Positions 1 to 64,000 of a stretch of 64,000 bases of DNA are shown here, one piece after another (positions within the stretch are counted from its first letter, which is position 1; each line of letters begins with the position of its first letter). Made by a program: the position numbers and the translations under genes. Source of the DNA: Pseudanabaena galeata CCNP1313 (GTDB taxonomy: Bacteria; Cyanobacteriota; Cyanobacteriia; Pseudanabaenales; Pseudanabaenaceae); assembly GCF_029910235.1 (NCBI RefSeq), contig NZ_CP112874.1, positions 2,418,001 through 2,482,000 on the forward strand, written 5' to 3'. Below the pieces are notes generated by a model that did not search any database, was not told where the DNA came from, and saw only the letters and a program-made list of their open reading frames with translations.

Positions 1-1536
1 GAGGAAAAGCAATCAGCGAAACGAGTTAAAGATATTAGTGCTGCCCTCGACCAAACGGCAATTGTTGCTATTACTGATATCCAAGGAACAATTACATTCA
101 TCAATGATAAATTTTGTGAAATCTCCAAATACAGACGAGAGGAACTAATTGGTCAAAATCATCGCCTGCTCAATTCAGGACATCATCCGCGATCATTTTT
201 TGTGGAGATGTGGAAAGCGATCGCCAGTGGTCAAACTTGGCGGGCTGAAATCAAAAACCGCGCTAAGGATGGGACTTTCTATTGGGTTGATACGACTATC
301 GTTCCTTTCTTGCATGAAGATGGCAAGCCTTATCAATACTTAGCGATTCGGAAGGACATCACGGCTCGTAAAGCGGCGGATATTGAGTTACAGAAGCTAT
401 CTCTAATCGCTAGTAAAACGGACAATGTGGCGATCGTGACCAATGCTCAAGGCGAGATTGAATGGGTTAATCATAGTTTTCATAAACTGACGGGTTATAC
501 CTTGGCTGAAGTCATCGGTAAAAAACCGGGGGGGTTTTTGCAAGGGGCGAAAACTTCGCAGGAGACAGTTGCCTCAATTCGTGAGGCGCTGGCAAAGCAT
601 GAGCCATTCTCTGGAGAAATCCTAAACTACAGCAAGGACGGAAGAGCTTATTGGCTATCGCTAAATATCAACCCTGTCTTCGATGACGATGGAAATTTAT
701 TGCAGTTCATTGCGATCGAGAATGAAATCACGACCCGCAAAGAAATCGAACTCAAACTGCGAAAGGAAGTGGAAGGGGCGATGAAAAAGTTAAACGTGAT
801 GAATGAGCGACTAGAAGTCAGTAACCGAGAATTGTTAGACTTTGCCTATGTTTCTTCCCATGATTTGCAGGAACCCTTACGCAAAATTCAGGCTTTTGGC
901 GATCGCCTCAAATCGACTTGCCAAGATTCCTTAAACGACAAGGGATTGGATTATTTAGAACGGATGTTAAATGCGGCGAGTCGCGCCCAGATCTTAATCA
1001 ATGATTTGCTCGACTTCTCGCGGGTGACGACCAAGGCACAGCCTTTTCAACCGATCAACTTATCTGAGGTTTTGGAGGGAGTTCTCTCTGACCTAGAGGT
1101 GCGGATCGAGAAATCAGGTGTAATTCTTGAGGTCGATCCTCTGCCCAGCGTCGAAGCTGATGCTCTGCAAATGCGACAAATTCTGCAAAATCTGATCGGC
1201 AATGCTTTGAAATTTTTGCGAGCAGAGGTTACGCCTGTGGTGCAGGTGCGATCGCGGGTTTACATGGAAAATGAGCAAGAATGGTGTGAAATTCGGGTTA
1301 TTGACAATGGCATCGGCTTTGAGCAGCAATATGCTGAGCGGATCTTTCAGATTTTCCAGCGACTACATGGGCGCAAGACTTTTGAAGGTACGGGGATTGG
1401 GTTAGCTATTTGCCGTAAAATTGCAGAGAGGCACAATGGAACCTTAATCGCACAGGGTGAACCTGATCAAGGCGCGACTTTTATTTTTACTTTACCAACT
1501 CATCAACCCAAAGGAGATCTACAGGATGCCGACTAA
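1..1536 (+). CDS. PAS-domain sensor histidine kinase (5' end outside window)
   Basis: The reading frame is open from base 1, so the N-terminus lies upstream; 511 codons are visible. Two PAS domains lie at about residues 15-115 and 135-240, each followed by a PAC-like segment (residues ITARK and ITTRK). A short coiled linker leads to a HisKA domain with phospho-acceptor His about residue 287 in the motif SHDLQEPLRK. The HATPase domain shows the N box (NLIGNALKF), DNGIGFE and GTGIGLA. It is therefore a cytoplasmic-type kinase, typical of cyanobacterial PAS kinases that pair with Rcp1-like regulators. Its stop overlaps the start of the next gene, a CheY-type regulator, which is the probable partner. 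The input signal cannot be read from the sequence. Confidence 0.9.
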   Translation, partial: EEKQSAKRVKDISAALDQTAIVAITDIQGTITFINDKFCEISKYRREELIGQNHRLLNSGHHPRSFFVEMWKAIASGQTWRAEIKNRAKDGTFYWVDTTIVPFLHEDGKPYQYLAIRKDITARKAADIELQKLSLIASKTDNVAIVTNAQGEIEWVNHSFHKLTGYTLAEVIGKKPGGFLQGAKTSQETVASIREALAKHEPFSGEILNYSKDGRAYWLSLNINPVFDDDGNLLQFIAIENEITTRKEIELKLRKEVEGAMKKLNVMNERLEVSNRELLDFAYVSSHDLQEPLRKIQAFGDRLKSTCQDSLNDKGLDYLERMLNAASRAQILINDLLDFSRVTTKAQPFQPINLSEVLEGVLSDLEVRIEKSGVILEVDPLPSVEADALQMRQILQNLIGNALKFLRAEVTPVVQVRSRVYMENEQEWCEIRVIDNGIGFEQQYAERIFQIFQRLHGRKTFEGTGIGLAICRKIAERHNGTLIAQGEPDQGATFIFTLPTHQPKGDLQDAD

Positions 1537-1987
1537 TAAAGGAAAAAGCGTTACCATCTTAGTCGCAGAAGACGATGAAGACGATCGCCTACTCATGCAA
1601 GATGCCCTAGAAGAAAATCGCCTAGCCAATGATTTACATTTTGTGGGTGATGGCGTGGAGTTGCTGGATTACCTAAATCGTCGCGGCGAATATAGCGATC
1701 CCGCGACTTCGCCTCGTCCTAGCTTGATCCTGTTAGATCTGAATATGCCGCGCAAGGATGGTCGAGAAGCCCTCAAAGAGATCAAAGCCGATCCCGATCT
1801 TCGCCAAATTCCCATCGTTGTCCTCACAACATCTAAGGCTGAAGAAGATATCCTCCGCACCTACGATCTGGGTGTGAGTTCCTTTATTGCCAAGCCAGTT
1901 GTATTTGATTCGATGGTACAAATCATGAAGATGGTGGGATCTTATTGGTTTGAAATTGTAGAATTACCAGATCGCGCTTCTAAATAA
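1526..1987 (+). CDS. Rcp1-like single-domain response regulator
   Basis: This is a 153-residue receiver domain with no output domain. It shows the acidic cluster AEDDEDD, the phospho-acceptor in LLDLNMPRKDG, the conserved Thr in VVLTTS and the Lys in FIAKPV. The long DGVELLDYL insert is typical of cyanobacterial phytochrome-partner (Rcp1) regulators. The start at 1526 is chosen because AAGGAG lies at 1511-1516 and because the upstream in-frame codons belong to the preceding kinase. It overlaps that kinase by 11 bp, which suggests translational coupling and a phosphotransfer pair. Its stop codon lies inside a 7-bp target duplication made by the MITE that follows. Confidence 0.9.
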   Translation: MPTNKGKSVTILVAEDDEDDRLLMQDALEENRLANDLHFVGDGVELLDYLNRRGEYSDPATSPRPSLILLDLNMPRKDGREALKEIKADPDLRQIPIVVLTTSKAEEDILRTYDLGVSSFIAKPVVFDSMVQIMKMVGSYWFEIVELPDRASK

Positions 1988-2381
1988 CTGATGTTATGTG
2001 GAACGCAGATCATGAATCTCTTGCTGCTAGCGTAACAGGGCAAGCACGGGGGCATTGCCCCTACCTGAGAAATTCATGTTTTGTAGGGGCTGCGCCCCCG
2101 TGCCAGCCCCCAACCTTGAGGATCGCAGGAATTCATGTTTTGTAGGGGCTGCGCCCCCGTGCCAGCCCCCAACCTTGAGAGATCCGCAGGAATTCATGTT
2201 TTGTAGGGGCTGCGCCCCCGTGCCAGCCCCCAACCGATCCGCAGGAATTCATGTTTTGTAGGGGCTGCGCCCTCGTGCCAGCCCCCAACCGATCCGCAGG
2301 AATTCATGTTTTGTAGGGGCTGCGCCCCCGTGCCAGCCCCCAACCTTGAGGATCGCAGGAATTCCTTCCACGTAACATCAG
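1988..2381. mobile_element. MITE-like element, family A, copy 1 (394 bp)
   Basis: Terminal inverted repeats CTGATGTTATGTGGA and TCCACGTAACATCAG bound the element. It is flanked by a 7-bp direct repeat TAAATAA at 1981-1987 and 2382-2388, which is a target-site duplication. There is no transposase inside. The body is G+C-rich and has been enlarged by an internal tandem repeat. A 164-bp relative with the same ends and its own 7-bp duplication is at 20028-20191, and a degraded one is at 39673-39817. The short ORFs in it follow the repeat on both strands and are not credible genes. Confidence 0.85.
2071..2359. repeat. Internal tandem repeat, five units of 55-61 bp
   Basis: Five units begin with AATTCATGTTTTGTAGG at 2071, 2130, 2191, 2246 and 2301. 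Each contains the hairpin core GGGGCTGCGCCCCCGTGCC. Unit length varies (59, 61, 55, 55, about 59) because some units carry a TTGAG insert. This looks like tandem expansion of the centre of the family A MITE. Confidence 0.9.
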
Positions 2382-2391
2382 TAAATAAATA

Positions 2392-2464
2392 GGACTTACG
2401 CAAAAGTAGGGGCAATTCATGAATTGCCCCTACTAGAATCATGATTTTGTTTTTTGCGTAAGTC
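2392..2464. mobile_element. Small palindromic element with GACTTACGCAAAA ends
   Basis: A 73-bp segment is bounded by GGACTTACGCAAAA and its imperfect inverse TTTTGCGTAAGTC. At its centre is a near-perfect palindrome at 2405-2434 built on GTAGGGGCAATTC. It has no coding capacity. It looks like a minimal non-autonomous element and sits in the spacer before the next kinase. Confidence 0.6.
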
Positions 2465-2493
2465 GTAATAAATCATTAATTCACCAGAAAACA

Positions 2494-3630
2494 ATGACCT
2501 TAGATATTTGTCGAGTTCTACTCGTTGACGATGATGAAGATGACTATATTGTGGCTCGTGATTTTTTGAGCGAAGCCGAATTATTGGACTTTAAACTGAC
2601 TTGGGTTGACAACTATGATGACGGCTTAGCAGAAATTAGCAAAAACTGCCATGATGTCTATCTCTTTGACTTTCGCCTTGGCAAAGAAAATGGATTGGAA
2701 TTGTTGCAAGCAGCCATTAAAACGGGATGCACCAAGCCCATAATTTTACTGACGGGAGTGGGCGATCGCGAAATTGACCAAAAAGCTATGGCATTAGGAG
2801 CATCGGACTACTTAGTTAAGGGATATTTCTTAAGTGCCACCTTACTTGAGCGCTCCATTCTCCATGCGATCGAGCGAAAAATCTCGGAAAATCGCCAGCT
2901 AAAACTAGTTTCAGAACTAGCCGCCGTCAATCAAGAACTCAAAGACTTTGCCTATATTGTCTCCCACGATCTCAAGGCTCCCTTGCGCGGCATCGCCTCT
3001 CTTGCTGATTGGGTGCAAAATGATTATGGCGATCGCCTTGATGACGAAGGTCGCGATATGCTTAGTCTGATGAGTGGTCGCGTAAGGCGCATGAGCGATC
3101 TCATCGATGGTGTATTGCAATATTCTCGTGTGGGTCGGGTAAAGGAAAATAGAACCCAAGTAAATCTTGCAAGATTACTTAACGAAACGATTGATATGAT
3201 TGCTGCACCCAATGGGATTCAAATCGCGATCAATAGCGAATTGCCAACACTGTTTGCAGAAAAGACACGAATGCAACAGGTATTTCAAAATTTGATTGGA
3301 AATGCTGTAAAATATATGGGTAAGCCTGAAGGGGAAATTCACATCGGTCATTCACAAAAAGATGGCTATTGGGAATTTTATGTTAGTGATACGGGGATGG
3401 GAATTGAGTCTAGACACTTTGACAAAGTGTTTCAGATATTTCAAACCCTAATTCCGCGAGATCAGTCTGAGAGTACGGGGGTGGGCTTAGCGATCGTCAA
3501 AAAAATTGTCGAAACCTATGGTGGTAAAATTTGGTTGACTTCTGAAGTTGGTAAGGGTAGTACATTTTGGTTTACATTACCTATAACAGAAGATATGCCA
3601 GAATCCATGATTGAGGTGCAAAAATCATGA
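2494..3630 (+). CDS. Receiver-histidine kinase hybrid (REC-HisKA-HATPase)
   Basis: This is a 378-residue soluble protein with its receiver domain first (about residues 5-125). That domain shows the acidic cluster VDDDEDD and the phospho-acceptor region YLFDFRLGKENG. HisKA follows, with His158 in VSHDLKAPLRG. The HATPase domain carries NLIGNAVKY, DTGMGIE and STGVGLAIV. The REC-first order means the kinase is probably controlled by phosphotransfer from another kinase, not by a direct ligand. The stop overlaps the start of the next regulator as ATGA, so the two are probably translationally coupled. Confidence 0.92.
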   Translation: MTLDICRVLLVDDDEDDYIVARDFLSEAELLDFKLTWVDNYDDGLAEISKNCHDVYLFDFRLGKENGLELLQAAIKTGCTKPIILLTGVGDREIDQKAMALGASDYLVKGYFLSATLLERSILHAIERKISENRQLKLVSELAAVNQELKDFAYIVSHDLKAPLRGIASLADWVQNDYGDRLDDEGRDMLSLMSGRVRRMSDLIDGVLQYSRVGRVKENRTQVNLARLLNETIDMIAAPNGIQIAINSELPTLFAEKTRMQQVFQNLIGNAVKYMGKPEGEIHIGHSQKDGYWEFYVSDTGMGIESRHFDKVFQIFQTLIPRDQSESTGVGLAIVKKIVETYGGKIWLTSEVGKGSTFWFTLPITEDMPESMIEVQKS

Positions 3631-4049
3631 GAAGCTTCGATCCAATTTTGCTTGTGGAAGACGATCTTTTGGATATTATGACCCTTAAACGCGGTTTAAG
3701 GGATATAAATGCAAATAATCCTCTCCATGTCAGATCCAATGGTGAATCTGCTCTAGATTTTTTACGAGATCCTAACAATCCAGTCCCTGCATTAATTTTA
3801 TTAGATCTAAATATGCCAAGGATGAACGGGCTAGAGTTTCTCAAAATCCTCAAATCCGATGCTGATTGGTGCAAAATTCCCGTAGTCATTTTGACTACTT
3901 CTCAAGAACAGCAGGATCGTCTTGCTAGTTTTGAGTTAAGTGCAGCAGGATATATTGTCAAACCGCTAGAATATCCCGCTTTTGTCGAGAAATTACAAAT
4001 TCTTTATCAATATTGGCGGTTAAGTGAAATTCCGAATTTTGTTTCTTAA
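3627..4049 (+). CDS. Rcp1-like single-domain response regulator
   Basis: This is a 140-residue CheY-type receiver with acidic residues VEDDLLD, a phospho-acceptor in LLDLNMPRMNG, Thr in VILTTS and Lys in YIVKPL. It overlaps the preceding REC-kinase by four bases (ATGA), so that kinase is the likely donor. It has no DNA-binding output and probably acts by protein contact. It resembles the regulator at 1526-1987 but is clearly diverged from it. Confidence 0.9.
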   Translation: MRSFDPILLVEDDLLDIMTLKRGLRDINANNPLHVRSNGESALDFLRDPNNPVPALILLDLNMPRMNGLEFLKILKSDADWCKIPVVILTTSQEQQDRLASFELSAAGYIVKPLEYPAFVEKLQILYQYWRLSEIPNFVS

Positions 4050-4077
4050 TTTTATGTAGATTCTTGCTAATAAGTTT

Positions 4078-7000
4078 ATGGCTGCCACTACCGATAGTTC
4101 AGAAAAAATTCAACTTCTGATGGTTGAAGACGATCAGATAGATCGACTTGCCTTTACACGAACTGTGAAACAGCATAGTTTGCCCTATGAATATACCTTA
4201 GCAAGCTCACTATCAGAGGCGTTAGAAATTCTGCGCGATCACCGCAAATTTCAAATTGCGATTCTCGATTACAACTTAGGCGATGGTCAATCTAGTGAAC
4301 TATTTCCGATTCTGAAAGAACAAAATTGTCCATTTGTGATCTCGACAGGTAGTGGGGATGAAGAAACGGCGGCAAGATTGATGAGCCAAGGGGCGGCGGA
4401 CTATTTGATCAAAGATCCCGAACGCAACTATCTGAAAATTTTACCCGTAACCATTAGTAAAACCCTAAGTCGTCATCAAACTGAGGGGCAATTACAATTA
4501 CTCAACCGTGCGATCCAGAGCGTCAAAGATAGCATCTACATTTTAGATTGCAAAGGAAGGTTACAGTACATTAACAATACTCTTGCAGAGTTGAGTAATA
4601 TTTCTCCAAAAGAGGCGATCGGGCAATCAGTTCAAGTATTGAAGCAACCCTATCTAGAAGCATGGTTGCAACAGCGCCCTTCCTGTGCCGATGAGACTTG
4701 CAGCCTCGAAGTAGAAATGATCATGTGTCGAGCCGATGGCACAAATTATTTGGCTTTACTAGCTGAAACTTGCGTTATCGAAAACACCCATTTCAGCAGA
4801 ATTGGGGTGATCCGCGATGTCACTTCCCTAAAAAAGGTTGAACAGGAATTAAGAATTTCTCAGGAGGGTTTAGAAAATACGGTTAAGGAACGAACTGCCG
4901 AACTGCAACAGGCGATCGCGGATTTAAGACAAGAAAATCAAGAACGCTTAAAAATTGAGGAGTCATTGCGGGCAAGTCGGGATCAACTTCAGCAACAACA
5001 GGAGTTTTTTAAATTAGTCATTGATAGTAATCCCAATATGATATTTGTCAAAGATTGGGATGGTCGCTATCTGCTTGCCAATCAAACTATGGCTGATTTT
5101 TATAACACCACAGTTGAAGATCTCGTCTGTAAGACAGATGCTGACTTTACCCCCAACGCCATAGATGCAGAGCGATTTCTTGAAGAAAATCGTCATGTCA
5201 TTGTAAGCCAACAAGAAATGTTCCTGCCCGAAGAAACAATACCTCATTCAGTTCTTGGTTCTCAATGGCTCCAATGGCAAAAGCGCCCGATTAAAATATT
5301 TGGCAATACGGATGGGGTTTTGGGAGTTGGCGTAAATATTACGACTCGAAAACAGATCGAGATTTCCTTGAGTGAGAGCCAGAAACGCTTTGAGTCTCTA
5401 GCAGCAGCAGCTCCTGTGGGCATCTTTCGCACTAATACCAATGGTGATGCGATCTACCTCAACGATCGCTGGTGTGAGATCGCGGGCTTGACCGTAGCAG
5501 AAGCATCTGGTCCTAACTGGTCAAGAGCATTGCATCCTGACGATCGCGCAAAAGTTGGCGCAGAATGGTATGCCTCCGTACAAGAGCATCGCCCGTTTGA
5601 GGTTGAGTGTCGTTTTCAAAAGCCTGATGGCACTGTAACTTGGGTACTTTCACGAGCCAGAGCCGAACACGATATCTATGGCGAAATCATTGGCTATGTG
5701 GGGACGGTTACCGATATTAGCGATCGCAAACGCGCCGAGACCGTCCTACAAAAACTCGTAACAGGAACTGCCGCCGTTACAGGAGCAGACTTTTTTGTGG
5801 AATTGGTACGCCACCTTGCCGACGCTCTTGATGTCACCCATGCTCTCGTGACCGAACTTGTTGGCGATCAATTGGTTACGTTAGGATTCTGGGCAAATGG
5901 GAGCTTACAACCTGCTATTTCCTATCTACCTGCCAAAACTCCCTGCGAACTTTGTATGCAACATGGGCAGTATCATTGCGAGGAATCCGTCCAAACAGTC
6001 TTTGCAGAAGATCTCGATCTTGTGACCATGCAAGCTGAAAGCTACTTAGGAATTGCCTTAAGAGATGATGAAGATATCGTCATTGGTAATCTTTGTGTTT
6101 TAGATACAAAGCCAATGTCAGAAACTACAAGGGCTGAAGCGATCGGCATTTTGCAGGTCTTTGCCGCGAGAGCTTCGGCAGAATTGCAGCGCAAAAATGT
6201 CAACGAAGCACTCAATCGCCTAAACCATGAGCTAGAGGAGCGTGTATTAGAACGCACCCAAGCACTGCAAGAACGTGAGGAACAACTTCGAGATTTCTTT
6301 GACAACGCAACTGATTTAATCCAGAGCATATCTCCAGAAGGTAACATCTCATTTGTAAATCGTGCATGGAAAAGTACCTTAGGCTATAGCGAAGCCGAAT
6401 TAGAAAACTTATCGATTTTTCAAGTTATCCACCCAGAAGACCTTGAACATTGTCAGATCGCCATGCAAAGTCTATTTTGTGGCGAGCAATGTATCGCGAT
6501 CGAGACTAGATTTGTAACTAAGGATGGTCAAACAATTGTTGTGGAAGGCAATGTGAACTGTCAACTAAAAGATGGCATCCCAGTTGCCACCAGAGGAATC
6601 TTTAGAGATATTACCGAACGGAAAAAAGTGGAAATCGAACTTCTTGAATCTCAACGTTTTCTGCAACTAGTTCTTAATACATTTCCGTTGTTTGTATTTT
6701 GGAAAGATCGCCAATCAGTCTATTTAGGTTGCAATCAGAATTTTGCGGTAAGCGCAGGATTAGACTCGTCATCGGAAATAGTAGGTAAGACTGACTATGA
6801 GATGCCTTGGCGGGAAAGTGATGCGGAGAAATATAGAAGCGACGATCGCCAAGTTATAACCTCTGGCAAACCTAAGCTAAATATTATCGAGACTCAATAT
6901 CAGGAAAATGGTGAAACTATTTGGTTGGAAACAAATAAAATTCCTTTGCGGGACTTGCATGGTGAGGTTATAGGGGTTTTAGGGACATATCAAGATATTA

Positions 7001-7653
7001 GCGATCGCAAGATTGCCGAAGAAAACTTAGCAGAAAGTGAAGCTTTTAATCGTCAGTTAGTCACAGAATTTCCCATTGGTTTAGCAAGCTGTCGCCTAGA
7101 TGGACACTTGGTATTTGTTAACGCTGCCTTTGCCCAAATCTTAGGACGCACAGTTGAGGAGGTTCTATCTCTCAGTTATTGGGATATCACGCCTGATAAA
7201 TATGCTGACCAAGAAGCTGAACAACTGCGGTTAATTCAAACAGAAGGTCGCTATGGTCCCTATGAAAAGGAATATATCCACAAAGATGGACATCTTGTGC
7301 CAGTACTTTTGTCTGGATTAATGATTCTGCGGAATGAAGAGTTATTGATCTGGTCGAGCGTGCAGGATATTAGCGATCGCAAACAAGCTGAAGCGAAATT
7401 GCATTTAGTCAACGAAGAACTGATGCGGGCTACTCGCCTCAAAGATGAATTTCTTGCCAATATGAGCCATGAGTTGCGGACACCGCTCAATTCGATTTTA
7501 GGAATGAACGAGGCTCTACAGGAGGGCATATTTGGCAGTATTAATGATCGCCAACTCAAAGCATTACAAACCATTGAGAATAGCAGTACCCATCTTTTAG
7601 CATTGATTAATGACATTCTCGATGTTGCGAAAATTGAATCTGGTCAAGCTTAG
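4078..7653 (+). pseudogene. Giant REC-PAS-GAF hybrid histidine kinase, 5' part (IS-interrupted)
   Basis: The readable part is 1191 residues. The order is a receiver (about 10-125, phospho-acceptor in AILDYNLGD), PAS (about 145-255), a coiled coil, two PAS domains (about 310-425 and 435-555), GAF (about 560-700, with Cys/His-rich CELCMQHGQYHC), a second coil, three PAS domains (about 735-1105), then HisKA (LANMSHELRTPLNS). The frame enters the left end of an insertion sequence at 7649 and stops at once. The product would keep the phospho-acceptor His but lose the ATPase. Removing the IS and one copy of its 9-bp target repeat (1308 bp, a multiple of three) joins it in frame to the segment ending at 9921, giving a protein of about 1511 residues. 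Confidence 0.88.
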
Positions 7654-8947
7654 TGGTGCAGAAAAGTCTGAGAAAGGTTGCTAGGCATAGAGTCTCAAAA
7701 TGAGACAAGAGGGATAAAAGGGACAAGAGATGAGATACTCAAGTTCCTCAACAAAAGATCTTATCCATGCCCCACCTATATCTTCAGCTACAACAACAAT
7801 TGCGTCAATGGATCAAGCCAAAAGATAAGCGACATCTCCAAGGATTTGCGGAGTCTGTAGCTGCGATATTGCAATCAGGAAGTGCGAGTCTGAGTCATTG
7901 GTTGCCCTATTTAAGCCATCGAGAGTGCCAAGCCAGAAGTCAGATGGAAAGACTAAGCTACTTTGTGCATAATCCACATATCATCGCCGAGACATTCTAT
8001 AACCCATTGGTGAAGCACTTTCTCCAAGCATTTGCAGGAGCATCGTTGGAACTAGCTCTCGATACGAGTATGCTGTGGGATAAATTCTGTCTGATCGAAA
8101 TATGCTTGATTTGGGGTGGAAGGTCGATTACTTTAGCGCAAGTGGTATTAGAGCATGGAAGCGCTACTGTTGGCTTTGAGCATTACCGTCCCGTATTAGA
8201 ACAAGTACTCACCCTATTGCCGCCAGAAAGCAAAGTGACCTTACTTGCCGACCGAGGCTTTGAACATGGGGAATTAATCCGATGGTTACAGCAAAATCAA
8301 TGGTCTTGGGCATTTCGCGCAAAGTCCGATCTGCTAGTGACTTTGCCGACAGGTACAACCAAGCGCGTCGAACAACTGATACCTCCCACAGAGCAAGCTT
8401 ATCTAGTTCCCAATGTCACCGTACTCGGTGATGTTAATTGTCACTTAGCGACGGCTAACCTAGACATGGCTAACGGTTCATGGGCTGTCCTTACCGATAT
8501 TCCCCCTTCATTACAGACTTTTGCTCTCTATGGCAAACGCTTTGGCGGTATTGAACCTCATTTTAAGGATTACAAGTCGGCGGCTTTTAATGTGGTTAGC
8601 TCGCATCTCCGTGATGCTCAATCTCTTACCTGTTTGTTTATGCTCCTTGCCACTGCTAACCTGATTGCTGTAATTCTTGGCATAATGTTGGTGCGTTTGG
8701 GGCAAAGGGCGGCTATTGATTGGCACGATCATCGCGGCTTGAGTTTTCTGCAACTCGGTCTCCGTCAGCTTCACACCCTTCTTTACCAACAAAAACCTCT
8801 TCCTCTTTTGCAGATTTTCCCTAGAACTAATCCTCCACCTGCCTGTGCTTCTATTGCCAAACGCGAAAAGTTAGATTTTCGTATCGAATTTGCTCGTATT
8901 ACCATTGTCTCATCTTGAGACTCTCCTGAGTTTTCTGCACCACTAAG
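7649..8947. mobile_element. IS4-type insertion sequence, 1299 bp, complete
   Basis: Perfect 17-bp terminal inverted repeats CTTAGTGGTGCAGAAAA form both ends. The 9-bp target duplication CTGGTCAAG is at 7640-7648 and 8948-8956. One transposase gene fills most of the element. The perfect ends and duplication indicate a recent insertion. The target is the junction between the HisKA and ATPase domains of a hybrid kinase. Confidence 0.93.
7767..8918 (+). CDS. IS4-family-like DDE transposase
   Basis: The 383-residue transposase lies inside the 1299-bp element. An RNase H-like DDE core is visible: the first Asp in LALDTSM, the second in LLADRGFEHG, and the glutamate in the segment YGKRFGGIEPHFKDYK, which resembles the YREK signature of the IS4 group. 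A 9-bp target duplication also fits that group. The gene appears full length, so the element may be active. The subgroup cannot be fixed without comparison with ISfinder. Confidence 0.85.
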   Translation: MPHLYLQLQQQLRQWIKPKDKRHLQGFAESVAAILQSGSASLSHWLPYLSHRECQARSQMERLSYFVHNPHIIAETFYNPLVKHFLQAFAGASLELALDTSMLWDKFCLIEICLIWGGRSITLAQVVLEHGSATVGFEHYRPVLEQVLTLLPPESKVTLLADRGFEHGELIRWLQQNQWSWAFRAKSDLLVTLPTGTTKRVEQLIPPTEQAYLVPNVTVLGDVNCHLATANLDMANGSWAVLTDIPPSLQTFALYGKRFGGIEPHFKDYKSAAFNVVSSHLRDAQSLTCLFMLLATANLIAVILGIMLVRLGQRAAIDWHDHRGLSFLQLGLRQLHTLLYQQKPLPLLQIFPRTNPPPACASIAKREKLDFRIEFARITIVSS

Positions 8948-9921
8948 CTGGTCAAGTCACATTAGATTTGTCTGCTACTAATATAGAAAGGCTATGCATA
9001 TCTAGTTTGTCATTCATAAAGCAGCAAGCCCTTACAAAACGAATTCAACTAATAAATAAAGTACCGAAGTATTTGCCAGAAGTAATGTTAGATGAGAGAC
9101 GGATTCGACAAGTATTAATCAATCTACTAAATAATGCGGTTAAATTTACAATGGAGGGTGGAACGATCACCTTAGAAGCATCCATAGTTCCATCTAATAC
9201 AAGTACGACCAATCTCACGACTCCAAATCAACTAAGGATAGCCGTGATTGATACGGGGATAGGTATCTCAGCCAAGAATATCCAAAAACTATTTCAGCCC
9301 TTTATCCAAATTGAAAGCGCGTTGAATCGTCAATATACTGGTACAGGATTGGGATTGGCTTTGGTCAGGAAGCTTGTCGAACTTCATGGAGGCAGCGTAG
9401 AACTGACTAGCGAAGTAGGAGTTGGGAGTTGCTTTGGGCTCAAGCTTCCTCTTCGTAACAACTCTCTTGATCTCGAAGAGCAAACTGAGTATGTCTTATC
9501 TGGACAGACTCATATAGAGCCAAACCCAACTAAGATCCCAACTTCGCCCTTAATTTTGCTAGCTGAAGATAACAAGTCTAACGTTGCGACCTTTACCAGT
9601 TACCTCGAAGCTAAGGGCTATCGCTTTGTATTTGCTACAGATGGACAACAGGCGATCACGATCGCCAAAGCTGAGCATCCTGACTTGATTTTGATGGATA
9701 TTCAAATGCCCGTCTTGGATGGGCTAGAAGCAATCAAGCAAATTCGCCTCGATCCAAATCTGGTTGATATTCCAATTATTGCGCTGACGGCTTTAGCAAT
9801 GGCTGGCGATCGCGAAAGATGTCTGGATGCTGGAGCAAATGAATATCTACAAAAGCCCTTAAAGCTTAAGCAATTGGCTACTAGTATTCAACAAATTTTA
9901 AACGCAAAGAAAAATGTGTAA
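8948..9921 (+). pseudogene. Giant hybrid histidine kinase, 3' part (HATPase-REC)
   Basis: This is the continuation of the kinase at 4078 after the IS; the first ATG (8968) is internal. It encodes the ATP-binding domain (DERRIRQVLINLLNNAVKFT, DTGIGIS, GTGLGLALV) and a C-terminal receiver (LLAEDNKSN, LILMDIQMPVLDG, ALTALAM, LQKPLK). It closely matches the same region of the next gene, which confirms that the two halves once formed one chain. It has no own promoter or ribosome site that I can see. Expression as a free HATPase-REC fragment is possible but unsupported. Confidence 0.88.
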
Positions 9922-9966
9922 TTTTTTGGTTTCTTTCTAACCTTAATATTTCTAGCTTTGATATAT

Positions 9967-12387
9967 ATGAGAAAAAGTTTATCTAAAATAAAGTCTATCA
10001 ATTCACTCAAACTAGGAGGCCTTGGGCTTTCTTCTATTGGTACAAGATTATTTTTATCAATAATGATACCTGTTACTATCGGATTAGCTGGATTAGGGAC
10101 TCTAATTTATTTTAGTGTGAAAGCTGACAAGCTATACCATCTAACGACAGACGCAGATCTCAAGGTTAAAGAGGTAGATGCTGAGTTGCGTAACAGTGAG
10201 ATTTTTTTACAAAGTTTAGTCGTAGCAACTATCAATTTACAAAATAACGGAGTGCGATCGCCATCTGTATACGACCAAATGGTTCTTTCATTTATGTCCG
10301 TTCGCCCCAAGCTAATTACTGGCTTTGGCATAATGCAAACTCCAAATGGCTTAGTAGATCGCCAGTGGTTTGGACCTTATATCGAAGAGACGCAACCAAA
10401 TCGAGGTGTTAAACTGCCTGAAGATGCCAATTATAGTTTAGTAGAACTTTGGCAAGTCGATAAATATCCTGAATTGCAATATTATACCGATGCAATCAAG
10501 GAGAACAAGTTCTTTTGGTCAAAGCCATATATCAATGAAGTTTATCCAGTTCCATTGGTGACATTTGCGGGACCCATCCGCGATCGCAACGGCAATTTAA
10601 TTGGAATTGTGAATGGTGATATTAACATTAGAGATCTTAATCTTAATGAGAAAAGTCACTCTAATGAGAAAAGTCACTCCAAGGATGATGGATATTCAGT
10701 GTTTGTGACTCAAGAGGGAATGATTTTAAGTTATGAACCTGAACCTAACAGAGCAATTCATTTAGAAAACATTGCATCAATGTCCTCATATAAAATTATG
10801 TGGAATGATGTCCAATCTGAATTAGCTCAAGGGAAATCTCAAGGAATTATCGAGTCAGATGCGACTCAAAGTTTTTGGGTTTATGAGAGAGTGCCAAGTA
10901 GTCAATGGGTGATGTTGCAATCTATCCCCTATGGTACGGTTGTCAATCCTGCCCTATTGCTATCCATCAGTGCAACTCTGGCGGCAGCGATCGTCATGGC
11001 TTTTGTTGTGGTGCTATTTATCCGTTATCTAAACCGTCGATTGCAGCCAATTTTAGAGGCTTGCGAAGTAAAAGGCACAGAAAGCAATGAGCAAATTAGC
11101 TCCAATGATGAAATTAGTCGCTTATCGACAGCCTTCTTCAGTATGATGGAACGCCAAGAAAATCTTGTGCAGCAATTGCAACTAACCAATACTCAACTAA
11201 TTGATTCCCATCGACTAAAGGACAGTTTTTTGGCAAATATGAGTCACGAACTGCGTACTCCCCTCAATGCCATTTTAGGAATGACGGAATTATTGCAAGT
11301 CAACATATTTGGTGCAGTCAATGATCGCCAACTTGACGCATTACAAACTGTCGAAAGGAGCGGGAACCATCTTCTCGAATTAATTAACGACATTTTGGAC
11401 TTAGCAAAAATTGAATCTGGACAGATCGAGCTAGATTTTGCGATCGCTTCAATCTCTCCGATAGCTCAATCAAGTTTAGAATTTGTGCAGCAGCAAGCCT
11501 TAAAAAAACAAATTCAATTAGCAGTCAAATTTGCCCCTAACCTCCCTAACCTGCTAATAGATGAACGACGTATTCGTCAAGCATTAATTAATCTTCTCAA
11601 TAATGCAGTTAAATTTACGCCGACTGGTGGCGGTTATGTCACCTTAGAAGTCACACAGCCTTCTGTCCTAGATAAAACAGATACAACACAAGACTATCTA
11701 CAGATTTCTATAAGCGATACAGGTATAGGTATCGCGCCAGAGAATATTCAGAAACTATTTCAGCCCTTTATTCAAATCGATAGCGCCTTAAATCGGCAAT
11801 TTGAAGGAACGGGATTGGGGCTAGCATTGGTAAAGCGCATTGTCGAGCTTCATGGTGGCTATGTAGATTTAACTAGCGAACTGGGCGTAGGCAGTTGCTT
11901 CTCAATCCTGCTACCTTGTCTGCCTCTCCCAAACCCTCAAACTAAAATAGGCTCAGGCAATCGACCAGTTAAGCCCTTAGAAACTGAACTCTCAACCACC
12001 TATACAGATATCAGACAAGATTTTCTGATATTGATCGTAGACGATGATGAAGTCAATTCTATGACGGTTTCGAGTTACCTTAAAGCTAAGAGTTATCGAT
12101 TTCTTTTAGCAAAAGATGGTAAAGAAGCGATCGCACTTACTAAAGCCCATAAACCTGATCTGATTTTGATGGATATTCAAATGCCAGTCATGGACGGTTT
12201 AGAAGCAACTCGGCAGATCCGTCTCGATCCAAATCTGGTTGATATTCCAATTATTGCGCTGACGGCTTTAGCAATGGCTGGCGATCGCGAAAGATTTCTA
12301 GAAGCTGGAGCCAGTGATTATTTAGCTAAGCCATTTAAGTTAAAGAATTTAGCTAAAATGATTCAAACATTGTTAGAGCGTGTTTGA
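9967..12387 (+). CDS. Cache-HAMP hybrid sensor histidine kinase
   Basis: This is an 806-residue membrane kinase. A transmembrane helix lies near residues 22-50, followed by an extracytoplasmic double-Cache-like sensor (about 50-325), a second helix (ALLLSISATLAAAIVMAF region), a HAMP-like linker, HisKA (LANMSHELRTPLNA), HATPase (DTGIGIA, GTGLGLALV) and a C-terminal receiver (LIVDDDEVNS, LILMDIQMPVMDG). ATG 9967 is preferred over a TTG three codons upstream. Its last half is the sister of the IS-broken kinase before it; 73 bp of the receiver (12223-12295) are identical to 9748-9820. A small in-frame duplication (residues NEKSHSNEKSHS) sits in the Cache domain. Confidence 0.92.
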   Translation: MRKSLSKIKSINSLKLGGLGLSSIGTRLFLSIMIPVTIGLAGLGTLIYFSVKADKLYHLTTDADLKVKEVDAELRNSEIFLQSLVVATINLQNNGVRSPSVYDQMVLSFMSVRPKLITGFGIMQTPNGLVDRQWFGPYIEETQPNRGVKLPEDANYSLVELWQVDKYPELQYYTDAIKENKFFWSKPYINEVYPVPLVTFAGPIRDRNGNLIGIVNGDINIRDLNLNEKSHSNEKSHSKDDGYSVFVTQEGMILSYEPEPNRAIHLENIASMSSYKIMWNDVQSELAQGKSQGIIESDATQSFWVYERVPSSQWVMLQSIPYGTVVNPALLLSISATLAAAIVMAFVVVLFIRYLNRRLQPILEACEVKGTESNEQISSNDEISRLSTAFFSMMERQENLVQQLQLTNTQLIDSHRLKDSFLANMSHELRTPLNAILGMTELLQVNIFGAVNDRQLDALQTVERSGNHLLELINDILDLAKIESGQIELDFAIASISPIAQSSLEFVQQQALKKQIQLAVKFAPNLPNLLIDERRIRQALINLLNNAVKFTPTGGGYVTLEVTQPSVLDKTDTTQDYLQISISDTGIGIAPENIQKLFQPFIQIDSALNRQFEGTGLGLALVKRIVELHGGYVDLTSELGVGSCFSILLPCLPLPNPQTKIGSGNRPVKPLETELSTTYTDIRQDFLILIVDDDEVNSMTVSSYLKAKSYRFLLAKDGKEAIALTKAHKPDLILMDIQMPVMDGLEATRQIRLDPNLVDIPIIALTALAMAGDRERFLEAGASDYLAKPFKLKNLAKMIQTLLERV

Positions 12388-12397
12388 GAAGTTTTTA

Positions 12398-12439
12398 TAC
12401 CAATTCACAAAAGTGTGTCCACACTTTTGTGAATTGGTA
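12398..12439. repeat. Perfect 19-bp-arm hairpin, CAATTCACAAAAGTG family
   Basis: The arms are fully complementary (12398-12416 and 12421-12439) with loop GTCC. Related hairpins built on AATTCACAAAAGTGT occur at 20199-20232 and near 39105-39145 and 39250-39295, so this is a dispersed repeat. Here it may also end transcription of the kinase cluster. Confidence 0.75.
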
Positions 12440-12475
12440 AGTCGCAAAGCGCTGTATGCAAACTAAAAATCTAGA

Positions 12476-12510
12476 AAGCTGTCCCGCCCGCTACGCGGGC
12501 GGGACAGCTT
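12476..12510. terminator. GC-rich hairpin between convergent genes
   Basis: A perfect stem on AAGCTGTCCCGCCCGC with loop TAC sits between the kinase ending at 12387 and trmD ending at 12571 on the other strand. A bidirectional termination role is inferred from position. There is no strong U tract. Confidence 0.5.
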
Positions 12511-12570
12511 CTGGTTTTAGGGTTTATGGTGAGCTACTTATTACCCCAGAGGCTGCATAGCAGTGGATTG

Positions 12571-13242
12571 TCAACACAATAAATCTGGACGACGTTGTTT
12601 AGTTCTCAAAATTTGTTGTTCCTTTCTCCATTCCGCAATTAATTTATGGTTGCCCGATCGCAAAACTTCAGGAACTTCCCAACCACGAAATACGGGTGGT
12701 CTGGTATATTGTGGATAATCTAACAATCCATCTTCAAAACTCTCAAACTTGAGTGAGTCTTCTTTCCCAACTGTCCCCGGACGCAACCGCACAACTCCAT
12801 TAATCAACGCCAGCGCAGGAATCTCACCACAGGTCAACACAAAATCACCGAGAGAAACTTCGCGAGTTACTAAGTGTTCACATACGCGCTCATCGACACC
12901 TTCATAGCTGCCACAAATGAGAACTAGTTGATCGTAATTGGCTAGTGCCTTAAACATCTCCTGTTTCATTGGCTCCCCTTGCGGAGTCAAGTAAATAATT
13001 TCTCGCTTCGGTAAACTAGGTAGTGACTCCACCGCCGCAAAGATGGGGTCAGGCTTCATCAACATGCCCACGCCGCCGCCGTAGGGTTCATCATCGACAC
13101 GATGATGCTTGTCGGTGGTGAAATCTCTCGGATTGGTGAGATGTACTTCCGCAATTTGATTGGCGATCGCCTTACCGAGCAAACTTGTCTGCAATGGCGA
13201 AGTGAAAAATTCAGGAAAGAGAGTGACAATATCTATACGCAT
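12571..13242 (-). CDS. trmD: tRNA (guanine-37-N1)-methyltransferase TrmD
   Basis: The 223-residue SPOUT methyltransferase methylates G37 of tRNAs with SAM and prevents +1 frameshifting. Visible family features are the N-terminal IDIVTLFPEFF, DDEPYGGGVGM, the knot motif GSYEGVDERV, and SLGDFVLTCGE followed by LINGVVRLRPGTVG. Length is typical. It is divergent from moeA, with a short palindrome between the two starts. It is a single-copy housekeeping gene with no sign of damage. Confidence 0.97.
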   Translation of the reverse strand: MRIDIVTLFPEFFTSPLQTSLLGKAIANQIAEVHLTNPRDFTTDKHHRVDDEPYGGGVGMLMKPDPIFAAVESLPSLPKREIIYLTPQGEPMKQEMFKALANYDQLVLICGSYEGVDERVCEHLVTREVSLGDFVLTCGEIPALALINGVVRLRPGTVGKEDSLKFESFEDGLLDYPQYTRPPVFRGWEVPEVLRSGNHKLIAEWRKEQQILRTKQRRPDLLC

Positions 13243-13258
13243 AAATAAATTCTATAGT

Positions 13259-13285
13259 AGAGGGCAGTGCTACGCGCTGCCCTCT
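13259..13285. repeat. Short hairpin between divergent trmD and moeA
   Basis: Stem AGAGGGCAG(T/C)GC with loop TAC has one G-U type mismatch. It lies between two gene starts, so termination is unlikely. It is either a dispersed repeat or a transcript-leader structure upstream of moeA. Confidence 0.5.
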
Positions 13286-13300
13286 ATCTTTAATGTAGTT

Positions 13301-14554
13301 ATGCTGTCCGTCGCTGAAACCGAAAAAATAATTTTAGATTTAGTCAAACCTTTCGATCCTGAAATCGATAGTGAAATTTTGCCCTTGTCGCAAGCGATCG
13401 CTCGAATTCTTGCTGAGGACATTAACAGCACTATGGACTTTCCCCATTGGGACAACTCAGCAATGGATGGCTATGCTTTGCGTTATGCAGACTTAGCCGA
13501 TTTGCCTGAACTAAAACTCGTGATCGCCTCTGAGGAAATTCCCGCAGGGACAGCGATCGCTAAATCCTTAAGACAAGGTGAATGTATCCGCATATTTACG
13601 GGTGGAATGTTGCCGCATGGTGCAGATACGGTAATCATGCAGGAAGATACTGAACGCACTGATAATTTTTTACAGCTTAAGGTCAAGCCAATCCAAGGTG
13701 AATATGTCCGCCGCAAGGGTGAATTTATTCAGGCTGGGACAACTCTAGTCAAAGCAGGAACCAAATTAAGCGCAACAGAAGTCGGTGCTTTAGCTTCCGC
13801 AAGATGTCAAACGGTAAAAGTATACCGTCAACCGAAAATAGCAATTATTTCCACAGGCAACGAATTGCTGAGCCTTGACAGTTCACAGCCGCTTCAAGTG
13901 GGTCAAATTATTGATTCCAATCTCTATGCATTATCAGCATTAATTCATCAAGTAGGGGCGATCGCTATGCCCTTTGGATCGGTAGGGGACGATCCATCTG
14001 AATTGCGAAAGATCATGCAACAGGCGATCGCCTCAGCCGATATCGTGATCTCTACGGGCGGCGTTTCTGTCGGTGATTACGATTATGTGGATCAAATCCT
14101 AGGAAAAATGGGAGCGGATATTTATGTGCAATCAGTGGCGATTAAACCAGGGAAACCGCTTACCGTCGCATCCATTTCTCCATCTCTTAATGTGAATAAA
14201 AGTGAGGATAAAGTTCTTTACTTCGGAATTCCCGGAAATCCCATGTCAGCCATGACTAGCTTTTGGCGATTTATTCGTGGTGCGATCGCTAAATTAAATG
14301 GAAGTAATCAAACTTACTGGTATCCACAATTTATCAAAGCCGTCACAATGAAGGATTTACACTCACAAGGGCGGCGCGAAACCTACTTATGGGGAGATTT
14401 AAGCTATCAAAAAGGACAGCCTATTTTTCAACCTGTGCAGAATTATAGTTCTGGAAATTTGATCAGTGCGATCGGTTCAAATGCCCTAGCAGTAATGCAT
14501 ATCAACCAAACCTATGTACCAATGGGAGATGCAGTAATGATTATGTTAGTCTAA
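13301..14554 (+). CDS. moeA: Molybdopterin molybdenumtransferase MoeA
   Basis: The 417-residue enzyme inserts molybdate into adenylylated molybdopterin to finish the molybdenum cofactor used by nitrate reductase. Family motifs are DNSAMDGYA, the MoeA core TGGVSVGDYDYV and ISTGNEL, with YFGIPGNPMSA near the C-terminus. ATG 13301 is chosen because it gives the usual MoeA N-terminus; an upstream start at 13160 would run into trmD. The gene is intact. Confidence 0.96.
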   Translation: MLSVAETEKIILDLVKPFDPEIDSEILPLSQAIARILAEDINSTMDFPHWDNSAMDGYALRYADLADLPELKLVIASEEIPAGTAIAKSLRQGECIRIFTGGMLPHGADTVIMQEDTERTDNFLQLKVKPIQGEYVRRKGEFIQAGTTLVKAGTKLSATEVGALASARCQTVKVYRQPKIAIISTGNELLSLDSSQPLQVGQIIDSNLYALSALIHQVGAIAMPFGSVGDDPSELRKIMQQAIASADIVISTGGVSVGDYDYVDQILGKMGADIYVQSVAIKPGKPLTVASISPSLNVNKSEDKVLYFGIPGNPMSAMTSFWRFIRGAIAKLNGSNQTYWYPQFIKAVTMKDLHSQGRRETYLWGDLSYQKGQPIFQPVQNYSSGNLISAIGSNALAVMHINQTYVPMGDAVMIMLV

Positions 14555-14856
14555 TCATAATTTCCATCATGGCACTAAATCATTGTTAAAGGTATAATCT
14601 ATGGACTATGAATAACATGAAAATTCTGTAGTTGTCTCAGACAATTAAAGACATTGAACATGCAGACATAGATCCTATGATTTTCATTTGGTTTTAGTTA
14701 AGCCTTGCAAGGCTTTGGGTCAAGCTAAGACAACGAAACTCTATGTGCCATTGACAGCTATTGGTATCAAGCACATGTATGCAAAGTTCTCCTTGTTCTC
14801 CTTTATTGTATTGGGCATATTTTCTGGCTGCTGGCATCATTGAGGATGTTTGTCTT

Positions 14857-16062
14857 ATGCCATTAGATGAAAGTAGTTTAACTAAAGAAAATATATTCAC
14901 ACTTTTAAGAGGATATAGGATTTCTCCCTCTGATACTTTGCAGCAACAGCTTATTGAAATTCACATGGGATTAATTCGTGAAACAATCGCGGCTTTACCT
15001 ATCTCATTAATTAATCAAAGAAACATTGGCGATCGCCGATCTAGCGATCGACCAAACATAAACGAGCGTAGAGTCTCAAATCGTCGGGTTGGGGAACGCA
15101 GATCCAGCGATCGAGAATTACTCGAAGTTGGTAAACAAGGATTAAAAAAAGCCCTACTCCAATTTAATCCTGAGACCAATCCCAATTTTTCTGAATTTGC
15201 GCGATCTCATATTCACCAGCACCTAGAGAATTTTTTGCAAAGACAATATCTTGACAATCGTAATGAACCTCACGAAGCTGAAGAATCTGATCCGCAAACT
15301 ACCATCACCCGCAAACAAGAAAGTCTGGAAATTTTGCAAGCCTATCGAGCTAATCCCACCATCAAGCTACGGAATAAACTCGTAAATTTAAATATTGGGT
15401 TAGTGCGTCGTGAAGCCTATCACTGGAAAAATCAATGCCAAGAAAGTTTTGAAGACCTCATGCAGGTCGGCTCAATTGGTTTAATTAATGCGATCGAGAG
15501 ATTTGATGTGAGTAAAGGTAACGCTTTTAGCTCCTTTGCCGTGCCATATATCAAGGGTGAAATCCAGCATTATTTACGTGACAAAAGCCCAACGGTGAGA
15601 ATGCCGCGTGCGTGGCTAGCCACCTATAACCAAGGCTGCAAAATTATTCGTAATAGGCGGACGGAGACTGGTCGGGAACCATCAAGTCAAGAGATAGCGA
15701 ATGAGCTAGGCATTACTGTTAGTGAGTGGTATGACATTAAACTTGCCTGTCAAAACCGATCGCCGATTAGTCTAGATACACCCATCGATCAAAGCGAAGA
15801 TAACTCCACATCGATAGGCGATCTGGTGACCGATCACAAATACCAAAGTTTTCAGCTTGCCCAAGAAGATAATATTCGCCTCCAGCAAGCCCTCGATCTC
15901 CTAGAAGATCGCACCCGTGAAGTGGTGGAGTTTGTATTTTTGAAAGAGTTTACCCATCGTGAAGTTGCTGAGACTCTGGGCATTAGTGCTGTTACTGTGT
16001 CACGACAACTCAAAAAAGGCTTAATTGCCCTCAAAAAGATTTTGGCTACACCGATTGAATAA
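14857..16062 (+). CDS. sigF: Group 3 RNA polymerase sigma factor, SigF/SigB-like, with duplicated region 2
   Basis: The protein is 401 residues from ATG 14857. Residues about 150-401 form a normal group 3 sigma factor: region 2 (FEDLMQVGSIGLINAIERFD, SFAVPYIKGEI), region 3 (RMPRAWLATYNQG) and region 4 (REVAETLGISAVTVSRQLKK). In cyanobacteria this group includes SigF, which is linked to pili and motility. Residues about 14-128 are an additional, diverged copy of region 2: LLRGYRISP, MGLIRETI, LLEVGKQGLKKALLQF and SEFARSHIHQHLENFL line up with the real region 2. The two halves of the copy are separated by an Arg/Ser-rich insert around residues 50-85. This extension makes the protein much longer than usual. 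Confidence 0.85.
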   Translation: MPLDESSLTKENIFTLLRGYRISPSDTLQQQLIEIHMGLIRETIAALPISLINQRNIGDRRSSDRPNINERRVSNRRVGERRSSDRELLEVGKQGLKKALLQFNPETNPNFSEFARSHIHQHLENFLQRQYLDNRNEPHEAEESDPQTTITRKQESLEILQAYRANPTIKLRNKLVNLNIGLVRREAYHWKNQCQESFEDLMQVGSIGLINAIERFDVSKGNAFSSFAVPYIKGEIQHYLRDKSPTVRMPRAWLATYNQGCKIIRNRRTETGREPSSQEIANELGITVSEWYDIKLACQNRSPISLDTPIDQSEDNSTSIGDLVTDHKYQSFQLAQEDNIRLQQALDLLEDRTREVVEFVFLKEFTHREVAETLGISAVTVSRQLKKGLIALKKILATPIE

Positions 16063-16110
16063 TTCAAATAGCGTGAGGGAGAGCTTTGCTCTGCCTTACA
16101 CCATTAACTA

Positions 16111-16386
16111 TCATTTCTTTTTTAAGATGTTGTCATATTCAGCGTGTGAACCTATCCAAAACCATACGATCTTTTCTTCTTGTGGTTTGATTATGCCTAA
16201 AGCCCTCCAGCCAATACCTACTCTAATAGACCAAATATTTTGATTATGGATAATCTCCTTAAACTCTAGGCTCGGATGAGAGGGATTGTCTTTCCAGAGT
16301 TCGTAGTTTTTCTTGGCAGTTTCTTTGATGTGTTGAGGTAACTTTATAAATAATTTTGTAAAGTCTTTGGTTCTAGAGGATCTCAT
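16111..16386 (-). CDS. RelE/ParE-like toxin
   Basis: The 91-residue basic protein has the RelE/ParE-superfamily layout: an N-terminal helix rich in Lys, then strands with SIRVGIGWRALG and a C-terminal IVWFWIGSHAEYD. The HAEYD ending is common in HigB/RelE-like toxins of cyanobacteria. Its start overlaps the antitoxin stop by one base (TAATG), so antitoxin comes first and translation is coupled. The operon is convergent with the sigma factor. Confidence 0.8.
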   Translation of the reverse strand: MRSSRTKDFTKLFIKLPQHIKETAKKNYELWKDNPSHPSLEFKEIIHNQNIWSIRVGIGWRALGIIKPQEEKIVWFWIGSHAEYDNILKKK

Positions 16387-16613
16387 TATTCCTGACCAAA
16401 ACCCTTTGATTCAGTTTCACCCCTATCATCATCCTGTATAGCTGCTTGAGCCATTTGTTGAAATATACCTAGATCAATATCTGGATTAGATAAAGTTTTT
16501 TGCCAATTTAACTCATTCTGAATATCTTCCAGCAATTGCCGCGCAATTTCATCTTGAAGATTATTTGAGAGCTTTTGGGCTTCTTGAAAGGCTTTTTCCA
16601 GTAGTTTAGTCAT
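16386..16613 (-). CDS. Antitoxin partner of the RelE-like toxin
   Basis: This 75-residue acidic protein starts at 16613 (MTKLLEKAFQEAQKL). A longer reading to 16895 would enter atpC and lacks support. The N-terminus resembles the short helical antitoxins that precede RelE-like toxins in cyanobacteria (LSNNLQDEIARQLLEDI), and the tail is acidic (QDDDRGETES). It overlaps the toxin start by one base. The role is inferred mainly from size, order and partner. Confidence 0.7.
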   Translation of the reverse strand: MTKLLEKAFQEAQKLSNNLQDEIARQLLEDIQNELNWQKTLSNPDIDLGIFQQMAQAAIQDDDRGETESKGFGQE

Positions 16614-16683
16614 GCTTTTGATTATGGCAACATAGCCAATGATATTTCTTTTTTTTGATTCTGGGAATCTCAAACAAATAACA

Positions 16684-16716
16684 AAAAAAGCGATCGCCTG
16701 TGGCGATCGCTTTTTT
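16684..16716 (-). terminator. Rho-independent terminator after atpC
   Basis: A 9-bp GC-rich stem GCGATCGCC with loop TGT is flanked by A6 and T6. Read on the minus strand it is a stem followed by a U tract, 37 bp after the atpC stop. The stem is made from two HIP1 octamers. Confidence 0.8.
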
Positions 16717-16752
16717 GATTCGATAAAGATTTTCGTCAAGCGAAAATTTTTA

Positions 16753-17157
16753 CTAGATTGGAGTAGTTGCTTGCAATCTAGCGCGAGCCATCCGCAAATT
16801 TTGCTCAGCTTGAATCTTGCCTTGCTTATCTTCAGCCTTAATACCAGCCAAAGCTTGCTCCGCATCTTCAAGTTTTTTGCGTGCTTCTTCAGCATTGATC
16901 GTGCTGCCTAATTCGCCACTACGTACCAAAACAGTTACTTCGTTTTCTTCGACTTCAGCAAAACCGCCCGTAAGAGCGATCGCAGCCCAAGCTTTATCCT
17001 TGCGAAAACGTAGCACGCCTGTTTCGAGAGCCGAAATCAGAGGGGCGTGATCGGTCAAAATACCCAATTGCCCTGTGGAACTAGGTAAAATCACTTCCTC
17101 TGCGGCAGTATCCAGAATTGTTGTATCTGGGGAAATTACTTTTACAGTTAGGGTCAT
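16753..17157 (-). CDS. atpC: ATP synthase F1 epsilon subunit
   Basis: The 134-residue subunit links the gamma stalk to the rotor and inhibits ATP hydrolysis. The N-terminal beta-sandwich contains TVKVISPDTTILD, GQLGILTDHAPLISAL and TGGFAEVEENEVTVL. The C-terminal part is two helices with EEARKKLEDAEQAL. It follows atpD on the same strand, as in the standard cyanobacterial beta-epsilon operon (also named atpB-atpE). A U-tract terminator lies just downstream. Confidence 0.97.
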   Translation of the reverse strand: MTLTVKVISPDTTILDTAAEEVILPSSTGQLGILTDHAPLISALETGVLRFRKDKAWAAIALTGGFAEVEENEVTVLVRSGELGSTINAEEARKKLEDAEQALAGIKAEDKQGKIQAEQNLRMARARLQATTPI

Positions 17158-17275
17158 TTTTAAAATTGTTGGTTATTTTTTTAGCTATTAGCTTCTGGGC
17201 TATTAGCTGTTAGCTATTAGCGTTTAGCTTTTCAAAAGCTAACAGCTAACAGCTAAGCGCTAATAGCCAAAACAC
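17158..17275. repeat. AGCTATTAGC / AGCTAACAGC repeat spacer in the atpD-atpC operon
   Basis: The 118-bp spacer contains short direct copies of TTAGCTATTAGC and an inverted set reading AGCTAACAGCTAAC. Together they form an imperfect long stem around 17187-17270. Such simple repeats are common between cyanobacterial genes. Here the fold could adjust the beta:epsilon ratio, but that is only inference. Confidence 0.55.
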
Positions 17276-18718
<1,443 letters not shown>

Positions 18719-18928
18719 TTACTCCAGCCTCTTAACTCAGAATCTAAAAAATTTGCAATGAAATGACGTGCAAGAAGATAGATGCAAGAAGATGCAACAT
18801 ATCAATAGGATCAAACTCTAAGAGTTTAACTTTTTTGCACTCACATATAAAGCTAACCGCTTCTCAAAATATCATTTAATGGGGATCGAAAGATCGCTGG
18901 TTTACCGAAAACGATTAGATTTTCTGCT

Positions 18929-19159
18929 ATGGGACAATTGATTTTGTATATTGCCTCAAGTTTAGATGGCTATGTTGCGCGTAGTTCTGGAGCGGTGGAC
19001 TGGCTATTTACAGATCAGGACTACGAGTATGAGGATTTTTATGCGACCTGCGATCGCCTAATCATGGGACGCAACACCTATGAGCAGATCCAATCTTGGG
19101 GCGAATATCCCTATCCTGATAAGCAAGGTTTTGTATTTTCACGTACTATGCAGCTTTAG
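18929..19159 (+). pseudogene. Truncated RibD/DHFR-like reductase
   Basis: The 76 residues match the start of the small dihydrofolate-reductase-like (RibD C-terminal) family: LILYIASSLDGYVA, GAVDWLF, LIMGRNTYEQI and GFVFSRT. Family members are normally about 170-180 residues, so more than half is absent. The frame stops right after the FSRT strand, and the next gene starts 35 bp later. I see no remnant of the C-terminal half. It is most simply a 3' deletion pseudogene. Confidence 0.7.
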
Positions 19160-19194
19160 GACTGACGCATTAGCCGTTTAACTAATTAGAATCA

Positions 19195-19974
19195 ATGAAA
19201 ATTAACGCCAATCTCTCTACGGAATTACTCACCTACTATCGCCAGCTTAGTACAGAGGTGTTTACAGTAGTTGACCTAGAAACAACAGGAGGAAAAGGCG
19301 ATCGCGATCGGATTATCGAAATTTCAGTTCTTCAAGCCACGCTCAAAGATGGAATTCAACAAATACTTACCGACCTAATTAATCCTCATATCCCCATACC
19401 TGAACAAATCGTTAGATTTACGGGTATCTCACAGGACATGGTTACTGATGTTGATGGCAGCGATCAGATTTTGCCCAGATATTTGCCCATGCTGCAAACA
19501 GGGATTCTGACTGCCCACAATATTGGGTTTGACTACTCTTTTCTTAAAGCTGAATATCAAAGGCTTGGAATTGAATTTATTGCTCCTAAGCAACTTTGCA
19601 CCGTCAAGCTATCGAGGCTGCTACTACCACATTTACCATCGCGATCGCTACCTAAGTTAGTCAAACACTACAACTTTGATGTCGGTAAGTCCCATCGAGC
19701 CGAATCGGATGCGATCGCCTGTTGGTTGCTGTTAGAGAAGCTACTAAACGAACTACTCAGTGCTAAAGATGAAGAAATCTTGAATCTATTTGGTCAACAA
19801 TGGCTTTCTGGAGAAGACATTGCCATAATTTTACAGCTTCCTCTTTATCAAGTTGAAGAGCTTTTGACAGACTCGACAATCAAATCAAGGTTCTCAAATC
19901 GCAGACAAATCAATCTGTATCAACGTAGAGGAGTTGAAGAATTGGCAAAGACAATCATGCCATCCTCTACCTAG
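19195..19974 (+). CDS. DEDDh 3'-5' exonuclease (DnaQ-like)
   Basis: The 259-residue exonuclease domain has ExoI VVDLETTG, ExoII HNIGFDYSFLKAE and ExoIII HRAESDA, so all DEDDh catalytic residues are present. Residues about 200-259 form a small helical tail of unknown role. It resembles the proofreading epsilon/PolC exonuclease family, but without a polymerase neighbour its substrate is unknown. The stop codon lies within the 5' arm of a perfect hairpin repeat. Confidence 0.88.
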   Translation: MKINANLSTELLTYYRQLSTEVFTVVDLETTGGKGDRDRIIEISVLQATLKDGIQQILTDLINPHIPIPEQIVRFTGISQDMVTDVDGSDQILPRYLPMLQTGILTAHNIGFDYSFLKAEYQRLGIEFIAPKQLCTVKLSRLLLPHLPSRSLPKLVKHYNFDVGKSHRAESDAIACWLLLEKLLNELLSAKDEEILNLFGQQWLSGEDIAIILQLPLYQVEELLTDSTIKSRFSNRRQINLYQRRGVEELAKTIMPSST

Positions 19975-20013
19975 ACAAAAGTGGCGGCGCAATGCGCCGC
20001 CACTTTTGTCTAG
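19971..20013. terminator. Perfect 20-bp-arm hairpin overlapping the exonuclease stop
   Basis: Arms on CTAGACAAAAGTGGCGGCGC with loop AAT are completely complementary. The TAG stop of the exonuclease is inside the left arm. It has the same GTGGCGGCGC core as other dispersed hairpins in the window. It can act as a terminator but looks like an inserted repeat. Confidence 0.65.
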
Positions 20014-20027
20014 TGTTCTCTTATCCC

Positions 20028-20191
20028 CTGATGTTACGTGGATGGAATTCCTGCAATCATCTAAGTCTAGGGCTGGCACGGGGGCGCAGCCCCTACAAAA
20101 TCTAAATTATTGAGGTAGGGGCTGCGCCCCCGTGCCAGCCCTGTCATGCTTGCAGCAAGAGATTCATCATCTGAGTTCCACGTAACATCAG
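20028..20191. mobile_element. MITE-like element, family A, copy 2 (164 bp)
   Basis: The terminal inverted repeats CTGATGTTACGTGGA and TCCACGTAACATCAG are perfect. A 7-bp target duplication TTATCCC lies at 20021-20027 and 20192-20198. The body is a large imperfect palindrome with the same GGGGCTGCGCCCCCGTGCCA core as copy 1, present once and not five times. It has no coding capacity. Confidence 0.88.
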
Positions 20192-20198
20192 TTATCCC

Positions 20199-20232
20199 AA
20201 TTCACGAAAGTGTAGCAACACTTTTGTGAATT
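20199..20232. repeat. Hairpin of the AATTCACAAAAGTG family
   Basis: Stem AATTCACGAAAGTGT with loop AGCA has one mismatch and directly abuts the right target duplication of the family A MITE. It is the same family as 12398-12439. Confidence 0.65.
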
Positions 20233-20350
20233 ACAACGCTTTGCGCTCAAATTCAAACCAAGAAAAAAATTGAAAGCGTTGCAAAGCAAATCTTTCAATT
20301 TTTTCTTGTGGCTCGTTTGATCGGCAATTTCTGTAAAGTCCCAACCCAGC

Positions 20351-20405
20351 AATGTAATACCAAGTTAAGAAATGGCTACGCCATTTCTTAACTTGGTATT
20401 ACATT
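20351..20405. repeat. Perfect 26-bp-arm hairpin overlapping the 3' end of ribF
   Basis: The arms 20351-20376 and 20380-20405 are fully complementary with loop TAC. ribF, on the minus strand, ends inside the right arm, so the last residues and the stop codon of RibF are supplied by the repeat. It probably also ends transcription. Confidence 0.75.
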
Positions 20406-21410
20406 GTCATATAAGTTACGAGGAAAAGCCCCGACCATCTGTTGACGATAGGGGAGAAGATAGTTTAGTGCTGTTTGACAATCAGACTGAATTTGAGCTT
20501 TGAGCGCATCTAGTGAATCAAACTTTCTCTCAGGTCGAATAAATTTGATGAGATTTACATTAAGCATCTGGTCATAAAGATCACCCTGCCAATTAAATAA
20601 ATGCACCTCAACCGATCGCTGATCGCCATCTACAGTTGGACGCAATCCAATATTCATCACCCCTAATATTTGTGACTGTGTTTCTACATCAGGATGATTG
20701 ACTGTTGCTTGAACTGCATACACCCCATCACGCGGCAAACACTTTTGTGTAGGCAGTTCTAAATTTGCGGTGGGGAAGCCTATCGTCCGCCCCAATTGCT
20801 TACCTTGGATAACCCTACCTACTAGGTTATAAGGACGACCGAGCAGCGAATTAGCTAAATCAATTTCACCTTGGGCTAGGGCTGTGCGAATATTCGAGCT
20901 ACTGATTCTTACAGGAGGCTGCTCTCCCTCTCCGAATCTCATCGTCTGCTCTGCAATCACCGTAAGGCGATCGCCCCAAATATTTTGTAAATCAGTGATA
21001 TTACCTTGTCGTTTCTGCCCGAAGTGAAAATCAAAGCCGACGCTGATTAATTCGACTTGGAGGGAGTCAATTAAAATTTTCTGGATAAATTCGGCAGCAG
21101 TTAGCTTGGCAAGATCCGCATCAAAAGGCAGCAAAACCAATTGCTCCACACCAAGAGACTTGAGCAAAGCTACTTTCTCATCAAAGGGGGCAAGTAGCGA
21201 TCGCTGTTTTTGATTAAAAAATTCTTGGGGATGCGGCGAAAAAGAAACGACGGTACTCGTTAAATTTGGGTAGCGATCGCGCAAAGATGTCGGCAAAATA
21301 GGCACAATCACATGCCGATGTCCCACATGTACGCCATCAAAGTTACCGAGGGCGATCGCAGTGGGACGAGAAATTTGGTTTGGGTCAAAAATTACTCTCA
21401 CGCTTAACAT
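20388..21410 (-). CDS. ribF: Bifunctional riboflavin kinase / FAD synthetase
   Basis: The 340-residue enzyme phosphorylates riboflavin to FMN and adenylylates FMN to FAD. The N-terminal nucleotidyltransferase has ALGNFDGVHVGHRHV, SFSPHPQEFF and ISSSNIRTAL. The C-terminal kinase has GKQLGRTIGFPTANLEL and the GLRPTVDG region. The C-terminal residues NVIPS are read from a 26-bp-arm hairpin repeat, so the native tail was probably replaced when the repeat arrived. The catalytic parts are intact. Confidence 0.95.
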   Translation of the reverse strand: MLSVRVIFDPNQISRPTAIALGNFDGVHVGHRHVIVPILPTSLRDRYPNLTSTVVSFSPHPQEFFNQKQRSLLAPFDEKVALLKSLGVEQLVLLPFDADLAKLTAAEFIQKILIDSLQVELISVGFDFHFGQKRQGNITDLQNIWGDRLTVIAEQTMRFGEGEQPPVRISSSNIRTALAQGEIDLANSLLGRPYNLVGRVIQGKQLGRTIGFPTANLELPTQKCLPRDGVYAVQATVNHPDVETQSQILGVMNIGLRPTVDGDQRSVEVHLFNWQGDLYDQMLNVNLIKFIRPERKFDSLDALKAQIQSDCQTALNYLLPYRQQMVGAFPRNLYDNVIPS

Positions 21411-21572
21411 TTTGACACAATAAAAACCAAAAAATAGGAGATATACGAAGCATGTCTCCTATTTTTTGGTGCTGAGCGTAGTTAAGTACTTGATGCCCCA
21501 AAGAGTAATGACAACTTGGAGAATTGTCATGAGATTCTGGTATGTTTGAGGTTCGCCGTTAGCTGACAATCC

Positions 21573-23345
21573 ATGACCGTTAGAGAAACTTTTCGTCGCA
21601 CAAAAATTGTTGCTACTATTGGACCCGCGACTAGTAGCCCCGATATGATTCGCCAGCTTATTGAAGCAGGCGCAAGTACTTTTCGCCTCAACTTTTCCCA
21701 CGGCACTCATGCGGATCACCATCGCAGCATTTGCAATATTCGCCAAGTGTCCAGTGAACTCAATCAACCTGTAGGCATTTTGCAAGACTTGCAAGGTCCT
21801 AAAATTCGCCTTGGTGTATTTAAAGAAGGTCCAATTACCTTAAATAAAGGTGACAAGTTTACGCTCACCAGCCGCCAAGTTGACGGTAACTCGGAAATTA
21901 GTTGCATTACCTATGACACCCTTGCTGAGGAAGTGCCAATCGGCGCAGTAATCATGCTGGATGACGGCAAAGTGGAGATGGTCGTCGAAGCAGTGAATGT
22001 GGAATTAGGCGATCTTTATTGCCGCGTAGTCATTGGTGGCACGCTCTCTAACAATAAAGGGGTAAATTTTCCGAACGTGCATTTATTAGTCAGTGCGATG
22101 ACCGATAAAGATCGCGAGGATTTACGCTTTGGATTGTCTGAAGGTGTGGATTGGGTAGCACTTAGCTTTGTCTGTACTCCTGAAGATGTGCTGGAAGTTA
22201 AAGATCTAATTGCTGCTTCAGGTCGTAAGGCTAGTGTTGTAGCCAAAATCGAGAAGCACGAAGCGATCGCCAACATGGAAGCGATTCTCTCGGTTTGCGA
22301 TGGCGTAATGGTAGCGCGTGGTGATCTTGGCGTAGAAATTCCTGCGGAAGATGTACCGATCGCCCAAAAACAATTAATCAAAACCGCCAATCGCCTCGGC
22401 ATTCCCGTAATTACAGCGACGCAAATGCTCGATAGCATGGTTAGCAATCCTCGCGCAACCCGTGCGGAAATTTCTGACGTAGCCAACGCAATCATCGATG
22501 GTACGGATGCGGTGATGCTCTCTAACGAAACTGCGGTGGGTAAATATCCGATCTTGGCTGTGGAAACTATGGCAAGAATCGCAGTTCGCATCGAAAGAGA
22601 ACAGGATCTAAAAATGCAGCCCCTTGAAAGCATGGGACGCGCTGTGCCTAATGCCATCAGCCAAGCAGTGGGTAGAATTGCGATTCAACTAAATGCGGCG
22701 GCGATCGTTACCCTCACCAAAACAGGCTCTACCGCTCGTAACGTCAGCAAATTCCGTCCACCAATTCCGATTTTGGCAGTTACGCCCAATGTCCAAGTAG
22801 CAAGACGTTTGCAAATGGTTTGGGGAGTACAGCCGATGGTCTTAATATCCTTGCCATCAGCAAGACAAAATTTTGAAGCGGCGCTTAATCTTGCTCAAGA
22901 GATGAAATTGCTCTCTGCTGGGGACTTGGTGGTTATGTCCGCAGGTACTCTGCAAGATGTGGCAGGTTCTACCGATTTGATCAAAGTCGAATTTGTCTCT
23001 TCAGTCGTTGGTAAAGGTTTAAGCATCGGTTCTGGCATAGTTCACGGTCGGGCTAGAGTTGCTTTCCATCACCTTGATGTCCGCGACTTTAACGAAGGCG
23101 AAATTCTGGTGATCGATCGCACCGATGCCGACTATATCGAAGTAATTCGCAAAGCCTCGGCAGTAATTACCGAAGAATCCAGCCTTGACTCCCATGCGGT
23201 GGTGATTGGTCGCAGGTTGGGTATCCCAATTTTAATTGGCGTACAAAATGCGACAGGCTTCATTCGTGACGGTGAACCCCTAAGCGTTAACTTTAGCAAA
23301 GGTATGATCTACTCTGGCTCACGATCAGAAGATCTAGCGTTTTAG
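21573..23345 (+). CDS. pyk: Pyruvate kinase with C-terminal PEP-utiliser mobile domain
   Basis: The 590-residue enzyme converts PEP and ADP to pyruvate and ATP. The barrel shows TKIVATIGPATSSPD, FRLNFSHG, the active-site segment VVAKIEKHEA, VARGDLGVEIP and ATQMLDSM. After the allosteric domain (to about residue 475) comes a phosphohistidine-type domain (VHGRARV, ITEESSLDSHAVVIGRRLGIP). This extra domain is usual in cyanobacterial and some Firmicute enzymes. The gene is divergent from ribF with 162 bp between the starts and is followed by a hairpin. Confidence 0.97.
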   Translation: MTVRETFRRTKIVATIGPATSSPDMIRQLIEAGASTFRLNFSHGTHADHHRSICNIRQVSSELNQPVGILQDLQGPKIRLGVFKEGPITLNKGDKFTLTSRQVDGNSEISCITYDTLAEEVPIGAVIMLDDGKVEMVVEAVNVELGDLYCRVVIGGTLSNNKGVNFPNVHLLVSAMTDKDREDLRFGLSEGVDWVALSFVCTPEDVLEVKDLIAASGRKASVVAKIEKHEAIANMEAILSVCDGVMVARGDLGVEIPAEDVPIAQKQLIKTANRLGIPVITATQMLDSMVSNPRATRAEISDVANAIIDGTDAVMLSNETAVGKYPILAVETMARIAVRIEREQDLKMQPLESMGRAVPNAISQAVGRIAIQLNAAAIVTLTKTGSTARNVSKFRPPIPILAVTPNVQVARRLQMVWGVQPMVLISLPSARQNFEAALNLAQEMKLLSAGDLVVMSAGTLQDVAGSTDLIKVEFVSSVVGKGLSIGSGIVHGRARVAFHHLDVRDFNEGEILVIDRTDADYIEVIRKASAVITEESSLDSHAVVIGRRLGIPILIGVQNATGFIRDGEPLSVNFSKGMIYSGSRSEDLAF

Positions 23346-23350
23346 CTATA

Positions 23351-23381
23351 TTAAAGTTGATGCTTTGCATCAACTTTAATG
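23351..23381 (+). terminator. Hairpin after pyk
   Basis: Stem ATTAAAGTTGATGC with loop TTT lies directly after the pyk stop and ends in a TAATGTTTTT run. It is a plausible terminator, or a short repeat, separating pyk from the alcohol dehydrogenase gene. Confidence 0.55.
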
Positions 23382-23395
23382 TTTTTGAGTTAGTC

Positions 23396-24550
23396 ATGGA
23401 AAATTTTGCTTTTTACAATCCAGTCAAGATTTTATTTGGCAAAGGTCAAATTGCGAATATTGGCGCAGAAATCCCCTCTGATGCAAAAATCCTCATCACC
23501 TATGGCGGTGGCAGCATCAAAAGCAATGGAGTTTACGAGCAGGTAAAAGCTGCCCTAGCAGGTCGTAACTTTCTGGAATTTGGTGGGATTGAAGCTAATC
23601 CGCATCTAGAAACTCTACTCAAAGCGGTGGATCTGATTCGCGCTGAAGGGATTGATTTCTTGCTAGCGGTTGGCGGTGGCTCCGTCGTGGATGGTACAAA
23701 ATTTATTGCCGCAGCAGTTCCCTTTGATGGCGATCCTTGGGATATTTGTGCCAAACAAGCTCCCGTAAAGGCGGCGATTCCCTTTGGTGCAGTATTGACT
23801 TTACCTGCCACAGGTTCTGAGATGAATACTGCTTCTGTGGTAACTAAGTGGGAAACTCAAGAGAAACTCTTCTTTGCTAGCCCATTGGTATTCCCCAAAT
23901 TCTCAGTGCTAGATCCTGAAACGACTTACTCTTTGCCTATTCGTCAGGTCAGCAATGGAATTGTTGATGCCTATGTTCATGTCATGGAACAGTATTTGAC
24001 CTATCCTGCCAATGCACCATTGCAAGATCGAATGGCGGAGTCTATCCTCAAAACCTTGATTGAAGAAGGTCCCAAGGTCTTGGCAGATCTCCATAATTAC
24101 GAAGCACGGGCAAATGTGATGTGGTGTGCGACGATGGCGCTAAATGGACTGATTGGTGTGGGTGTACCTCAAGACTGGGCTACACACATGATCGGACATG
24201 AGTTAACGGCTCTACATGGTATCGATCATGCCCAAACTTTGGCGATCGTCTTGCCTAATACATTAACTGTTAGACGCGATCGCAAGCGGCTAAAGCTCTT
24301 ACAATATGCCGATCGCGTTTGGGGTCTGGTCGATGGGACAGAAGACTCACGTATCGATCAGGCGATCGCTAAAACTCGCGAATTTTTTGAGTCTGTCGGC
24401 GTTCCTACCCATCTCTCAGACTATGGTGTAGGGTTAGATGTAATTCCCAAAATCATCGATCGCTTTGAGAAACGTGGTTTTGTCGCTTTAGGCGAAAATC
24501 AGGATGTTACGCCTAAAGTTGTCGAGAAAATTTTAGTGCTTTGTGCTTAA
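23396..24550 (+). CDS. Iron-containing alcohol dehydrogenase, YqhD/BdhA-like
   Basis: The 384-residue group III dehydrogenase reduces short-chain aldehydes, probably with NADPH. It starts MENFAFYNPVKILFGKGQ and shows the cofactor segment AVGGGSVVDGTKF, then TLPATGSEMN. The metal ligands lie in IVDAYVHVMEQYL and HMIGHELTALHGIDHAQ. ATG 23396 is chosen; the upstream in-frame ATG lies in the hairpin after pyk. In E. coli, YqhD detoxifies aldehydes. The physiological substrate here is unknown. Confidence 0.92.
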   Translation: MENFAFYNPVKILFGKGQIANIGAEIPSDAKILITYGGGSIKSNGVYEQVKAALAGRNFLEFGGIEANPHLETLLKAVDLIRAEGIDFLLAVGGGSVVDGTKFIAAAVPFDGDPWDICAKQAPVKAAIPFGAVLTLPATGSEMNTASVVTKWETQEKLFFASPLVFPKFSVLDPETTYSLPIRQVSNGIVDAYVHVMEQYLTYPANAPLQDRMAESILKTLIEEGPKVLADLHNYEARANVMWCATMALNGLIGVGVPQDWATHMIGHELTALHGIDHAQTLAIVLPNTLTVRRDRKRLKLLQYADRVWGLVDGTEDSRIDQAIAKTREFFESVGVPTHLSDYGVGLDVIPKIIDRFEKRGFVALGENQDVTPKVVEKILVLCA

Positions 24551-24605
24551 CTTCTTTCTGTAAAGTGCTGCTTTGCAGCATCTTTAGAAATCTGAAACGC
24601 ATTTA

Positions 24606-24644
24606 TGTGTGGGTCGGCAAAGCCGACCCACACATAAATGCAGA
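24606..24644. terminator. Hairpin between the dehydrogenase and phosphatase genes
   Basis: The stem GTGTGGGTCGGC with loop AAA (arms extending outward with ATTTAT) is a near-perfect palindrome in a 111-bp spacer. A smaller GCTGC/GCAGC hairpin lies just before it at about 24565-24580. Either could end the upstream transcript. Confidence 0.5.
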
Positions 24645-24661
24645 GTTATGAAATATAAAAT

Positions 24662-25132
24662 ATGACTAAAAAACTTTTATTTGTTTGCCTTGGAAATATT
24701 TGCCGATCGCCTGCTGCGGAAAATATTATGAATCATTTGATTGAGCAGGAAGGACTAGGCGATCAATTTATTTGTGATTCGGCTGGGACAGGCGGTTGGC
24801 ATGTGGGCGCATTACCTGATCGTCGTATGCGAGCAGCAGCCAAAGAACGCGGCTTAGATTTTGTTGGTTCAGCTAGACAATTTCAGGCGATGGATTTGCG
24901 AGAATTTGATTTAATTCTGGCGATGGATAAGGACAACTATCGCAATATTCTCGCACTCGATCCACAAGGGAAATTTGCCGACAAGGTAAAGATGATGTGT
25001 GACTACTGCGAAACCTCCACTGATAAAGAAGTTCCCGATCCTTACTATGGCGGTGCAGATGGATTTAATTACGTAATCGATCTGTTGTTTGATGCCTGTG
25101 GTGGTCTACTCAAATCTTTAAAAAGTCATTAA
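24662..25132 (+). CDS. Low-molecular-weight protein tyrosine phosphatase
   Basis: The 156-residue protein carries the P-loop CLGNICRSP (CX5R) at its N-terminus and the general-acid loop VPDPYYGG near the C-terminus, as in the family. Cyanobacterial homologues dephosphorylate tyrosine on photosynthetic and polysaccharide-export proteins. There is no BY-kinase gene next to it here. It is intact. Confidence 0.93.
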   Translation: MTKKLLFVCLGNICRSPAAENIMNHLIEQEGLGDQFICDSAGTGGWHVGALPDRRMRAAAKERGLDFVGSARQFQAMDLREFDLILAMDKDNYRNILALDPQGKFADKVKMMCDYCETSTDKEVPDPYYGGADGFNYVIDLLFDACGGLLKSLKSH

Positions 25133-25185
25133 GCTCTTGCAATGCTCTACTAACCCAAAATCAATAACGAAAAGGAGCAACATAT

Positions 25186-25776
25186 ATGTCTACTTCAGTT
25201 ATAGAGGCAGCAAGCACATCAAACAAAAAAGTCTGGACAGATGCGGCTTTTATGTCTCTTCCAGATGATGCATGTCATTATGAAATTGTGGACGGAGAAC
25301 TAGTTGTAATGGGTAATTCAGGAGCATTGCATGGATATATCTCCATTGTTTTGAGTTCGGCTTTGTTTGCGGTTGTCTCATCTCAAAAGCTAGGAGTATT
25401 ATTTGATTCGAGTACTGCTTTTAAAATGAAAAATGGCAATAAACGCTCTCCCGATATTTCTTTCTTTACCAAAGAGCGCTTACAAGGAATTTCAGAACTT
25501 CCTACTAGCTTTTTAGAAGGTGCGCCAGATTTGGCGATCGAAATCCTATCCCCTGCTAATACGGTTGAAGAAATCAACACCAAAATCTTAGAATATTTTG
25601 AGAATGGAACTCGGTTAGTTTGGGTTGTCAATCCAATCCAACATTATGTGCTGGTCTATCGTTCCGCACAAGAACCCGATCGCCTTCTGAAACGAGGCGA
25701 TTTTCTAGATGGCGAGGATGTTATTAATGGGTTTACTTTTCCTGTAGCGGATCTATTTCAAAGTTTGTCCTTTTAG
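25186..25776 (+). CDS. Uma2-family (DUF820) putative endonuclease
   Basis: The 196-residue protein has the PD-(D/E)XK-like Uma2 core: YEIVDGELVVM, RSPDISFFTKERL, APDLAIEILSPANT, and NTKILEYFENGTRLVWVVNP. The Asp in PDISF, Glu in AIEILSP and Lys in KILEYF are the expected catalytic positions. A clear AAAGGAG precedes the ATG. Uma2 genes are highly amplified in cyanobacteria, and their function is not established. It lies alone between the phosphatase and tyrA. Confidence 0.88.
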   Translation: MSTSVIEAASTSNKKVWTDAAFMSLPDDACHYEIVDGELVVMGNSGALHGYISIVLSSALFAVVSSQKLGVLFDSSTAFKMKNGNKRSPDISFFTKERLQGISELPTSFLEGAPDLAIEILSPANTVEEINTKILEYFENGTRLVWVVNPIQHYVLVYRSAQEPDRLLKRGDFLDGEDVINGFTFPVADLFQSLSF

Positions 25777-25798
25777 CGAAAATCCTACAACAGATAGA

Positions 25799-26680
25799 TC
25801 AGTCTATATAAAATGGGCGATCGCGCTGAGTGTTTGCCAAAAAAGCTTCTAGTTCTTCCCATTGTTTATTCTCAATTAAACCAATCACTGCTTGCAAAGA
25901 TTGCTGATAATTTTGCAGCGATCGCAATACTGCTGATTGATTGTATTCTGCCATCAGACGACCCAGTTCAGGATTGCCGCCACCTACGCGACTAGTATCA
26001 CGGAAGCCTGAACTTGCTAAATTTTGCGCTAATTTTAAAACGCGATCATCGTCTTCTTGCTGACAGGATGCAATTAAGCTTGCGCTAATCATTACAGGTG
26101 CATGGCTAATCATTGCTACAGCGCGATCATGTTCTTCGGGGCTACATTCATGAATATTCATGCCCACGGATTGCCATAGCGATCGCACCTTTGCTACTGC
26201 ATCAAGATCATCACTCGGCGTAACCACACAGGGACGATTTTGAAATAGATTACGTTCGGCGGCTGAGATGCCTTGAAAGGCAGTGCCAGCCATCGGATGA
26301 CTGCCCACAAATTGCTGATTAAATTGCTGACAGATTTTTGATGCAGGTTCCACAATTGCAGCTTTGACCGAGCCAACATCCGTAAAGATGACATTAGCGG
26401 GTAACTTTGGCGCAATTAATGCAATTGTGGACAGGATCGAGGCGATCGGTGTGCAGATGACAACGATATCTGTTTGGGCAAGAATGCGATCGGGAATATT
26501 TTCAATATCTATGTCAGCAATATTTACGGCGGCGATCGCTTCTGCTTGTTTGCAGGTTTCAGGGTTGCGGCTAAGACCCCATACATAATTTTGAGCTTGG
26601 TTATGATCTTGCGTTGAGGCGAGCAGATCTAAGCCTAGCGAACCACCGATTAGTCCTAATCCAACAATACCAATGTTCAT
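25799..26680 (-). CDS. tyrA: Prephenate/arogenate dehydrogenase TyrA
   Basis: The 293-residue enzyme makes tyrosine from arogenate or prephenate. It has an N-terminal nucleotide fold GIVGLGLIGGSLG and the catalytic region VGSHPMAGT, with SHAPVMISASLI in the helical domain. Cyanobacterial homologues are NADP-dependent arogenate dehydrogenases, which I infer here. It is upstream of nothing obvious and convergent with the Uma2 gene. Confidence 0.94.
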   Translation of the reverse strand: MNIGIVGLGLIGGSLGLDLLASTQDHNQAQNYVWGLSRNPETCKQAEAIAAVNIADIDIENIPDRILAQTDIVVICTPIASILSTIALIAPKLPANVIFTDVGSVKAAIVEPASKICQQFNQQFVGSHPMAGTAFQGISAAERNLFQNRPCVVTPSDDLDAVAKVRSLWQSVGMNIHECSPEEHDRAVAMISHAPVMISASLIASCQQEDDDRVLKLAQNLASSGFRDTSRVGGGNPELGRLMAEYNQSAVLRSLQNYQQSLQAVIGLIENKQWEELEAFLANTQRDRPFYID

Positions 26681-26729
26681 AAAATATATTTAGGGTAGCA
26701 AGCGCTTTGTGCTTGCTACCCTATTTGAG

Positions 26730-26966
26730 TTAGAACTTGCGAAGGTCAATACCTGCTTCCTTAGCAAATGCTGATAGTCCTTTCTTTTGCAAAGTTTTGA
26801 TGGCTTTGGTGGAAATTTGTAATTTTACAAAACGCTTTCCTTCTTCCCACCAAATTCTTTTGTCTTGTAAGTTTACGTGTTGTAAGTGCTTATGACGCTT
26901 GTGTGAGAAAGAAATCGATACGGCATTATTGGCTTTTTTGCCTGTTAGTTGGCATACGCGACTCAT
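26730..26966 (-). CDS. rpmB: 50S ribosomal protein L28
   Basis: The 78-residue protein begins [15 protein letters not shown], contains [14 protein letters not shown] and ends with [17 protein letters not shown], all diagnostic for bL28. Length is normal for cyanobacteria. It is a monocistronic small gene, with a hairpin repeat upstream. Confidence 0.97.
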
Positions 26967-27044
26967 AGTACTAGTCTCCTATTTTTTCAGTCCAGCTAAC
27001 CATACTACAGCCTTAAAGTATCCTTCGGCAATACTTAGGACATA

Positions 27045-27097
27045 AAACCCAAAAGATGAGTGGCGGTGCTTCGCGCCGTCACTCATCTTTTGGGTTT
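27045..27097. repeat. Hairpin, related to the AAACCAAAAAGGTGAGTGGCGG repeats
   Basis: Long stem on AAACCCAAAAGATGAGTGGC. It is followed and preceded by sequence resembling the inner part of the 116-bp elements at 32053 and 38875 (TTAGGACATAAAACC), but without their ends. It is a truncated relative or an independent hairpin between the CHAT gene and rpmB. Confidence 0.65.
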
Positions 27098-27155
27098 AGC
27101 GCTATTTCTTTTGTGTTTTGGCATAAGACGATCGCTACTACTTTTTCTGCTTTTT

Positions 27156-30100
27156 CTACTTTTTCAACAATTGGGGTGTGTGGGCTTCGTCGATGCCTGC
27201 TAGATGAATGGCGTTACAACCGAGCTTAAAGGCGAAATCGTAGGGTTTATTTGCGCCAAGGGCGGTGTAGAAACCAACGGCAAATTCGATCGCAGCTCTA
27301 TCTCCAATTTTTCGATCCATACCGATGACGTAGTTGATATGTTGAGATATGGCAAGTGCTTGTGTTTCGCTGTAGCAGGCGTTGAGAACTACGCATTCAA
27401 GGCGATCGCTAAATAGTTCAAATAGATCGGCTAGGGCTTCACCGCTAATCAGTTTAGGATTACCGTCGATATCTTCAAATACTAGTCCTGCTTCGTTGCC
27501 GCCATGCCCTGAAAAATGGATGATTTGCGGATCGAAGTCTAGGATTGATTGCTGAATGTCTCTAGGGCGAACGGCGACGGCACTTTTGATGGGTTCTGTG
27601 CCATAACCTGCGAGGCGTAATCGTTCTTTGATGTCGCGTTCTTCTTCTTGGAGTCTCAAAGAGACTGAATTTTTAGGGTTTGCCGCCAGCATGAGGATTG
27701 TTTTCATGGGTTTAGTTTCATTTTTTGCTTTATTGGAGGGTGATGCGTCAGAATTTGTGTTCGGATTGAGGTTATTATTTTGCATCCCGATATTTTTGCC
27801 TTGAGTCGTGGTATTGCCGCCAATTACCTGTCCGACTTCTTTGTGGAAAATATAGGTATTACCTCGACTTTCGGCTTTCTCGTCTCGCGATCGCCTGTCT
27901 TCGATGCTACTAATACCGTCAAGTAATTCGCGGATATTGTAGTCGTGATCGCTTCCTTCAGGAAAATAGTTTGTCTCGCCTCTCGATTCTAACTTGAGTA
28001 GATGTTTGTAACTGATGCTGAATTTAGGATTATCAGGCAAGGGAACACGCTCATCGACTTCTAGTGCCGAGATGCTGAGGTGGATCGATTCAAAATTGTT
28101 GCGAATGGCGGCGAGGGTGGATCGGCGTGTGTTGGGATTGCCATCAATGCGGATAAAGATTTTTGCATCGGCGAGATCGGCTTTGATGTAGGCGCGATTG
28201 CTCTCGGAGAAGGCGAGGATTACGCCTGTGCGCCAGTAGGTTCGTTTAGAAATGCAGTGATGCATTTTGACGATGAAGCGGGAAATGACGCTGCTAAATA
28301 GAATTTTGTAGTGATATTCAAGGTTGAGAGTATTTTCCCATGTGCCTGTGTCGGGTTCTTCTTCGTCAAGGAGTTCGGGAATTAGGTAAATGGGTTTTTG
28401 AGAATTGGAATCGAGGGGAAAACATAGCTCGAATTTTTGCATCATGTCGAGGATGAATTGCCGATCGCGGTTTTCTTCATAACAATTGCGATCGCCTTTA
28501 TTTTTCGGTGTGAGAATGCGGGTGAGGTCTTGCCAGTTCAGCATTCCCTTATGTTTGGTGCTGAGTAGATTGTCATTGAGAATGCGATATACGCCGCCCG
28601 TGACCCATTCGGGATTGAGAACGCTGGTGTCTTGCAGTCTGGTATCTTCGGCGAAGTTGAGAACGATGCCCAGTAGGTGCAGGAGTCGAATTAGGTCGCG
28701 GCGTTCTTGGCGATCGCTAATTTCTTGATCGTTACAAATACGCTCATATTCGGTGTAGCTGATATGGTCACGGTTGTCCTGTTCGATTTGTTCCTTGAGG
28801 TGAAACCATTGCTGTGGTAGTTCATTAAACACATGATCCATTGCGGCGATTTGTTGGGTGATTTCCTTGCGAAGATCGTCAACACCTAGCCCTGTTTTGC
28901 AGGAGGTTTCAAAGAAGCCTTGAATGTTAGGATATTTTTCTTGCAGATGGCGGCGGTTGAGTTTGAGGGGATGTTCGTCGCTTTTATTGGCAATAATCAG
29001 AACGGGGGCATCTTTGCCGAAGCTCTCAATAATTTTTAGCCAATATTCGACATCGTTGTTGCCTTCGTCTTTGCGGGCATTGAGTACTAAGAGATAGAGG
29101 CTGCGCTCGGTCAAAAAGAACTGATGGGTGGCGTGCATGATTTCCTGTCCGCCAAAGTCCCAAACCCTGAGCTTCACTGTTTCTTCACGAGCTTTTATTT
29201 GCCAATGTCTGATATCAATGCCTTCAGTTTTGGTTTCGTCGGGTTTGAAGTTACGATCAATCAATTGCCGCATCAGTGAGGTTTTGCCGACTGCGCCATG
29301 TCCGATTAAGATCACTTTCGCTTCATTCAGTGGCTTCCGTTCACCCTGTTTCAGCTTTTGCCAATACCCAATGATCGCTGCTGGGTTATTAATATCATTC
29401 AAAATCTCTGGTGGGATTGGTAACGGATTATATATAAGATTAAGAACTTTGAGGTTAGCGAGTTGGGAGATCGCGTCAGGTATCGCCGTTATTTGGTTGC
29501 TATGGAGGTAAAGCTCTGTTAGATTTGCTAATTGGGAGATTGCGTCAGGTATCGCCGTTATTTGGTTGCGATGGAGGTAAAGCCCTGTTAGATTTGCTAA
29601 TTGGGAGATCGCGTCAGGTATCGCCGTTATTTGGTTGTCCCAGAGGTAAAGCTCTGTCAGATTTGCTAATTGGGAGATCGCGTCAGGTATCGCCGTTATT
29701 TTGTTGCTAGTGAGGTCAAGCCTTGTCAGATTTGCTAATTGGGCGATTGCGTCAGGTATCACCGTTATTTGGTTGATACCGAGGTCAAGCCTTGTCAGAT
29801 TTGCTAATTGGATGATCGCGTCAGGTATCGCCGTTATTTTGTTGCTACCGAGGTCAAGTCTTGTCAGATTTGCTAATTGGATGATCGCGTCAGGTATCGC
29901 CGTTATTTTGTTGCTACCGAGGTCAAGTCTTGTCAGATTTGCTAATTGGACGATCGCGTCAGGTATCGCCGTTATTTGGTTGCTAGAGAGATAAAGCTCT
30001 GTCAGATTTGCTAATTGGGCGATCTCGTCAGGTATCGCCGTTATTTGGTTGTATGGAATATGAAGTTCTTTGAGATTGGTTAATTGGAAAATCTCTTGGG

Positions 30101-30290
30101 GAATCGCAGTTAAACGATTTCCTCTTCCCCATTCCACATCGTCATACCATCCTAAAATCAACATTTCTAGCTTTTGCAACCGTCCAATTTCAGGCGGCAA
30201 TACCTTCAAATCATTTCCCGTCAGATCGAGTGCCTTCCAGCTCTCTCGTTCTGCTTGTGCGATTATTGCCAATAACTCTGCATCATTCAT
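27156..30290 (-). CDS. LRR-Roc-COR-CHAT protein (ROCO GTPase fused to caspase-like protease)
   Basis: The protein is 1044 residues. Residues about 20-290 are leucine-rich repeats, nine of them (83-289) near-identical 23-residue units. Residues about 322-480 form a Roc GTPase: P-loop GHGAVGKTS near 330, RVWDFGGQE, and ANKSDE. Then comes a COR-like region (about 500-720). A linker rich in Gly/Asn leads to a CHAT caspase-like domain from residue 862, with the His/Cys dyad His929 in HFSGHG and Cys972 in LNACYS. In eukaryotic and bacterial ROCO proteins the LRR senses and Roc-COR dimerises. CHAT domains are proteases in bacterial immune and death pathways (for example gRAMP/TPR-CHAT). An NLR-like role is inferred. 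No membrane segment is seen. It lies 67 bp downstream of a toxin-antitoxin-like pair. Confidence 0.9.
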   Translation of the reverse strand: MNDAELLAIIAQAERESWKALDLTGNDLKVLPPEIGRLQKLEMLILGWYDDVEWGRGNRLTAIPQEIFQLTNLKELHIPYNQITAIPDEIAQLANLTELYLSSNQITAIPDAIVQLANLTRLDLGSNKITAIPDAIIQLANLTRLDLGSNKITAIPDAIIQLANLTRLDLGINQITVIPDAIAQLANLTRLDLTSNKITAIPDAISQLANLTELYLWDNQITAIPDAISQLANLTGLYLHRNQITAIPDAISQLANLTELYLHSNQITAIPDAISQLANLKVLNLIYNPLPIPPEILNDINNPAAIIGYWQKLKQGERKPLNEAKVILIGHGAVGKTSLMRQLIDRNFKPDETKTEGIDIRHWQIKAREETVKLRVWDFGGQEIMHATHQFFLTERSLYLLVLNARKDEGNNDVEYWLKIIESFGKDAPVLIIANKSDEHPLKLNRRHLQEKYPNIQGFFETSCKTGLGVDDLRKEITQQIAAMDHVFNELPQQWFHLKEQIEQDNRDHISYTEYERICNDQEISDRQERRDLIRLLHLLGIVLNFAEDTRLQDTSVLNPEWVTGGVYRILNDNLLSTKHKGMLNWQDLTRILTPKNKGDRNCYEENRDRQFILDMMQKFELCFPLDSNSQKPIYLIPELLDEEEPDTGTWENTLNLEYHYKILFSSVISRFIVKMHHCISKRTYWRTGVILAFSESNRAYIKADLADAKIFIRIDGNPNTRRSTLAAIRNNFESIHLSISALEVDERVPLPDNPKFSISYKHLLKLESRGETNYFPEGSDHDYNIRELLDGISSIEDRRSRDEKAESRGNTYIFHKEVGQVIGGNTTTQGKNIGMQNNNLNPNTNSDASPSNKAKNETKPMKTILMLAANPKNSVSLRLQEEERDIKERLRLAGYGTEPIKSAVAVRPRDIQQSILDFDPQIIHFSGHGGNEAGLVFEDIDGNPKLISGEALADLFELFSDRLECVVLNACYSETQALAISQHINYVIGMDRKIGDRAAIEFAVGFYTALGANKPYDFAFKLGCNAIHLAGIDEAHTPQLLKK
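29424..30044 (-). repeat. 69-bp coding tandem repeat, nine units (LRR)
   Basis: Nine consecutive 69-bp units encode residues 83-289 of the ROCO-CHAT protein with the consensus ITAIPDAI-QLANLT-L-L--N. Units are nearly identical at the DNA level, and adjacent ones differ mostly at the exposed LxLxxN positions. The homogeneity points to recent unit duplication. Confidence 0.9.
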
Positions 30291-30357
30291 AAGGAAAAAG
30301 TAGAAAGTAAAAAGGAAAAATTGGAGTTTTTAGATTGCAATTTAATCAGAATATTAT

Positions 30358-30699
30358 TCATAGAAATTCCAACACATTTTTTATCGATTCATGGGAACTT
30401 CTTTGTAGCAAAGCTAACAGCCTTCGCAAAGCTTCGCCAATCGGCAACTGCGGCGACACAATAATTCCAAAATGTTCCTTTTCTGAAATCACATAGTCAT
30501 TGTGCAGCAAAACAAAATCCTTCACATTGAAAGTAAACATACAACTAGCCTTCTCGACTGCATACTCAATCTGTTCGCGATCGCTTCTCCCCTTTCTACC
30601 CAACTCTTGCACATGAGTAGCTTCATATCCCCTCTTGCGTAAAGCCGAAGCCAAGTCAAGCTGTACATCTTCATCTAGCAATAACTTCACCTTAGCCAT
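30358..30699 (-). CDS. DUF5615 PIN-like protein (putative toxin)
   Basis: The 113-residue protein has a PIN-like/Mut7-C fold: KLLLDEDVQLDLASALRKRGY, a central HVQELGRKGRSDREQIEYA, and TFNVKDFVLLH. The acidic residues expected for metal binding (DED, D in SDREQ, D in VKDF) are present. DUF433/DUF5615 pairs behave as toxin-antitoxin-like modules by association. It starts 2 bp after the DUF433 gene ends, so the two are co-translated. Confidence 0.82.
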   Translation of the reverse strand: MAKVKLLLDEDVQLDLASALRKRGYEATHVQELGRKGRSDREQIEYAVEKASCMFTFNVKDFVLLHNDYVISEKEHFGIIVSPQLPIGEALRRLLALLQRSSHESIKNVLEFL

Positions 30700-30701
30700 C
30701 T

Positions 30702-30998
30702 TTAACGACCTGCTTTAGGATGAAATAACGCTTGACTCTTCCAATACTCAATATTAGAAGACTCTTCCAAATCCTTCTCAACTTCTTCCTGATGATCGAA
30801 ATAATAGGCAAGCGCCGAATGTACCTGAGAAGGGCGTAAATGGGAAAGCACACTTAAAATTTCATCAACATTCATCCCCATCTGATAATATCCAGCAATC
30901 CGCCGCACCGTTACCCTCGTGCCTTCAATAATTGGCACACCACCCGCAATCTCAGAACTAGCGGCAATATAAGGATAAATTGTTGCAGTAATACTCAT
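30702..30998 (-). CDS. DUF433 protein (putative antitoxin)
   Basis: The 98-residue protein has the DUF433 core GGVPIIEGTRVTVRRIAGYYQMGMNVDEIL followed by LRPSQVHSALAYYFDH, a helix-turn-helix-like fold. The order antitoxin then DUF5615 is standard. This is the first gene of a likely minus-strand operon that continues into the ROCO-CHAT gene. Confidence 0.85.
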   Translation of the reverse strand: MSITATIYPYIAASSEIAGGVPIIEGTRVTVRRIAGYYQMGMNVDEILSVLSHLRPSQVHSALAYYFDHQEEVEKDLEESSNIEYWKSQALFHPKAGR

Positions 30999-31040
30999 AC
31001 TTTCAGGTAGTAGCGAACTAATTGTATTTTACAAGATTTT

Positions 31041-31199
31041 TCATGCATCCTCAGCACTATCCAAATAACTACGCAGATCGGCGATCGCTTCCTCCGCAGT
31101 CTGAGCCTTTAAAACTCCAGAGCGATACTCAATCAAACCCTCTCGACATTCCTCTAGAATTTGTCGCCTTCTGATGGGATGCTTTGTGCTACATCCCAT
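31041..31199 (-). CDS. Small ORF, 52 residues, unknown
   Basis: A short frame starts MGCSTKHPIRRRQILEE and ends LRSYLDSAEDA. The part from RRRQILEECREGL onward has good coding character and a tail like small antitoxin-type proteins. The first ten residues come from a hairpin (stem GATGGGATG...CATCCCATC), so the gene may be the C-terminal remnant of a longer protein cut by a repeat. It lies 9 bp after the SGNH hydrolase gene on the same strand. Confidence 0.35.
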   Translation of the reverse strand: MGCSTKHPIRRRQILEECREGLIEYRSGVLKAQTAEEAIADLRSYLDSAEDA

Positions 31200-31208
31200 C
31201 TCACAAGC

Positions 31209-31913
31209 TCATGATATGGATATTAGTTGTTCCAATTGAATCTGTGATTGCCAGTTGAGAATGTCTTGAAAAAGAGCGTTATAGCCATCGGTATTAGGAT
31301 GTAGTCCATCTTCACATAGGTGATTTTTAATCCAATCTTTTCCCCGTTCTTGCCACAGATCGAATACATCTAAGTAGGGAATATCTCGCACTTGACAAGC
31401 TGATTTTGTGACCTCTTTGTAGCGAAACTGATCCTCATGGTTGAAATGCATACAACCTAAAAAAGGCATTTTCGATTCATCAACAGGAACCATCCCCACG
31501 AACATCACTGGACAGAGACTCTGCGCTTTGTCCAACAAATTGACAATTTCTAAAGTAAAGCGATCGCCATCTGTCATATTTCGACCTAACCGTTTACCAA
31601 CTCGTGGAGAATCATTCACGCCAACGGATAGAATCATCAAGTCGGGGCGTTTATTTCGCAGTTCTCCCCGCAATAAAAACTCTTGCTCTAAACGCTGATT
31701 AACTTGTGCAGCCGTATCGCCACGTACCCCTAAGTTATAGAGGACATGACTGGGTTCCGTCGTCATCCATTGTCGCCGTAGTTGCTCGACCCACCCCCCA
31801 TTAACAGGATCACCGTAACCATAGATAAGGCTATCACCAAATGCTGTGACCTTTAAGGGCTGATGATAATGGGAAAATAGGTTCGGAGTTCTCAGTAGGT
31901 TTAAGGTTGTCAT
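31209..31913 (-). CDS. SGNH/GDSL-type hydrolase
   Basis: The 234-residue esterase/lipase-type protein has block I TAFGDSLIYGYGD with the nucleophile Ser, a Gly region, block III VGVNDS and block V DGLHPNTDGYN with the Asp-His pair. It shows no signal peptide, so it is probably cytoplasmic. ATG 31913 is preferred over a GTG four codons upstream. The substrate is unknown. Confidence 0.88.
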   Translation of the reverse strand: MTTLNLLRTPNLFSHYHQPLKVTAFGDSLIYGYGDPVNGGWVEQLRRQWMTTEPSHVLYNLGVRGDTAAQVNQRLEQEFLLRGELRNKRPDLMILSVGVNDSPRVGKRLGRNMTDGDRFTLEIVNLLDKAQSLCPVMFVGMVPVDESKMPFLGCMHFNHEDQFRYKEVTKSACQVRDIPYLDVFDLWQERGKDWIKNHLCEDGLHPNTDGYNALFQDILNWQSQIQLEQLISIS

Positions 31914-32006
31914 TGGGTAATGCACTTCGGCTAAATATTTGATTAGTGACTTTACAAATCTACATCTAGATTAGCGCAACTAATCTCAAAACACAAAATG
32001 GCTATA

Positions 32007-32035
32007 CCATTTTTCACTTTCGTCGAACTGACGTT
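32007..32035. repeat. Truncated end of the 113-bp MITE family
   Basis: The sequence ATTTTTC(A/G)CTTTCGTCGAACTGACGTT matches the right end of the 113-bp elements at 38995, 45630 and 60454, including the terminal inverted repeat. The left part is missing or reduced to AAAATGGC. Confidence 0.6.
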
Positions 32036-32052
32036 AATTACGGTGAGCTACT

Positions 32053-32168
32053 TATAGCAACGCAAGAGATAGATAGGACAAATCAAAACCAAAAAGGTGA
32101 GTGGCGGCGCTTCGCGCCGCCACTCACCTTTTTGGTTTTATGTCCTAAGCAAAACTTACATTGCTATA
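32053..32168. mobile_element. MITE-like element, family C (116 bp), copy 1
   Basis: The ends TATAGCAACG(C)AAG and CTTACATTGCTATA are inverted repeats. The middle is a long hairpin on AAACCAAAAAGGTGAGTGGC. A second element of exactly 116 bp is at 38875-38990. It has no ORF, and no target duplication is clear beyond a possible TA. Confidence 0.75.
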
Positions 32169-32183
32169 GCAGGAGATAGCAGT

Positions 32184-33554
32184 TCAACGCGATCGCAAAC
32201 GATGGTTTTTATTAATTAACTTACGCAGTTCCAACGCTTCTTGATATTCAGGCTGTGCTTGTAGTACTTTCTCAACCACAAAAAGTGATTCGCTATAACG
32301 CTTAGCACGGTATAGAGTTGCTGCTAAGGCATATTGGGTATCAATTTTGGAAATTCCTCCCCATAGGATATTGGCTTTGAGGGAATTAGAAAAGGCGTTG
32401 ATAGCTTCCAAATCTTTATTTTGATTGTAAAAAATCACGCCCCGATTGTGCCACACTTCTGAGAATCCCTCCGACAGTTTTATCGCTTTGTCATAGGCTT
32501 GCAGTGCTTCTTCATTACGGTTGACTTTCTTTAGTACATTGCCCTTCTTATACCAAGAAGGATAGTCATCAGGCTCAATGGCAATTACCTGAGCATAGGC
32601 TAATATAGCATCTGAATACAGCCCCAAGGCAGTCAGTGCATCGGCTTTTCCATACCAAGCATTAGTATAGTTTGGATTTTGAGCAATTAATTCCTCAAAA
32701 ACGATTAATGCTTTTTGGTTTTCGCCTTGATCAAGTAGTCGAATCCCATCAATATAAGTCTCATAGAACTTTTCACTGCTATCGCCACCAAAGAACCTGA
32801 TCTGAGGATTCTCACGACGAATTTTTTGGCCACGTTCAAAAGATTGAATCGTATCTTTATAGCTTCCTAATCTTGATTTTGCTTCAGCTTCGCCATAGTA
32901 AATGACATAATCTTGAAGGCTGAGTAAGTCTTTAGATGCAATGTAAGAATTATTGTGTGAGAATAGAACTGCCCGACGATAGGCTGCGCGGGCTTCTTCA
33001 TAGCGTTCTAATCTGAATAATGCTAGCCCTTTAAAAAACCAGACAAAGCTAGAGCTAGGCTTAAGCTTGATGGATTCTTCCAAAGAAGCGATCGCCTCTT
33101 CATAGCGATTGAGATCAACTAAAGCTGTGCCACGATTAAACCACCATAGATAGTAGTCTTCCACCTTGGAGCGAGGCTCGACGCGATCAACAAAAATCGC
33201 TCCTGGACTGATTTGCAATGCTTGATCATAGGAAGAAATCGCTAGATCATATTTTTTGAGTCCTGCTAATGCTAAACCGTGATTGTTCCATAGTTCTGGA
33301 TCTCTACGTCCGCGTTCATCTTGTAATGCAATTTCAAAACAATTGAGAGCCTCATGAAAGCGGTTTTGCTTCAAAAAAATATTGCCAAGTAGCTTGTAAT
33401 TGCCAGGATGATTAGGCGTTGAGCCAATATTACAAATCGGCTTTTGACTTTGACTATAAGCAGAGTTGGTGAACACCCCAAAGAATTCTATTGTATAACC
33501 TGATAAAATCAAGCCGTAGGTTAACAAGCGTAGCAGTAAAGAGTGTGAGGTCAT
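32184..33554 (-). CDS. Secreted TPR-repeat protein
   Basis: The 456-residue protein has an N-terminal signal-like segment (about residues 5-32, ending near AYSQSQ), then about ten tetratricopeptide repeats: NHGLALAGLKKYDLAISSYDQAL, RGTALVDLNRYEEAI, FKGLALFRLERYEEAR, KADALTALGLYSDA, KGNVLKKVNRNEEAL and others. TPR proteins scaffold complexes; the partner is unknown. It starts 35 bp after the pseudokinase gene on the same strand, so the two are probably one operon and may act together at the envelope. Confidence 0.85.
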   Translation of the reverse strand: MTSHSLLLRLLTYGLILSGYTIEFFGVFTNSAYSQSQKPICNIGSTPNHPGNYKLLGNIFLKQNRFHEALNCFEIALQDERGRRDPELWNNHGLALAGLKKYDLAISSYDQALQISPGAIFVDRVEPRSKVEDYYLWWFNRGTALVDLNRYEEAIASLEESIKLKPSSSFVWFFKGLALFRLERYEEARAAYRRAVLFSHNNSYIASKDLLSLQDYVIYYGEAEAKSRLGSYKDTIQSFERGQKIRRENPQIRFFGGDSSEKFYETYIDGIRLLDQGENQKALIVFEELIAQNPNYTNAWYGKADALTALGLYSDAILAYAQVIAIEPDDYPSWYKKGNVLKKVNRNEEALQAYDKAIKLSEGFSEVWHNRGVIFYNQNKDLEAINAFSNSLKANILWGGISKIDTQYALAATLYRAKRYSESLFVVEKVLQAQPEYQEALELRKLINKNHRLRSR

Positions 33555-33589
33555 AATTTTCGATGGGAAAGCTTAGTTTCGTAGATATT

Positions 33590-35068
33590 CTATCTAGCAA
33601 CACGTGGTGCTGGTGGTAATGGTGAAGTGACTCTTTCTACAGGAGGGGTATAGGCTTCTGGAGGAGGGGTATAGGTTTCTGGAAGAGGGGTATAGGTTTC
33701 TAGAGGAGAGATATATGGTTCTGGAGGAGAGATATATGGTTCTGGAGGTTCTACTTTTGGTGGAGGAATGACAACAGATTGAGATGAGGGTATGAGAGGG
33801 TTAGTTATCTTTTGCTTTGCTTCTTCTAAAAATTCCTTGCCCCGTAACTGCCAATAGGCAGTCGGTGAGATTCCTTTAGCACTATTGAACGAGGCTAGCC
33901 ATTTTACATCCTTCGTTGATTCATCTACTTTTTGAGTTAGGCTGTTGTTTTTCTTCAGATCTAGCTCCCATTGAGCCAAGAGTTGATCAGCTTTTGAGCG
34001 CATTGGACTATTTAACGGTATAGCTTGTAATATCCTTTTTGACTCACTCAAATTACCTTTAGTTTCATATTCATTTTTTGCTAAAGCGATTAACTTATCT
34101 ATATCATCAGACTTTCTCTCTTCATCAATCCTTGCGATCGCTTGATCCATTGATTGATTTATGGAATTAGCAAATTCTATATTTTTATTGCCATTGTTAG
34201 CCGTTCTGGACTGCATATAAAAGTAAGCTCCAACTGCACCGCTAACCGTTACTCCACCACCTAAAAGCATGATAAGTAAGAATCGTGTTAAGTCTTTGAT
34301 GTTGGGTTTAGATTGATGGTTAGCAGCCTTGACTTTTCTATAAATTTGGGTATTGGAGAAATTCACCTTCAGCTTTTTGGTTTTATTGCTGGAATTTTTT
34401 CCTGATTTTAAAGCTCCTAGAGAATTTGGCTCAGTGGGTAATGGGGTTGTTGGTGAGGATGGTTGTGATGTCAAATTTGACAGTAGAGGAGATAGCAATG
34501 AAGGATTGACGCTATTCCCCAGAGAGGTGATCGTAGATTCAGAAGGGCTAATAACTGGCTGTAGAGATTGCAGCATTTGCCCTGCATCATTGTAGCGAAA
34601 GGCTGGTTCAGATGAGAGAGCCGAATTGAGAATTTGCTTAAACTTATCGCTAACTGAGCAGAGTTCTTGCCAATTCCATGTATTGTTTGATGTTTTGAGT
34701 GCTTCTGGAGGAAAGCCTGTGAGCAGAACGATAATTACTACACTGATCGCATAAATATCGGCTGTGGGTGTTGCTTGTTGTGTTTGTAAGGTTTCAGGGG
34801 CTAGGTAAATTTGATGGTTTCTCCCGTTGGCATCTAGCAGGATAATCTGCATATGATCGTAATCGTAGGCAACTGTGTCCAGAGAAATTGACCCATGTGC
34901 CTGATTGCGAGCATGTAACTCGCTTAGTTGAGGAAGTATTTGCCGCAAGATGTCTTGAGCTTCCGCTTCAGAAAGTCCATGCCCAGAAACAGGGGCAAGT
35001 AATGTGCGATAAGTTGAATATTGCGTTTGCATAACTTCATCAACTCCAATATTTAGCCCTGTTGGCAT
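33590..35068 (-). CDS. Membrane-anchored Ser/Thr pseudokinase
   Basis: The protein is 492 residues. Residues about 25-175 resemble the C-lobe of a Hanks-type kinase: ILPQLSELHARNQAHGSISLDTV, then IYLAPETL and ADIYAISVVIIVLLTGFPP. The catalytic loop is HGSISLDT where HRDLKPEN is expected, no DFG is seen, and the N-lobe with the ATP-binding Lys is missing. It is therefore probably catalytically dead. One transmembrane helix lies near residues 263-283, followed by a coiled extracytoplasmic region and Pro-rich repeats (PPEPYIS, PLETYTP, PPEAYTP). A second possible start is M13. It is followed by the TPR gene. Confidence 0.8.
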   Translation of the reverse strand: MPTGLNIGVDEVMQTQYSTYRTLLAPVSGHGLSEAEAQDILRQILPQLSELHARNQAHGSISLDTVAYDYDHMQIILLDANGRNHQIYLAPETLQTQQATPTADIYAISVVIIVLLTGFPPEALKTSNNTWNWQELCSVSDKFKQILNSALSSEPAFRYNDAGQMLQSLQPVISPSESTITSLGNSVNPSLLSPLLSNLTSQPSSPTTPLPTEPNSLGALKSGKNSSNKTKKLKVNFSNTQIYRKVKAANHQSKPNIKDLTRFLLIMLLGGGVTVSGAVGAYFYMQSRTANNGNKNIEFANSINQSMDQAIARIDEERKSDDIDKLIALAKNEYETKGNLSESKRILQAIPLNSPMRSKADQLLAQWELDLKKNNSLTQKVDESTKDVKWLASFNSAKGISPTAYWQLRGKEFLEEAKQKITNPLIPSSQSVVIPPPKVEPPEPYISPPEPYISPLETYTPLPETYTPPPEAYTPPVERVTSPLPPAPRVAR

Positions 35069-35512
35069 ATAAGCTCAAAAAGTCTTGAAATCTTCTTGTA
35101 ATCCATGTTTTAGAAGCTTTGTATTAAAAAACATTAAAATGTAGACTGGGAGAGCTTTTTAGCAATCCTGCCTATTATATCGCAATGAGACTAGTAATCA
35201 TGTATAGCTGTAGTTAAATGTCAACCCCAAAATTAATGGGTTGGCGTTGTAAAGCACCACTGATTGTTTGATTTTTGGAGTTGCCAGAATTGGCGACCAA
35301 AAAATTGATTTTAGTGTTTTCAGCGCCCAAGGCGCTGAAAACACTAAAATCAATTTCATAATGAGAATAGCTGGCTATAGCTGGCTATAACTAGCTATAA
35401 CTAGGGGCAGCAGCAATGCTAGATTTAATTACTGATTAATTTCTAAACAAGACCAAAATAAAAATTGTGATTTCATCTTAACAAAAGAAAACAAACAACG
35501 ACATTAGCAAAA
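35069..35512. other. 444-bp spacer: hairpin plus short repeats
   Basis: No gene is supported here. It holds a perfect hairpin at 35302-35356 and a run of related GGCTATA/TAGCTATAACTAG units at about 35370-35405. The part next to 35068 must carry the promoter of the pseudokinase-TPR operon, but I cannot name a box with confidence. Confidence 0.6.
35302..35356. repeat. Perfect 26-bp-arm hairpin
   Basis: Arms on AAATTGATTTTAGTGTTTTC and AGCGCC are fully complementary around loop CAA. It sits downstream of no gene end and upstream of a gene start, so it is better viewed as a dispersed repeat than a terminator. Confidence 0.7.
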
Positions 35513-37018
35513 TCACTGAGAAAGCTCAACCTTAATCGCAAAATAGAAAGTTGCACCTTGAGTGACTTGCTCGGTCTGCCATTTTAATGGAGGATTACCA
35601 CCTACTTTTCCAAAACTTTCAACCCAGATCGTTCCTCCCATTAGCTCAGCTAAGCGCTTACTGATCGCTAAACCTAAACCAGTACCACCATATTTTCGGC
35701 TAATTGAATTATCAGCCTGCATAAAAGCTTGAAATAAATTGGTAATGCGATCGCCTGTAATACCGATCCCTGTATCTGTAACTGCTACTTGAAGCTCATA
35801 TTGATCTTTTTGATCTTCTGCAAATAAGTGATTACCACTAACTACAACTGAAACAGCACCTTGAGGGGTAAATTTAACCGCATTTCCAACAATATTTACA
35901 AGAATCTGACGCAGGCGAGTGCTATCACCAATGACATGTAAAGGAACCTCAGGATGAATCTTATATTGCAAACTAATCCCTTTATCTTTAGCCTGACCAT
36001 TTAATAAATGACAAACTGATTGAAACACATCCGCTAAGGCATATTCTCTCTGCTCTATCTTCAGCATTCCTGACTCAATTTTAGAGAAATCAAGAATATC
36101 GTTGATAATTGTTAAAAGAACATCACCACTTTCGATAATTGTTTGTACAAAATCCTGTTGCTCTTCTGTGAGTTCTGTCGTTGAGAGTAACTGCGCCATC
36201 ACCAATACTCCATTCATCGGCGTGCGGATTTCATGACTCATGTTGGCAAGAAAATCACTCTTAGCCTTAGTTGCGGCTTCGGCGGATTCCTTTGCTTGGG
36301 CTAGGGCAATTTCCGAGAGTTTGCGCTCTGTGATATTCCGTGAAATTTGAATAACTGTATCCTCGGATAAGGGAGAAATATTGGAGGCAAACCATACCTC
36401 TTTTCCCTCAATCTGTAATCTGTAATCACAACTGACAACTTGTTGAGCGATCAAGGCTTTTTGAATAGTTTGTAAAATAATATTTGCCGCTTCTTCTGGT
36501 AGTTCTTCATGAATAGGCTTACTGAGAACTTCCTCACGGGTTCCTTTTAAGTTCACATTTTGGGTTTTGGCTATTTTTAGACAACGCCCTTCTCGATTGC
36601 GGACTAGCACCACATCAGTCATCGCACCAAGGAGGATACTCTGTTCAATATATGCATCTTTAAGTTTGGCTTGACTCTCTCTTAAGTCAAGTTCAATTTG
36701 TTTCTGCTCGCTAGTATCTTCAGTGTTAGAATTATTTTGCAAAGAATCTTCATGAACTTCAGACAAACCTAAATGCGATCTGTTAATCCATCGCAGTATC
36801 AAATACCCTAGTCCCATTGATACAATTACTGGTAAACCTAACAGCAGAGTTATTGAATTAGGATTAAGTAGAGGATCTGATATTACTTCGCTATAACGGG
36901 AAGTCAAGTAATTTGCCAATATCCTTATTACGATAAGCTGCAATACAAACGGTAGCAGCAGCCAATAAATGGATATGTTGCCTTTGAGAAAAGATTGACG
37001 ACAGCCGTGAGAAGACAT
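35513..37018 (-). CDS. Membrane PAS sensor histidine kinase
   Basis: The protein is 501 residues. Two N-terminal transmembrane helices (about 17-38 and 55-80) have almost no loop between them. They are followed by a PAS domain (about 120-235, PAC end ISRNITERK), HisKA (LANMSHEIRTPMNG) and HATPase (VNIVGNAVKFTPQ, DTGIGIT, GTGLGLAIS). No receiver or regulator gene follows, so it is an orphan kinase here. The gene at 37090 precedes it on the same strand with a 71-bp gap. Confidence 0.92.
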   Translation of the reverse strand: MSSHGCRQSFLKGNISIYWLLLPFVLQLIVIRILANYLTSRYSEVISDPLLNPNSITLLLGLPVIVSMGLGYLILRWINRSHLGLSEVHEDSLQNNSNTEDTSEQKQIELDLRESQAKLKDAYIEQSILLGAMTDVVLVRNREGRCLKIAKTQNVNLKGTREEVLSKPIHEELPEEAANIILQTIQKALIAQQVVSCDYRLQIEGKEVWFASNISPLSEDTVIQISRNITERKLSEIALAQAKESAEAATKAKSDFLANMSHEIRTPMNGVLVMAQLLSTTELTEEQQDFVQTIIESGDVLLTIINDILDFSKIESGMLKIEQREYALADVFQSVCHLLNGQAKDKGISLQYKIHPEVPLHVIGDSTRLRQILVNIVGNAVKFTPQGAVSVVVSGNHLFAEDQKDQYELQVAVTDTGIGITGDRITNLFQAFMQADNSISRKYGGTGLGLAISKRLAELMGGTIWVESFGKVGGNPPLKWQTEQVTQGATFYFAIKVELSQ

Positions 37019-37089
37019 TTAGATTTGTTAGAGGGGTTGCCCTTGTTTTTTATTATGACAGAGCCTTGTATTTTTATCAAAATAGGGAA

Positions 37090-37710
37090 TTAGGCTGGAC
37101 GCACAAACCATAAACTGCGTTTACCATCATGGGAAATGCAATCTAGAATTAAGTCTTTGACCCTAATCGGTAAGCGTCCACTCCTACGCGATCGCCTTAA
37201 ACTACTGGGAGAGCATTGCAAGATTTTGGCAATCTCTGTCGTTGTCCAGAGCCTAGTAAACAAGTCATCAGGGAAAGAAGACATGCTTTGGGCTAGCTCT
37301 TTCCAAGCCTGAACGTAAACTTCAGTGGCATCAGTGTGCTGGATCATCGTTTCGTTGTCTTTGCTATGATCTATCTCTACTAGCGCAGGTGGTCTTGAAT
37401 CTAATTCGCCAAAAATATCAGTATCAATATAAACTTGGACATTAAATATATCGTCCCAACTCTTGAGAAAATCTTCCTCATTTTCTATTCCCAAATCATT
37501 TGCATCCCTTGCCAAAGACTGATCTTTTAAGAATGCTTGATCAGTCCCACTTTTTACTAGAGAGATCAGATTTTCTAGGGATGCGATGATTTTTTGTTGG
37601 TCATGGTTTTGATAGAGATTAATAATCTCTTGCAGCGAAAGGGCAAGCTCTTTTGGTACGGCTAGCATCTCTACATCTGATTGCTGAGTTGGCTGTAAGG
37701 GATCGACCAC
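37090..37710 (-). CDS. Unknown protein with C-terminal HTH-like segment
   Basis: The 206-residue protein is not recognised as a whole. Residues about 5-130 are acidic and helical (SLQEIINLYQNHDQQKIIASL, ENEEDFLKSWDDIF). Residues about 155-206 contain TTTEIAKILQCSPSSLRRSRRSGRLP, which looks like an excisionase/MerR-type helix-turn-helix, then a short beta-like end. It may bind DNA. It lies upstream of the orphan histidine kinase on the same strand and could be in its operon. Confidence 0.65.
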   Translation of the reverse strand: MVDPLQPTQQSDVEMLAVPKELALSLQEIINLYQNHDQQKIIASLENLISLVKSGTDQAFLKDQSLARDANDLGIENEEDFLKSWDDIFNVQVYIDTDIFGELDSRPPALVEIDHSKDNETMIQHTDATEVYVQAWKELAQSMSSFPDDLFTRLWTTTEIAKILQCSPSSLRRSRRSGRLPIRVKDLILDCISHDGKRSLWFVRPA

Positions 37711-37840
37711 AGGAAAGACCCAAATAAAATTGCTGTGGAACTATAAAAGATTTCAAACAAATCCACGATTTTAAAAGTATAACGCTAGTCTCTATGGAGA
37801 TAACAACTATTCACCGATTTGTCGATCGGCAAAAGCACGT

Positions 37841-38818
37841 ATGTTTGCAAATCCCATTTCGATTTCACAAAAAAGTACAGATAAATTCCCGATAATTTAT
37901 TCTGAGAGTTTTTTGAACCATGACACTGGTATTTACCATCCCGAAAAAGCGGGTCGGCTTACAGCTATAGTCGATGCTCTCAAAAATTCAGCGATCGCCT
38001 CGCAATTGGTTTGGCTAGAACCGACTTCGCTTAATTCTCGATACAGATCAGGACTGAACATCCTTCAAGAGGTGGGGCGTTTTCATTCACCAGAATATAT
38101 TCAAGCTTTGCAGCAACTTACCGATCGCGGTGGCGGCTATATTGATGGGGACACGATCGCTTCACCCCAAACCTATGAAGTAGCGCTATTAGCTGTAAGT
38201 GCTTGGCTCGATGGTGTTGATCTAGTCCTTGAGTCTGGTCGTCCTGCCTTTGTGCTAGCCCGTCCCCCCGGACATCATGCCCGCGCTCAGTCAGGAATGG
38301 GTTTTTGCATTTTCGGTAATGCGGCGATCGCGGCGATGTCAGCTTGCGATCGCTTAAATCTAGATCGTGTTGCCATCCTTGATTGGGATGTGCATCATGG
38401 AAATGGTACACAGGAGGCGGTTTGGGATCGTCCTGATATTGCCTATGTGTCCACCCACCAAGCGCCGTTTTATCCGATGACAGGGCGCAAGGATGAGACA
38501 GGCGCTCACAGCAATATTTTGAATATTCCCATGCGATCGGGTTCGGCAATGCCTGAATATTTACCCGTATTCGAGCAGCAGATTATGCCATTCTTACGCA
38601 ACTTTAAGCCTGATCTATTAATCATCAGCGCGGGTTTTGATGCCAATGCTGATGATCCCTTGGCGAGTATTTTGCTTAAGCCAGAGGATTTTGGAGTTTT
38701 TACCAAGCTTTGTTTAGAGATTACTCCCAAGATTTTATTAGGTTTAGAAGGTGGCTATGACTTTAGTAGCCTATCGCGATCGGTTATTAGTGTCATCGAG
38801 CAGTGTCTAAGTAAATAA
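37841..38818 (+). CDS. Histone deacetylase-family (AcuC/APAH-like) amidohydrolase
   Basis: The 325-residue zinc hydrolase has active-site motifs RPPGHHA, DWDVHHGNGTQE, STHQAPFYPMTG, SAGFDANADDPL and LEGGYD, so all metal ligands and the His pair are present. Bacterial relatives remove acetyl groups from small amines or proteins. The substrate is not deducible. The gene stands alone and is followed by a cluster of repeats. Confidence 0.93.
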   Translation: MFANPISISQKSTDKFPIIYSESFLNHDTGIYHPEKAGRLTAIVDALKNSAIASQLVWLEPTSLNSRYRSGLNILQEVGRFHSPEYIQALQQLTDRGGGYIDGDTIASPQTYEVALLAVSAWLDGVDLVLESGRPAFVLARPPGHHARAQSGMGFCIFGNAAIAAMSACDRLNLDRVAILDWDVHHGNGTQEAVWDRPDIAYVSTHQAPFYPMTGRKDETGAHSNILNIPMRSGSAMPEYLPVFEQQIMPFLRNFKPDLLIISAGFDANADDPLASILLKPEDFGVFTKLCLEITPKILLGLEGGYDFSSLSRSVISVIEQCLSK

Positions 38819-38874
38819 ATTCAAACCCCATAAAGTTCCGTCCCGCAGGAACGCAACTCTTTAGGAGCTAATAC

Positions 38875-38990
38875 TATAGCAACGTAAGAGATAGGTAGGA
38901 CAAATCAAAACCAAAAAGATGAGTGGCGGCGCAAAGCGCCGCCACTCATCTTTTTGGTTTTATGCCCTAAGCAAAACTTACATTGCTATA
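38875..38990. mobile_element. MITE-like element, family C (116 bp), copy 2
   Basis: The ends TATAGCAACGTAAG and CTTACATTGCTATA are inverted repeats. The middle hairpin AAACCAAAAAGATGAGTGGC closely matches copy 1. It is followed after 4 bp by a 113-bp family B element. Confidence 0.75.
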
Positions 38991-38994
38991 AAAC

Positions 38995-39107
38995 AACGTG
39001 AGTTCGATATAGCCATTTGCGGCGTGCGAAGCCCGACGCAAATGGCGAAAAATGGTAAGAATCGCCTAGCCAGTCTTACCATTTTCTGCTTTCATCGAAC
39101 TGCCGTT
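38995..39107. mobile_element. MITE-like element, family B (113 bp), copy 1
   Basis: The left end AACGTGAGTTCGAT and right end ATCGAACTGCCGTT are imperfect inverted repeats. Inside are two hairpins, one on CCATTTGCGGCG and one on AATGGTAAGAATCGC. It has exactly the same length as the copies at 45630 and 60454. It is the most diverged of the three, and the inner stems are partly broken. Confidence 0.8.
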
Positions 39108-39301
39108 AATTCACAAAAGTGTTGCTCCACTTTCGTGAATTGCTATAAAACAGTAAAAGCCTCGCAAAGCGAGGCTTTCACTGTTTTGGCTTTTAAAATT
39201 TTGTAGCTTATCTGATACTCACATTATATCAATTCACAATATCAATTCACAATATCAATTCACAAAAGTATGGTCACACTTTCGTGAATTGATATTGTGA
39301 G
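39108..39301. repeat. Cluster of three short hairpins
   Basis: A hairpin of the AATTCACAAAAGTG family lies at about 39109-39143. A GTAAAAGCCTCGC hairpin is at 39147-39189 and is nearly repeated at 40479-40527. Tandem AATATCAATTCAC units lie at 39230-39265, ending in another AATTCACAAAAGT hairpin. No gene is present. The spacer appears to be a landing zone for repeats. Confidence 0.65.
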
Positions 39302-39586
39302 TCAGTATTCAAAAGTCCAAATTGCCCATCCTTTGGAAATAACCGTAATTACATAGGCGGAAGAAAGTCGGCTGGTTATTTTCTGTACCTCAGCCCAGTC
39401 AAAACTAGTGCGGAATAGACTATAAGTAGATGCATTATAGGTAATCGCAGCTACGGGCTTATCCAATTCTTCAACTTTAATATGGTGATATCGAATTTCC
39501 GCAGGCACAATTAAAAAGTTAGTTGTTTTCCCTCCCAAACGAAATAACTCATTTTCATCTAAATTATCGTTTTTGTTGTCGTTCAT
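39302..39586 (-). CDS. Small hypothetical protein, 94 residues
   Basis: The family is not recognised. The frame MNDNKNDNLDENELFRLGG...AIWTFEY has a balanced composition and plausible secondary structure (alternating strands and helices, DWAEVQKITSRLSSAYVITVI). It lies between repeats with no clear Shine-Dalgarno. It could be a genuine small gene. No partner is evident. Confidence 0.5.
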   Translation of the reverse strand: MNDNKNDNLDENELFRLGGKTTNFLIVPAEIRYHHIKVEELDKPVAAITYNASTYSLFRTSFDWAEVQKITSRLSSAYVITVISKGWAIWTFEY

Positions 39587-39672
39587 AAAAGCATCTAGCA
39601 GCTTAAAAAGTATTCTGTTACTTTAACTTACTGCACTTTGAACTGAGATATAGCTGTCACCACCAGTATTAA

Positions 39673-39817
39673 CTCATGTTACATAGAACTCTGATGATGA
39701 ATCTCTTGCTGCTAGCAAAGCGGGCAGGGGGTTGCCCCTACCCCAATAATTTAGATTTTGTAGGGGCTGCGCCCCCTTGCCAGCCCTTGTTTTCTATGAT
39801 CGCAGGCATTACTTCCA
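39673..39817. mobile_element. MITE-like element, family A, degraded copy 3
   Basis: The left end CTCATGTTACATAGAA is a decayed form of the family A end. The following ATGAATCTCTTGCTGCTAGC is shared with copy 1 at 2012-2031. The core GGGGCTGCGCCCCC is present. The right end is replaced at about 39818 by the inverted repeat of an IS remnant. No target duplication is visible. Confidence 0.65.
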
Positions 39818-39818
39818 C

Positions 39819-40471
39819 CCTACATTCAGCAGGTTAAAAAGGTATTTTAATTTAAGCGCATTCAAAATAGCAGTCTTGATGCACCTAAAATCCTTGCTCA
39901 ACCGCATTATTCGCAAAGAGGTCGCCCCAATACTGAACCAACTCATCATTCTTTTCACGTTCTTGCCACTTTAGTTGAGAACCCTGTAATCATTGCTGTT
40001 CATCGTCAACAAGTTGGGCGCTTTATTGTTGCCACCAATTCACTGGATTCTAAAAAATGGACTGAAAGCGAAATCTTACGGGAATATAAGGGGCAGCAAC
40101 CTACGGAACGGGGATTTCGTTTTCTCAAAGACCCTCTATTCTTTGCTTCCAGTGGTTTTCTCAAAAATACGAAACGGATCATGGCTTTGGCGATGAGCAT
40201 GACTCTTGCTCTCATGGTCTATAGTTTGGGGCAAAGACAACTCAGACTTGCCTTAGAAAAAGCCAATGCTACTCTTCCCGACCAAAAAGGTAAGCCGATC
40301 GCTCTACTTTACGTTGGCTACTTCAGTGCTTTCTCTCTGTTCATTTGGTCTGGCTTGACCATTTTAAGTATCAGATTAAGCTTACAGACAGACAAAATCT
40401 AATTTTGCAGTTTCTCGGAGCCTCTTCTCGTAAATATTATTTTTTATCTTAAATAACCTGCTGAATGTAGG
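39819..40471. mobile_element. Internally deleted IS1634-like element (653 bp)
   Basis: Perfect 18-bp ends CCTACATTCAGCAGGTTA (39819-39836) and its inverse (40454-40471) enclose only the C-terminal part of a transposase. The element lost its 5' coding part but kept both ends, so it could be moved only in trans. It abuts a decayed family A MITE. Confidence 0.8.
39851..40402 (+). pseudogene. IS1634-family-like transposase, C-terminal remnant
   Basis: The in-frame segment runs from 39851 to the stop at 40402 (about 183 residues) without the N-terminal catalytic part. It contains HYSQRGRPN, then GQQPTERGFRFLKDPLFFASSGFLKNTKRI, the glutamate-containing DDE C-terminal block, and a hydrophobic tail (ALAMSMTLALMVYSLGQRQLR). 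These are typical of IS1634-type transposases of cyanobacteria. The ATG at 40181 is internal. It is non-functional. Confidence 0.8.
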
Positions 40472-40478
40472 ATCTAGG

Positions 40479-40564
40479 AGCCAAAACAGTAAAAGCCTCG
40501 CGAAGCGAGGCTTTTACTGTTTTGGCTTCTAGAGAGGGTTCGCAGCGCGAACCCTCTCTAGAAG
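40479..40564. repeat. Two adjoining perfect hairpins
   Basis: The first (40479-40527) is built on AGCCAAAACAGTAAAAGCCT, the same family as 39147-39189. The second (40526-40564) is built on CTTCTAGAGAGGGTTCGC. They lie between the IS remnant and the end of the beta-lactamase gene and may end its transcript. Confidence 0.7.
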
Positions 40565-40591
40565 CTAGTTTGAAATTAACCCGAACTGAGG

Positions 40592-41431
40592 TTAATTAAG
40601 AAGTTGTAAGTCGCTAAAAACATCAAACAAAATCTTTCTACGGACAGGAATCATCTCAAAGTTAGGATCTTGATTTTCAAAATTTAAAGCATAGAAATAA
40701 ACGTTGTTATCTCGCTCTATATAACCAACATACCAACCAATATTCTGTACTCCCTCAACATTCATTCCCCAGCCAGTCTTACCTCTAAGAATGTAATTAT
40801 CTTTGCGCTCAATTAGCATGATGTCCTTCACAGTTCTCATCACAGAAGTCGAAAATGGTAAATCTTCTTGATAAAGTCTGACGAGAAACTTAATTTGCTC
40901 CTCTGGCGAAATTCTCAAATTGCCATTTAACCAAAAAGAATCAATCTTGTCTGAGATATCTTGATTGCCATAGCTAGCAGCTTTTATATACTTAGCCATT
41001 CTTTCAGTACCAACTCGCCGCGCTAAATCTTGATAAAACCAAACAACCGATCGCGTAAAGGCTGTTCGCATATTTTGGGCTTGATTCCATGCGGTAAATT
41101 CATTGTTAACCACGCCATTCCAAGGAATTACGGTGTTTTCATCAGCGATCGCTTTAGTCTCAAGGGCAACTAGTGAATTAAAAATCTTAAATGTCGAAGC
41201 AGGAATGAATCGCTTTTGACAGTGGTTTGAGTTGTAGCGAATATAGCGATCGCGTTTTAAGTCATACAAAACAAAGCAGCCTTCAGATTTTGCTTCTTGA
41301 AAGTTTTTTGATAGATTACGGGAAAATTGCGATTGAAATATTGGAGTTGATTTAATGGAGCTATCCTGAGCGAAAACAGGTAAAGAGAGAAATAAAGAAG
41401 CACTCAACAAAAAAGAACTAGTTTTAATCAT
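40592..41431 (-). CDS. Class D (OXA-type) beta-lactamase
   Basis: The 279-residue protein has a signal peptide (about 1-22, ends VFAQ). Class D motifs are in order: S79-T-F-K82, S128-V-V, Y154-G-N and K218-T-G. A Trp about residue 167 stands where OXA enzymes have the one that protects the carboxylated Lys. All catalytic residues are present, so a periplasmic beta-lactam hydrolase is expected. A BlaR-like sensor or penicillin-binding role cannot be excluded, but there is no membrane or sensor domain. The start is 2 bp after the sugar-permease stop, which suggests one transcript. Confidence 0.92.
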   Translation of the reverse strand: MIKTSSFLLSASLFLSLPVFAQDSSIKSTPIFQSQFSRNLSKNFQEAKSEGCFVLYDLKRDRYIRYNSNHCQKRFIPASTFKIFNSLVALETKAIADENTVIPWNGVVNNEFTAWNQAQNMRTAFTRSVVWFYQDLARRVGTERMAKYIKAASYGNQDISDKIDSFWLNGNLRISPEEQIKFLVRLYQEDLPFSTSVMRTVKDIMLIERKDNYILRGKTGWGMNVEGVQNIGWYVGYIERDNNVYFYALNFENQDPNFEMIPVRRKILFDVFSDLQLLN

Positions 41432-41433
41432 AT

Positions 41434-42336
41434 TTAAATAGTTTTGGCAGGATTAATAAATTTGAAAGTTAGGATTGAAATAATAAAAATAATCAGAAAT
41501 AAAAATACACCGATCGCTGAAGCATATCCCATCTCTAAACTTGTAAAACCTTTATCATATAAATAATAAACTACAGTTTTGGTACTATTCGCTGGGCCAC
41601 CCTGAGACATTATATAAACCTCTTCAAAGACCTTCATGGCTCCAATCGAAGAAATCACTGCCACGAGAATAATGTAGGGCTTCATTAAGGGAATCGTAAT
41701 ATCTAAATGTTTTTGCCAGCCATCAGAACCATCGATCGCCGCCGCCTCGTATAAATCTGCGGGAATCGCCTGTAAACCAGCCAGATAGATGACCATATAG
41801 TAACCAACGCCTCGCCAGATTACTACCGCAATAATCGCGAAAATGGCTGTTTTGGGGTCAGTTAACCACGGGATTTTAATATCTTGAAATGAAATGGTTG
41901 ACAGAAAATAATTTAAAATCCCATTTTGAGCGTAAACCCATTTCCATGCAATACCAGCGACAACCACAGAAACAATCACTGGAAAATAATAAATGGCTCG
42001 AAAGAATTTAATGCTGCGTAATTTTTGATTTACTAATATCGCCAATGCTAAAGGTGAAATTACAAGGCTAGGAACTGCAAATATCAAGTAAGTTAGGGTG
42101 TTACCCAAGGTTTTCCAAAAAGTTTGATCTTTCCAGAGATTTAGATAGTTTTTCCATCCAATAAAATCAGGACTACCAACAAAATCATAATTGGTAAAAC
42201 TTAAATATATGGCTTGGAATACTGGCAAAAATGATGTCAAGCCAAGAAAGGCGATCGCTGGCAATAGAAATAAATATGGAGTCCAAGAAAATTTCTTACC
42301 AAAATTTTGCTTTTTGATCTTGGCATTGGGCTTCAT
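41434..42336 (-). CDS. ABC sugar transporter permease (MalF/UgpA type)
   Basis: The 300-residue inner-membrane protein has six predicted helices. The EAA loop is YEAAAIDGSDGWQKHLDITIPLMKP, the site that contacts the ATPase. It belongs to the CUT1 carbohydrate importer family. Such permeases usually work with a second permease and a binding protein, and neither is next to it. The beta-lactamase gene follows directly. The partners must be elsewhere. Confidence 0.9.
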   Translation of the reverse strand: MKPNAKIKKQNFGKKFSWTPYLFLLPAIAFLGLTSFLPVFQAIYLSFTNYDFVGSPDFIGWKNYLNLWKDQTFWKTLGNTLTYLIFAVPSLVISPLALAILVNQKLRSIKFFRAIYYFPVIVSVVVAGIAWKWVYAQNGILNYFLSTISFQDIKIPWLTDPKTAIFAIIAVVIWRGVGYYMVIYLAGLQAIPADLYEAAAIDGSDGWQKHLDITIPLMKPYIILVAVISSIGAMKVFEEVYIMSQGGPANSTKTVVYYLYDKGFTSLEMGYASAIGVFLFLIIFIISILTFKFINPAKTI

Positions 42337-42459
42337 AGAAAATCACACAAGTTAAGAGCATTAGCTAGCTAAATAATGCTTATTATCCTACCAAACTACT
42401 TGATCGGCTTCGCCATAAAATAAGGAGTCATTGTTGAAAGTATTTAATTGATATATAGC

Positions 42460-42540
42460 GATCCTAAATGATTTGTAAGATTTGGAAGGTTGTGAGAGTG
42501 CGCCCCTTTGGGGCGCACTCTCACAACCCATTTAGGATTG
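42460..42540. repeat. Hairpin element with ATCCTAAATG ends
   Basis: The central stem GGTTGTGAGAGTGCGCCCC (42488-42506 and 42510-42528) is perfect. Outer ATCCTAAATG and CATTTAGGAT are inverted repeats. It is a small non-coding element in the 222-bp spacer between divergent permease and diguanylate cyclase genes. Confidence 0.7.
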
Positions 42541-42558
42541 ATATAATATAAAAATTTT

Positions 42559-43461
42559 ATGGATAGTTATCACATGCATTTAAAGCCTCTAGAGATGGCA
42601 ATCATAATGCTTTCTCGCCGAATTGGTGCAAGAGGGGTCATTGCACTGATCTCATCTGCCTCAGTCATGCTGTCTGTTCTGGCGACACTTGCCTTTGTCG
42701 TACCGCAGTTTTCTCTGGAATATTCTCACGACCTCATATTAGCGGTCTCGCTAATAATCGCTATAGCTATACCTTTACTAGTTGCTCCTATCACAGTGGG
42801 ACTGATGATCAGCTTACTAGTTCGGTTGGACAATGCCTATTTGACCTTACTCAAGCTTTCCGTCACCGATCCTCTAACTGGCGCAGCCAACCGACGCGGA
42901 TTCTTTACTGAGGCGGCTGTCCGTACCCAAAACCTGCATCATACTGATTCTGTTGTCGTGGGTATGGTTGATTTGGACTCCTTCAAGATTCTCAATGACA
43001 GTTTCGGTCATCAATTTGGCGATGAAGTTCTCTGCGCGATCGTGCATCGCTTGCGATTAGTCCTTGGTGAGGACATCGTGGGTCGGCTAGGAGGGGATGA
43101 GTTCGCCTTCCTGATTACGGGCTCTGATATTAGAATCAGACAAGTTATGCAAGAAGTCCGTATCCACTGCGGCAGTTTCTCATTGAGCGTTGAGGGCAAA
43201 GAGGAACCGATTTTAGTCTCAAGCAGCATTGGAATGAGCCCATGGTCTCGAGAAGAATCTCTCGATCAGGCTTTGGCTCGCGCTGACAGAGCCTTGTATG
43301 TAAGAAAGCATCTTGTCAGAGAATCAGATAGTCTCAATTCCAAAAAACTTCAAACCTCTTATCATAAAGACAAATCCAAACGCGACCAGTATCATCGGCG
43401 AAGAAAACGCATATACATACTACAGAAGAGCGCTTGTGTTGATCGGGCGTTGCACAAATGA
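42559..43461 (+). CDS. Membrane-anchored diguanylate cyclase (GGDEF)
   Basis: The protein is 300 residues. Two N-terminal transmembrane helices (about 25-50 and 58-85) are followed by a GGDEF domain (about 100-260) with TDPLTGAANRRGF, DLDSFKILND and the active site RLGGDEFAF. It should make cyclic-di-GMP. The usual RxxD inhibitory site is not apparent. The tail after about 265 is very basic (KDKSKRDQYHRRRKR), and the last residues and stop codon are read from the end of a repeat element starting at 43446, so the original C-terminus was probably altered. Confidence 0.88.
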   Translation: MDSYHMHLKPLEMAIIMLSRRIGARGVIALISSASVMLSVLATLAFVVPQFSLEYSHDLILAVSLIIAIAIPLLVAPITVGLMISLLVRLDNAYLTLLKLSVTDPLTGAANRRGFFTEAAVRTQNLHHTDSVVVGMVDLDSFKILNDSFGHQFGDEVLCAIVHRLRLVLGEDIVGRLGGDEFAFLITGSDIRIRQVMQEVRIHCGSFSLSVEGKEEPILVSSSIGMSPWSREESLDQALARADRALYVRKHLVRESDSLNSKKLQTSYHKDKSKRDQYHRRRKRIYILQKSACVDRALHK

Positions 43462-43694
43462 AAGATGAATCTCCTTGTCTCCCATTTTTACGAACATGGG
43501 TTGAACCACACTTTACTAATTTTAGGGACTTACACAAAGTAGATGAACCCAAAAACAATGTGGCGAGCTTAGCCCGCCACATTGTTTTTGGGTTTTATAG
43601 GGATCATTTTTTCCTTGGAGTTCCCTTATTAGTTTTCATTGCTTAAAACTCGTTATCTTTTATTTACTCATTCATCTTTCATTTGTGCAATGCC
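43446..43694. mobile_element. Non-autonomous element with GGC(G/A)TTGCACAAATG ends (249 bp)
   Basis: About 24 bp at the left end and 24 bp at the right end are inverted repeats with one mismatch, beginning GGCGTTGCACAAATG. Inside is a perfect hairpin on AACCCAAAAACAATGTGGCG (43548-43596). There is no transposase. The left end contains the last codons and stop of the GGDEF gene. No target duplication was found. Confidence 0.7.
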
Positions 43695-43846
43695 AAATTT
43701 TAAAAGTGTTGTAAAGCAGCACCTTTAAGATTTTTCTTGTGACTTGTTTGATCGGCTATAACTTGCGAATAGTGCTAAAGATAAACCGATCTACGTAAGT
43801 CCTAAAATAATAAGAGATGGTCACTAAAAAACTAAAGGAAACTTGT

Positions 43847-44767
43847 ATGGATTTCAGCGCTGCATTACCAGTTTTTGCAATTACTTTACGAGAGGGGGTG
43901 GAAGCGGCTCTGGTGGTTGGTATTGTGATGGCCTATCTCAAAAAAGCCGATCGCACTGTGCTTAATCCTTGGGTATTTGGTGGCATTGGTACGGGAGTAT
44001 TGGCAAGCTTTGTAGTGGGGATATTGCTGAACTGGTTTCTCAAGCAAGTTGAAAGTACAGAACCGAACCAAGCTGCTTTTTATGGACAGTTATGGCAGGG
44101 ACTTTTGGGACTTACCGCGATCGCCATGTTGAGTTGGATGTTGGTATGGATGACCGAAAATGCCAAATCGCTAAAGGGAGAAATCGAGGGGCAAATCGGT
44201 AAGGCGATCGCGGATGAAAAGACTGCTGGTTGGGCTGTTTTTACGCTGATTTTGATCGCGGTATTACGAGAAGGTTTTGAGGTGGTGATCTTTATCTCGG
44301 CAAAGCTGCAAGGCGGACTTGTGCCAATCATGGGTGCGATCGCGGGTTTAGTGGGGGCAGTAGCGATCGGGGTCGCTCTGTTTCAATTTGGGGTTCGTAT
44401 TAATCTCAAAGTATTCTTTCAAGCGATGGGAGTATTTTTATTGCTAATCGTGGCTGGATTAGTAATCAGTGCGATCGGTCATTTGGACAAAGCCGTGGCA
44501 GCCTTTGCCGATCTCTCCCAAACTGCCATCTGTTTTCCCACTGAGGCAGCAACCTCGGTATCTTCTTGCTTGCTAGGTGGTTTAGTTTGGGATGTACATG
44601 AAATGCTACCAGACAAAGAATTCCCAGGGATTTTGCTCAAGGCTTTATTGGGTTTTCGCGATCGCCTATTTCTTGGACAAGCGATCGCTTACTTTACGTT
44701 CCTAGCTTCTGCAGGGTTTCTATATTTCCAAAGCCTTGCGGATAAGTCGCTAAGCCCAAATAAATAA
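43847..44767 (+). CDS. FTR1-family iron permease
   Basis: The 306-residue membrane protein has about seven helices. It carries both iron-binding motifs of the FTR1/EfeU family, REGVE in the first helix and REGFE in the fourth. ATG 43847 is used because AAAGGA lies 6-7 bases upstream. It has no EfeO/EfeB partners or copper oxidase nearby, as in other cyanobacterial lone FTR1 genes. Its last codons and stop lie within a hairpin repeat. Confidence 0.92.
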   Translation: MDFSAALPVFAITLREGVEAALVVGIVMAYLKKADRTVLNPWVFGGIGTGVLASFVVGILLNWFLKQVESTEPNQAAFYGQLWQGLLGLTAIAMLSWMLVWMTENAKSLKGEIEGQIGKAIADEKTAGWAVFTLILIAVLREGFEVVIFISAKLQGGLVPIMGAIAGLVGAVAIGVALFQFGVRINLKVFFQAMGVFLLLIVAGLVISAIGHLDKAVAAFADLSQTAICFPTEAATSVSSCLLGGLVWDVHEMLPDKEFPGILLKALLGFRDRLFLGQAIAYFTFLASAGFLYFQSLADKSLSPNK

Positions 44768-44804
44768 AGGCGGTGCGAAGCGATGCCTTTATTTATTTGG
44801 GCTT
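44752..44804 (+). terminator. Hairpin overlapping the FTR1 stop
   Basis: Stem AAGCCCAAATAAATAAAGGC, with its inverse ending GGGCTT, includes the FTR1 stop codon in the left arm. It lies between FTR1 and larB and probably terminates FTR1. Confidence 0.6.
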
Positions 44805-44860
44805 TGGTATTACATTGCTATATTGGAATTGTTTGCCCTAAATCAGTACATTGAACCTCT

Positions 44861-45625
44861 ATGCATGACAACTTAAAGCAAATTCTGGAAACAGTAGCAA
44901 AAGGAGAACTTAGTCCAGAGAGAGCTTTAGAAGAATTGAAATATCTCCACTATGAGTCAGTGGGAGATTTCGCCAAAATCGATCATCATCGTACTTTACG
45001 AACAGGTTTTCCTGAAGTGATTTTTGGCTTGGGTAAAACTCCTGAGCAAATTATCCAGATTATGCGCGTAATGGAGTCCAAAAATCCTTTGGTAATGGCA
45101 ACCAAAATCTCGGCTTCTGTTTATGCCCAAATTCAGCCATCTTTGCGTGGATTGAAATATTTCCCGATCGCCCAAATTTGCTGCCTCGGTGAATCAACCA
45201 TGAAAAAGCAAGGCACAATGACGATTATCACCGCAGGAACTGCCGATCTGCCGATCGCAGAGGAAGCGGCGGTTACAGGTGAACTATGTGGATTTACAGT
45301 GAAGCGGCTTTGGGATGTGGGTGTTGCGGGAATCCACCGTTTGCTCAGTCACCGTGACGCGATCGCCGATGCTGATGTGATTATCGTAGTCGCTGGAATG
45401 GAGGGGGCGTTGGCAAGTGTGGTTGCAGGTTTAGCGGATTGTCCGATTGTGGCTGTGCCGACGAGTATCGGCTATGGGGCTAGCTTTAGTGGGCTTGCGC
45501 CTTTGCTAACAATGCTTAATTCCTGTGCGACGGGTGTAGGGGTAGTCAATATTGATAACGGCTTCGGAGCGGCGATGTTAGCAGGGAAAATTTTGCGTTT
45601 AGCAAGCGATCAGCAAGATTTTTAA
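44861..45625 (+). CDS. larB: LarB, nickel-pincer cofactor carboxylase/hydrolase
   Basis: The 254-residue protein is of the PurE-like LarB family, which carboxylates nicotinic acid adenine dinucleotide for the nickel-pincer cofactor of lactate racemase. Visible segments are the N-terminal helices LSPERALEELKYL, RTGFPEVIFGLGKTPEQI, then TAGTADLPIAEEAAVTGE and VAGMEGALASVVAGLADCPIVAVPTSIGYG. LarC/LarE are not adjacent. The 3' end is 4 bp from a 113-bp MITE. Confidence 0.93.
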   Translation: MHDNLKQILETVAKGELSPERALEELKYLHYESVGDFAKIDHHRTLRTGFPEVIFGLGKTPEQIIQIMRVMESKNPLVMATKISASVYAQIQPSLRGLKYFPIAQICCLGESTMKKQGTMTIITAGTADLPIAEEAAVTGELCGFTVKRLWDVGVAGIHRLLSHRDAIADADVIIVVAGMEGALASVVAGLADCPIVAVPTSIGYGASFSGLAPLLTMLNSCATGVGVVNIDNGFGAAMLAGKILRLASDQQDF

Positions 45626-45629
45626 AAGT

Positions 45630-45742
45630 AACGTGAGTTCGATATAGCCATTTGCGGCGTGCGAAGCACGCCGCAAATGGCGAAAAATGGTAAGAATCGC
45701 TTAGCGATTCTTACCATTTTTCGCTTTCGTCGAACTGGCGTT
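45630..45742. mobile_element. MITE-like element, family B (113 bp), copy 2
   Basis: The ends AACGTGAGTTCGAT and TCGAACTGGCGTT are inverted repeats. Two internal hairpins on CCATTTGCGGCG and AATGGTAAGAATCGC are intact. The element fills almost the whole space between convergent larB and the RluA-family gene, and supplies two bases of the latter's stop codon. Confidence 0.88.
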
Positions 45743-47441
45743 AAAAAGGAACAGGTATTTGCAAATGAATGCACTCTTGCGATCGCGGATGTCTGAAAGT
45801 CAACTCCCTCGCGTGGAGATGGAGACGACTTGTCACAGCAAGACAACCATACAGGCGATCGCCTAAAATTGGTATGCCTAACCCTTGAGAATCAGCAGAG
45901 TGAACTCGCAATTGATGAGTTCTTCCTGTTAAAGGAATAAATTCCATGCGTGAATAATTCCCGACCTGTCCTAGTAAGCGAAACTTCGTCACGCTGGGCT
46001 TACCCCGTAGCAAGTCTACCTGTTGATAGGGGCGATTTTCGGGATTGCCCCATAGTGGCAAATCAATTATCCCCTGCTCACGCTCCATCTTACCTGATAG
46101 CAATGCTTCATAAATTTTGTGGATTTCTCGCTTTTGAAACTGTTCACTCAGACTACGAAGAGATTCTAAATCACGGGCAAATAATAGAATTCCTGAAGTT
46201 TGGCGATCGAGTCGATGTACTGGATAAATGGAAACATCTGCACCAAAGGATTGACGTAATCGACTGAGTACACTGTCTTGAGTATCTAAATATCGTCCGG
46301 GGATAGAGAGAAGTTCTGGAGGTTTAGCGATCGCAATTAGATGTTCGTCCTCATAAACAATTGGAAGAGATTTCCCTAAATCCCCCTTAAAAAGTTCTTC
46401 TCCCCCCTTTTTAAGGGGGGCTGGGGGGGATCTTCTTCCTGACAATAAAAATCCCATTAATGGCTGACACCTTTCTACACAAGCACCATAAAACTCACCC
46501 TGAATTTTATAACCATCAAGCGAAGGACTACCCCACCAAAACTCTGCCATTGCTAGAGGTATAAGGTTATGAGTTGCAGCATAGTGTAGTAACTTGGGGG
46601 CGCAACAATCACCCATTCCCGTAGGCATTGCTCCTTCAGTAATTAACTCCCGCAGCGATCGCGTTTCTCCTGCGAAATTAGTTAACACATAGGCATTGTG
46701 CATTTGGGTTTGCAAGGTACGTGATAATTCTCGACGTTGTTGTTTGAGGATTTGCATTTTGCTGTCAGCCAGCGTAATTATTTCCCTTAAGGGCAACAGA
46801 ACCTGATCGCGATCGCGTTTAAAATCCCGTCTTGCCATCTTTTCTTGTTGGCTTTCCCTATCCAAGTCCTTGAGTGCAATTTCCAACTCTTTTCCTGTTA
46901 AAGCTGCTAATAATTGCGATCGCTTAGCATGTCTTTCTTGTTTAGAAACTTGATGGCGATCGCGCAAAGCTTGCAACTGGGCGGCATATTCCTGAGATTG
47001 CTGCTCATATTCCCGACGTTCAGGAATTTCACTTAACTCGATTAATTCCTGTTTAATGGTCGCTAATTTGGTTAATGTAATTGATTCCTCAATCGCCACT
47101 TTCTCTCGACCTGCAATTGGGGGAACCCATCCTTCTAGTTCACTTTGACCATTTAATAATCCAGAAAAGGCTTTGAGAACCAATCTTTTTCCCGTTGATG
47201 ATTTCGCGAGCAATACCCCATACATTTTCCCTTCTGCATTTTCGGGATAGCTACGTTTGAATTCCTGCATCAGATTTTGAGCGATCGCCTCAACCTGCAA
47301 AGTTCTTGGCAATCGCAACAATTCACCACTATAGGGGCAAATCCCTTCATACCAATAGGTAACAGCTTGATCTTCCTCTGAACCAAGTATGATGGCAGAA
47401 GCATCTAATATTTCGCCGCCTATTTCTTCGATATGAGTCAC
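45741..47441 (-). CDS. RluA-family pseudouridine synthase with long N-terminal domain
   Basis: The protein is 566 residues; plain RluA-type enzymes are about 220-330. Residues about 1-330 are an extra domain with a long coiled coil (about 120-265) and Cys-rich GMGDCCAPKLL, as in a known cyanobacterial/proteobacterial subgroup. The catalytic half begins around residue 365 with VYEDEHLIAIAKPPELLSIPGR and has YPVHRLDRQTSGILLFA with the catalytic Asp. Between the halves an in-frame repeat adds about 25 residues (PPAPLKKGGEELFKGD). The start overlaps the divergent selO start by 9 bp. Confidence 0.85.
   Translation of the reverse strand: MTHIEEIGGEILDASAIILGSEEDQAVTYWYEGICPYSGELLRLPRTLQVEAIAQNLMQEFKRSYPENAEGKMYGVLLAKSSTGKRLVLKAFSGLLNGQSELEGWVPPIAGREKVAIEESITLTKLATIKQELIELSEIPERREYEQQSQEYAAQLQALRDRHQVSKQERHAKRSQLLAALTGKELEIALKDLDRESQQEKMARRDFKRDRDQVLLPLREIITLADSKMQILKQQRRELSRTLQTQMHNAYVLTNFAGETRSLRELITEGAMPTGMGDCCAPKLLHYAATHNLIPLAMAEFWWGSPSLDGYKIQGEFYGACVERCQPLMGFLLSGRRSPPAPLKKGGEELFKGDLGKSLPIVYEDEHLIAIAKPPELLSIPGRYLDTQDSVLSRLRQSFGADVSIYPVHRLDRQTSGILLFARDLESLRSLSEQFQKREIHKIYEALLSGKMEREQGIIDLPLWGNPENRPYQQVDLLRGKPSVTKFRLLGQVGNYSRMEFIPLTGRTHQLRVHSADSQGLGIPILGDRLYGCLAVTSRLHLHARELTFRHPRSQECIHLQIPVPF
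46375..46432. repeat. In-frame CCCCCCTTAAAAAGGGGG-type repeat inside the RluA-family gene
   Basis: The two arms CCCCCTTAAAAAG and CTTTTTAAGGGGGG form a palindromic repeat. It is translated as PPAPLKKGGEELFKGDLGKS, a signature often seen where this repeat enters cyanobacterial genes. The frame is kept. Confidence 0.75.
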
Positions 47442-48860
47442 CCTAGCAACCCCTTCCTTAATCTCAACTACGAACCCGCGATCGAATCCCTAGCAGACTA
47501 TCACGATGTCGTTACTGCTGCCGAATATCCACTTCATAAATTGCGGTGGCGTAATGATGATATTTTGCCAACTCTAGGACTTGAACCCTCACAGGTAAGT
47601 GATGATGACTTTATCGAAGCCTTTGGACATTTCCATGCTGTACGTCCATTCTTAGCTCTGCGCTATCACGGCTATCAATTTGGTGAATATAACCCCCAAC
47701 TCGGCGATGGACGTGGCTTTATCTATGGACAAGTACGCGGCATCGATAATGAACTTTATGATTTTGGAACAAAAGGCTCAGGCAGAACTCCTTACTCAAG
47801 AACTGCGGATGGTCGGCTTACCCTCAAGGGCGGCGTGCGCGAAATCATTGCTTCAGAAGCATTGCATCGTATGGGTGTTAAAACTTCCCGTTGTCTCAGT
47901 CTTGTCGAAACAGGCGAAGACCTATGGCGTGGTGATGAACCATCGCCAACACGCTCATCGGTAATGGTGCGCTTTTCGCGATCGCATATTCGTTTCGGCA
48001 CATTCGAGCGTCTCCGCTGGATTAGACGCGATGATCTTGCTCGGAAACTACTCGATCATGTTTTGCAGGTTTACTACCCCCATATCTGGGGCAAAGAGAA
48101 TCAAGATAGTATCTTTTATTTGGAACTAGTGGAACGAGTTGCTAAGCTTTGTGCTCAATGGATGGCAGCAGGATTTTGCCATGCAGTTCTCAATACTGAC
48201 AATATGTCAATTACGGGTGAGAGCTTTGATTACGGACCATTTGCTTTTATTCCTAACTATGATCCTAGATTTACGGCGGCTTACTTCGATCATGCAGGAC
48301 GCTATAGCTATGCCAATCAACCAGCCGCTTGTTATTGGAATTTGGAAAAGCTGCAAGATCCTCTGAGCATGGTGATGGACAAGGATGATATGCAAGAGTC
48401 ATTGCTGAAGTTTAAAGACTTTTATCGGGTTGCCTATTGCGAAATGATGCTGAAGCGTTTGGGATTTGCTTCGCTTTCCGAGCCTGAAACTGAGGATTTA
48501 ATCGGTGCAACTTTGGAATTATTGTCAGGTGTACAAGCGATCGGCTATAACCAGTTCTTCGTGAATTTGCGTCAATCTTTTCAACCCAATTGGCGCGAAG
48601 ATGTAGGTAATATTTTTGCTGATCACGATTGGGAAATCACTGATGAGCAATTACCCTTATTAGAAAAGTGGCGTGAAGTTTATCATCAACTACTTATCCG
48701 TCAACCGATCGCCGAATTAACAAATATTGCTCAACAACTCCAGTATTCCAATCCCACCATTATTTTCTTGCGTCCTAAAATTGAAGAACTGTGGGAACGG
48801 ATTACTGTTAATGATGATTGGCAGCCTCTGTATGATGCGATCGCAAAGCTAAAAGAATAA
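47433..48860 (+). CDS. selO: SelO/YdiU protein adenylyltransferase (pseudokinase AMPylator)
   Basis: The protein is 475 residues. SelO transfers AMP to proteins and is linked to redox stress. Visible family segments are FGHFHAVRPFLALRYHGYQFG, DGRGFIYGQVR, YDFGTKGSGRTPYSR, GREI-like GGVREIIASEALH, and AGFCHAVLNTDNMSITGESFDYGPFAFI with the DN metal site. It lacks the C-terminal Cys/selenocysteine of animal SelO. Its last codons (AAA GAA TAA) are repeated in the downstream tandem array. Confidence 0.93.
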   Translation: MSHPSNPFLNLNYEPAIESLADYHDVVTAAEYPLHKLRWRNDDILPTLGLEPSQVSDDDFIEAFGHFHAVRPFLALRYHGYQFGEYNPQLGDGRGFIYGQVRGIDNELYDFGTKGSGRTPYSRTADGRLTLKGGVREIIASEALHRMGVKTSRCLSLVETGEDLWRGDEPSPTRSSVMVRFSRSHIRFGTFERLRWIRRDDLARKLLDHVLQVYYPHIWGKENQDSIFYLELVERVAKLCAQWMAAGFCHAVLNTDNMSITGESFDYGPFAFIPNYDPRFTAAYFDHAGRYSYANQPAACYWNLEKLQDPLSMVMDKDDMQESLLKFKDFYRVAYCEMMLKRLGFASLSEPETEDLIGATLELLSGVQAIGYNQFFVNLRQSFQPNWREDVGNIFADHDWEITDEQLPLLEKWREVYHQLLIRQPIAELTNIAQQLQYSNPTIIFLRPKIEELWERITVNDDWQPLYDAIAKLKE

Positions 48861-49021
48861 GCCCTCACCCCTAGCCCCTCTCCCAGTGGGAGAGGGGGAA
48901 CAAAAATTAAAAGAATAAGCCCTCACCCCTAGCCCCTCTCCCAGTGGGAGAGGGGGAACAAAAATTAAAAGAATAAGCCCTCACCCCTAGCCCCTCTCCC
49001 AGTGGGAGAGGGGAACAAAAA
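48851..49021. repeat. Three tandem 58-bp units after selO
   Basis: Units start with AAAAGAATAAGCCCTCACCC at 48851, 48909 and 48967; the third is one base shorter in its G run. Each includes the palindrome CCCCTCTCCCAGTGGGAGAG. The first unit contains the selO stop codon. Many cyanobacterial intergenic regions carry this CCCCTAGCCCCTCTCCC repeat. Confidence 0.9.
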
Positions 49022-49738
49022 TTAATAAGACAATCTCTGCTTGAGACTTTCAGCAATCTTTGTTCCTAAATATTCAGGAATTAAATTTTCATTTGGTCCC
49101 AACAAATACAAGATCAAACGTGTCCGCCCACGCCAGACTAATAAGTTAGCATTCACCACCAACAAATCCTCCTGCCAAATCGCATTCATCACTTTATAAA
49201 ATAATCCTGGTTGACTGTCTGCCTCAACTAACAATGCTGGCAAATGAAATACGCGATCGACATAAAAGTTGGTTTCTACTTTCTTAAGCCCACTGTCAAG
49301 GTTAAACTCTAGCGCCAACATTTCCTCCACCTCAAAGCGCCCCAAGAGAGTCTCTTTGATTGCCTTTCGCACATTTTCCGCCGTTTTTTGAGGCAAAGAT
49401 TTACCACCACGAGAAATCACCAGCTTAATGAACACCAACATCGGCGTATGAATCTGTCCATACAAACTGAGACTATGAATCGTTAAGCCATAGGCTGCTA
49501 ATACCCCGAAAATATCATTTAGCAAAAAAGACTGATTGCGATAGGCAAAATACAGCACGCTTTTGCTGCTTTCAGACTTTAGCTCAATTACAGCTTCCTT
49601 AGTTTGATAAAGCTGATAAGCCAAGCGCAAATTTTGCAGTTGAATGTCACTACTCACAAACTGCTCGTAAAACTGAGGAAAGCTCATGTTAAAGCGTTTC
49701 AGTAATTCGATCGTTGAGGTTTTTAGCCCAAACGTCAT
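49022..49738 (-). CDS. ACT-domain protein, conserved in cyanobacteria, function unknown
   Basis: The 238-residue soluble protein has two ACT-like segments, around residues 65-125 (NDIFGVLAAYGLTIHSLSLYG) and 165-230 (PALLVEADSQPGLFYKVMNAI). They resemble the C-terminal ACT pair of the GlnD uridylyltransferase. There is no catalytic domain. The ATG at 49738 is used because GGGAGG lies 7 bases upstream; a TTG two codons earlier is too close to it. A role in sensing amino acids or nitrogen is only inference. Confidence 0.78.
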   Translation of the reverse strand: MTFGLKTSTIELLKRFNMSFPQFYEQFVSSDIQLQNLRLAYQLYQTKEAVIELKSESSKSVLYFAYRNQSFLLNDIFGVLAAYGLTIHSLSLYGQIHTPMLVFIKLVISRGGKSLPQKTAENVRKAIKETLLGRFEVEEMLALEFNLDSGLKKVETNFYVDRVFHLPALLVEADSQPGLFYKVMNAIWQEDLLVVNANLLVWRGRTRLILYLLGPNENLIPEYLGTKIAESLKQRLSY

Positions 49739-50073
49739 TGCCAACCTCCCGATCGCTTACAATTGCATTTCATTATCCAGAATATTGTCCAAGATATCGC
49801 CCTAAATTTAGCTCTAAATATTACAGTAGGTATTACAGTAGGTGCGATTACCAATGTTGAATACCTCGCTAATATTGGTGGCTTAGTTGAAGGCAGCAAT
49901 GATGGCATAATTCTACCAATATAGAGTCAAGACTGGATAAAAGCATCTAGCATTTAAATAACAGCATTTTAGTATTTGCGATCGCGTGATTTCAACAAAA
50001 GCGGATACAATACAAAAGCGTTTAGAATGTCTGTAACAAGTAGGGCGATCGCTGCTATATAAAAATTAGGCAA
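49739..50073. other. 335-bp spacer with a short ORF remnant
   Basis: An open stretch on the plus strand up to 49924 reads about 50 residues with no ATG (…NLALNITVGITVGAITNVEYLANIGG…). It ends at TAG. It looks like a decayed gene fragment with a small duplicated phrase (ITVG ITVG). The rest, 49925-50073, holds the promoter region of the GNAT gene. I see no RNA gene. Confidence 0.45.
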
Positions 50074-50571
50074 ATGGGGTTCTGGAAAAGCTTATTTGGT
50101 TCTGACACCCTAGAACCAACAAAAAAAACAAAACTTCGCCAAGTGCCAAACCAAAGCGGACAGATTTTCTTTAGCACCGAAAAAGATCTTGATCTCTACG
50201 AACTAGAAGAATTATGCGACTCTGTAGGTTGGGCAAGGCGACCGATCCGTAAAGTTCGCATTGCCTTACAGCATAGCTTTGTTGTTCTCTCGATGTGGGA
50301 GCATCGTGGCGGTTTTAGACGTTTAATCGGTTTTGCTCGTGCTACCTCTGACTATGCCTTTAACGCGACATTGTGGGATGTGGTAATTCACCCTGATTTT
50401 CAGGGCAGGGGTTTAGGTAAAGCGATGATGGAAGAAATGATCCGCGAGTTACGCAAATCCGACATTAGCAATATCAGTCTCTTCGCCGATGCCCATGTGG
50501 TCGAATTTTACAGTCAGCTAGGCTTCAACGCTGATCCCGAAGGCATCAAAGGTATGTTTTGGTATCCATAG
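50074..50571 (+). CDS. GNAT acetyltransferase, plastid NSI-like
   Basis: The protein is 165 residues. The GNAT fold is seen in [27 protein letters not shown] (motif A with QGRGLG) and [18 protein letters not shown] (motif B). It resembles the chloroplast GNAT group that acetylates proteins and serotonin-type amines in plants, which is of cyanobacterial origin. The N-terminus MGFWKSLFG is usual for it. The acceptor is unknown. The next gene starts 9 bp later. Confidence 0.85.
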
Positions 50572-50580
50572 GCTACAAAA

Positions 50581-51666
50581 ATGAACCAAGATCAGTTATC
50601 ACGAATCGTACTGAAAGGGTTCAAATCAATCCGTGAGTGCGATCTTGAATTAAAAGAACTCAATGTCTTGATTGGGGCTAATGGCTCTGGTAAGTCCAAC
50701 TTTATTACTATCTTTCGCATGATTCAACAAATCCTTGCTAGAAACTTACAGATTTATGTCAGTAAGCAGGGTGGACCAGATTCTCTACTGTATTTCGGAC
50801 GCAAAAGAACTCCGCAAATGATTGCTGAATTTTACTTTGGTAATAACGGCTATAAATTTGTTCTAGAGCCAACCCAAGATAACCGCATGGTTTTTGTTGA
50901 TGAGAATTTCTGGTGGAATAGATACGGTGATTGGCATGTTGGATCGGGTTACTTTGAGACTAAAGTTGAGTCACAAAAGCAGCGTACAGGAATTTACGAT
51001 TACACAGTACCAGTAATGCAAAGTTGGCGACTCTACCACTTCCACGACACTGGCGATAGTTCTCTAGTCAAACAACGTCAAGCCATAAACGATAATATTT
51101 ACCTCAGATCAGACGCTCAAAATTTAGCAGCATATCTTTACTTACTAAAAGAGCAATATAAAACGCACTATCAAAGAATCGTCAAAACGATCCAATTAGT
51201 AGCACCATTCTTTGGTGATTTTTATTTGCGTCCCCATCCCAACAATCAAGACCAAATTGAACTGGAATGGGTTGAAAAGGGTGAAGATGTACCATTTAAA
51301 GCATATCAACTGTCAGATGGGACTTTGCGGTTTATTTGTCTTGCAACTGTATTGATGCAGCCAGAGGATAAGCAACCTGAAATGATTTTGATCGATGAGC
51401 CAGAATTGGGGTTACATCCCTATGCCATTAACGTTCTGGCTTCACTGCTGCGCTCCACAGCCAAATCTAAACAAGTCATAGTTTCTACGCAGTCAGTCGC
51501 ACTACTAAATGAGTTTGACGCATCTAATGTAATTGTGTGCGATCGTATCGAAGGGGCAACACAATTACACAGACTAGATGAAGATGCTTTAGCTGAATGG
51601 CTAGAAGAATACTCTATAGGTGAACTATGGCAAAAAAATTTGTTAGGTGGTAGACCGTCGCGATGA
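50581..51666 (+). CDS. RecF/OLD-like AAA ATPase, partner of a DUF4276 protein
   Basis: The protein is 361 residues. Walker A GANGSGKSN is near residue 35, the ABC-type signature is QLSDGTLRFICLATVL, Walker B is ILIDEPELGLHP and the switch His/Ser region is VSTQSVALLNEF. These are AAA15/21-type ATPases used in OLD, Septu and PARIS-type defence. Its stop overlaps the next gene's ATG as ATGA, so the two are co-translated. The next gene encodes a DUF4276 protein with an N-terminal Toprim-like EGQTEE motif. A defence role is inferred from this pairing. Confidence 0.85.
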   Translation: MNQDQLSRIVLKGFKSIRECDLELKELNVLIGANGSGKSNFITIFRMIQQILARNLQIYVSKQGGPDSLLYFGRKRTPQMIAEFYFGNNGYKFVLEPTQDNRMVFVDENFWWNRYGDWHVGSGYFETKVESQKQRTGIYDYTVPVMQSWRLYHFHDTGDSSLVKQRQAINDNIYLRSDAQNLAAYLYLLKEQYKTHYQRIVKTIQLVAPFFGDFYLRPHPNNQDQIELEWVEKGEDVPFKAYQLSDGTLRFICLATVLMQPEDKQPEMILIDEPELGLHPYAINVLASLLRSTAKSKQVIVSTQSVALLNEFDASNVIVCDRIEGATQLHRLDEDALAEWLEEYSIGELWQKNLLGGRPSR

Positions 51667-52199
51667 TTAGAGTCCATATTTTCTGTGAGGGGCAAACCGA
51701 AGAAACCTTTGTGCGAGAACTTCTAACGAGCCATTTTGCTCGACTAGATATTTGGATCAATCCCATTCTTTTGCGTACCAGTAAAATTGGTAAAGGTGGT
51801 ATATCAACCTATGGCAAGCTTAAAAATCAGATTGAAAAAAAATGTAAGGAAGATCCGAATGCGTGGGTAACGACATTGATCGATTTTTATGGATTACCTA
51901 CGGATTTTCCCAAATTAGCAATACCTACAGGTTTATCATCAGTTAAGAAAGCAAGGATACTTCAGCAATCCTTTCAGGATGATATTGCAGAATCAAACTT
52001 CATTGCCAACCTGATGATTCATGAGTTTGAAGGCTTTTTATTCAGTGAACCAGAAGCTTTTAAAAACTGGTGTGATGATCCGCAAATAGTCGTTAATCTG
52101 AGTAAGATTCGCTGTGGGTTTCCGTCACCTGAGCATATTAATGATGGATATACGACTGCACCCTCTAAGCGGATTCTCAGCATATTTAGTCAATACGAT

Positions 52200-53577
52200 G
52201 GGTGCGACCTCAATACAATACAATTATTAGACAGCAGCAGGAAACCCATACTGATTGAGATTGTCCCAGAATTGCTCCCAACGAGTAGAAGTTAAAACTA
52301 AAGCTCTTAAACTCAAAATTATGCTCGCCCCCTTGTCCTTCCAACGCATCCCAGAGCAACATAATCGTTGCTTTATTAAAGTCTTGCAAGCAGCTTCGGT
52401 CACACCAGAGCCAATCGGATAGGTTTTCTGTTGGAATTGAGCATAGTCCATTTGCCACAAATGATTGTTAAAGTAAGTAATCGAAGCTTGGAGCTTTTCC
52501 CTCATGGTTTCGGTTAGCTTATTTTCAGTCATCGCCAGTACCATCTGGTTGTAGAATTTTTCGGCACTTCCGATTTCATGTTTGAGTTGATGACAACTAT
52601 TTTTAAGCCATTCTTTTTGTTCGGGAATTTGCTTAGGATGTAGAACTTCGGCTAGTATTCCCAAATAACCTGAAGCATGATAAAAATCGAGGATCTGCTC
52701 TTCTGTGTGTTCATTTAAGAATTTCCAGTTGGATTCGGCTCCATCAGCAATTCCTACATAGGTTGCATTAGGATATCGATCTTTTGTTTGTCTGATTTCT
52801 CGCTCTAATCGTTCTAAAAATCGCTTCCTACCATATTCTGGTGTTGCTCCCAGATAGATCGTGTGCTGACGTTCTCCTTCACTATCATATAATGATATCG
52901 TCCCTACCATAGCTTCTCGCCAGCCATCTTCACACATCAGCATACAGGTTCCATCTAACCCTATACCAACCGATTCAATCTTGACATCTATCTCTGGCGG
53001 CTCATAATTGTCACTTTCTTCTTTTGCTTGCACAATGCTGCCAACCGCTTCGCTCAATCTCTGAATATAGGATACTGCTACCTCACGCCCATGATTATCA
53101 CGCAAATCTCGTTGTACTTCTCTTGCTACCCCATTAGCCATTTTCGATGATATTTGTTTGGCGAACTTTGGTGTTGATGTCACAACTATTCGTGCGTTTC
53201 TTTCCATGGGGCAATAAGTTTTTCCCCCACCCGCACTTTGATATACATGCCTTGCTACTACTACCTCGCCGTAAGGAGTTTGATATGCTTTCTCTTCCTC
53301 TCCCTTTGTTCGCCATGTTTTCTCTCCTAGCTTTATTGCTGAACCATCTGTATCTAAATGTTTCATTGCTTCCTTAGCTGCTATACACCCTGCTTCGTTC
53401 AATCCTTCTTGAATATTACCTTCACTATCTAACATCGATTCACTCAATTCAATTGTAAGTTCGATTTTTACTTTTGTGCCTTCTACACTTATTAACTTTG
53501 CCGACATTTTCTTTCTTGATCTCCTTCGTTATTCTTTCATTGTTCTACAATCTTCGTATTATGTCAAGGTCGCACCC
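52200..53577. mobile_element. ISKra4-family insertion sequence, 1378 bp
   Basis: Terminal inverted repeats GGGTGCGACCT and AGGTCGCACCC enclose the element. The target duplication AATACGAT is at 52192-52199 and 53578-53585. It carries one transposase on the minus strand and looks intact and recent. Confidence 0.92.
52227..53507 (-). CDS. ISKra4-family transposase
   Basis: The protein is 426 residues. The DDE core is visible as VGIGLDGTCMLM (first Asp), YVGIADGAESNWKF (second Asp) and YPIGSGVTEAACKTLIKQRL (Glu). The last motif and the TPFGEVxVxRHVYQS-like N-terminal segment (TPYGEVVVARHVYQS) are characteristic of ISKra4 elements. It is complete, and its C-terminus lies close to the left inverted repeat. 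It interrupts the DUF4276 gene in the opposite orientation. Confidence 0.92.
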   Translation of the reverse strand: MSAKLISVEGTKVKIELTIELSESMLDSEGNIQEGLNEAGCIAAKEAMKHLDTDGSAIKLGEKTWRTKGEEEKAYQTPYGEVVVARHVYQSAGGGKTYCPMERNARIVVTSTPKFAKQISSKMANGVAREVQRDLRDNHGREVAVSYIQRLSEAVGSIVQAKEESDNYEPPEIDVKIESVGIGLDGTCMLMCEDGWREAMVGTISLYDSEGERQHTIYLGATPEYGRKRFLERLEREIRQTKDRYPNATYVGIADGAESNWKFLNEHTEEQILDFYHASGYLGILAEVLHPKQIPEQKEWLKNSCHQLKHEIGSAEKFYNQMVLAMTENKLTETMREKLQASITYFNNHLWQMDYAQFQQKTYPIGSGVTEAACKTLIKQRLCCSGMRWKDKGASIILSLRALVLTSTRWEQFWDNLNQYGFPAAV

Positions 53578-53803
53578 AATACGATAAGGTTTTACATGGC
53601 TCATTAGTGGCTCTAGATATTGGATTAGAAACTATTCGCCGCGAATGTCAAATGTTTAATAGGTGGATTGAACGCCTTGAAAGTCTTGCTTGAACTCAAA
53701 AAATCACTCAAAAAATTAAGAGAGGGCAAATCGTCTTTTCTTATTTGCGTAATTCTGTGATAGTCTAGAAAAGCTTAATTTTTGATTTTTTATAGCTAAG
53801 ACT

Positions 53804-54040
53804 ATGCCTAAAGCTGGAATTCACCCGAAGTGGTATCCCGAAGCAAAAGTAATTTGCAACGGTGAAGTGGTAGCAACCATTGGTTCTACACATCCTGAGA
53901 TTAATGTTGATGTATGGTCGGGCAATCACCCCTTCTACACAGGCACACAAAAGATTATCGATACCGAAGGTCGCGTAGAACGCTTCTTGCGTAAGTACGG
54001 CATGTTTGACGAAAATACTGCTGTGGAAAATCAGGTATAG
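53804..54040 (+). CDS. rpmE: 50S ribosomal protein L31
   Basis: The protein is 78 residues, beginning MPKAGIHPKWYPEAKVICNGE with GSTHPEINVDVWSGNHPFYTG. This is the Cys-poor long form of bL31 usual in cyanobacteria. It lies 81 bp before prfA, as in many cyanobacterial genomes. The rpsI/rplM genes that often precede it are absent here. Confidence 0.96.
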   Translation: MPKAGIHPKWYPEAKVICNGEVVATIGSTHPEINVDVWSGNHPFYTGTQKIIDTEGRVERFLRKYGMFDENTAVENQV

Positions 54041-54121
54041 CCAGCCTTGGATTAATTCAAGATTCAAGGTTTCTTTCTGGCTTACTAACTTTTCACTTTC
54101 TTTTGCGGTAACTCAAATTCC

Positions 54122-55228
54122 ATGCCTGCTGCTTACTTAATCAAAAAGCTCGAATCTGTTGAACAAACCTTCAATGAACTGACTCGTCGGATGGGTGATC
54201 CTGACGTGGCGACCGATCACGGCGAGTTTCAGCGCATTGCCAAGGTGCGTGCTTCGTTAGAAGAGACGGTGCTGACTTACGAGACTTTTCGTAAGGCGGA
54301 GCAAGATTATAAAGAGTCGCAAGAAATCCTCAAGGAGTCTAACGACCCCGATCTCAAGGAAATGGCGGCTCTGGAGGTCGAAGAATTATCGACAAAGCTA
54401 GAAGATCTTGAAAAGAAGTTACAGGTTCTACTGCTGCCCCAAGATCCTAATGATGACAAGAACATCATGTTGGAAATCCGTGCGGGTACGGGTGGCGATG
54501 AAGCGGGAATCTGGGCGGGAGATTTGGTGCGGCTATATACACGCTATGCTGAGCGTCAAGGCTGGCGGGTGAAGATGGTCAGTGAGACTTTGGCTGAAAT
54601 GGGCGGCTTTAAAGAAGCAATCATTGAAGTTCAGGGCGATCGCGTTTATAGCAAACTCAAATTTGAGTCAGGTGTGCATCGAGTGCAGCGTGTTCCTGCT
54701 ACAGAATCACAGGGGCGGGTACATACTTCAACAGCAACAGTGGCGATTATGCCTGAGGTTGATGAAGTCGAGGTTCATATCGATCCCAAGGATATTGAAA
54801 TGTCCACAGCAAGATCAGGCGGTGCTGGTGGTCAAAACGTTAACAAGGTTGAGACTGCTGCTGACTTGTTTCACAAACCGACGGGGATCAGAATATTTTG
54901 TACAGAGGAGCGATCACAGCTCCAAAACAAAGAGCGAGCCATGCAGATCTTACGGGCTAAGCTCTATGAAATAAAGTTGCGCGAACAACAAGCCGAAATT
55001 ACATCAATGCGGCGATCGCAAGTTGGTACTGGTTCACGATCTGAAAAAATTCGGACTTATAATTACAAAGACAGTCGCCTCACCGAGCATCGTTTGGGTC
55101 AGAACTTTACTTTGCCACCAATTTTAGAAGGGGATCTAGAGGAAGTAATCCAAAGCTGCATTTCTAAGGATCAACAAGAACGTTTACAGGAATTAGCGAT
55201 CGCTACAGGTGACGATCTCGTTTCATAG
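54122..55228 (+). CDS. prfA: Peptide chain release factor 1
   Basis: The 368-residue factor recognises UAA and UAG. The catalytic GGQ loop is in [16 protein letters not shown]. The upstream [23 protein letters not shown] contains the tip motif, and [23 protein letters not shown] follows GGQ. It is co-directional with rpmE, the usual arrangement. A weak hairpin on AACGATTTAAG...CTTAAATCGTT at 55229-55276 follows and may be the terminator. Confidence 0.97.
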
Positions 55229-55276
55229 AACGATTTAAGTCGTGGCTTTGCCGCGCCTTAAATCGTTCTATGAAAC
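55229..55276 (+). terminator. Hairpin after prfA
   Basis: An inverted repeat on TCATAGAACGATTTAAG with its inverse CTTAAATCGTTCTATGA lies directly after the prfA stop and includes part of it. The arms are long but AT-rich. Termination is likely. Confidence 0.6.
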
Positions 55277-55323
55277 GGTGGATTTGCGTAGGCTGAATGA
55301 CCTTGTATAGTTAAAATATAATC

Positions 55324-56823
55324 ATGCAAGTTCGTCAGAGTGTCTCCTATAGCAACATCGATTCTAAATCTCTGCACGATTGGATTGTTAAAGCGATCGC
55401 TCAAGCGCAGATCACAGGGTCACCGATTTTATTTAGTTACTCTCAAAATTGGGAGTGCATTAATCCTTTATTGTTGTTGGCAAGTAAGTCCGAAGCTCAG
55501 CAACAAAAATTTTATTGGGAACAGCCGAATGCCGATTTGGTATTAGCGGCGGCGGGTTCGGTAGCGGAAGTTTCAGTCCCTAATCATGATTTAAGCGATC
55601 GCTTTGATTGTGCCAAGAAATTTATCAAAAATCATTTAACTAATGCGATCATTGCCAAGATTGCTGATCTCGAATCTTCAGAACTTCAAATTCCTGTACA
55701 TTTTTTTGGTGCATTTTCGTTTTATCGCAATGGGAGTGATGCGAGTGACTATCTGGATTTAGCAGAACCTAACGATTATCAACCAGCGATCGAATTTCCA
55801 ACTTTACTCTTTTTTATTCCGCGTTGGATGGTACGACTCAAAGGTAAAAGTTGTACTTTAACTCTAAATCATTACATTCAGTCTTGGGATAAGCCCGATG
55901 AAGTATTAGAGCGTATAGAGAATTTGCGATCGCATTTACAAGAAAGCTCCCACTATGAAGCACCAACAGTGCATGAAGTGAGCAAAATTGTCGAGGTGCA
56001 GGGTCAGCAAATCTGGACAGAGATCGTCGAACGCGCCTTGGCTTTAATTCATCAAGGACATTTTGAGAAAGTGGTATTGGCTAGAGCCTTGGATGTGTTA
56101 GCCGATCGCAATTTTGATCCGTTTCAGGTACTGCATGTTTTGCGGTGTGAATATCCTGAATGCATTTCCTTTTTGTTAGATTATGGCGTGGGCAAAACCT
56201 TTTTGGGCGCGACTCCTGAAGTGGTGTTGCAATTTAAAGCTCAAAGCGATCGCCTTTGGTTACGCAGTGATGCGGTGGCAGGTTCGATTGAGCGTGGCAA
56301 AACTGTCCAACAAGATCAAATGCTGGGCAATCGCTTGCTCAATAGCGAAAAAGATATGCGCGAACATCAGATTGTGATTCGTTCGATCTGCGATCGCTTG
56401 CAAAGTATGGGCGCAGCGATCGATCCACAAGCGGAGACTAGTTTGCTAAGGCTTTCTAATGTGCAGCATTTATATACACCGATTACTGCCCAAATTGATG
56501 ATCCTGATTGGTTGATTGCTCTTGATATTTTGCAGCAGCTACATCCAACTGCCGCCGTTGGAGGTGAGCCAAGGGATCGCGCAGTGTGTTTTATGCAGCA
56601 ATGGGAAGCCTGCGATCGCGGTTGGTATGCTGCGCCCATCGGTTGGCTAAATGGTAATGGCGAAGGGACTTTTGGTGTCGGGATTAGGGCAGGATATATT
56701 CAAGGCGATCGGGCGAGAATTTTTGCGGGTGCAGGGATTGTGGCAAATTCGCAGGTGGAAAATGAGCAAAGTGAAACCACGATTAAGTTTGCAGCATTGT
56801 TAAAGGCTTTGGGCGCTATTTGA
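55324..56823 (+). CDS. menF: Isochorismate synthase MenF
   Basis: The 499-residue enzyme converts chorismate to isochorismate for phylloquinone (vitamin K1). The chorismate-binding core is visible: HFEKVVLARALDV, FLLDYGVGKTFLGATPEVVLQ, VAGSIERGKT, NSEKDMREHQIV, LHPTAAVGGEPRDRA and GVGIRAGYIQGDRARIFAGAGIV. Length is typical of cyanobacterial MenF. It has its own spacer and is probably monocistronic. Confidence 0.95.
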   Translation: MQVRQSVSYSNIDSKSLHDWIVKAIAQAQITGSPILFSYSQNWECINPLLLLASKSEAQQQKFYWEQPNADLVLAAAGSVAEVSVPNHDLSDRFDCAKKFIKNHLTNAIIAKIADLESSELQIPVHFFGAFSFYRNGSDASDYLDLAEPNDYQPAIEFPTLLFFIPRWMVRLKGKSCTLTLNHYIQSWDKPDEVLERIENLRSHLQESSHYEAPTVHEVSKIVEVQGQQIWTEIVERALALIHQGHFEKVVLARALDVLADRNFDPFQVLHVLRCEYPECISFLLDYGVGKTFLGATPEVVLQFKAQSDRLWLRSDAVAGSIERGKTVQQDQMLGNRLLNSEKDMREHQIVIRSICDRLQSMGAAIDPQAETSLLRLSNVQHLYTPITAQIDDPDWLIALDILQQLHPTAAVGGEPRDRAVCFMQQWEACDRGWYAAPIGWLNGNGEGTFGVGIRAGYIQGDRARIFAGAGIVANSQVENEQSETTIKFAALLKALGAI

Positions 56824-56824
56824 T

Positions 56825-57194
56825 TTAAGGCAAGGCATCAACTCTAACTAGTCCGCCTTTGATTGTTTCAATCTGTAACTTATATCCGTAGAGTAGCGCC
56901 ATGCCAATTAGAGGTTCAGTTTCTGATTCGGCAACATCAATTTCACGGTATTGACCGTCCCAAACAATCGTCGCTGCATACAAGTAATAGAGTTTCACTA
57001 CCATCACCTAAAGTGACGATATCCGACGCATTCCAAGGTAGTTTGAGGTTATTAATAATCTCTGACGGTAATGTAAGAAACCCATTAAATCCAGTATCGA
57101 TTACAGCATCCGTAGACTGCCAACCTCCAGTTTGACCACCTATAATAATTGGCAGAATTGCTTCAGAGCGTGCATTAACAAATCCAACCATCAT
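56825..57194 (-). pseudogene. Clan AA (retropepsin-like) aspartic protease, frameshifted
   Basis: The first frame starts at 57194 (MMVGFVNARSEAILPI) and has the catalytic motif AVIDTGFNGFLTLP, then runs out of family sequence after GDGSETL at about 57000. The family's second half resumes one base over: YYLYAATIVWDGQYREIDVAESETEPLIGMALLYGYKLQI, ending at 56825. A single-base insertion therefore broke the gene. Whole members are about 120 residues. Its start overlaps the stop of the small gene upstream (ATGA). Confidence 0.75.
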
Positions 57195-57466
57195 GGCTTT
57201 TTCGCAAGACTCCGTGATCCGAAGTGATAGACAGCCCGATGTCCAATGCGAATAACCCAAGGTTGGGCATCAGGATATTTTGTAAATAATGTATTAGTTG
57301 CAGTCAAAACATTATCGGCAACTTCAAAAGCTCCTGTTTCAATATCGATCGCCACAATTCTATTCAAATTTTCCGCCTCAATTTTGGCGCGGATCTGAGC
57401 CTCATAGAGTTCTTGACCTCGACGAGCTATTTCTTCTTTGCTATAACGGCGTTGTCGTACTGTCAT
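57191..57466 (-). CDS. Small conserved hypothetical upstream of an aspartic protease
   Basis: The 91-residue protein begins MTVRQRRYSKEEIARRGQELYE, and its middle NRIVAIDIETGAFEVADN and end IGHRAVYHFGSRSLAKKP are typical of a cyanobacterial family that precedes clan AA proteases. The N-terminus is helical and basic. The 4-bp overlap with the protease start suggests a coupled pair, possibly toxin-antitoxin-like. The function is unknown. Confidence 0.7.
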   Translation of the reverse strand: MTVRQRRYSKEEIARRGQELYEAQIRAKIEAENLNRIVAIDIETGAFEVADNVLTATNTLFTKYPDAQPWVIRIGHRAVYHFGSRSLAKKP

Positions 57467-57546
57467 AATTTTTGCGATCGCGAATTTCTGTTAAGCCTAT
57501 CCTAACCTTTCTCTCAGTTAATTTTAGAGAAGAAGAAATGAAAATC

Positions 57547-58038
57547 TTAGACTTTGGCGACTAACTCAGGACAGAGAAAATTGAGACTAACACCATGATT
57601 TGCCAGAGCTTCTTCGTAGTTACGCCAATCAGAATCAACGGCATTAGCGATCGCAGGTTTTGCGGGATGGGTTAAAGCCACAGCAACAAATTTGCGATCG
57701 GATAGATCAAATTTTGCGAGATCAGGCGATCTTGGAAACTCAGCAAAATCATTTTCAGCAATTTGCGTAATAGTGGCTTTTTCGCAGCGATTCGTATTTG
57801 TGTGATTCAGTAAAACCCATTTGAGAAATTTATCCCCAGCATTTGGTTGTCCACTTTGAGAATTTTTGTTCATGTATTCTTTGATGATTAACCAATGGCT
57901 ATCAATTACTAAAACTCCTGTGTGCATAAGATTTTGAAGATATTTTTCACAGGATAATTCGCAGGTTTCAGAAGCTTGAGGGGCTTTTTTGCTGGCTACA
58001 AGCAGGACATTTGTATCGACAATTTGATACATTCTCAC
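57547..58038 (-). CDS. PIN-like nuclease, partner of the DUF3696 ATPase
   Basis: The protein is 163 residues. It has PIN-type acidic positions: Asp in QIVDTNVLLVA near residue 8, Glu in IIKEYMN near 54, Asp in FDLSDRKFVAVAL near 113 and Asp in NAVDSDW near 132. This is enough for a metal-dependent RNase site. It overlaps the ATPase stop by 4 bp (ATGA), so it is the second gene of a two-gene operon. PIN proteins are usually RNases. Its role as the effector of the ATPase is inferred from the pairing. Confidence 0.75.
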   Translation of the reverse strand: MRMYQIVDTNVLLVASKKAPQASETCELSCEKYLQNLMHTGVLVIDSHWLIIKEYMNKNSQSGQPNAGDKFLKWVLLNHTNTNRCEKATITQIAENDFAEFPRSPDLAKFDLSDRKFVAVALTHPAKPAIANAVDSDWRNYEEALANHGVSLNFLCPELVAKV

Positions 58039-59354
58039 GCTCCAACATTCATCTGGCGATTGATTGCTGCCTCGGTCATAGCGACTAGATCACCCATTTC
58101 ATCACCAAAGAATCCTTCGGGATAGTTGCAAATATTTCCATAGTCATCAATATCGAGAGTAACTAACTCTGAATCCCCTTGATCGTTCATTTTGCAAAAA
58201 TAAAGTGCAGCATCATCATTAGTAAATCCATCTTTTTCTTCAGCCATGCGGCGTTGCAATCGTCTTAGTAAATGTTCACTATGACTTTCAATGATGATTT
58301 GAATATTGCGAGTTTTGATGACTTCGATAAATATATCAGCGAGTCCTGCTTGGGCTGAGGGATGTAAATGGGTTTCTGGTTCTTCAAATATGAGGGTTGC
58401 GCCTTTGGGTGCGTAGTAGCATAAAACTAAAATTGGCAATACTTGCGAGACTCCAAACCCAACATCAGTAATCCCTACTTCTGCGGAATTAGGCGACTTC
58501 TGAACCAATATTTCATAATCACCACGATTAGGCATAATTCTATTTAATCTAAATCCATAAATTAAGCCCAAATCTTTTAGAGATTTTGCTACTGAAATTT
58601 CAACTTCTGCATCTTTTTTGCGAGAAGCAAGTAGTGCAGCAACAGTTAATTCTCCATATTTCCCAACATTCTGAGGTCTCTCACCAGACCACTGATAAGT
58701 TCTTTTAGGATATTCTCTCAAGGGAGAAAGATAGTAAGTATTGTGAAACAGATCCTCATAAGCGCCTGTCAATATAGGAGATATAGCTAACCCATAGTTC
58801 TTAAAACTTTCTTTGCTATTTTGGGAGAGGTGTTCAGACAAAAGCTTCATCATAAAACCTCCGTCCATGGACAAATGATAAGAAATTGGTGTTATATCTT
58901 TTTGCTGTACTTGCCAAGTAATACTTTCACCATGTTTAATTGACGAATATTTAAATAAATTTATATCAATCTGATCTCTATCGATATCAATTTCGGATTC
59001 AAAGGAAATTACTGAACTAAGATTTCCGAATGAAATTCCAACTAATCCTACATTAGACTGAGAAATTAGTTTAGGCATCCACTCGAAAGCAAATTTTATT
59101 TTTTCTGGTAATTGATGTCTGTGACTAATATCGTAATTAGTACCCAGATCAACATAGCTATATTGATCGCCGCCTAAATGCAAAATACGATTGCGATCGC
59201 TTGACTCGACAGTTTGCTTTAGCATCAACAAAAATTGCAAGATCGCCGTTTTACCAGAGCTATTCGTACCAAAAAAGCCAGTCAAAGGAGCCATCCGAAA
59301 CTCACCTGTATCTGCCCAAGACTTAAAATTCTGAATGCGTAGTTGCGTAAACAT
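58035..59354 (-). CDS. DUF3696 AAA ATPase (OLD/RecF-like)
   Basis: The protein is 439 residues. Walker A is FFGTNSSGKTAIL near residue 30, Walker B is ATLIFEEPETHLHPSAQ and the switch is IIIESHSEHLLRRLQRRM. The C-terminal NYPEGFFGDEMGDL is the DUF3696 signature. There is a long insert (about 80-250) without catalytic motifs. Such ATPases are known from OLD and Septu-type defence operons, where they control a nuclease. Here the nuclease would be the PIN protein downstream. Both genes are intact. Confidence 0.85.
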   Translation of the reverse strand: MFTQLRIQNFKSWADTGEFRMAPLTGFFGTNSSGKTAILQFLLMLKQTVESSDRNRILHLGGDQYSYVDLGTNYDISHRHQLPEKIKFAFEWMPKLISQSNVGLVGISFGNLSSVISFESEIDIDRDQIDINLFKYSSIKHGESITWQVQQKDITPISYHLSMDGGFMMKLLSEHLSQNSKESFKNYGLAISPILTGAYEDLFHNTYYLSPLREYPKRTYQWSGERPQNVGKYGELTVAALLASRKKDAEVEISVAKSLKDLGLIYGFRLNRIMPNRGDYEILVQKSPNSAEVGITDVGFGVSQVLPILVLCYYAPKGATLIFEEPETHLHPSAQAGLADIFIEVIKTRNIQIIIESHSEHLLRRLQRRMAEEKDGFTNDDAALYFCKMNDQGDSELVTLDIDDYGNICNYPEGFFGDEMGDLVAMTEAAINRQMNVGA

Positions 59355-59459
59355 CGTGAGTCTATAGTTGGGTAAAGATTATTCGCATTTTTATCTTAGC
59401 GCGATTATAGATAGTAAGATGAAGCGATAGTGATATCTACATGAGTTCTAGGCGAGTCT

Positions 59460-61124
59460 ATGACCCTATTCAGTACTATACAGATTTCTTTTGCTGCATT
59501 GCTCCCTTATACCAGCATAATTGCGATCGCGATTATAGGCATTCTTAGCTGGCGTTCTTGGCAAAAAAGACAGCGCTATCAATCGCTAAAATCATTGCCA
59601 TCACCAGCAAGGCATTGGCTACTAGGTAACATTCCGCAAATATTAGAAGCAGTCAAAAAGAGACAATTCTTTAAACTCATATTTGACTGGAGTAAACAAT
59701 ACGGTTCTATCTATGTTTATTGGGTCGGCTATCCCGTTCTCATATTAAGCAAACCGTCAGTCATTGAAAGCACTATTGTCAATGGGATGAAAGATGGTAG
59801 CTTAATTCGCTCAAAACAAGTAGTTCGGGCTTGGAATGATATCAGTGGACCAATCTTATTAGGACAAAGCGGAACCGAGTGGCAATGGCGACGGAAAGCT
59901 TGGAATCCAGAATTCACATCTAGTGGACTTTCGGAATATATGGACATGGTACATCAAGCCTGTTCACAAATCACCACCACCATTAAAACTGCTGCCCCTG
60001 ACGCAAGCATTCAAGTTGATGGACTGTTTGTAGAATTAACCATGCGGGTGATTTCCTGTTTACTGTTAGGTATTCCGATTGATCGCGAAGCTAATAGTCC
60101 AGAAGGTTCGCCTCTTGATGTGGAAAAAATTTACAAGGAGATGTCAGTGATTGGTTATCGACTTTTGCGCGTAGCAACTAGCGAAAAACCTTGGATGAAT
60201 ACTTACCCACACAATCATCCCGTGACTATTGGGCGGCAAGAGGCTATCTTGAAAAATTTCTCTCGCCACGTATAGATCTCGCTCTGCAACTCAGAGACAA
60301 AAAACAGATTGAGGCTGATTCAATCAGTCCTTTATTCCAAAAATCAATGCTGGTCAAAATTGCCGAGAGAGAACCTCGCTACACCAGAGAAACTCTGATT
60401 GCCGAATCAATTGAACTATTGATTGCTGGTACTGATACTACCGCGCATACTTTAACGTCAGTTCGATATCGCCATTTGCGGCGTGCTTCGCACGCCGCAA
60501 ATGGCGAAAAATGGTAAGAATCGCTTAGCGATTCTTACCATTTTTCGCTGTCGTCGAACTGACGTTACTTTATCCTTTGCGGTCGGTGAGCTTGCCTTAC
60601 ATCCAGACATTTTTGAAAAAGCGCAAGGAATTGTCGATCAAGTATGGCAAAAGCATGGATCGTTGTCGCTAGAAAGCCTGAAAGAACTCAACTATCTTCG
60701 TGCGATCGTCAAAGAAACTATTCGTCTTTACTCTATTGCATCTGGTTCGACTTCGTTACAGGTTGTCAAACCCATTGTTGTTGAGGGAATTACTGTTCCT
60801 GAAGGCACTAAATTATTTTGGTCAATTTTAGGTGCAGGTAGAGATGCTGAGACATACGACCAGCCTAACGAATTTCAGCCAGAGCGTTGGCTTGACGAAC
60901 ATAAAGGTAGTCTTCCACTACCAATGGTGGGATTTGGTTCAGGCTATCATCGTTGTCTGGGCGAGCATTTAGCAATGTTAGAGGCAACAATTATGTTGGC
61001 ACAACTGCTACGACACTTTAATTGGACATTGGTCAACGGTCGTTCGTCCCTAGAAAATTTGCAGCAAAATTTATTGATTTATCCACCCGATGGTATGCCA
61101 GTGCGGTTTCAGTTAAGGTCGTAA
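59460..61124 (+). pseudogene. Cytochrome P450, inactivated by a frameshift and a MITE
   Basis: The protein has an N-terminal membrane helix (about 10-30) and the proline-rich LPSPARHWLLGN. The first frame stops at 60275. The family sequence continues in the next frame from about 60215 (RDYWAARGYLEKFLSPRID), consistent with loss of one C in the run at about 60220. That frame reaches the I-helix AGTDTTAHTL, where a 113-bp element stops it at 60517. After the element the frame resumes with SFAVGELALHPDIF, ETIRLY (ExxR) and the haem loop FGSGYHRCLGEHL. Removing element plus target repeat restores the reading. The substrate of the ancestral enzyme is unknown. Confidence 0.9.
60454..60566. mobile_element. 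MITE-like element, family B (113 bp), copy 3, inside the P450 gene
   Basis: Perfect ends AACGTCAGTTCGA and TCGAACTGACGTT enclose it. A 5-bp duplication ACTTT lies at 60449-60453 and 60567-60571. It has two intact internal hairpins. It is the best-preserved copy and defines the family's true ends. The insertion adds 118 bp (1 mod 3), so it also shifts the frame. Confidence 0.93.
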
Positions 61125-61203
61125 ATTGCTGTACGATTTTTTGTTTCGAACCCCGCAAAGATTGTCACCTGCTTAGCAGGCAACAATCTCTGGCTTTGAC
61201 TAA

Positions 61204-61275
61204 TCCAAGGTGTCGGAATCGAACCGACATATCAACGATTATGAGTCGTTTGCTTTACCAGTCAGCCAACCTTGG
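61204..61275 (-). tRNA. tRNA with CAT anticodon (Met or lysidine-type Ile)
   Basis: On the minus strand a full cloverleaf is seen: acceptor CCAAGGT/ACCTTGG, D arm GCTG...AAGC with GG in the loop, anticodon stem AACGA/TCGTT around CTCATAA, 5-base variable loop, and T arm GTCGG-TTCGATT-CCGAC. The discriminator is A, and no CCA is encoded. The anticodon CAT fits an elongator methionine tRNA or the isoleucine tRNA whose C34 is modified to lysidine. The initiator is excluded because its three G-C pairs next to the anticodon loop are missing. Confidence 0.92.
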
Positions 61276-61367
61276 GCATATTGTGATTATAGACGTAAGT
61301 ATTATATGCTATCAGGCAAGCACCTTGCAGGTTGCCTAATAGCAATTATTAGCTAAAAAAGTTTGTG

Positions 61368-62123
61368 ATGGCAACACCCCAACCCCAAAAGCGTCTCCGC
61401 AAGAAAAAAAAGCCACCTGAAAAATTTAGGCTAAGTTATAGTCTGGTGCTGCTATTTGCCATGATTGTTGTCGGTTCTGTCGCTGGGCTAGTAGCTTATA
61501 GCTTTGGTAAACAAGCACTGGAGGGCGTTAACCCTTCACCTGCGGGGATAAAATTACCTAAGCCAAGCCCAGCCTCCAAGCCCAAAGAGTCGCCAAAAGC
61601 TTCGCCCCAAAGTCAAACTGATGGTAAAACTTCTTTTTTTTTGGATGAAGCTGAAGTTATTGCGGAAATGCAAGCCCGATCGCAGCAAGAGTTAGGAGGA
61701 CTGACTCGACCAGCTTTTGTAGCCAAGGCAAACATTAGCGATCGCAAAAGAATATACAAAAGGGTTGACCGCGCCTATAAATCAATGCGCGATCCTCTAG
61801 CGATTTCCGCCGATGCTGATGCAAGGATTGCGGCGAGAATTGCAGCTTTACGTCAGAGGGTTTATGCCAGCAGTCGCAGTACTTCCGATAATTTCGATCG
61901 CCCTGTTGCGAATAATGCTAATAGTTCGTCCGTATCTTTATCATCTGCCCCAGTCGAACTAACACCTATCCGCGATCGCTGGGAAGATCGGGACGCAGCT
62001 TTAGGAGGCAATCCTAGACAAGTTACTGTCGAGATTATTGAGGTTGCGCCAGAGCCGCCATCTGGCAGCATGTTTATGCCCCGTCAAACAACATCTAACG
62101 ACGTTGAACTCAATCGACGCTGA
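61368..62123 (+). CDS. Single-pass membrane protein, unknown, Ser/Pro-rich
   Basis: The 251-residue protein has a basic N-terminus (RLRKKKKPPEK) and one transmembrane helix about residues 28-47. A Pro/Lys/Ser-rich linker (PKPSPASKPKESPKASPQ) is followed by an outer region with DRKRIYKRVDRAYKSMRDP and little else recognisable. The ATG at 61368 is chosen over an adjacent GTG. Topology suggests the bulk is periplasmic. No family was recognised. Confidence 0.75.
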   Translation: MATPQPQKRLRKKKKPPEKFRLSYSLVLLFAMIVVGSVAGLVAYSFGKQALEGVNPSPAGIKLPKPSPASKPKESPKASPQSQTDGKTSFFLDEAEVIAEMQARSQQELGGLTRPAFVAKANISDRKRIYKRVDRAYKSMRDPLAISADADARIAARIAALRQRVYASSRSTSDNFDRPVANNANSSSVSLSSAPVELTPIRDRWEDRDAALGGNPRQVTVEIIEVAPEPPSGSMFMPRQTTSNDVELNRR

Positions 62124-62177
62124 CATAGGCTTTCTACACTTTTCTTCTCAATATAGCTGTCGCCACCTATATCAAGT

Positions 62178-62208
62178 GTGAGGCGGCGCGAAGCGCCGCC
62201 TCACACTC
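62178..62208. terminator. Hairpin GTGTGAGGCGGCGC
   Basis: A perfect 14-bp stem with loop GAA lies after the membrane protein gene. It has the GGCGGCGC core shared by many hairpins in the window, and could terminate the upstream transcript. Confidence 0.55.
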
Positions 62209-62234
62209 TTTGGGCTTACAAGAATGGCGACAGC

Positions 62235-62273
62235 AATAAATGAAGGCGGCGCTTTGCGCCGCCTTCATTTATT
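62235..62273. terminator. Hairpin AATAAATGAAGGCGGCGC
   Basis: A perfect 18-bp stem with loop TTT lies between convergent genes ending at 62123 and 62305. It is a likely bidirectional terminator or dispersed repeat. Confidence 0.55.
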
Positions 62274-62304
62274 TTGCAATGGTTTACTTTGCAAGCCATT
62301 TATT

Positions 62305-63462
62305 TTATGTAAATCTTACTTGGCGGTTCGAGCGAAATGAAAATCTCTGGGGAGAAAGATTATTAGTCGCGATCGCCTGTCTGGCTAGTTCGGCACGTTC
62401 ACGTGATTTAGTCATAGCGCTTGAGCCACCAAAGGTTTCGCGCAGAGTTAAATAGTTTTGAATAATCAGGGCTTCATTATCGATAGAGCCTTGAGCCACT
62501 TGAGCAGGCGTTAAACGCGATCGCGCGATCGCATCGGCAACACAGGGAATCACATGGCTAGGACGATTGACATGGTGATCAAGCAGCAGCGCCACTGCAA
62601 ATTCTGAGCTTAATAGTTGGGAAAGGGTAAAGCCTTGCAAAGTTTGGGTAGGCGTAAAATAAAAGCGATCAAGTCGGGAAATCGCGTGCAGTACCTGTAC
62701 CGATTGCACTAGTGCATCCATCCCTGCGATCGCAAACCGCAGCGCCCAAAGTGGTTGCCGCATCAGGTTTTTATCGGCGGCATTAACTAGACGATTGCCA
62801 TTGAGGGACATCCAACCCGTGATGCCATCTAGAGAAGTAACATCCAATCCAAATTGTCCAAAATAATATTGAAACTCTGACGGATAACGCCTTTTTAAAT
62901 TATTGAGTAATGCAGGTAATTCGCCCTGTTGTCCTGCGCTACCTAATGTCCATTGAAATATCCCAAAACTGAGATATTGACTATCCCAAGTATTAATCGC
63001 GTCAAGGCTACCTTCATTAGCCGAAGTTACCAACATTACCTTAATTTCTGATGGACTCATTTGCACCTGTTGCAGCAACCCTGAGCCATAGGCGATAAAA
63101 TCGCGCAGCTTAAAAATCCCTAAGCGATATAGCCCCAGATCCCTAGTTTTGGCAAATGGTTCTTGTTGTCCTGTATTTAGCAGCTTAGCAATCACATCAC
63201 TGCCAACGGTGGTAAAAGAAATTGCAATTTTATTGGGGGGATAAACTCCCTGCAATGTGTTCCTGACCATCGCAACTTCAGGATTTTGGGCGATAGGTGG
63301 TCTTGCGACTATAGGAATGAGCAATCTTTGACCAATTTGTAGGCTTGCAGGGTTAGTAATTTTATTAATGCGGGCAATCTCGCGCCAATCACCATTAGCA
63401 CCCAAAAAGCGTCTCGCGATCGCTGATAGTGTATCTCCAGCTCTAACAATATATTCCTGCAT
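62305..63462 (-). CDS. LysM-domain protein with a lysozyme-like region
   Basis: The protein is 385 residues from ATG 63462. The N-terminal LysM is EYIVRAGDTLSAIARRFLG...INKITNPASLQIGQRLLIP (about 2-52). The C-terminal region around 130-330 contains SANEGSLDAINTWDSQYLSFGIFQWTLG. This looks like a lysozyme/goose-type fold with a candidate catalytic Glu in ANEG. It has no signal peptide, so export would need another route or it acts on phage-like or internal substrates. Peptidoglycan binding is well supported; hydrolysis is not proven. Confidence 0.8.
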   Translation of the reverse strand: MQEYIVRAGDTLSAIARRFLGANGDWREIARINKITNPASLQIGQRLLIPIVARPPIAQNPEVAMVRNTLQGVYPPNKIAISFTTVGSDVIAKLLNTGQQEPFAKTRDLGLYRLGIFKLRDFIAYGSGLLQQVQMSPSEIKVMLVTSANEGSLDAINTWDSQYLSFGIFQWTLGSAGQQGELPALLNNLKRRYPSEFQYYFGQFGLDVTSLDGITGWMSLNGNRLVNAADKNLMRQPLWALRFAIAGMDALVQSVQVLHAISRLDRFYFTPTQTLQGFTLSQLLSSEFAVALLLDHHVNRPSHVIPCVADAIARSRLTPAQVAQGSIDNEALIIQNYLTLRETFGGSSAMTKSRERAELARQAIATNNLSPQRFSFRSNRQVRFT

Positions 63463-63469
63463 AGCTGTC

Positions 63470-64000
63470 TCACAAATCGAACGTTTCAAACTCTACAGGT
63501 TTAAACAGCATATTCCGATCAATTGCTGAAAAAACTTTATTATTTGCTCTGTCAGAAGTTATGGAACCACAAACTAACTTGGCGACATCAGCTCGATGGA
63601 TAATTCCCGCAACCGTAGGATCTTCCGTCAGCACAGCGTTACCTGTCGCAACTTCGGACTTCAATCCTCCTGGGCGAATAATTGTGTAGGTTAAGCCACT
63701 AGCAACTAGATGCTGTTCAGCTTTTTCTTTTTCTTTGAGAATTGGCCCCAATGTTAGCAACACCTGCGGTGCAAGGGCGACAATACTATTCCCTGCGCCA
63801 ATGGATGAAACAAGGATAAATCGCTGTACCCCAAATTTGACCGCCGCATCAATTAAATTTTTATTACCTTCACAGTCGGCACGTTCACCGCGATCGCTGG
63901 GCAAACCACCCATCGTCGTAATTACTACATCGATTGCACGACCATGTAGAGCCGATTCGATGTCAGCAGAATTTAAGCCATCACCAAGTACAACCTTTGC
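63470..64000 (-). CDS. NAD(P)-binding SDR/NmrA-like protein, N-terminus outside window
   Basis: The frame is open to the window end (177 codons seen). It contains IDVVITTMGG, then KNLIDAAVKFGVQRFILVSSIGAGNS, a KEKAEQHLVASGLTYTIIRPGGL stretch typical of atypical SDR/NmrA-type proteins, and RADVAKLV. The Rossmann nucleotide motif must lie upstream. Related plant and cyanobacterial proteins act as assembly factors or reductases. The start lies 7 bp before the LysM gene on the same strand. Confidence 0.82.
   Translation of the reverse strand, partial: AKVVLGDGLNSADIESALHGRAIDVVITTMGGLPSDRGERADCEGNKNLIDAAVKFGVQRFILVSSIGAGNSIVALAPQVLLTLGPILKEKEKAEQHLVASGLTYTIIRPGGLKSEVATGNAVLTEDPTVAGIIHRADVAKLVCGSITSDRANNKVFSAIDRNMLFKPVEFETFDL

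What the first reader, a model, noticed from the sequence alone, without database searches (positions are those of the whole stretch)
27156..30290. One-chain LRR-Roc-COR-CHAT protein: bacterial NLR-like sensor with a built-in caspase-like protease
The chain carries leucine-rich repeats, an intact GTPase P-loop, a COR-like region and a CHAT domain with both catalytic residues (His929, Cys972). Sensor, switch and protease are fused in order, much like eukaryotic inflammasome/NLR logic, but with a ROCO switch in place of NB-ARC. ROCO proteins are widespread in cyanobacteria, and CHAT proteases kill or signal in immunity. The combination with an LRR ligand array is unusual and could be an abortive-infection sensor.
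Basis: partly seen in the sequence, partly recalled or inferred. Interest (0 to 1): 0.8.

Follow-up and report, generated by a model that had tools for sequence, protein, structure and literature searches.

The report
Bacterial immune-like receptor with swappable protease
A pond cyanobacterium carries a single protein that joins a ligand-binding array, a molecular switch and a caspase-like protease; close relatives keep the switch but swap the weapon and vary the sensor, much as immune-receptor families do, though its role has not been tested.

Summary
Window 27156-30290 (-) is one 1044-aa chain: LRR array, Roc GTPase, COR-A/COR-B, a disordered linker and a CHAT domain with His929/Cys972. The CHAT fold is caspase-like; its best solved match is the activated SAVED-CHAT filament (Z 19.8). 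The class is known: Kaur et al. 2021 (PMC8195603) describe bacterial LRR/AP-GTPase-COR conflict proteins with at least 24 C-terminal domains, caspase included; CHAT is not named in that text. The same fusion is in 8 of 26 same-genus genomes (10 genes) and rare in what was sampled elsewhere. New here: (1) receptor core and CHAT have separate histories (AU tests p<1e-6), with a sharp breakpoint after COR-B; near-identical cores carry CHAT, transmembrane or helical tails. (2) LRRs are 69-bp DNA repeats whose amino-acid changes concentrate on the ligand-binding face. (3) Effector modules begin at an in-frame start codon; in a sister class it is ATG or GTG, with a ribosome-binding-like motif before 32 of 45. 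Free effector may therefore come from the same gene; for CHAT this is only suggested. Defence function is inferred, untested.

The parts
27156..30290 (-). LRR-Roc-COR-CHAT gene, 1044 aa
29421..30245 (-). LRR sensor array (about res 16-290)
   Evidence: Pfam LRR_8 E 1e-86; ordered solenoid in the model
29463..30051 (.). 69-bp DNA tandem repeat, 8.5 copies, 90% matches, encoding 23-aa LRRs
   Evidence: amino-acid changes concentrate at repeat positions 3, 5, 7, 8
28848..29318 (-). Roc GTPase (res 325-481); P-loop GHGAVGKTS at 29277-29303
28368..28817 (-). COR-A (res 492-641)
27915..28337 (-). COR-B (res 652-792); exchange breakpoint at about res 782-802
27708..27914 (-). linker res 793-861, mostly disordered (803-858 under pLDDT 50), with motif GNTYIF..VGQVIGG....GKNIG.QNN of which a similar form precedes another effector class
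27159..27707 (-). CHAT caspase-like domain (res 862-1044)
27705..27707 (-). in-frame ATG (Met862) at the first residue of CHAT; candidate internal start
   Evidence: ATG in 10 of 10 fusions, ribosome-binding-like motif in 1 of 10
27504..27506 (-). catalytic His929 codon
27375..27377 (-). catalytic Cys972 codon
30358..30998 (-). DUF5615 (PIN-like) and DUF433 genes, a likely toxin-antitoxin pair (function recalled); neighbours, part of the variable island rather than of the receptor
27032..27035 (.). point where DNA synteny with four relatives' rpmB-tyrA region ends (island edge)

Best explanation
This is an intracellular one-chain receptor of a ROCO repertoire in Pseudanabaena. The LRR array binds a ligand, probably from an invader. 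Binding shifts the Roc-COR switch between GDP and GTP states, and the change is passed through a flexible linker to the CHAT protease, which then cuts cell or partner proteins and arrests or kills the cell, or starts a protease cascade. Natural variation acts on both ends of the conserved switch: the LRRs change copy number and ligand-facing residues, and the C-terminal effector is exchanged as a cassette (CHAT, membrane-segment modules, helical modules). Shown by sequence: domains, dyad, predicted fold, cassette exchange, LRR diversification, patchy presence. Inferred: ligand sensing, nucleotide control of the protease, proteolysis, defence.
For: Domains and dyad. Fold: best match 8TL0, the activated SAVED-CHAT filament, Z 19.8 over 181 of 183 residues. 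Exchange: among 9 fusions with a CHAT that is not cut short, Roc-COR identity is 32-95% and CHAT 78-98%, with no correlation (Mantel r -0.02, permutation p 0.34); core data reject the CHAT grouping {W, G305a, G299} (p-AU 4e-7) and CHAT data reject {W, G314} (4e-77) and {G193b, G299, G304, G295} (5e-36). Two genes of one genome share 34% of the core and 98% of CHAT, with the last stretch 100% identical in DNA. Breakpoint: window versus G311 is 87-98% nt up to about 61 residues before Met862, then 38-54%. LRR: pN/pS 2.31 at the four ligand-face positions against 0.42 elsewhere (Fisher p 1.5e-9). Patchy: 8 of 26 genomes; no ROCO beside rpmB-tyrA in 9 of the 10 relatives looked at, one in the tenth. 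A published bacterial class of this layout is proposed as counter-invader (PMC8195603).
Against: No function is tested. PADLOC gives a 'chat' model hit for this gene and, for five neighbours, one weak hit (PDC-M16B, E 0.006). No partner or substrate gene was recognised among the neighbours scanned. The Mantel test shows absence of correlation only, on 9 genes; the AU groups were named after the identities were seen. LRR repeats are related copies, so the Fisher p is optimistic; against neutrality alone the ligand-face excess is p 0.005. CHAT could be a relay or a binding module despite its dyad. How CHAT sits on the rest is not predicted (pTM 0.61).
Confidence: 0.6

Rival explanations
1. A developmental or stress regulator: as for CHAT proteins such as HetF (recalled), the protease controls differentiation, division or filament breakage in response to an internal cue.
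For: CHAT proteins are abundant in this genome (29 matches); Pseudanabaena is filamentous (recalled).
Against: Patchy presence in 8 of 26 genomes, no ROCO at the site in 9 of 10 relatives looked at, repeat diversification on the ligand face and effector exchange suit conflict better than housekeeping.
Confidence: 0.15
2. A self/non-self recognition or mobile-element conflict gene (allorecognition, plasmid exclusion or addiction), not antiphage as such; its ligand is a rival strain's or element's protein.
For: A 76% identical Roc-COR lies on a conjugative plasmid; toxin-antitoxin-like genes lie beside it and their DNA recurs upstream of other ROCO genes.
Against: The window copy is on the 4.9-Mb contig; no self-variant pairs were sought.
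Confidence: 0.2
3. CHAT here is only a scaffold or a relay: it clips its own linker or one partner and does not itself kill.
For: The linker is long and disordered; the closest solved CHAT is the SAVED-CHAT filament (8TL0), part of a type III CRISPR protease cascade (recalled).
Against: His and Cys are invariant in the aligned sets, so catalysis is probably kept; a relay would still be proteolytic.
Confidence: 0.25
4. A chance or assembly-made fusion without biological meaning.
For: Rare outside the genus.
Against: Ten genes in 8 genomes with an open frame across the junction, one of them with a stop inside CHAT (L076).
Confidence: 0.02

Closest known systems
Prokaryotic AP-GTPase (Roc)-COR conflict proteins, Kaur et al. 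2021 (PMC8195603; section 15 read, passages elsewhere)
   Same: N-terminal rapidly evolving LRRs, Roc and COR, variable C-terminal effector (TIR, caspase, trypsin, EADs and others), several paralogues per genome
   Different: CHAT is not named in the main text (0 occurrences; supplementary tables could not be read, and CHAT may be counted there as caspase); that section gives domain lists, here breakpoints, tree conflict and start-codon junctions are measured
Chlorobium tepidum Roco (3DPU, 6HLU, 8R4B)
   Same: LRR-Roc-COR layout and fold; 6HLU aligns over 718 residues, Z 29.5, rmsd 8.1
   Different: No CHAT; GTP drives it to a monomer (PMC11052575, abstract)
SAVED-CHAT (8TL0; its type III CRISPR setting is recalled)
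   Same: CHAT fold and aligned His/Cys motifs, E 9.4e-23, Z 19.8
   Different: Sensor is a SAVED domain that forms filaments, not LRR-Roc-COR
Brown-algal ROCO candidate immune receptors (PMC11378527, abstract and passages)
   Same: LRR-ROC-COR with 23-aa LRRs; positively selected sites 14, 16, 18, 19 have the same spacing (+2, +2, +1) as positions 3, 5, 7, 8 here
   Different: Eukaryotic exons shuffled and spliced; no protease effector mentioned in what I read
NLR/inflammasome and bNACHT proteins (recalled)
   Same: Order sensor-switch-effector on one chain, in part
   Different: STAND NTPase in place of Roc; oligomer mechanism not shown to be shared
Cas11 small subunits made by in-frame internal start (PMC11899642, title and start of abstract in a search listing)
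   Same: A second product from an internal start in a defence gene
   Different: Demonstrated there; only predicted here

Membership tests
Prokaryotic Roc-COR (AP-GTPase) conflict proteins | LRR + Roc + COR on one chain | tested here: met
   structure matches
Prokaryotic Roc-COR (AP-GTPase) conflict proteins | Variable C-terminal effector among close relatives | tested here: met
Prokaryotic Roc-COR (AP-GTPase) conflict proteins | Paralogues with different effectors in one genome | tested here: met
   own genome: 3 COR-A matches; the other two have tails with hydrophobic segments (L085)
Prokaryotic Roc-COR (AP-GTPase) conflict proteins | Counter-invader function | not testable with these tools
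   no phenotype data
CHAT proteases (caspase clan) | CHAT profile over cut-off | tested here: met
   PF12770 38.2 bits, cut-off 24
CHAT proteases (caspase clan) | His/Cys dyad | tested here: met
   invariant in 9 of 9 and 11 of 11 aligned sequences, window included
CHAT proteases (caspase clan) | Caspase-like fold | tested here: met
   8TL0 Z 19.8; caspases, separase, Csx29 Z about 10-11, on a predicted model
CHAT proteases (caspase clan) | Proteolytic activity | not testable with these tools
   no assay possible
NLR / STAND receptors | NACHT or NB-ARC STAND NTPase | tested here: not met
   the NTPase families above their Pfam cut-offs are all Ras-like or translation-factor-type GTPases (Roc, Ras, Arf, Gtr1_RagA, MMR_HSR1)
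Bacterial amyloid (BASS) NLR signalosomes | Shared amyloid motif between receptor and a separately encoded effector | not tested
   a repeated linker motif was seen, but no BASS profile was at hand
CHAT-gasdermin systems | Gasdermin gene next to the protease | tested here: inconclusive
   neighbours scanned gave none; sensitivity of the models for gasdermin not checked

The most novel reading that the evidence does not exclude
ROCO receptor genes of cyanobacteria are two-product genes: an internal start codon at the receptor/effector junction also makes the free effector, so the few receptor-bound copies could act as ligand-gated seeds that recruit or activate a pool of free effector from the same message. 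In the helical-effector class the junction residue, where it could be placed as Met or Val, is ATG or GTG (45 distinct windows: 36 ATG, 9 GTG, no other Val codon), with a ribosome-binding-like motif in 32 of 45 against 4.5% (n=289) at other in-frame ATG/GTG codons upstream in the same genes, and synonymous sites in that motif are biased (GGA 17 of 17 against 21%; GAG 10 of 16 against 17%). For this CHAT gene the ATG is kept in 10 of 10 fusions, but the motif is present in only 1 of 10.
Probability: 0.4. Interest if true: 0.82.

Novelty: new variant of a known kind. Interest (0 to 1): 0.64.

Why it matters
It gives a bacterial receptor family in which the parts of an immune-receptor arms race are visible at once in close relatives: a conserved switch, a sensor diversified on its binding face, and exchangeable effector modules including a caspase-like protease. 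That makes natural chimeras available for testing how a ROCO (LRRK2-type) switch controls an attached enzyme, a question the LRRK2 field calls unresolved (PMC11052575, abstract). The start-codon junctions, if functional, would be a way for one gene to encode both the sensor and a free effector pool.

Tried and rejected
Assembly or chance fusion: rejected, ten genes in 8 genomes. A further match of linker and CHAT with two stops (G309:C61; L095) was not counted, and one search does not list all its matches. NLR membership: rejected, no STAND NTPase. A gasdermin or other substrate next door: none recognised. Phages: the collection gave matches in the LRR part only, 18 records, none covering 80% of the query; viral contigs gave 9 loci with CHAT relatives at 37-46%, not examined for fusion. 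Membrane and helical tails: no Pfam family over its cut-off apart from the end of COR-B, so their action is unknown.

Start-codon test. The 17 of 70 helical-tail hits not counted as Met/Val: 10 are Gly in proteins with a different N-terminus (9 with an in-frame stop 35-115 codons upstream, one ran to the locus edge); the other 7 align badly (in L061 and L203 a Met lies three residues away, by eye). The 53 counted include weak hits down to 28% identity; 45 windows remained after removal of duplicates. The Val-to-GTG argument has a weakness: a Met-to-Val change passes through GTG first. The control is 20 Met/Val columns of Roc-COR in 119 sequences, where GTG is 89 of 336. On a tree of 42 core sequences the label ATG/GTG changes 7 times, at least 5 forced by starred branches, but core and tail recombine. 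A replicate in a transmembrane tail class gave matches in 10 of 388 genomes, too few and diverse to count: of the fusions read, L109 has GTG and L124, L165, L260, L261 have ATG (L259's junction was not reached by the printed stretch); four relatives (L262, L263, L264, L266) have an in-frame stop and then an ATG just before the membrane segment, so the module begins a protein there (frames of 688, 89, 671 and 591 aa). No statistic is drawn. In the other tail classes of the genus the motif is present in 0 of 3, 0 of 5, 1 of 4, 0 of 1 and 0 of 4, and in 3 of 3 helical.

Literature: Roco with CHAT domain (0 papers); Roc-COR with CHAT (1 unrelated); three of Roco, leucine-rich, cyanobacteria, CHAT (15 listed, which led to PMC8195603); AP-GTPase/COR domain; Roco protein with antiphage (none of the 10 listed of 1,053 holds 'roco protein'); CHAT protease with gasdermin, SAVED-CHAT, Cas11 internal translation: listings only. 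Subscription papers and preprints are not held, so absence from print is not shown. PMC7159879 and PMC7889193 were seen as passages.
Full report
What is there. The ORF at 27156-30290 (-) encodes 1044 aa. Pfam assigns LRRs, Roc, COR-A, COR-B and CHAT, each over its cut-off. AlphaFold2 on 49 aligned sequences gives an LRR solenoid, Roc-COR, a disordered stretch 803-858 and an ordered CHAT (pLDDT 87.5, pTM 0.61). The low pTM means that the placing of CHAT relative to the rest is not predicted. CHAT alone (pLDDT 85.5, pTM 0.86) matches 8TL0, the activated SAVED-CHAT filament, at Z 19.8, rmsd 3.1 over 181 residues, then gingipain, separase, caspases and Csx29 at about Z 10-13 (Foldseek TM 0.81). 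His929 and Cys972 follow the strands 923-927 and 966-969 of the model, the caspase arrangement as I recall it; the distance itself was not measured.

Where it occurs. A search of 292 cyanobacterial genomes with residues 671-1044 found matches in 45; by my reading of the listed rows, COR-B and CHAT lie in one frame only in the window's genome and one congener (few candidates per genome are scored). Within the genus, 8 of 26 genomes hold the fusion, 10 genes, the window's included: 9 whose CHAT is not cut short (one, L066, lacks five residues) and one with a premature stop (L076); two of the 9 (L032, L064) run off a contig end on the N-terminal side. Of the 63 tails of 70 aa or more, 17 match TIR, 3 CHAT, 2 EAD7, 2 phosphorylase; the other 19 were not scanned. 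Two Nostoc plasmids show other variants: LRR-Roc-COR with a full-length CHAT (L052, 121 bits) and WD40-Ras/Roc-metallophosphoesterase with a tail related to this CHAT (L054, 45%).

Effector exchange. Among the 9 fusions, core identity is 32-95% and CHAT identity 78-98%, uncorrelated. The window's core is 95% identical to that of G314 but its CHAT only 82%; with G299 the core is 36% and CHAT 94%. AU tests reject a common history in both directions (the groups were named after seeing identities, and the core tree has long branches). In G193 two genes share 34% of the core and 98% of CHAT, with 100% DNA identity in the last part; an assembly artefact there is possible, but beyond the first 72 bp and one short piece their downstream flanks differ. 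The reverse also holds: cores 95.5, 89 and 88% identical to the window's end in a membrane-segment tail (L057), another such tail (L059) and a helical tail (L061), and a 76% identical core on a Nostoc plasmid lies in a protein annotated SAV_2336 N-terminal domain-related, beside a MoxR ATPase gene. The breakpoint lies after COR-B, at about residues 782-802. Among 44 ROCO ORFs compared, tails fell into classes: 12 CHAT (L052, L054, L076 and the window included), 11 and 2 with two or three hydrophobic segments, 7 and 4 helical by appearance, 8 others.

Locus. rpmB-tyrA beside the gene was found without a ROCO in the 2-6.5 kb seen beyond rpmB in 9 of 10 relatives; the tenth, G295, has another ROCO-CHAT beside tyrA. 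Against four relatives aligned at DNA level, synteny ends at window 27032-27035. DNA of the upstream DUF433/DUF5615 pair recurs upstream of other ROCO genes. This fits an accessory, exchanged locus.

Sensor diversification. The LRRs are a 69-bp tandem DNA repeat, 8.5 copies, 90% matches. In 9 genes, changes along minimum spanning trees of repeats give pN/pS 2.31 at positions 3, 5, 7, 8 of LxxLxLxxN and 0.42 elsewhere (90:9 against 78:62, Fisher p 1.5e-9; ligand-face excess over neutrality p 0.005). G314, with a 95% identical core, has 15 repeats that fit the pattern where the window has 8. Brown-algal ROCOs show positive selection at four sites with the same spacing (PMC11378527, passages).

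Start-codon junctions. In most ROCOs of the genus an in-frame ATG that looks like a native protein start lies where the tail begins (a few, such as L070, L072, L073, L081 and L086, show none of the kind). Exchange can fall exactly there: L067 and L068 are 84% identical in DNA just before the codon and 39% from it on; L065 and L068 are the reverse, 60% then 93%. In the helical class, 53 of 70 aligned hits have Met (41, ATG) or Val (12, all GTG); 45 distinct windows remain, 36 ATG and 9 GTG, with a ribosome-binding-like motif in 32 of 45 against 4.5% (n=289) at other in-frame ATG/GTG codons of the same genes. Control columns with Met and Val use GTG for 89 of 336 Val. Relatedness inflates these figures; the two different peptide contexts that both hold the motif, and 5-7 ATG/GTG changes on a tree, argue for selection. 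For the CHAT class the ATG is kept in 10 of 10 and the motif found in 1 of 10; but in this window only 1 of 10 gene starts checked has such a motif, so its absence says little. Nine of the other CHAT frames printed have a Met at or next to this residue, where they could start.

How it probably works. By analogy with CtRoco, which is monomeric when GTP-bound (abstract of PMC11052575), ligand binding to the LRRs would change nucleotide and oligomer state and free or cluster the CHAT domains on their flexible tethers. The published class is proposed as counter-invader (PMC8195603 section 15). All of this is inference for this protein.

Verdict. It works like an NLR but is not one.

Noticed in passing
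L143 class and relatives (L194-L258): Helical effector tails of cyanobacterial ROCOs start at an ATG or GTG codon, often preceded by a ribosome-binding-like motif: a likely internal translation start.
   Followed up: yes
L085 (own genome, G000:C1:1221500-1229500): Two ROCO genes in close tandem on the same strand, both with tails that have hydrophobic segments.
   Followed up: partly
L051 (Nostoc sp. UHCC 0926 plasmid pn3, 4360-7848): A Roc-COR 76% identical to the window's sits in a SAV_2336-type protein next to a MoxR ATPase gene and near a CHAT gene, on a plasmid typed as conjugative.
   Followed up: partly
L031 and L032 (two genes of G193): Nearly identical CHAT cassettes on 34% identical receptors in one genome, 100% DNA identity over the last stretch: recent exchange or conversion.
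   Followed up: yes
window residues 809-840 and L078, L079, L081, L086, L088: A similar linker motif (GQ..xG....G.NIG.QNN) precedes both CHAT and an unrelated helical module; an oligomerisation or amyloid-like role was not tested.
   Followed up: no
window 30358-30998: DUF433/DUF5615 toxin-antitoxin-like pair; DNA of this stretch recurs upstream of several other ROCO genes in the genus.
   Followed up: partly
G000, whole genome: 29 CHAT matches; the three weakest, including this gene, match only part of the Pfam profile.
   Followed up: no
L262, L263, L264, L266: Relatives of a ROCO membrane tail in which a stop and then an ATG precede the membrane segment, so that the module begins a protein of its own.
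   Followed up: partly
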